24,634 nucleotides of DNA. Source: a virus. The stretch's first letter is position 1. The number at the start of each line of letters is the position of its first letter. Position numbers and translations under genes: made by a program. The DNA lies in IMG/VR virus record IMGVR_UViG_3300035701_000278, positions 1-24,634 of that record. One strand, written 5' to 3'. Of this stretch, positions 1 through 24,634 are shown piece after piece. The notes beneath the pieces are model-generated. The model saw nothing but the letters and a program-made list of their open reading frames with translations, was not told where the DNA came from and made no database searches.

Positions 1-2
1 AT

Positions 3-350
3 GTTGAGATTGATGTTTGGTTAATTGAAAAGACATGGCATCTAGGACATGACTTTCCGGGAGAAGTTATTGAGCTGTCATTCCTAGAACGTCCCGAGAT
101 TTGGACCCATGCTAAGAATTTAGTAGGGTATGTTAGCCTCTACAATAATTCTAAGGTGCATGTATTCTGGCATGACAAGGATGATTTTGTCTTTACATCG
201 AAGGGAATCAAGTGGTGCAGAACACACATTCTGACATATGATGGTGTTATGGTGATGCCCGAATTTAATGATTATCATACTGATATATTGAAGAACGGGC
301 ATTCACCTCTCGGAGTCTGTTCGGACGACTTCAGGAAGTTTGAGCGTTAG
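3..350 (+). CDS. C-terminal part of a GDPD/PLC-like phosphodiesterase-superfamily protein (5' end outside window)
   Basis: An open frame of 115 codons runs without a stop from the left edge to TAG at 348-350, so the start lies outside the window. The visible part begins VEIDVWLIEKTWHLGHDFPG. This resembles the metal/phosphate-site region of glycerophosphodiester phosphodiesterase-like TIM barrels (acidic E-x-D, then an HD pair after a short hairpin). Later pieces, IWTHAKNL, VFWHDKDDFVFTSKG and a closing VMPE, match my memory of a small GDPD-like family found in phages and in bacterial surface-polysaccharide clusters. It is the only gene on the plus strand and converges on the methyltransferase-like gene, 82 bases away, so it belongs to another transcription unit. 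The substrate is unknown; a role in glycan or lipid-phosphate chemistry is inference. The superfamily call is moderately sure and activity is not established. Confidence 0.6.
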   Translation, partial: VEIDVWLIEKTWHLGHDFPGEVIELSFLERPEIWTHAKNLVGYVSLYNNSKVHVFWHDKDDFVFTSKGIKWCRTHILTYDGVMVMPEFNDYHTDILKNGHSPLGVCSDDFRKFER

Positions 351-432
351 CCAAATAGTATTCTAGGTCTTCTGGATTATTTATTATTAATACCACGGAT
401 GGAGAATTATTTCCAGCACCCTGATTTATCGC

Positions 433-1029
433 TCATGTAAGGCCTATTACCATGTATCTAGTATACATAGGCATTTCGAGTTTACCCTTATACCATACCT
501 CTTTTAAGTTTGCCTGCTCAGCTAATTCATCTTCGCTACTTACACAGTTTATATGTCCGTTTCCTAATAAGAAATTATTTGACTGTAAAACTATAATACG
601 ACTCTTTGGTAATGAATTAATCCATTGTGGTAAATTTGAAATATGTTCACAAATAGTATTTATTATAAGAGTTTCTGAGTAGACATAGTCATACATATTG
701 GCAGTAATATATTTTAAACTCGGATCATCATATATGATATTATTTACAAATTTCTCACACCGAGTATCAATATCGACCATGTTTACTTTAATATCTGGAT
801 ATGCATTCTTTAATAGTAATCCAAGTGTTCCATACCATGCACCAACAATGACAGCAGATTTATTATGAAATGCAGACGAGTATGGTTTAATCTCTCTTAA
901 TAACCATAGTTTGCTTTCTATTTGACCCGAGCTAAACATGTTACGAAACTCATCATACTGAGGTGCATACTCTGGCGGTGTAGAGTATAAAGCATTTGTA
1001 TACTTAATCATGAAATTAGAATCGATCAT
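433..1029 (-). CDS. Class I SAM-methyltransferase-like protein
   Basis: 198 aa, ATG at 1027-1029, TGA at 433-435. No in-frame upstream extension is possible because a stop lies five codons before the ATG. Residues 59-72 (AVIVGAWYGTLGLL) form a strand followed by a glycine-containing loop, and residues 84-88 (MVDID) give a second strand ending in an acid, as in the SAM-binding motif I and the acidic motif of Rossmann-fold methyltransferases. Residues 123-130 (INTICEHI) could be the motif IV region. The glycine loop is less rich than the classical GxGxG, so binding of SAM is inferred rather than shown. It is the last minus-strand gene, overlaps the stop of a short remnant frame by ATGA, and lies downstream of two tail-fibre genes. 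A job in modifying a small molecule, glycan or protein is possible; the target is unknown. Confidence 0.65.
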   Translation of the reverse strand: MIDSNFMIKYTNALYSTPPEYAPQYDEFRNMFSSGQIESKLWLLREIKPYSSAFHNKSAVIVGAWYGTLGLLLKNAYPDIKVNMVDIDTRCEKFVNNIIYDDPSLKYITANMYDYVYSETLIINTICEHISNLPQWINSLPKSRIIVLQSNNFLLGNGHINCVSSEDELAEQANLKEVWYKGKLEMPMYTRYMVIGLT

Positions 1030-1148
1030 CTGTTTGACTTTCTAAGCTTATTCAGTTCTGTTTCTGAGAACATTTTATTCATGTGTGGCACGTTATATTG
1101 CGCAGCCTTATAGAATTTACTATCTGTATCACTAGGTTCTAATAGAAT
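1026..1148 (-). pseudogene. 40-codon C-terminal gene remnant overlapping the methyltransferase start
   Basis: Between an in-frame TAA (1149-1151) and TGA (1026-1028) lies a 40-codon frame with protein-like composition: EPSDTDSKFYKAAQYNVPHM, then MNKMFSETELNKLRKSNR. Its TGA overlaps the ATG of the methyltransferase-like gene (ATGA), the arrangement of a translationally coupled upstream gene. There is no good start or Shine-Dalgarno site. The only in-frame ATGs (the first giving an 18-residue peptide) lie late in the frame. The simplest reading is the surviving 3' end of a gene whose 5' part was lost, perhaps when the fibre cassette now ending at 1214 was acquired. Alternatives are a very short coupled peptide, or a frameshifted small gene starting at the ATG at 1181-1183 in another frame. 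Confidence 0.4.
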
Positions 1149-1213
1149 TTAGATAATAAGAATATAAATCTAAATAAATTCATATCCTAATTATCAACGA
1201 AGTTCTGTTTGCA

Positions 1214-2710
1214 TCATACCAACTCTGCCCACGAAACAATTCCAGAAGCGGCTGTCACGGTGTACGTTTGCGCGATCGGTACGATAAATGTATACGTAAT
1301 GTGCACCACCTGCGCCGTGGCGGCGAGGATGGGCGTGCCGTTTACATCGACAGTGCAACCCGATGTACAATTAAAGAAAATCGCTACCATAATCGGACGC
1401 CCCGTAGTATTGGTGTATACAGTAGCAGATGATCTGGCTGGCATCGTCCAGCTTTGCTGATATCCTATTCCTGCGGCACTTTCCCAGGTCGGGGCGGTAC
1501 CAACACCATGAGTTACCAATACCTTATTAGCAGTGTTGGGAGGTAATGTAGCAGTAACGGAAGGTGCTGATTGATAAAAGATAGATCCTATCGCGCCACC
1601 GGCAACATTGGTTGCTGTGGTTGCAGTCGTTGCTGTGGTTGCAGTCGTTGCTGTGGTTGCAGTCGTTGCTGTGGTTGCTGTGGTTGCAGTCGTTGCACTC
1701 GTTGCACTCGTTGCAGTAGCCGCGTTTCCGCCAATGCTCAATGCGGTAGCAGTTCCTGTGATATTTGTTCCAACGAATGTTGGGGTAGTGCTCCATGATG
1801 GTGTTGCCCCGGAAACAAGTACTCGTCCTGTTGCAGCAGCGGCCAAGAATGTAGTAGTAGATGGTGCAAATTGATATGGCAGACCGCCCGCAGCCCCACC
1901 GGCAACATTGCTTACAGTGGTTGCAGTAGCCGCGTTTCCGCCAATGTTCAATGCTGTGGCAGTTCCTGTGATATTTGTTCCAACGAATGTTGGGGTAGTG
2001 CTCCAGCTTGGTGTTGTTCCAGAAACAAGAACTTGTCCTGTTGCAACAGCGGTCAAGAATGTAGTAGTAGATGGTGCAGATTGATATGGCAGATCGCCAG
2101 CAGCACCACCGGTAAGTCCCGGAGCAGTACCTGCACTTGTAATTAATGTATTTGTTACACCTGTTATAAGACCCTTTGCATTCACTGTAAATACAGGGAC
2201 ATGAGTTGAGTCACCAAAGGATCCAATATTTCCATTAACTAAAGATAATACTAGGCCTGATGTTACATTAGCAGATCCGTCAAATAATACTGTCCATGCC
2301 GCATCTCCGGTTGCAGAAATATTTCGTGCTGTCTGTAATTGAGATGCAGTAGGGGCATTTCCTGACCCACTTGTTACAATCTGTTCCCAATTTGGTGATA
2401 AACTATCTGCTGCAGGTACACCCGGTGTAACTCTTACATATAGTTTTGACAATGATTGATCATACCAGAGTTGACCTTGCAGTGCCTTGGCACCAATAGG
2501 TTGTGTTCCTGTCGAGCTAGAAAAGTTTTCAGTTAGTTGTAGAAAAGTTTGAGCGTTCGCAGCACCGAAGTCAATTGCATTTCTTCCGATAAGTTGAATG
2601 CCCATTCCAAGACCAGTACTACCCCCGACCGGATTATAGAAATCAGTATCAATCGCATTGTCTGCGACAGTAACCAATGTTCCATCTGATTTACGAATTG
2701 AATATGCCAT
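1214..2710 (-). CDS. Tail fibre protein B, with (A-T-T)n repeat and C-terminal beta domain
   Basis: 498 aa, ATG at 2708-2710, preceded by AGGGG (2719-2723) at normal spacing inside the end of the neighbouring fibre gene, which stops one base upstream. Residues 1-100 carry a T4-like fibre N-terminus (LIGRN...FLQLTENF...LQGQLWYD) nearly identical to the preceding fibre, probably the part that attaches to the virion. Residues ~125-200 contain the widespread phage-fibre repeat with VNGN, SFGDSTHVPVFTVNAKG. Two ~70-residue repeats (YQSAPSTTTFL...TPTFVGTNITGTATAL) follow, then about 36 residues of Ala-Thr-Thr triplets (332-367), then a third, diverged partial repeat. Residues ~418-498 (YTNTTGRPIMV...FIVP...WAEL) look like a small beta-sandwich of the type found at fibre tips and may contact the host receptor. 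No S74 chaperone domain is present, unlike the sister fibre. Receptor and host are unknown. Confidence 0.85.
   Translation of the reverse strand: MAYSIRKSDGTLVTVADNAIDTDFYNPVGGSTGLGMGIQLIGRNAIDFGAANAQTFLQLTENFSSSTGTQPIGAKALQGQLWYDQSLSKLYVRVTPGVPAADSLSPNWEQIVTSGSGNAPTASQLQTARNISATGDAAWTVLFDGSANVTSGLVLSLVNGNIGSFGDSTHVPVFTVNAKGLITGVTNTLITSAGTAPGLTGGAAGDLPYQSAPSTTTFLTAVATGQVLVSGTTPSWSTTPTFVGTNITGTATALNIGGNAATATTVSNVAGGAAGGLPYQFAPSTTTFLAAAATGRVLVSGATPSWSTTPTFVGTNITGTATALSIGGNAATATSATSATTATTATTATTATTATTATTATTATTATNVAGGAIGSIFYQSAPSVTATLPPNTANKVLVTHGVGTAPTWESAAGIGYQQSWTMPARSSATVYTNTTGRPIMVAIFFNCTSGCTVDVNGTPILAATAQVVHITYTFIVPIAQTYTVTAASGIVSWAELV
1611..1718 (-). repeat. Twelve 9-bp coding tandem repeats (Ala-Thr-Thr) in tail fibre B
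   Basis: On the plus strand the units alternate GTTGCTGTG and GTTGCAGTC, giving 18-bp higher-order units, with GTTGCACTC twice near the right end. Translated on the minus strand they give repeated Ala-Thr-Thr (plus a few Ser). Each unit is three codons, so gain or loss of copies keeps the frame and changes fibre length. Confidence 0.85.
1719..2112 (-). repeat. Two tandem 210-bp repeats in tail fibre B
   Basis: Positions 1719-1882 and 1929-2092 are near-identical 164-base segments with a period of 210 bases. A third copy is at 4027-4190 in tail fibre A. They encode the YQSAPSTTTFL...TPTFVGTNITGTATAL unit. Confidence 0.85.
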
Positions 2711-2713
2711 ATT
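1929..2713 (-). repeat. Duplicated fibre 5' half, copy in fibre B
   Basis: Near-identical at nucleotide level to 4027-4808 in fibre A, including the start codon context and most silent positions. Small differences cluster near 2115-2140 and 2390-2450. The identity implies recent duplication or gene conversion. Confidence 0.85.
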
Positions 2714-4805
2714 ATTTACCCCTGAGTGTTGCGACTTCGTCCCGTAGTTCTTTTATAGCCTCAATCAATAATCCTACAATATTTCCATACGAAACAGTTA
2801 GCATACCATCCACCTCAATAACTGCTTCAGGTAATACTGCTTGTAGTTCTTGAGCGATAACACCTGTACCGCGTGGTAAGCGTGGTTGATCAATACGGGA
2901 ATAAGTAACCCCGCGAACTTTACTAACTTTATCCAATGCATTCTCGATAACAACTACGTCTTTCTTTAGTCTGGCATCCGATAATTCTGTAATATTTCCT
3001 GTGGCATTAATAAACGCCTGAAGCTCATCATAACGAATACCAAGACGTGTTATTTCTACTGCATTAGGTGTTCCGCTTTTAACTTCCTCGCCATCTACTT
3101 CATACCAAGTATCTGAACAAAACATTCCATAGTTATTAGCATCAAGGCCTTCTTCCGCAAATGCTGCCGCAAGTTGTTGTGCGACAATACCAACGTGCCA
3201 ACGTGCTGCTGATCCTTTAGAAGCAACTGCATCCTTGAACTTGAATTTCTTTAACAATGACTTTGCCACAACCGCTACATTAAGTTCAGCAAGGGTAAGG
3301 TCTGTAATCTGTTCCTTCAATGTTTCATCTGATGTATTGATTGTGCCAATGCCAGCAAATACTTCTTTCCAACGCTTCGAAGACTTCCCTAAATTGTGGG
3401 TGTTGTCTCCTGCTGGGAAAAATTGACCCGAATCATCCATATATACACCGATTGTAGCCGCAGCACTAGGGCTGGTCGCTGCATTTAGTAACGCAAACCG
3501 TGATGAAACACTTGTATCAATACCCATAGCCCACTGGTCAGACCCAGGAGTTACAAAATGTATAAATGTATCCCCAGCACTTGCACCACCGCTTGTCATT
3601 CGAAGTATACAATTAGCAGCACTGGTGTTAGATAAGTTTTCCAAACTCCAAACGTTATCTCCAGTGTTTGATATTGATTCTGTAATACCAGCTGCCGCAC
3701 CAAGCGTTACCGCACCAGTAAGAGTTGAAATGCCACTCACGCCCAGTGTGCCTGTAACATTAAGTAGGTTAGCCGCAAATGTTAGGTTTGCACTTGCACC
3801 AAATGCTCCAGAATTGTTGAATTGAACTTGTGTGTTAGCACCTGCAACTTGGGTTGGTGCTGTTGCCCAACTTGGAATTCCACCAGCTACGGTCAATACT
3901 TGTCCTGCAGTTCCAACAGCAAGTTTCGATAATGTATTTGCTGCTGAAGCGTAAAGAGTATCACCAGTTGCGTAAGTGGTTTGGGCAGTGCCACCACTTG
4001 TTGCTACCAGTGTCGCACTCAATCCAGCCGCGTTTCCACCAATGTTCAATGCGGTAGCAGTTCCTGTGATATTTGTTCCAACAAATGTTGGGGTAGTGCT
4101 CCAGCTCGGTGCTGCCCCGGAAACAAGTACTCGTCCTGTTGCAACAGCGGTCAAGAATGTGGTGGTCGATGGTGCAGATTGATATGGCAGATCGCCGGCG
4201 GCACCACCGGCTAGTCCGGCTGCTGCAGGACTTGTAATTAATGTATTTGTTACACCTGTTATAAGACCCTTTGCATTCACTGTAAATACAGGGACATGAG
4301 TTGAGTCACCAAAAGATCCAACATTTCCATTAACTGAAGATAATACTAAACCTGATGTTACATTAGCAGATCCGTCAAACGATACTGTCCATGCCGCATC
4401 TCCGGTTGCAGAAATATTTCGTGCTGTCTGTAATTGAGATGCAGTAGGGGCATTTCCTGACCCACTTGTTACAATCTGTTCCCAGTTTGCTACTAAACTA
4501 TCAGCAAGCGGAACACCGGGTGTAACTCTTACATATAATGCTGACAATGATTGATCATACCAGAGTTGACCTTGCAGTGCCTTGGCACCAATAGGTTGTG
4601 TTCCTGTCGAGCTAGAAAAGTTTTCAGTTAGTTGTAGAAAAGTTTGAGCTATAGCAGCACCATAGTCAATTGCATTTCTTCCGATAAGTTGAATGCCCAT
4701 TCCAAGACCAGTACTACCCCCGATCGGATTATAAAAATCACTATCAATCGCATTGTCTGCGACAGTAACCAATGTTCCATCTGATTTACGAATTGAATAT
4801 GCCAT
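2712..4805 (-). CDS. Tail fibre protein A with two tandem S74 intramolecular chaperone/autoprotease domains
   Basis: 697 aa, ATG at 4803-4805, TAA at 2712-2714. The N-terminal ~260 residues match tail fibre B almost residue for residue. A glycine/threonine-rich beta shaft follows (~260-400), then a head-like region (WSLENLSNTSAANCILRM...QWAMGID...FPAGDNTHNLG). The C-terminus holds two modules that each resemble peptidase S74, the trimerising chaperone that cuts itself off matured fibres. The first starts at SDETLK (Ser492, Lys497) and ends near YDELQAFI (~600). The second starts at SDARLK (Ser609, Lys614) and ends in a coiled-coil-like helix (LLIEAIKELRDEVATLR). Both keep the Ser and Lys five residues apart as in the endosialidase catalytic pair. 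Autocleavage is inferred from these motifs. The gene starts one base after the 257-aa gene stops, so the two are probably co-translated. Confidence 0.9.
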   Translation of the reverse strand: MAYSIRKSDGTLVTVADNAIDSDFYNPIGGSTGLGMGIQLIGRNAIDYGAAIAQTFLQLTENFSSSTGTQPIGAKALQGQLWYDQSLSALYVRVTPGVPLADSLVANWEQIVTSGSGNAPTASQLQTARNISATGDAAWTVSFDGSANVTSGLVLSSVNGNVGSFGDSTHVPVFTVNAKGLITGVTNTLITSPAAAGLAGGAAGDLPYQSAPSTTTFLTAVATGRVLVSGAAPSWSTTPTFVGTNITGTATALNIGGNAAGLSATLVATSGGTAQTTYATGDTLYASAANTLSKLAVGTAGQVLTVAGGIPSWATAPTQVAGANTQVQFNNSGAFGASANLTFAANLLNVTGTLGVSGISTLTGAVTLGAAAGITESISNTGDNVWSLENLSNTSAANCILRMTSGGASAGDTFIHFVTPGSDQWAMGIDTSVSSRFALLNAATSPSAAATIGVYMDDSGQFFPAGDNTHNLGKSSKRWKEVFAGIGTINTSDETLKEQITDLTLAELNVAVVAKSLLKKFKFKDAVASKGSAARWHVGIVAQQLAAAFAEEGLDANNYGMFCSDTWYEVDGEEVKSGTPNAVEITRLGIRYDELQAFINATGNITELSDARLKKDVVVIENALDKVSKVRGVTYSRIDQPRLPRGTGVIAQELQAVLPEAVIEVDGMLTVSYGNIVGLLIEAIKELRDEVATLRGK

Positions 4806-4808
4806 ATT
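4027..4808 (-). repeat. Duplicated fibre 5' half, copy in fibre A
   Basis: Partner of 1929-2713. Similarity stops just before 4027, where the fibre A shaft sequence begins, so the two genes share an anchor and differ in their distal parts. Confidence 0.85.
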
Positions 4809-5580
4809 AAATTATTCCCATTTGAATGCGAAGAGTATAGATAACTTCGAGTGATCTATTTGCAGATTTTTGAACTGGATGAAAAATAACATGTGTTATC
4901 ATTAATTTAGATTTTGATCCAGGCGTATTTGAAAAATTTGGAGTCTGTACTATAAAAGCATCGACGTCTGCAATATCCTGAGTGAATCCACCAGTAAATA
5001 GATTGTCCGAACCTGCAAATAGACCAATCTCATTAAACACAAGTGTATTTGGATCTTGCGAGATTGCCGTACCATTGTTTACCGTTAAACTATTGCCGAC
5101 AAAAGTTGAATTATCAAGTTGTAACTGAGTGATGGTTGATCCGGTAATTCCAACAGGCGGTTCAGTATATCCAATGGTAACGTCAATAATAATATCTTCG
5201 TAATTAGTCGCATAATTTTCTGCTGGAATATATGCACGCGATAAGGGATCATAACTAGGAATAGAGGTTGCATCGTTAGACAATTTCTTAACATAGATTG
5301 TGTTATATAGATTAGCAGTTGGATTCTTAATTAGACTGCTTGCACCACCCAACGATGGTTTGTATGAAATAAGTCCTGTAGGTCCGACATAAGCGCCGCC
5401 ATTACCAAAGGCCATATAATATAAGAAACTATCAGCATTGCCAATAAGTGCATGGGCGAGTGCTACAGACATATTACCATAGAGAACATCATTGTGTGTA
5501 TCTACTAATACCTCACCTGTGTCCTTATCAATAATTTTTACGAAGCCCTGTATAGAGCCGCGAATTAAATCTTTCAACAT
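4807..5580 (-). CDS. T4-like phage structural protein, KDTGEVLV...NMSVALA family
   Basis: 257 aa, ATG at 5578-5580, with a strong AGAGGGG ribosome binding site (5588-5594) inside the end of the 49-aa gene, only three bases past its stop. The N-terminus reads GFVKIIDKDTGEVLVDTHN, then NMSVALAHAL and YYMAFGNGG. I recognise this start from conserved proteins of about this size in the baseplate/fibre region of T4-like marine phages. The rest is beta-rich with no obvious enzyme motif or membrane segment, and the late stretch LVFNEIGLFAG...THVIFHPVQK is typical of tail-associated connectors. The position between the giant baseplate protein and the fibres suggests an adaptor holding fibres on the baseplate; that role is inference. 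It shares KDTGEVLV with the small gene just upstream, but with different codons, so any duplication is old. Confidence 0.75.
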   Translation of the reverse strand: MLKDLIRGSIQGFVKIIDKDTGEVLVDTHNDVLYGNMSVALAHALIGNADSFLYYMAFGNGGAYVGPTGLISYKPSLGGASSLIKNPTANLYNTIYVKKLSNDATSIPSYDPLSRAYIPAENYATNYEDIIIDVTIGYTEPPVGITGSTITQLQLDNSTFVGNSLTVNNGTAISQDPNTLVFNEIGLFAGSDNLFTGGFTQDIADVDAFIVQTPNFSNTPGSKSKLMITHVIFHPVQKSANRSLEVIYTLRIQMGII

Positions 5581-5583
5581 TTC

Positions 5584-5733
5584 TTAACCCCTCTTATTCA
5601 CTAGCACTTCGCCAGTATCTTTATCTTTTATTAGTAAATGGCATTGAACTTCCATCTTTGCCACATCAATGAAACCGGATTCCTTTTGTGGTTCTGGTTT
5701 TACCCCATTGTTGTTATTTTCTTTATTTATCAC
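5584..5733 (-). CDS. Small 49-aa protein with HLLIKDKDTGEVLVNKRG C-terminus
   Basis: A GTG at 5731-5733 opens a 49-codon frame ending at TAA 5584-5586, three bases before the ATG of the 257-aa gene. The protein begins MINKENNNNGVKPEPQKES (GTG read as Met), a hydrophilic segment, followed by FIDVAKMEVQCHLLIKDKD and TGEVLVNKRG. The C-terminal motif matches the N-terminus of the next gene (KIIDKDTGEVLVD), and small proteins ending this way occur, as I recall, next to baseplate genes of T4-like phages. The tight coupling and motif argue that it is real although very short. The start is uncertain: GTG overlaps the GATAAATA promoter motif, so a transcript from that promoter would lack it, leaving the in-frame ATG at 5653-5655 (23 aa). 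An AGG 11 bases before GTG could serve read-through mRNA. Confidence 0.6.
   Translation of the reverse strand: MINKENNNNGVKPEPQKESGFIDVAKMEVQCHLLIKDKDTGEVLVNKRG
5724..5731 (-). promoter_or_regulatory. Late-promoter motif GATAAATA after the giant gene
   Basis: Exact GATAAATA, five bases after AGGTAGATAAT, serving the 49-aa, 257-aa and fibre genes. It overlaps the putative GTG start of the 49-aa gene (GTGATAAATA), so either that start is used only from read-through mRNA or translation starts further in. Confidence 0.55.
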
Positions 5734-5736
5734 AAT

Positions 5737-5749
5737 ATTATCTACCTAT
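5737..5749 (-). repeat. Intergenic element ATAGGTAGATAAT, copy 3
   Basis: Identical 13 bases to copy 1, six bases after the giant gene stop and five bases before GATAAATA. The stop - element - late-promoter order is the same as after gp6. Confidence 0.6.
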
Positions 5750-5755
5750 AGAATG

Positions 5756-8700
5756 TTACGGAATACTCTTACCCTCTTTTTGCTTTAAGAAATTAGCCTC
5801 AACTGTATAGGCATACCATAATCCGCCAATTGCTACACTCGTCACATTTGTGTTAGGTAACGGTGTCAACGGATCGGGCAACGAATCTGAAGCATTCCAT
5901 ATATCAACATCAGATGTTGGTGGCATGACATTAAACTTTTCAACCCATACATAGTTTGGAACATATACAGGTGGATCTACAAGTATTGTTTCACCATTTG
6001 GTCCGGTATTTATTTCATCAACTTCGGGGACTAATGCCAAATGTGATGTAGGTGCTGTACCCATTGTTCCTCGTCTTACTAATTTCAATTCCCATGTATC
6101 CACGGCAGATAAAGTTTTAGACCCATACTCAATGCGCTCACCGTCAATCCAAATAACGCCCGGGACCGACCCCGGATTAGGGAGAATATCGGTTCCGCCT
6201 GGATGAGTTAATGGATCAACATAAACTGTTATTACATCAAGATTTTCTGTTGATTCTGTAGGAGCATCTATATTAAAAACTAATGTTCCTGCATATACAA
6301 AGGCATTTCTATAAAAATTCTGTCCATCTACTGCATTTGCATTTTCTTTGAAACTAATTGTATTTGGGAACAATTCGAGAACGAGGGTAAGCTGATCCCA
6401 TGGAACTGAATCGGCACCGCCCGCAGCAATAAGGATCGATGCAACAGGATCTGGTACTGCATCCCATGTATCACCATATAAAACATATGGTCTCGGAATA
6501 CCTGTAGAAATATCAACCGGCAATTTAGTATCAACATTAATAACTAAATCATCTAGGGCTGTTCCAGCAGCAAGTTCATTTCTATATCCATTAATAAAGG
6601 AGTTCTGAATTGCACCACCGTCAAACCATACCAGTGCTACAGGTACAGGTGAGACACCGGGATCATTAAAGAAATATGCTGTATATGTTCCGTCATTATT
6701 GTATTCAACATAATAATCTTCACCGTAGGTAAGAATGGTATTTCCGATTTGAATTCCTACAACGTTGAATGGTGTAATGAAGGATTGAGGATTATTTAAG
6801 TTTACATCATTGAAATCAAAGGTATATGGGAATAATTGCGAGAAGCCAACCTTTGTTGCATCAAAGAATGTTAACGGTGTTGAAATAACAGACCATGTGA
6901 CGACACTAAACAATGCCGGGAATGAGATAGGATCCTGTCCGGGTATTGTATTGGCAACAACTCTGTATGTTATACCAAGATAACTAATCATTTGATTTAC
7001 AGTATATGATTCAAGTGCAGTCCAGATGTTAATAATTTCACCAGATATAAATTGGTTAATCACTAACGCAATATTTGTAATATCCCATGGCATGGTAACA
7101 TCAATATCTGCACCACTCAATGCAATGGTTGGTAAATCTGAAACTGTAAATGTTGTTGAACTGTTGATAGAAACAATGAAGGTATTTGGCACAAATAAAC
7201 CAGTACCTGCAGTAACTTCTACCTGCATACCCGGATATAGGTTAGTCGTGTCAGAAATAGTTACGACGTATCCAGAGGAATTTACACCTGTAAATTGGTA
7301 CAATGCATCCCACGGAATATTATATGGGCCTTGATTAAAGTCCCATCCAATCATTGGATCTATTATTGGAGAATTTGCGTACGGATCTATATTGTCTGCA
7401 TCATTTGGTCCAAATTGTAGTTTAATAGCCCATTTGATAAAATCTGTTGCTGTTCCCGGAGCAATATCAGATGTTATATATGTGCTTGAGTAATCACGGA
7501 TCTGAGTGTGATAGGGTTTGACATCTGTAATATAATCAATGACATTTTGAATTTGATCAGGTATGTAAAGTTGATCTTGTGTCAATGGTAGGTTATCTTC
7601 CTTAATGAAGATGTATGATGATTTGAACACCCAATTTGGATTCTTTTGTTCGCTGACAACATAATTGAGCAACGAGAAGAACAATTCATTTTGATCAACA
7701 ATATATGCATCAACCATGACTTGTGTTCTGAATGCGTTCAGTAATTCTCTAAGTTCAACCGATAATCCGTACTTATTGATTGCTGTATATACTGTATTGA
7801 GTAATTTAATTGCACTATTTTCAATAGCAACTTCATTCAAACTTAATGTTGGAACATTTGGATTTACCTGCACTACTGCATATAGAATATATCTTCCATC
7901 AACAGTTCCATTAACAACCTGTAAGATAGTTCCGAGTGTTAATTGTCCTGCGACCAGTGCAGCATTAGCCGCGACAAGTGTTGGATATACAATTGTAGGA
8001 ATTGCATCTTCGTATCCAATTTCATACCAATTGGTATATGCCCAATAGTCATCAGTGGCAACATCAACATTCCATCCCGGATTACTATCTCTAATAGGAA
8101 TGTGTTTTAGTAATTCATTAGCAGATTGAACAAAGATTTTTCTAGCTGATTGCAGCTTAACAAACATTCCCTGACGTGGGCGATATAGTATTCCGTACTT
8201 CTCACCTTCGCCTAGTGTTGGGTCAGGCACAGGTAGTATTTCGCCGTATTCCGGTGAAGTAAGTGCTGTAGCATCATCGTATGGTGCAACATCCCAGCCA
8301 AATATGTCCCATGGCAAAAAGTTAGCTATAACAATGCCACCAGAGAACTCTCCAGTAACCGGAAGTACCTTTGTATAGCCACATAAGCTGTCAACCATCT
8401 TGTTCCAGAATTGATCTGTAACCAATGAACTTGGATCACCTTCACGGAAGAATGCCCATTGAGTATGTTCCTGATCATCTCTTTTGGAAATTCTATACTG
8501 TAATTGGATGTTGTCACCCTGGTATGCTAGGATTTCTTGAACATTGTAGAACATGTATGAATTATTGGTGCTTGTCTGCTGAATCGGTGAGAAGAATGCA
8601 AATCCCTGATTCTTAGGATTCTGCAATAATCTTGCAACATCTGTAGCGGCAACAGTTCTATTTTCAATATTTGGCCTATCTGTTGCACCAATAACCCAGA

Positions 8701-11700
8701 AATAATAATTTACTTCTGTAATACCTGTGAACCTATTAGATGTCGATACTTGGACATAAGAAGTAATGTCTCTTGGTACGCCTGTGCCTGTATACTGTGC
8801 AGGTGGTACTGAACTCTTTACCCATTCGTAGATAGCAACAGTTGACCCTGGGAACAATTGCGCCCAATGATCGCGTCTGTAAATTAGATTATCTACTGAT
8901 GTTTCGCTGCCATCTAGCGCAATAGGCTGTTCATAATAAACAAATCGTGTACTTGAAATATCCCACCATAGTTTGCCAACTTGTGCTTCACTAAATGTAA
9001 TATTTTCACTAAACAGTCTCTCATTACTTGTAACATTATATGTTGCAGGGTCCTGGAGAGAGATGTAAGTGATATTCTGTTTTGCCGGGCCAGGGAGAAT
9101 AAATTTAAATGGATCATAGATTGGCAACTGAACAATCTCAGTTCCGGAAGTATTGAATACACTTGCACTTTCAAATAGGTGAGTATTGATTAGCGGTTCT
9201 TGTGTTCTGAATGGCTGATGTCCTGTTGGGTATTGTATTGTTGGTGTAATAACAGTAAAAACATTCCAAATTGGTGGATTTAGGTTAATTCCGTCAACCC
9301 AAATCTTATCACCTAATGAAACATATGTAGGTGTGCTGACTGCTGGTTCTGTTAGGAATCTCATTGTCTTAAATAACATCAGTTTTGTGAAATTTACATA
9401 ATCGGGTATGTCTGTGGCACTTATAGGATTACCTTCAAGTGTTAGCAGATTGTAATAATTATGTAACGGATCACTATTTGTTTCAATATCATTGAATGCA
9501 AATGCAACTGCGTAATTTGTTGCAGGTGCTACAGAAGGTGGCAGAGCAATTTCTATTGTTGCTGCCGATGTGTAGCCAGAACCTGCAGTATCGATAATAA
9601 TTTCGGATACCACACCACCGGCAATTGTAGCATGGGCAGTTGCACCTACGCCCGGACCATTAGCATTGATTGTTACAACTGGAGCAACATTATAGTTTGC
9701 ACCAGATTTTGTTATTGTTGCACCAAGGATAGCACCACTCGGTGCCGGTGGAGGAGCAATAGTCAAAGTAGCAAAAGTATAATTTACGCCGCCCTGATTG
9801 ATAATAATATTTGTAACTTGTCCATCGGTAATTGTTGTAGTAGCAGATGCACCTACACCATCACCTGCAATTAGTATTGCAGGTGCAACAGTATAGAATG
9901 CACCAGGATTAGTAATTGTTGTAGAGAATACAGTTCCGTTGCCCAATGGTGGTTCTATTGTTACTGTTGGTGTAATAATAAATCCAGAACCTGGTTCCGT
10001 AACTATAATACTGGTAACAATACCAGCATCAACGACCGCAATAGCTGTTGAAACAGTATTTACATTTGTTGGGTCGGCAATAGTTACTGCAGGAATAGAT
10101 GTATATCCAGAGCCACCGGCAATAACAAAACCAGTTACTACACCAGCTGCTATAGTTGCAGTAGCTGTTGCCGGGGTTCCTACTGGAGCAAGACCTATGG
10201 TAACTGTTGGTGGAGAAATATATCCACCGCCCGATGAAATTATAGAAACACCAGTCACAGTTCCGTTGCTTATAGTTGCTGAGGCAGTAGCTGTACTGCC
10301 GGTAGGTATGTCGATTGAAATTGTAGCACTAGAATATCCAGATCCAATATCTGTAATATTAAAACCAGTAACAATTCCATCTGCTACTATTGCTGTTGCA
10401 GTTGCTTGATTACCTGTCGGTGCGGCAATAGTAATCGTGGTAGTTACTAATACATATCCAGTGCCGCCATTGGTGATATTAAATCCAGTAACAATGCCGC
10501 CGGAGATTATTGCTACCGCTGTTGCACCAACCCCGGTCACATCATTAATTGTCACCAATGGTGCAAAATCATACCCTAATCCCGTATTAGTAATATTAAT
10601 TGTTTTCACGACGCCGCCGACAATTACAGGATCACCTGTTGCAGTTATTAATGCATTAGGTGCAGAAATTGTTACAGTTGGGGCAATTATATATCCTGCA
10701 CCATTATTTGTTATATCGATTGTTTCTATACCAGTGTCTGCAATAGTTGCATTCGCTGTAGCAGGAGTTAATGTCGGCGGAGAGATTGTAACCGAAGGTA
10801 CTGAATAATATCCTAGGCCATTATTGGTAAGTATTATTGATTCAACCGATCCATTATTAATACTTGATGTTGCTGTAGCATTGATTACATTAGGTGGATC
10901 AATAGTTACGGCTGGTATAACAATATACCCAAAGCCGCCAGTACTCAATGGGAGAGATGTTACCACACCCGCTGTAACTACCGCAGAAGCTTGAGCTGTT
11001 TCGTTTGATGGTATATCAATACTAACTTGAGGGACAAAGGTATAACCTGCACCACCGGATACAATATTTAATCCGGCAACTTCTCCACTAATAATATTAG
11101 CTGTAGATGATGCAACAAATGGCACTAAAGCTGTTGCTGTAGCAGTTTCGGCAGGGCCATTTATTTCTAATGTGGCCTGTGCCTCAATGACCTGTAATGA
11201 GAGTAGATTTCCAAAATCAGTTTCGTTGGTGCCACCGGTAAATTGCGGAGTAATCAAATAAGCTGGATCTGTTCTTAGAAATAAATCTCCGGCAGCATTT
11301 TCTATCACATCAAACACAGATGCTGTTGTAATATCTATCATCTTATAGACATCCCAATCTTCTGTAAATGTTTTTGCTATCCAGATTGTGTTATTTTCCA
11401 CCGGATTGAAATTTGTTGTACCCCAGGACACAGCAACCTGATTAGTATCGAAAGAATTTAGGGTTACATCATTGAAGTTTACATATCCAGCATTAGGTAA
11501 CGGATAATCAATATTATTTGTTAAAGGAAATTCTAAAGCAACAGTTGGATCTGTAGGACGAATAACCCATTTATCAACTTCATCAATGTCAATATTAATA
11601 ATGTTATCAGGCGCTACATCGCTAATAATCTCACCTTGCCATACACTGTAGAGCTTGTCGAGGTTGTGTGGCTCAGCACCGGAATCGATACTTACTAATG

Positions 11701-14700
11701 GTGCCGAGAGATATCCATATCCCGGATCAGTAATATCAACGCGAGAAATGCGGTTAGTGGCATCAAGAACAACATAAGCTCTTACAATACGAGTTTCTAA
11801 TATTGGTGTCCATGCAATAGGATTGCCTTGTGGAATAATTGCGCCGGGACCTTGCACAATGTTACTCGAATAATAAACAGGATTATTAAGAGAATCGTCA
11901 TATTTTACAACACTACCAATTGCATATGTAGCTGCGAGGGAAAAATCAGAAAATGCCCCCGATGGTGTTGCATCGGGCGCAGCGAACACTAATTTTGGAA
12001 TATTAATATATGTATTCTGTGCATTTAGAATATTAATCTGTCTTACAAATCCTATTTCTGATGGGACAAAATTCAATCGCGCAACAATAACTTCACCTGT
12101 ATTTTGTTCCGGAATTAATCTAAATTCAGTTGATACCTGTTCAATTGTATTACCGAAGTCGCCAAGTTTCAGTGCCCATTCTTCGAACACCTTAATGATT
12201 TCGTTGCTCTGTACCTTGGTAGATCTAAATAATTTCTCAAAGGATTGTTTTGTACCCTTCTGTCTAATCGCACCTTGATATAGTAGATATTGAACATCAT
12301 TAGAGACCTGTAAGTTATCTAGATAACTTTTGCTCTCATATCCAATTAAATGGCGACCCAAATCTTCAAGACTTGGATTATCAATGGTAACATTAGAATC
12401 GTAGAAATACCTCATGCTATCTACGATAGTATCGTAGTTAGGCACAAGCTGGTTATCTATAATTAGATATCCGGGTGCTTCCATTTTGCCGTACCAGCCA
12501 TTGCTTCTAAATCCGTTAAAACGAAGACGCTGTTGTCTGGCACGAAGTAACGGTGTGTAAATAACATCATTGAAATTTGTTACATTATCAAATATTAATA
12601 CATGTTCTGTCTCTGACGTGTTAACCTGTAGGAAATAAATTCCACCCGAAGATAGATTGGCTGGTGCGACTGTAATGAGCGGACCGTCTCGGTCGGTAGT
12701 TGTGGTATTAGGTGGAATTGCTACACCAAACTTGTCCAGGATACTATATACACCGTTTGACAATGATTCAACATCGTTTGGATAACCCCTCTTGACAATC
12801 AATGATGCTGAATTAGCAAGCGGACTTAATTGAATTGAAGCATCAGGTGCCCAATTTGTATTCAGCCAGAATAGAAATTGTTTAGCAGAAGATAGCCAAT
12901 CGTTAAGAATATTTGTATCCTGATTTACGTCTGTAAACTGCCATCCCTGCGTTTCAAGATACGCACCCCAGCCAATCATAAGGTCAAATACTTCCTGCGT
13001 ATTCTTTAAAATAGAACCATAAGGATATCTTGTAATAGTTTCCGCAGATATGGGCTTATAAGTTACAGATACACCGCCGATAGTTGGGAGACCCTTTAGT
13101 TTCTGCCATCCAGATGCTATAAATTTTTGAACTGTTTGCGTTACAAGGCTTTCGTAATATACACCATTATATCTAACAATTTCACCCTGGTTATATGTAG
13201 CCCCAGACTCAAAGTATCTAAACTCGACTGGTGTTCCACCAATTGTAATATCAATGAGTTTATTAGTAGTTCGATCTAACGTGATAAATTCAGCATTCAA
13301 TAAATCATAACCGTAAACAACAAATGTGCCATCTATTAGTGCGCGAATGATAATACCGCTGTAAGAATATGTATCGACTACCGGGCTTTTATGTAAGAAT
13401 ACATCAAAATTTGTTGATGGAATAATTAGTGTATTTGTATTTGCACCCGGTGTAACAGACGAGATATAGGTATTAGTTGTATCTTTGTTGATAAATCCTG
13501 CAAGTTTATTTGCTAAATTTACATCAAGTGTTCTAACTTTTTGACCAAAGGTATCGGCAATGCTCTTACCAAGGAAAAGAATTCTATCACTAATCCAAAC
13601 TTGATATCCAAATCTAACTTCAGTAACTCCGTCGACAATTTCAGCATGTACAATTTGATCCTTATTCTTTGGACGCATCCACGCAAAGAATGGATCATCA
13701 TATGCAAATGTGGTATTTTGCACATATTGCCAATTCTTATTTGACATTACGGGAAGTTCTATTCCTGGCAATAATAATGGATCTGTAATCGTGCCTGGGG
13801 ACAATTCTGTGCCAAGGGTATCCCAGAGCAATTCACCAAACGGACCTGGCTTCATTAGATATAAGAATTCTTGTGAGCTATATGCATATCCCGAAGTTGA
13901 CATCCATGCTTGTTCAACTGGACTGCCATCCCCATAAATCCACGGATCATCAAAATGATCAAATGGTGCAAATGGGTTACCAGAATATGGGAGACCAAAT
14001 AAAGTAATAATAGGAATAATTTCACCAAAAATATCAACAGGAACAATCGATGATAATCCTGGTCTTGCCCACATAGCTTGTTCCTGTGGCAGCAGGCTAA
14101 CAGGATCATAGATGGCTGTCGGGCCTTGACGAATAATACCAAATTCTAAGTCGGCCCACATAATATTATTACCGGCTGCAAGAGAAGTCCAAACTTCCTG
14201 ACCGGCTATATTCAAAACTGGGGGACCATACTCGAATTCCCACCACGATGGTTTCTGGCTAAAACCTAACATCTCCCATGGACTAGTATCTGGATAATAT
14301 GTATCATAATAGTATTGGAAAATACCTTTCCAGTTACCCGGTAAGGGTGTGGCTGAAACAGTTGGCGTGGCTGCGGGGCGGTAATTATACAACTTCCATA
14401 ATTCACCTACTGGTGTTGTAAGGCTTGAGGTTGGCCAATCATTTACTCTATAATTTGCTCTATTTTTAGCAGACCATTTATTTAGATAAGATTCTGTAAT
14501 TTCTAAATACTCATCATGTGAATAACGTGTTTGTCTAAAGAAACCCGATTTCACAGATTCAAGACGTAATGGAATATAATATTCACTACGGAATTTTTGT
14601 TGTAGAGAATTATAAATTCTTGTTTCTAAATCAAGAAGAAGACTATCTCTGTAATCACCATACGCTATTGTCTTTGATCCATCGTGCCCAATAATAACGT

Positions 14701-17497
14701 CTGTTGGAATAGCATAAGTTGCATCAAGTTCTATGCGTGGAGTATATGCACCCCATGCGCCAACCTTTGTTGGTGTTGATGGAATATAGGTTGGAACAGG
14801 ATTCTGATATAGGGCTGCATAAACAATACTACCCGGTGGTACGGTAGCGATATTGAATTGAACATCAATTGCTAAATTTGTTCCCACAATATCATAATCT
14901 GTGCCAACAGTAAGAATTCTTTGAGTTGCAGTCGTAATATCATAGAAATATACAATATTTCTAGGGTTGGATAAATCTACATAATTAGTAAGTGTTACAA
15001 GGCCACTAAGTGGTATAATAATGTTCTCTGATAGAGATGGTGTACCTTGTGCTGCCATGAATGAATATGCAAACGCATTTGAAAATTCCTTTGAAACATT
15101 AAGAATGCGAAGAATTTCTCCAACCCACGCAGAAATATCAATTGTATTATTAAAATACTGAAGTGGATTAAATCCCTGATTGATTAATTGCAATGCAACC
15201 GTTAGGAATTTATTCTTAAATTTTGTATATTCGTCGGAACTAAAACGAACACCTTTAATAAAATCTAGATCATCTTCTGATGATACAAGCATCGACTTTA
15301 GAGCTGGTGCAAGATTCTGTAGAATGTACGAACCAACAGTCCTATTTTTTCTAGAATCGCGATAATTATTAATTCCACCAAACGACGAACCAGTAAATCC
15401 AATTTGATTAGAAATGATAGAAGAGAACTGCTGAATTAGGTCACTTCCACTAATTTCTGAAATTTCAAGTTGCGTTGGGTTGGCTTCGAGTTGTTGCGGG
15501 ATTTCAAAATATCCAGGTTCTGCAGGATCTAGTAATCCGTGCGTATAAGTTTGAGCTTCAACAACAGGTGGCTGACTTTGTGTAGTTAATAACAAGTTAG
15601 TTAGATATGCTGTTAGGTCTATGTAGATACGATTATTAATTTCAGTAAATTCATATCCGCCAGCTTCGTTCTTAACTTCTAATCCATTAACAGATACTAC
15701 AATATCTGCAAGAGGTTGTATTGTACCGTTAACTGTTTCATAGCCGTAAGGAGTAACACTTAGCCTAAAACTAAATTCAGATCCAAAACCAACAACAAAT
15801 TTATCAATAACTCTTTGTTTGCTTAACTCAATACAATTAGCTGGCGGCGGTATTACAATATTATCGCAATCGCAAATATCATATAAATTCCAGTTATTAA
15901 AAAGCACTGGACCAGTAATTACATTATAGTAATAATATCCGTCAATTGGAATTAATGCTGCGCTATATGTATATCTATCCGTAATTAGATTGTTTTGGAA
16001 AATAATGTCTGATGCCTGTCCTAGTGATGTATAGACAATTGGAAATTTTAATACTGGATCAACAGTCGCGCCAGGTGTTTGATTTACTTTATAAGAGAAA
16101 ATCTTACTGCCTCTAAAAGTGCTGCCAGAATATGTAATTGGATCATCAAGTTCAACATTATTATGGTCGTATAATAGGAACAACGGAGGTTGATTAGTTG
16201 TAATCTTTTCATTAAATACTTCTTGCCATATGCCGGCCTCATAGTACCAGGTCTGGCCTCTTTGTGAAGAATTGTATGGACCGTCCTCAGCAATAAATAC
16301 AATATCGCCCTCGAGCACAGGGGTTGCCACAGAGGTCCATTGTGTAAAAGAAAGTATTCCAAACCCATCTACATGAACTTCCCAAATATAATTGTTGGAT
16401 AGTACATCATCAAACCAGCAAACTAAATCAAGATCGGCTAGTTCAATATTATATGCTAGATTTATTGCTGCTACTGGTTGTCCATTAAACTGAGCTAGGG
16501 TTATTGGTTGCGCGGCAAGATCGGTCCCGAAACCATAACTAATAGTTTCCCTAAACTGTGTACCAGACTTGTAGAGCGGGATGTTTGCAACAAATTGAAT
16601 AATAGGACGAAGTGCCCTTGAAGCAGTTGTTGGAAAAGGAGTTCCAGTAATTGCAACAGTCTTATTAATGGCATCAATATGGAACCATTTATTAGTTCTC
16701 GACCAGGCGTTCCTATCTAATGCACCGCGTTCGATTGTAATATAATCGCCATTGCCCGGTGATGCTTGAGTTTCCCACGGGTTAATACTCCAAAATTCAT
16801 TATGGATTACTCTGCCTGTAGATAATTCAATATCTCCATCCCATGGGAGAAATTCAAAAAGTGTCCCAGCAGTAACGTCTGGAAATTTCTGTACAAGGCC
16901 TAAACCCTCGCATCCACCGAAGTTTTCAACAATATGTGGTTCAACATAATCTGGATCATCAAGCAATGATATAGTCATTCCTGTTGACAATGTGAAATTA
17001 GGTGGGATATCTAATGGACCTGTAGTAAAGGATGGTTGTCCAATAATCTCGGATGCTAGGACACCACTAATATTAATGACAGCAAGACCTTGTTCAACCC
17101 AATAATAATTCTGATAGTTAATAAACATATCATAATCAATAGGAGGACCAAAACTATAATATTCAGATTCGAATAATCTATCTTGATTTAATGTATTGCC
17201 ACCGTAATATTCTATGTTCTCGAGAAGATCTTCATAGAAGAATATATTTGATTTTGTAGTATCGGCATTGCGTGCGTAGGCAGTAGGTTCAAGTTGCCAC
17301 CATGTTCTATTCTTTGATGGTTCCGGTAGATAGAAATCGGTAATTGGATTATAACTACCTGGATCTCGACGGCCAAGATATCCGGCCAGCATATCGCTAT
17401 CCTTCTTTGAAAAGACTTGATCGAAAGTTGCATCAAAGAATTTCTTTTCTGTTACAGTCTGAAAAACTGTCGGAAGTCGCTTAATATACTGAGTCAT
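5756..17497 (-). CDS. Giant virion (baseplate/tail) structural protein, 3913 aa, in the gp7 position
   Basis: A single uninterrupted frame of 3913 codons (about 420 kDa), ATG at 17495-17497, TAA at 5756-5758. The N-terminus (MTQYIKRLPTVFQTVTEKKF) is rich in Tyr, Trp and Asn, without signal peptide or membrane segments. Recognisable parts are an isolated GYGYLSAPLVSI repeat (~1914-1938), about 14 tandem ~38-residue repeats (~2130-2657) and one fibre-type beta domain (VVTISDTTNLYPGM... FTVSDLPTIALSG, ~3400-3470). The segments between are a conserved-looking structural protein type I associate with large T4-like environmental phages. It follows gp6 after a 63-base gap and precedes the fibre genes, the place of T4 gp7 or P2 gpI; this positional homology is inference. 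No Shine-Dalgarno site is evident, and a hairpin lies in its leader. It could be a wedge/periphery protein or a long side fibre fused to one. Confidence 0.8.
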   Translation of the reverse strand: MTQYIKRLPTVFQTVTEKKFFDATFDQVFSKKDSDMLAGYLGRRDPGSYNPITDFYLPEPSKNRTWWQLEPTAYARNADTTKSNIFFYEDLLENIEYYGGNTLNQDRLFESEYYSFGPPIDYDMFINYQNYYWVEQGLAVINISGVLASEIIGQPSFTTGPLDIPPNFTLSTGMTISLLDDPDYVEPHIVENFGGCEGLGLVQKFPDVTAGTLFEFLPWDGDIELSTGRVIHNEFWSINPWETQASPGNGDYITIERGALDRNAWSRTNKWFHIDAINKTVAITGTPFPTTASRALRPIIQFVANIPLYKSGTQFRETISYGFGTDLAAQPITLAQFNGQPVAAINLAYNIELADLDLVCWFDDVLSNNYIWEVHVDGFGILSFTQWTSVATPVLEGDIVFIAEDGPYNSSQRGQTWYYEAGIWQEVFNEKITTNQPPLFLLYDHNNVELDDPITYSGSTFRGSKIFSYKVNQTPGATVDPVLKFPIVYTSLGQASDIIFQNNLITDRYTYSAALIPIDGYYYYNVITGPVLFNNWNLYDICDCDNIVIPPPANCIELSKQRVIDKFVVGFGSEFSFRLSVTPYGYETVNGTIQPLADIVVSVNGLEVKNEAGGYEFTEINNRIYIDLTAYLTNLLLTTQSQPPVVEAQTYTHGLLDPAEPGYFEIPQQLEANPTQLEISEISGSDLIQQFSSIISNQIGFTGSSFGGINNYRDSRKNRTVGSYILQNLAPALKSMLVSSEDDLDFIKGVRFSSDEYTKFKNKFLTVALQLINQGFNPLQYFNNTIDISAWVGEILRILNVSKEFSNAFAYSFMAAQGTPSLSENIIIPLSGLVTLTNYVDLSNPRNIVYFYDITTATQRILTVGTDYDIVGTNLAIDVQFNIATVPPGSIVYAALYQNPVPTYIPSTPTKVGAWGAYTPRIELDATYAIPTDVIIGHDGSKTIAYGDYRDSLLLDLETRIYNSLQQKFRSEYYIPLRLESVKSGFFRQTRYSHDEYLEITESYLNKWSAKNRANYRVNDWPTSSLTTPVGELWKLYNYRPAATPTVSATPLPGNWKGIFQYYYDTYYPDTSPWEMLGFSQKPSWWEFEYGPPVLNIAGQEVWTSLAAGNNIMWADLEFGIIRQGPTAIYDPVSLLPQEQAMWARPGLSSIVPVDIFGEIIPIITLFGLPYSGNPFAPFDHFDDPWIYGDGSPVEQAWMSTSGYAYSSQEFLYLMKPGPFGELLWDTLGTELSPGTITDPLLLPGIELPVMSNKNWQYVQNTTFAYDDPFFAWMRPKNKDQIVHAEIVDGVTEVRFGYQVWISDRILFLGKSIADTFGQKVRTLDVNLANKLAGFINKDTTNTYISSVTPGANTNTLIIPSTNFDVFLHKSPVVDTYSYSGIIIRALIDGTFVVYGYDLLNAEFITLDRTTNKLIDITIGGTPVEFRYFESGATYNQGEIVRYNGVYYESLVTQTVQKFIASGWQKLKGLPTIGGVSVTYKPISAETITRYPYGSILKNTQEVFDLMIGWGAYLETQGWQFTDVNQDTNILNDWLSSAKQFLFWLNTNWAPDASIQLSPLANSASLIVKRGYPNDVESLSNGVYSILDKFGVAIPPNTTTTDRDGPLITVAPANLSSGGIYFLQVNTSETEHVLIFDNVTNFNDVIYTPLLRARQQRLRFNGFRSNGWYGKMEAPGYLIIDNQLVPNYDTIVDSMRYFYDSNVTIDNPSLEDLGRHLIGYESKSYLDNLQVSNDVQYLLYQGAIRQKGTKQSFEKLFRSTKVQSNEIIKVFEEWALKLGDFGNTIEQVSTEFRLIPEQNTGEVIVARLNFVPSEIGFVRQINILNAQNTYINIPKLVFAAPDATPSGAFSDFSLAATYAIGSVVKYDDSLNNPVYYSSNIVQGPGAIIPQGNPIAWTPILETRIVRAYVVLDATNRISRVDITDPGYGYLSAPLVSIDSGAEPHNLDKLYSVWQGEIISDVAPDNIINIDIDEVDKWVIRPTDPTVALEFPLTNNIDYPLPNAGYVNFNDVTLNSFDTNQVAVSWGTTNFNPVENNTIWIAKTFTEDWDVYKMIDITTASVFDVIENAAGDLFLRTDPAYLITPQFTGGTNETDFGNLLSLQVIEAQATLEINGPAETATATALVPFVASSTANIISGEVAGLNIVSGGAGYTFVPQVSIDIPSNETAQASAVVTAGVVTSLPLSTGGFGYIVIPAVTIDPPNVINATATSSINNGSVESIILTNNGLGYYSVPSVTISPPTLTPATANATIADTGIETIDITNNGAGYIIAPTVTISAPNALITATGDPVIVGGVVKTINITNTGLGYDFAPLVTINDVTGVGATAVAIISGGIVTGFNITNGGTGYVLVTTTITIAAPTGNQATATAIVADGIVTGFNITDIGSGYSSATISIDIPTGSTATASATISNGTVTGVSIISSGGGYISPPTVTIGLAPVGTPATATATIAAGVVTGFVIAGGSGYTSIPAVTIADPTNVNTVSTAIAVVDAGIVTSIIVTEPGSGFIITPTVTIEPPLGNGTVFSTTITNPGAFYTVAPAILIAGDGVGASATTTITDGQVTNIIINQGGVNYTFATLTIAPPPAPSGAILGATITKSGANYNVAPVVTINANGPGVGATAHATIAGGVVSEIIIDTAGSGYTSAATIEIALPPSVAPATNYAVAFAFNDIETNSDPLHNYYNLLTLEGNPISATDIPDYVNFTKLMLFKTMRFLTEPAVSTPTYVSLGDKIWVDGINLNPPIWNVFTVITPTIQYPTGHQPFRTQEPLINTHLFESASVFNTSGTEIVQLPIYDPFKFILPGPAKQNITYISLQDPATYNVTSNERLFSENITFSEAQVGKLWWDISSTRFVYYEQPIALDGSETSVDNLIYRRDHWAQLFPGSTVAIYEWVKSSVPPAQYTGTGVPRDITSYVQVSTSNRFTGITEVNYYFWVIGATDRPNIENRTVAATDVARLLQNPKNQGFAFFSPIQQTSTNNSYMFYNVQEILAYQGDNIQLQYRISKRDDQEHTQWAFFREGDPSSLVTDQFWNKMVDSLCGYTKVLPVTGEFSGGIVIANFLPWDIFGWDVAPYDDATALTSPEYGEILPVPDPTLGEGEKYGILYRPRQGMFVKLQSARKIFVQSANELLKHIPIRDSNPGWNVDVATDDYWAYTNWYEIGYEDAIPTIVYPTLVAANAALVAGQLTLGTILQVVNGTVDGRYILYAVVQVNPNVPTLSLNEVAIENSAIKLLNTVYTAINKYGLSVELRELLNAFRTQVMVDAYIVDQNELFFSLLNYVVSEQKNPNWVFKSSYIFIKEDNLPLTQDQLYIPDQIQNVIDYITDVKPYHTQIRDYSSTYITSDIAPGTATDFIKWAIKLQFGPNDADNIDPYANSPIIDPMIGWDFNQGPYNIPWDALYQFTGVNSSGYVVTISDTTNLYPGMQVEVTAGTGLFVPNTFIVSINSSTTFTVSDLPTIALSGADIDVTMPWDITNIALVINQFISGEIINIWTALESYTVNQMISYLGITYRVVANTIPGQDPISFPALFSVVTWSVISTPLTFFDATKVGFSQLFPYTFDFNDVNLNNPQSFITPFNVVGIQIGNTILTYGEDYYVEYNNDGTYTAYFFNDPGVSPVPVALVWFDGGAIQNSFINGYRNELAAGTALDDLVINVDTKLPVDISTGIPRPYVLYGDTWDAVPDPVASILIAAGGADSVPWDQLTLVLELFPNTISFKENANAVDGQNFYRNAFVYAGTLVFNIDAPTESTENLDVITVYVDPLTHPGGTDILPNPGSVPGVIWIDGERIEYGSKTLSAVDTWELKLVRRGTMGTAPTSHLALVPEVDEINTGPNGETILVDPPVYVPNYVWVEKFNVMPPTSDVDIWNASDSLPDPLTPLPNTNVTSVAIGGLWYAYTVEANFLKQKEGKSIP
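9530..11110 (-). repeat. About 14 tandem ~38-residue GxGYxxxPxVTI protein repeats
   Basis: Inside the giant gene (residues ~2130-2657) a unit recurs with the pattern: G-hydrophobic-V-T, short strand (xIxIT), N-x-G-x-GY, x-x-x-P-x-VTI, a Pro/Gly turn, then A-T-A-x-A-x-I. Examples are NNGAGYIIAPTVTI, NTGLGYDFAPLVTI, SGGGYISPPTVTI and GGSGYTSIPAVTI. The last copies are degenerate (for example GAFYTVAPAILI). Spacing and alternating strands suggest a beta-solenoid or chain of small beta domains. Copies differ in sequence, so this is a protein-level repeat rather than a recent DNA duplication. One more copy stands alone near 11680-11755. Confidence 0.85.
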
Positions 17498-17511
17498 GTA
17501 TGGTCCGGGTG

Positions 17512-17533
17512 GTAGGTGATATTATCTACCTAC
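17512..17533 (-). promoter_or_regulatory. Hairpin in the 5' leader of the giant gene
   Basis: On the minus strand GTAGGT (17533-17528) and ACCTAC (17517-17512) can form a 6-bp stem around a 10-base loop. It lies between the GATAAATA motif and the ATG at 17497. The same ACCTAC arm could pair instead with the upstream TAGGT copy (17555-17559) in read-through mRNA. No U-run follows, so it is not a standard terminator. Function unknown. Confidence 0.35.
17521..17532 (-). repeat. Intergenic element TAGGTAGATAAT, copy 2
   Basis: Second copy in the same gap, on the other side of the late-promoter motif; it forms the left arm and loop of the leader hairpin. Confidence 0.6.
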
Positions 17534-17541
17534 TATTTATC
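17534..17541 (-). promoter_or_regulatory. Late-promoter motif GATAAATA before the giant structural gene
   Basis: Exact GATAAATA in the 63-base gap after gp6, ending 36 bases before the giant gene ATG. It is preceded at six bases by AGGTAGATAAT and followed at two bases by a second copy of that element. Confidence 0.6.
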
Positions 17542-17547
17542 AATGAA

Positions 17548-17560
17548 ATTATCTACCTAT
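17548..17560 (-). repeat. Intergenic element ATAGGTAGATAAT, copy 1
   Basis: Directly follows the gp6 stop codon and precedes GATAAATA by six bases. The core AGGTAGATAAT recurs at 17521-17531 and 5737-5747. I saw it nowhere else in the window. Confidence 0.6.
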
Positions 17561-20500
17561 TTAAACGCGAAGATTCTGGTCTGTAAGATTTGCTACAATC
17601 TGTACATTATTTACTGTAGCAGTAGACATGAATAATTCTGTTGGACTTGCTATAATTTCAAATAAATTACCAAATTGTGAATTGGCACTACTTGGGACAA
17701 TAACAACAGAACTAATAATTCTCGATAATTGTTGATGGATAAATGCTGACAATTCTGACCAGAAGAATTTCTCACCAAAGTCCCAGTTTCTAATATCGAA
17801 GTAGGTGTCAATTGCTTGAATTACTTTTGTTTTAACTTCGTTATCACTAATACTTGTTGATGGTGCCTTTACAACCTTAATAGTTGCCTGCAATTCTGAT
17901 GCAGCCTGCGGACCGAACAGAATCTTAAATGATCCAGAATTCCAAATCATCGAATCACTAACCATTTTATATTGATCGAGCGATTGAAATTGAATACGTA
18001 ATTCTTCTGTTGTTGGTGGTTCTGGCATAGCAATAATGCTACCATTACTATTTTTCCAAATTAACATATCTCTATAGAAACTATCTGTAATAACAACCAT
18101 ATCAATAATGTTAGTTGGCGATGGATCAACACGTTGATCAATTGGAGAATAATGACTCCACTTAAAGTATAATGGTAATCTCTCATCTTCTGCAACTGTT
18201 GTATTCTGTGTAAATACCTTTCCATTCTTATCAAAGTGATATTTGTCAAGAAGTGTAATAAATGTTTGTCCGGTAGGATATGTAACTAAGTTTGCCGATG
18301 TCCCGGTATCAAAAGAATAATATACACCAAATCCTGGAGGGCTGATACTAGAAATTAGGAATGATTTATTTATAAAATATGTTGTTAGGATATTTGACTT
18401 ATCAACAACAGTGGTGGTACCGGCTAACCATGGAAAGAATATAAGTTGTGACGGAATTGGACCATTGAAAAATGCAGTTATCTGATTTGCGATGGATTGG
18501 GTTGCTGGCGCTATCGAATTAAAGAGCATCTGTGATATATTATTCACAAAAATTAAATCTGCACTATCCATGTAAACTGTTGTTGCTGGTGGTGGATCGT
18601 ATTGACTTCCTGGACCAGTTCCGCCTACGAGCAACACGCTAGAAATAAACGGTGGGCTAAAAAGTTGAGTATTATCAAATAAGTCTACAGGAAAATAAAC
18701 ATATAAATCTGTTGCAACATTTGCCATTGTAGTTGCCCAATTTGTAATCCATGGGCGGGTACTTTGATATCCGGTAACTTCGTTATTATAGAATTCAAAT
18801 ACAATTCTATCTTCCGGCGACACAATCTGATTAAACCCGTCTGGATTATCAGCAATACCATCATTGTTATTATCAATTAGTGATACTTCAACTTTTGAGG
18901 TATCAACATAACCATCAACTTGGGTGAACACACCTGTAATATTAAACGGTACCTGTTTTCTTAAGAATGCGTTCTGTGGATTTGGAATGGGCGACGGTGG
19001 TAGATTATTGTCAATTGAACTATTTGTATTAACAAAAGGCATAATCTCGATAGTATCTTCTAACGCTAATCCTGTTGAATTATCAATAACAACCTGTCCC
19101 GGTTCCCAAAAGAAGCGAACATCTCTATAAGACTCAAAAACATATACACGACCGCGAGCAGTCAAATCATATGTGGTAATACCGAGCTCGTTATTACTTG
19201 CAATGCTTACATATAATAACCCACTGGCTGCATAAGGTGCCCAATCTGAATAAATTTCTTCTGTTGGTAATCCATCATCGATAGGTGGTGCATATACCCA
19301 TGGTTGATCTGCCTGATTTGTTAATCCCGGTGTTGCAGCAGTAGATGTATGCCACTCGTCCGTTAATAGATCATAATAAAGCCAGAATGAAATTCCATTA
19401 TCGATAGCAATAACAATCTCGGCAATTTCTGTAGTATTTAAGTCATTTCTAAAAATCGGAAATACTCTGACTGCCTGATAATTAAGTTGTTCCTCAACAC
19501 CTAATTCAACTGGCCCTATATTAGCATAAGGATTTAATGGATTAATAATCAACGGAATTCCATTCTGAATAACACTTCGAACCGATGTTGAATTTAGTGT
19601 TGATGGAATTAAAGGATTTACAAATTCTAATACTGAACCAGAGGTAATGAATTCCCAGGGTTGGTAAACATTTAAGTTAGCTGTATCGGGATTAAGTGAG
19701 GTTAATGTGTTCACTAATCCCACAGCAACAGTTGATATTGTAGAATTTGTAAAGAATCCAGTATCATTTTTAAATTTTTGCGGGCTTGTTTTCCAGAACA
19801 GTGGGAGTTGAAAGGGATTACTTAGATCCAATAGTGAGAATCCCGGGTCGGCCGGTAGTTGTTTATTCACACGAATCGTATTTTCAAATTGTGGAAGATA
19901 TTCATCATAGAAAAATTCAGATACCTGTGGATCTCTAAGCATTTCTTGAATTGTATTAATTAGGATATTTTCGATTGTTCCAGCATTGGATGAGTCTTGT
20001 ATAACTTCAACTAATACATTTTGATTATCTCTATATAATGCCCCGTCTTGGCCAAATATAATTAGATCCCTGTGAAATCCGGTTGGATCATTTAAATCAA
20101 TGTAACGGCTTTGTCCGCTATATGTTCTGTCAATTGCCTGTATTTTAGCAATCTGATTTCCAAACACAAGTGGTAAGACATTATAATCACTACCATTAAC
20201 CATTCTTGATTGTGTTGAAAATACCTCTGGGGCACGAAGGCGAATCTGTTCGTCTGTTTCGGAAGGTGCAGCATTACCGATTGTTTGTTCGAGATTGAAA
20301 ACAATGCGTAACACATATTCTTGCTGATCAAATCCAATATACGGAATATTGATTTGTAGGCCTTGTGCATCATCTGGACGGATTACAAGGGCCTGATTGG
20401 CGCTTACACGAACCCAGAATCTAAACAATCCAGTTGGTACATTACCAAAATTACCATCGGCAAAACGTATTGAAACATTATTGTTTGCACCAGAAATTAC

Positions 20501-21493
20501 ATCAAATATATTTCTTTCAGCAAATTGAATGCTATTATAGATAACATTTTCACCAGCGAGTGCAGGAACCTTTACCCATTTGTTAATAACGGTACCGCTG
20601 CCATCAGTCTCTTGGGCATACACATCGTCCTGATTAATGTTTTGAATATCAATCGGAAATACACGATTAGGAACAGGAAATTCAAAGTTGGTATCGATAT
20701 TTAGAAGATTACCTTGTTTGAAATATAAGAAGAATCCGGTATTAGATGATGATACCCCTAAGCTATCATTTCTATAGATAAAGTTAAATGCATTAGCAGG
20801 ATCTGGATCACGCTCAAATATTGTTTCATTTGTAACAAAATCTGGATTACATACATCAATTGGATATTCTTGTCCACTAACTGTAACAGATGTAGGATAT
20901 GTGACATTTAGACGAGGAATACTGTTTAGCTGATATAGATCAGTTGGAATTGACCCAATTGTGCCACTCTTTGTTGGACGCCCAAACGGGTTAAGTGTGC
21001 TGAATGCGGCATTGCAAACTTGCACAAATTGATCGAACCAATCTGGATTGTTTGGATCATTCCAAAAGATTGCTGTGTCGTTAATGTTTATGCCATTTGC
21101 ATCTGTTAGTGGTTGATTGGTTTGTACTGCGGCAATCTTAAACAATCCGCTTGCCGGAATATTTCTGCGTGGAACATAGTTAACCATCTGAGCAAGACGA
21201 ATAATACTTTCACGACGTTCAGCAGTATCAATGAAATTTTCACGACTATTAAGATCGGTTCTAAATGCAAGACTTGTACCAAAATATGCAAGCAATTCAA
21301 TAATTGCAATAAATTCAGAACTTTCAATATAATCGTTGAAATCTTCTGGATAGTAAGTTTGAATATAGTTAATTAGGGCCTGCTTTAATGTGTCAAAGTC
21401 GTAGGCAGTATAATCGATAAACGCAAAGGCCTTAAAAATCTTCTTATAATCCTCTCCTGCGAAAAGGTTTGATTGGCGGATTGATTCTGACAT
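17561..21493 (-). CDS. gp6: Baseplate wedge protein gp6, double-length form
   Basis: 1310 aa, ATG at 21491-21493 overlapping the gp25 stop by one base (TAATG). The N-terminus carries the T4 gp6 signature: a segment like LINYIQTYYPEDFNDYIESS, then FIAIIELLAYFGTSLAFR and DLNSRENFIDTAERRESI, then RLAQMVNYVPRR. Around residues 405-440 stands the J-like core (ETDEQIRLRAPEVFSTQSR). The C-terminal ~95 residues (TYFDIRNWDFGEKFFWSELS, SVVIVP, NLFEIIASPTELFMSTATV) match the gp6 C-terminus. gp6 forms the inner wedge dimer that rings the tail hub and opens when the sheath contracts. T4 gp6 has 660 residues, so roughly 600 extra residues sit between core and C-terminus (~520-1180). Those are beta-rich and unfamiliar and may replace peripheral wedge proteins. 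The identification is firm; the role of the insertion is unknown. Confidence 0.95.
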   Translation of the reverse strand: MSESIRQSNLFAGEDYKKIFKAFAFIDYTAYDFDTLKQALINYIQTYYPEDFNDYIESSEFIAIIELLAYFGTSLAFRTDLNSRENFIDTAERRESIIRLAQMVNYVPRRNIPASGLFKIAAVQTNQPLTDANGININDTAIFWNDPNNPDWFDQFVQVCNAAFSTLNPFGRPTKSGTIGSIPTDLYQLNSIPRLNVTYPTSVTVSGQEYPIDVCNPDFVTNETIFERDPDPANAFNFIYRNDSLGVSSSNTGFFLYFKQGNLLNIDTNFEFPVPNRVFPIDIQNINQDDVYAQETDGSGTVINKWVKVPALAGENVIYNSIQFAERNIFDVISGANNNVSIRFADGNFGNVPTGLFRFWVRVSANQALVIRPDDAQGLQINIPYIGFDQQEYVLRIVFNLEQTIGNAAPSETDEQIRLRAPEVFSTQSRMVNGSDYNVLPLVFGNQIAKIQAIDRTYSGQSRYIDLNDPTGFHRDLIIFGQDGALYRDNQNVLVEVIQDSSNAGTIENILINTIQEMLRDPQVSEFFYDEYLPQFENTIRVNKQLPADPGFSLLDLSNPFQLPLFWKTSPQKFKNDTGFFTNSTISTVAVGLVNTLTSLNPDTANLNVYQPWEFITSGSVLEFVNPLIPSTLNSTSVRSVIQNGIPLIINPLNPYANIGPVELGVEEQLNYQAVRVFPIFRNDLNTTEIAEIVIAIDNGISFWLYYDLLTDEWHTSTAATPGLTNQADQPWVYAPPIDDGLPTEEIYSDWAPYAASGLLYVSIASNNELGITTYDLTARGRVYVFESYRDVRFFWEPGQVVIDNSTGLALEDTIEIMPFVNTNSSIDNNLPPSPIPNPQNAFLRKQVPFNITGVFTQVDGYVDTSKVEVSLIDNNNDGIADNPDGFNQIVSPEDRIVFEFYNNEVTGYQSTRPWITNWATTMANVATDLYVYFPVDLFDNTQLFSPPFISSVLLVGGTGPGSQYDPPPATTVYMDSADLIFVNNISQMLFNSIAPATQSIANQITAFFNGPIPSQLIFFPWLAGTTTVVDKSNILTTYFINKSFLISSISPPGFGVYYSFDTGTSANLVTYPTGQTFITLLDKYHFDKNGKVFTQNTTVAEDERLPLYFKWSHYSPIDQRVDPSPTNIIDMVVITDSFYRDMLIWKNSNGSIIAMPEPPTTEELRIQFQSLDQYKMVSDSMIWNSGSFKILFGPQAASELQATIKVVKAPSTSISDNEVKTKVIQAIDTYFDIRNWDFGEKFFWSELSAFIHQQLSRIISSVVIVPSSANSQFGNLFEIIASPTELFMSTATVNNVQIVANLTDQNLRV

Positions 21494-21912
21494 TAGAAAG
21501 TCTCTCTATCTTTAAGTGAAAAAATAACAAATAGGTTATCAGTTATTGATTCGGGTTTAAATAATAAAACCATAACAATATTTAAGGCCTGATCTTCTTG
21601 AAATGCATCAATTGATACAAGTTCTACTCTTGGTTCTGATTGGATGACGTTAACCGCATCTGCTATAATTGCACCCTTTGTATATTCATCAAATGGATCA
21701 AATAAGTAATCATAAATTCTTGTGCCAAAGTTAGGTAACATTACCCTTGACCCAAGTGGTGTGGCAAATGTATTTTCAATATCTCTTTTTACTAATTCAA
21801 TATTATTGAGGTTATAGGGAGGGGAAGGCTGTCCTACAGTGTTGAATCCAACAAAGTAGGGCTTCCTATCAATGCGTTTTGGTTGAACTAAACCTTTCTG
21901 ATTTGATGCCAT
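21493..21912 (-). CDS. gp25: Baseplate wedge protein gp25 (GPW/gp25 family)
   Basis: 139 aa, close to T4 gp25 (132 aa). ATG at 21910-21912, with AAAGAGAA (21917-21924) just upstream as ribosome binding site. The family core is clear: ELVKRDIENTFATPLGSR, then NFGTRIYDYLFDPFDEYT, and the conserved EPR triplet at residues 93-95 (SEPRVELVSI). gp25 joins the first sheath ring to the inner wedge and is one of the most conserved parts of contractile injection machines. The gene is coupled to gp6 by TAATG. Its leader holds a GATAAATA late-promoter motif within the loop of a perfect inverted repeat whose near arm includes the ribosome binding site (see regulatory entry). The N-terminal ~35 residues before the core are Pro/Asn-rich and probably extended. 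Confidence 0.97.
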   Translation of the reverse strand: MASNQKGLVQPKRIDRKPYFVGFNTVGQPSPPYNLNNIELVKRDIENTFATPLGSRVMLPNFGTRIYDYLFDPFDEYTKGAIIADAVNVIQSEPRVELVSIDAFQEDQALNIVMVLLFKPESITDNLFVIFSLKDRETF

Positions 21913-21913
21913 A

Positions 21914-21946
21914 TAATTCTCTTTCTGTTATTTATCAAGAGAATTA
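21914..21946 (-). promoter_or_regulatory. Perfect 10-bp inverted repeat enclosing the gp25 late promoter and ribosome binding site
   Basis: On the minus strand TAATTCTCTT (21946-21937) is followed by a 13-base loop and then AAGAGAATTA (21923-21914), an exact reverse complement. The right arm contains the gp25 Shine-Dalgarno sequence (AAGAGAA) and ends one base before the ATG. The loop contains GATAAATA. In mRNA arriving from upstream genes the hairpin would hide the ribosome binding site. mRNA started at the loop promoter would lack the left arm and leave the site free. This is the layout known for T4 genes such as e, soc and the intron endonuclease I-TevI. The function here is inferred. Confidence 0.6.
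21929..21936 (-). promoter_or_regulatory. Late-promoter motif GATAAATA before gp25
   Basis: Exact GATAAATA in the 46-base gap between the HNH stop and gp25 ATG, 16 bases from the start codon. It lies entirely within the loop of an inverted repeat. Transcription from it would begin close to the ribosome binding site, giving a very short leader. Confidence 0.65.
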
Positions 21947-21958
21947 AGTAGGACTATA

Positions 21959-22642
21959 TTAAGCGGAAGATTTTCTATTTGCCCAATATTCCTTCATTTT
22001 TATCGATCTTTTTATTTTTGATTCTTCCGAGATAATCTGTTTCAATCTTGCATCTTTCATCTTTTGTTTAGACTCATCGGAATGTGTTTTACCATAAAAA
22101 TGATTATTTTCACCTATATGAGACCTGCTTATTTTTTTACAGGTTTCTTCTGTGTGATTTTTACCTAAGTTTGCTTGTCTAAGTTTTTCTTTGGTATCTT
22201 CTGTCACCCGGTGGCCCATTTGTGCTTCGGACATATTCTTTCTTACTTCTACAGAACGATTCTGTTGTGCATATGTTATCTTATCTTGCACTTCCTTTGG
22301 TCTATTCTGTTGTGCTGCAGACATTTTCTGTCTTGTTTCATCAGACACAATCCTATTTGACATTATTTCGGCATGCTTTCTTCTTAACCACCCATATTCT
22401 TTATTATTTTTAACTCGATTTATCATCCATTTTGCTGCATATATTAAACTGGGATTATTATATATTTTTACCAATAATAGATGTGCCACAAGATGTTCTT
22501 CTGGTGTAAGATCGACTAAATTTATAGGATCATTAGTACCTCCTATACATCTCGGAATAATATGATGATATTCGGTGTATCCGTTTATTGTTCTGCATCG
22601 TGCTCTTTCTATAAGGCGAGTATAATGTATATTATAATTCAT
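21959..22642 (-). CDS. Free-standing HNH homing endonuclease with NUMOD3 repeats
   Basis: 227 aa, ATG at 22640-22642. The HNH nuclease is at residues ~22-58: EYHHIIPRCIGG (HH at 26-27), Asn41 in PINLVDL, then PEEHLVAHLL (His50, His54), the usual order for phage group HNH nucleases. From ~99 to 200 several NUMOD3-type DNA-binding motifs follow, for instance SDETRQKMSAAQ, TEDTKEKLRQANLGK, TEETCKKISRSHIGE and SDESKQKMKDARL. The basic C-terminus (IKRSIKMKEYWANR) fits DNA contact. Such enzymes cut a homologous phage genome near their insertion site and spread by repair. It separates the gp5-like and gp25 genes, which are usually close, and no intron is implied because both neighbours are intact. 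It looks more AT-rich than its neighbours, consistent with separate ancestry. A GATAAATA motif 28 bases upstream may drive it late. Confidence 0.9.
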   Translation of the reverse strand: MNYNIHYTRLIERARCRTINGYTEYHHIIPRCIGGTNDPINLVDLTPEEHLVAHLLLVKIYNNPSLIYAAKWMINRVKNNKEYGWLRRKHAEIMSNRIVSDETRQKMSAAQQNRPKEVQDKITYAQQNRSVEVRKNMSEAQMGHRVTEDTKEKLRQANLGKNHTEETCKKISRSHIGENNHFYGKTHSDESKQKMKDARLKQIISEESKIKRSIKMKEYWANRKSSA

Positions 22643-22670
22643 CTAAATCTCTAAATAAATATTATAATAT

Positions 22671-22678
22671 TATTTATC
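22671..22678 (-). promoter_or_regulatory. Late-promoter motif GATAAATA before the HNH gene
   Basis: The motif reads GATAAATA on the minus strand and overlaps the TAA stop of the gp5-like gene. It ends 28 bases before the HNH ATG. It fits the NATAAATA late consensus of T4-like cyanophages (T4: TATAAATA). Confidence 0.6.
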
Positions 22679-24626
22679 CCTTTCGGTCGCAGCCGTTTGG
22701 GTCAACATTATTAACAATCATGGTAATAATATTTGGACCACGACGACCCACTTGTGTGAACCACCTTGATTGCCTTAGTGAATCTCCTGCGGCATTGTAA
22801 TTTCTTGCCTTCATTGCAGCTATAAATCTTACAAACTTTGAGAGTCTTCCTTCTCCCATATTATAGCATAGGTCAGCACAGGCACGTTTTCTTATATCTG
22901 TTAATTCGCCCCATACATCAATACCTAATAATCGTTGGGCGCCTGATATAGAAATAGATGCATCTTGTTCAAACCACTGATCTACTTGTTCCTTAGAAAT
23001 AATAGTTGGTACAGGAAATTTTATCTTTTCATTTGTACGAAATAGGTGCCCAATTCCACCTGTTGGTAAATTTTTTGTATCTAAGTAAGAAACATATTTA
23101 ATACCTTCGTGAATCTTTAGTTGACACTTATATGCCTCCAGATTAAAATTCTTTGAGACTGCACTTTCGTTTGCCGGCGTTGGTGGTATATCTGTATTAT
23201 TCGCACCAGGTGTTGTATCGGTTGGTGGTGATGCGGTTGCCTCACTGCCTGCGCCACCTGAGCCTGCATATGTTTTTGCCCCGTCTGTTTGCGTCGGTGT
23301 ATAGCCTGTAATTGATTTGAATGTGAAATTTTCATGTTCTGGACATGGTTCATAGGTCGGTAATGTACTAACCGTTGTCTGTAATGCCTCAGCATTTCTT
23401 TTAAATTTAGATTCTGGATCAGACCAAGTGGCAAGAATATTAATCTTCTCAACCTGTTGTTTAATTTCTGCTGGTGTTGATTTAGTTGCCTTTGATGCAG
23501 CACTTGCATCTGTGGGCGAAATAGGTTTATTAGTTGGGACAGCACCACCGAGTTGCACGGCGCCACCAAGGAAGGAACCTGCTGTAACCTTTAAAGTTGA
23601 ATTTATTTCGACGCCGCCTGTAATTCTCGACTTGCCTGTAATATCAAAGAATTTTGCTGCTGAAAGAATATTTGTATCAGCTTTTAGGTTGATACTTGTA
23701 CCTGTACTAATTGATGTCATAGTTCCAGATTTCAAATTATACTCTGCATCTGTTTGTGTATGAATATCGCCGGCCGACTTGTAATCTTGTTTTCCAGAGG
23801 TAGTGGTTAGCGCATAATTGTTTTCAATTAGAACAATATTATCTTTGCCAACGGTTATAAAGAAATCCTTAAGCACATCTATATTTGAATTATTCTTTAC
23901 TGTTTGAAAAGAATCTTTATGAACAGTTGTGTGCATATTATTGAGTGCTTGTACTACAATATTGCCGCCCTCACCAGCGCCTTCACCTACATATTTGTAT
24001 AATGGAATAGTTTGTGTATTAGGGATATTATTAATATCGTATGTGAATGTCGTAGTGGAAGTAGTTGTATCTTTAGCAGCCTTCATAAAGATATTTTGAC
24101 CTGCTTCAATATTGATGTTTCTATCTGCACGTAGGTTAATGTCTTTCTGAGCACGCATTGAAATATTTGTTGCACCAAAAATATCTATATTACCCTTCTG
24201 ATCCATTTGCACCCAGGCAGTACCGTCTCGATTAATTAGGTAAACGAATCCATTTGTTTCATCTAGTTTAATCTGTGCTCCAGATTTAGTAGTTAATTGA
24301 ACATACTCGGATCCGCTCTCGTCATCCATAATAAAGGATGAACCGCCCTTTCTTCTAATATTAGCAGGAGACGCGGTAGTGTCGATAACTGGTCCCGGTG
24401 TTAGAATTCCAAAAACTGTACTAGGGGATTCGCGGCGAGCACTTGAGGTGGTAATACCGCGGCCTTGGTCGGTAATTAATCCCTGATTTCCCAATCCTTG
24501 AAACTTTGTTTTTTCGTAAGGTTTAGTTGCTCTGTCGGGCTGCGTTACCTTTAGATCCCATTTATTATATTCAGCTACGGGTATTAATTTTTCCGGATAT
24601 TGATAATTATTCGCATCAGCAGCCAT
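22674..24626 (-). CDS. gp5: gp5-like central spike protein with C-terminal T4-type tail lysozyme
   Basis: 650 aa, ATG at 24624-24626, eight bases from the window edge. Residues ~95-185 (FIMDDESGSEYVQL, SGAQIKLDETNG, then NISMRAQKDINLRADRNINI) and ~290-350 are spike-type beta repeats like those of gp5 and VgrG needles. LPTYEPCPEHENF (422-434) is the motif I associate with gp5/VgrG proteins. A Pro/Thr/Gly/Ala-rich linker (~450-490) leads to a GH24 lysozyme (~495-648). Its KIHEGIKYVSYLDTKNLPTG keeps Glu507, Asp516 and Thr522 at the spacing of T4 lysozyme Glu11, Asp20 and Thr26, followed by GIGHL. The protein should puncture the outer membrane and cut peptidoglycan at infection. In T4 gp5 the lysozyme lies between the OB fold and the needle; here it is last. 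A classical OB fold is not obvious at the N-terminus. Confidence 0.9.
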   Translation of the reverse strand: MAADANNYQYPEKLIPVAEYNKWDLKVTQPDRATKPYEKTKFQGLGNQGLITDQGRGITTSSARRESPSTVFGILTPGPVIDTTASPANIRRKGGSSFIMDDESGSEYVQLTTKSGAQIKLDETNGFVYLINRDGTAWVQMDQKGNIDIFGATNISMRAQKDINLRADRNINIEAGQNIFMKAAKDTTTSTTTFTYDINNIPNTQTIPLYKYVGEGAGEGGNIVVQALNNMHTTVHKDSFQTVKNNSNIDVLKDFFITVGKDNIVLIENNYALTTTSGKQDYKSAGDIHTQTDAEYNLKSGTMTSISTGTSINLKADTNILSAAKFFDITGKSRITGGVEINSTLKVTAGSFLGGAVQLGGAVPTNKPISPTDASAASKATKSTPAEIKQQVEKINILATWSDPESKFKRNAEALQTTVSTLPTYEPCPEHENFTFKSITGYTPTQTDGAKTYAGSGGAGSEATASPPTDTTPGANNTDIPPTPANESAVSKNFNLEAYKCQLKIHEGIKYVSYLDTKNLPTGGIGHLFRTNEKIKFPVPTIISKEQVDQWFEQDASISISGAQRLLGIDVWGELTDIRKRACADLCYNMGEGRLSKFVRFIAAMKARNYNAAGDSLRQSRWFTQVGRRGPNIITMIVNNVDPNGCDRKG

Positions 24627-24634
24627 GCCGGGTA

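Follow-up and report, generated by a model that had tools for sequence, protein, structure and literature searches.

Organization of the gp25 locus

The window, that is, the whole stretch of DNA analyzed here, is a 24.6-kb fragment (24,634 nucleotides; IMG/VR record IMGVR_UViG_3300035701_000278) of an uncultivated virus whose closest isolated relatives in gp25 comparisons belong to the PA5oct-like Pseudomonas jumbo phages (47% identity; PA5oct is assigned to the Arenbergviridae). The genes and the elements of the hairpin upstream of gp25 are listed in Table 1. The minus-strand sequence 5' of gp25 is TAATTCTCTT-GATAAATAACAGA-AAGAGAATTA-T-ATG, in which the two arms form a perfect 10-bp inverted repeat (100% complementary, with 13 nt between them), the octamer GATAAATA lies in the loop and the AAGAGAA sequence ends 4 nt upstream of the gp25 ATG (21912-21910). 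The inverted repeat, the octamer in its loop and the Shine-Dalgarno sequence in the arm next to the ATG, as described in the original prediction, were thus all confirmed.

Table 1. Positions of genes and leader elements in the window.
Feature	Positions	Strand	Remarks
gp5-like baseplate hub/lysozyme gene	22674..24626	-	co-directional, upstream
Free-standing homing endonuclease gene	21959..22642	-	between gp5-like gene and hairpin; PHROG 655, NUMOD3
Hairpin 5' arm TAATTCTCTT	21937..21946	-	only in RNA reading in from upstream; conserved in relatives
Late-promoter-like octamer GATAAATA	21929..21936	-	in hairpin loop
Predicted late transcription start	21923	-	first base of 3' arm; 6 nt past octamer, T4 spacing
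Hairpin 3' arm AAGAGAATTA	21914..21923	-	contains Shine-Dalgarno-like AAGAGAA (21917-21923)
gp25-like baseplate wedge gene (139 aa)	21493..21912	-	Pfam GPW_gp25, PHROG 43
gp6-like baseplate wedge gene	17561..21493	-	directly 3' of gp25, overlapping gp25 stop
Leader of 3913-aa virion gene	17498..17541	-	own GATAAATA (17534-17541)

When folded as RNA, the 51-nt gp25 leader has a predicted energy of -8.9 kcal/mol (z -2.5; 4 of 200 shuffled sequences were equally stable), and in the AU-rich hairpin of the window the Shine-Dalgarno sequence is paired and the AUG is unpaired. No structure is predicted for RNAs whose 5' end is at the 3' arm or slightly upstream of it. Taken alone, the 10-bp repeat is unremarkable and near the chance level (the window contains two perfect hairpins with a stem of ≥10 bp and a loop of ≤20 nt; 30 dinucleotide shuffles averaged 0.63); the location of the hairpin together with its conservation is beyond chance. 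In particular, the coincidence of the repeat with the promoter and the Shine-Dalgarno sequence is remarkable because none of the 5' flanks of 121 other late-promoter sites paired with the 3' part of the gp25 hairpin as well as its own flank did. An Rfam scan of the window returned no match. A perfect 10-bp hairpin, CACCTGCAAT-TAGT-ATTGCAGGTG, is also present at 9862-9885, within the giant gene.

Late-promoter-like octamer and predicted transcription start

In the two largest related genomes, the octamer occurs 77 (G001) and 64 (G002) times, compared with 25 and 15 occurrences of the reversed word, an enrichment of approximately 3-4-fold over this control, and its occurrences lie mostly on one strand. 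Among 108 sites other than gp25, A is favored at the fifth and sixth bases past the octamer (64/108 and 71/108, respectively), and a TAATT element ahead of the octamer is absent as a shared feature. A relative of the PA5oct late sigma factor (gp55-like), 57-59% identical to it, is encoded in all six related contigs. Since the T4 late octamer spans -13 to -6 (PMC1524935), the same spacing predicts a late start at the first base of the 3' arm, and late mRNA beginning there would have an unstructured leader of 11 nt. Elsewhere in the window, the octamer at 5724-5731 (minus strand) lies ~144 nt upstream of the ATG of a 257-aa gene, which thus has a long leader.

Conservation and covariation of the hairpin arms

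Relatives of gp25 were identified at 71 loci in IMG/VR, 65 of which have enough upstream sequence to test for the hairpin. Using a cutoff of -5 kcal/mol or better, the hairpin is kept in 57 of these 65; the other eight have gp25 with a weak hairpin or none. Nearly all of the relatives' leaders are close to CATATAATTYTCTTGATAAATAACARAAAGRGAATTATATG, and in many of them the stem extends to as many as 14 bp and includes the AUG. In the 34 distinct leaders of the same length, pairs 4-7, which make up the Shine-Dalgarno core, are unbroken throughout, with 31 G-U cells and no A-C cell, and the changes in the arms are either G-U or compensatory. For example, L059 and L061 have an A-U pair exchanged for U-A, with both sides changed. 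Over 44 leaders, the covariation score was 0.200, compared with 0.164 for shuffled arms (0 of 500 shuffles as high) and at most 0.141 for slid partners, although such counts are inflated by relatedness and shared ancestry was incompletely removed. The mean fold energy was -8.12 kcal/mol with each leader's own arms and -6.60 kcal/mol with swapped arms, and none of 300 permutations was as good. On the gp25-gp6 tree, the C at -4 requires five changes, with C opposite G every time; in a tree-based independent-pairs sign test of this position, the direction was right throughout and, with so few events, not significant. The expectation that the arms would be kept as pairs in related phages is therefore borne out by the retained hairpins, by the covariation and by the comparison of own and swapped arms.

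The outer part of the stem behaves differently from the Shine-Dalgarno core. TAATT, at positions -10 to -6, hardly varies (43-45 of 45 leaders), whereas pairs 8-11, to which it contributes, are paired in 22-28 of 34 leaders, and TAATT stays in the 5' arm even where its partner has changed. Because TAATT is more conserved than its partner, a second constraint on this outer element is possible, and something beyond pairing may be holding it in place.

Genes upstream of gp25 and the homing endonuclease

A co-directional ORF ends 29-56 nt upstream of gp25 in every one of the 65 testable relatives. In G001, the cistrons preceding gp25 encode, in order, a virion structural protein, a baseplate wedge protein, a second virion structural protein and a gp5-like protein; the first of them is equipped with a separate GATAAATA, and farther out, on the opposite strand, is the divergently transcribed late-sigma gene. 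The gene order of G003 is like that of G001, with an endolysin-like gene directly before gp25. No hairpin of the gp25 type was found in the isolates PA5oct, Phosso and Atu_ph07, in which the upstream neighbor is on the other strand, a weak contrast given that it involves three distant isolates only and that all 65 close loci have a co-directional gene.

In the original prediction, read-through from the homing endonuclease was the reason for the hairpin. The window and L004 can be aligned as far as the last gp5-like codons; the match resumes at the old gp5 stop, and the endonuclease separates the two aligned parts. The endonuclease is absent from L004 and also from L006, near relatives with 96% identity in gp25, and the hairpin in both is identical to that of the window; at most of the 71 loci, sequence other than the window's endonuclease precedes the hairpin. 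Since the hairpin is unchanged with or without the endonuclease, it was not made for it, and we rejected the endonuclease as its reason. Judging from these alignments, the hairpin is older than the endonuclease, which is a late arrival. The co-directional gp5-like gene is the likely source of read-through into gp25. The insertion (21959-22680) removed the last gp5-like codons, so that the endonuclease gene now ends at the old gp5 stop, and there is overlap between the new gp5 stop and the endonuclease's GATAAATA (22671-22678).

Similar hairpins at other late promoters

In G001, the duplex between flank and leader reaches -10 kcal/mol or better at seven of 35 late-promoter sites, compared with an average of 2.4 for permuted flanks (p = 0.004; p = 0.012 without gp25). 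For the pooled late sites, eight such duplexes remained, vs 3.4 in the permuted set (p = 0.016), when gp25, a 119-aa gene and the giant gene were left out.

Among the promoter-in-hairpin leaders, the strongest is that of the 119-aa gene (-17 to -26 kcal/mol in eight relatives), with the Shine-Dalgarno sequence in the 3' arm. Sequence searches of PHROG, Pfam and PDB gave nothing significant for the gene product, and a structure search with a confident model returned an uncharacterised phage protein and weak matches to DUF4376. Loci of this gene include L084:4746+, L092:115+, L099:18828-, L113:12988+, L120:5483+ and L131-L138, and compensatory differences are found between genomes. In distant phages, the 119-aa gene is preceded by an unrelated hairpin containing a sigma70-like promoter (TTGAC...TATAAT), located 60 nt before the gene at L167, L184, L186-L188, L196, L209 and L210. 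The use of a different promoter in an unrelated hairpin suggests that the promoter-in-hairpin device has more than one origin.

The giant virion gene 3' of gp6 (3913 aa; leader at 17498-17541 of the window) has a nested leader, in which an outer stem containing GATAAATA covers the Shine-Dalgarno sequence and encloses an inner hairpin. The outer hairpin is weak in the window and strong in relatives (L219, L229, L238, L239, L242 and L249), and in L242 its stem has been rebuilt from unrelated sequence. In addition, HNH-type, GIY-YIG-like and endonuclease VII-like genes of G001 have a late octamer in a hairpin over the Shine-Dalgarno sequence (L075:17366-, L086:10587- and L088:6346-), like the hairpins of T4 I-TevI and gene 49. 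Perfect hairpins are also found directly 3' of the octamer (e.g., GTGCAT..ATGCAC) at L079:10176- and L078:2863-; they would be located at the 5' ends of late mRNAs and perhaps contribute to stability.

It is conceivable, if somewhat short of probable, that several late operons (gp25-gp6, the giant virion gene, the 119-aa gene and the endonucleases) are guarded by hairpins that act as a general checkpoint of transcript origin and not as an early/late timer. If so, a cistron would be translated only from RNA begun at its own promoter.

Proposed function and alternative explanations

We propose that the gp25 hairpin is probably a translational insulator tied to transcript origin, shielding gp25 from read-through out of the late operon before it. 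Polymerase entering from the preceding cistron (the gp5-like gene or the inserted endonuclease) would produce an mRNA with both arms, in which the 5' arm would pair with the Shine-Dalgarno arm, leading to poor translation of gp25 and perhaps of gp6 as well. By contrast, polymerase starting at the octamer in the loop would produce an RNA that begins with the first base of the 3' arm, could form no hairpin and would be translated. The arrangement of these elements makes it likely that gp25 expression is off from the long RNA and on from the short one, and the purpose would be to uncouple gp25-gp6 from the preceding late operon. Ribosomes terminating at the upstream stop, which is often ~8 nt before the arm, might melt the hairpin.

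The original prediction instead viewed the hairpin as an early-off/late-on timer, in which early or middle RNA extending into gp25 is silenced until the late sigma factor acts. The anatomy equals that of T4 e, soc, 49 and I-TevI (PMC3014915, PMC2988022), all six relatives have both GATAAATA and the gp55-like sigma factor, and T4 gene 25 itself is among the genes listed as having a sequestered ribosome binding site. Nevertheless, the cistrons upstream of gp25 in G001 and G003 are virion genes behind their own octamer and, with the late-sigma gene divergent, there is no nearby co-directional early gene, making a timer unlikely. What survives of the proposed T4-type switch is a Shine-Dalgarno sequence predicted to be hidden in the long RNA and a late RNA predicted to lack the 5' arm; the early-off purpose gains little support. 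Because the neighbors of gp25 are virion cistrons and so presumably late, insulation from late read-through is favored over a timer. The near invariance of TAATT, which, in the window and some relatives, is found before the giant virion gene too, could alternatively mean that the 5' arm serves as a promoter element, with incidental pairing. We consider this improbable, since the other late octamer sites (108) share no such element, variation at the C/T positions mostly preserves pairing, the arms are co-adapted and other genes form the same hairpin from unrelated sequences.

Two further readings have very little probability. Given the near-perfect inverted repeat that flanks the octamer, a dimeric repressor could use the DNA palindrome as an operator overlapping the late promoter, and T4 I-TevI does repress its own late promoter (PMC2988022); however, the differences between arms are compatible with G-U pairing, as in the Shine-Dalgarno core (31 G-U cells, no A-C), which suits RNA and not DNA, and the hairpin is the same whether or not the endonuclease gene is present. 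The position between two genes would also suit a processing or stability hairpin, at which an RNase cut frees gp25 mRNA, or an intrinsic terminator of the upstream gene. The stem is AU-rich, however, and the hairpin is not an intrinsic terminator because no U run follows either arm; with regard to processing, the Shine-Dalgarno sequence is inside the stem and there is no specific sign of a cleavage site.

As an insulator, the gp25 hairpin would be a T4-type device placed between two late operons; its arms covary in dozens of phages, and it makes the choice between timing and uncoupling testable. Hairpins of this kind could also serve as a simple predictor of late transcription starts in uncultivated giant phages.

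Comparison with known systems

The leader of T4 gene 25 has a "split" ribosome site and is listed, after Gruidl 1991, among those with a sequestered ribosome binding site (PMC3014915, PMC2988022). The two leaders belong to the same gene and both have RNA structure in the start region, but the T4 structure lies between the Shine-Dalgarno sequence and the AUG and raises translation, whereas here the Shine-Dalgarno sequence forms part of the 3' arm and is separated from the AUG by 4 nt. In addition, TATAAATA does not occur within 650 nt upstream of T4 gene 25. The architecture described here is therefore not that of T4 gene 25. Fold-back inhibition of the IS10/Tn10 transposase provides a different parallel, in that read-through RNA hides the ribosome site and RNA from the element's own promoter does not. 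As proposed for gp25, an origin outside leads to a hidden site, although IS10/Tn10 is a transposon with a bacterial promoter and there is no sequence relation.

The usual explanation of the T4 hairpins is that they prevent early translation. The leaders of T4 e, soc, 49 and I-TevI, together with those of segB and Aeh1 mobE, have the Shine-Dalgarno sequence and/or the AUG in the 3' arm and the octamer in the hairpin, and their late RNA is devoid of the 5' arm; the long RNA of T4 is early or middle (PMC3014915, PMC2988022). The gp25 hairpin belongs to this already known kind: both the predicted fold and the covariation indicate that its Shine-Dalgarno sequence or AUG is paired in RNA started upstream, the late promoter is placed such that late RNA from the predicted start would lack the 5' arm, and a gp55-like late sigma factor accompanies it in the six related contigs, the window itself being a fragment. 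Unlike the T4 hairpins, it is found in a different phage lineage and on a baseplate gene, such hairpins accompany several late promoters within one phage and, by gene order, the long RNA over gp25 would itself be late.
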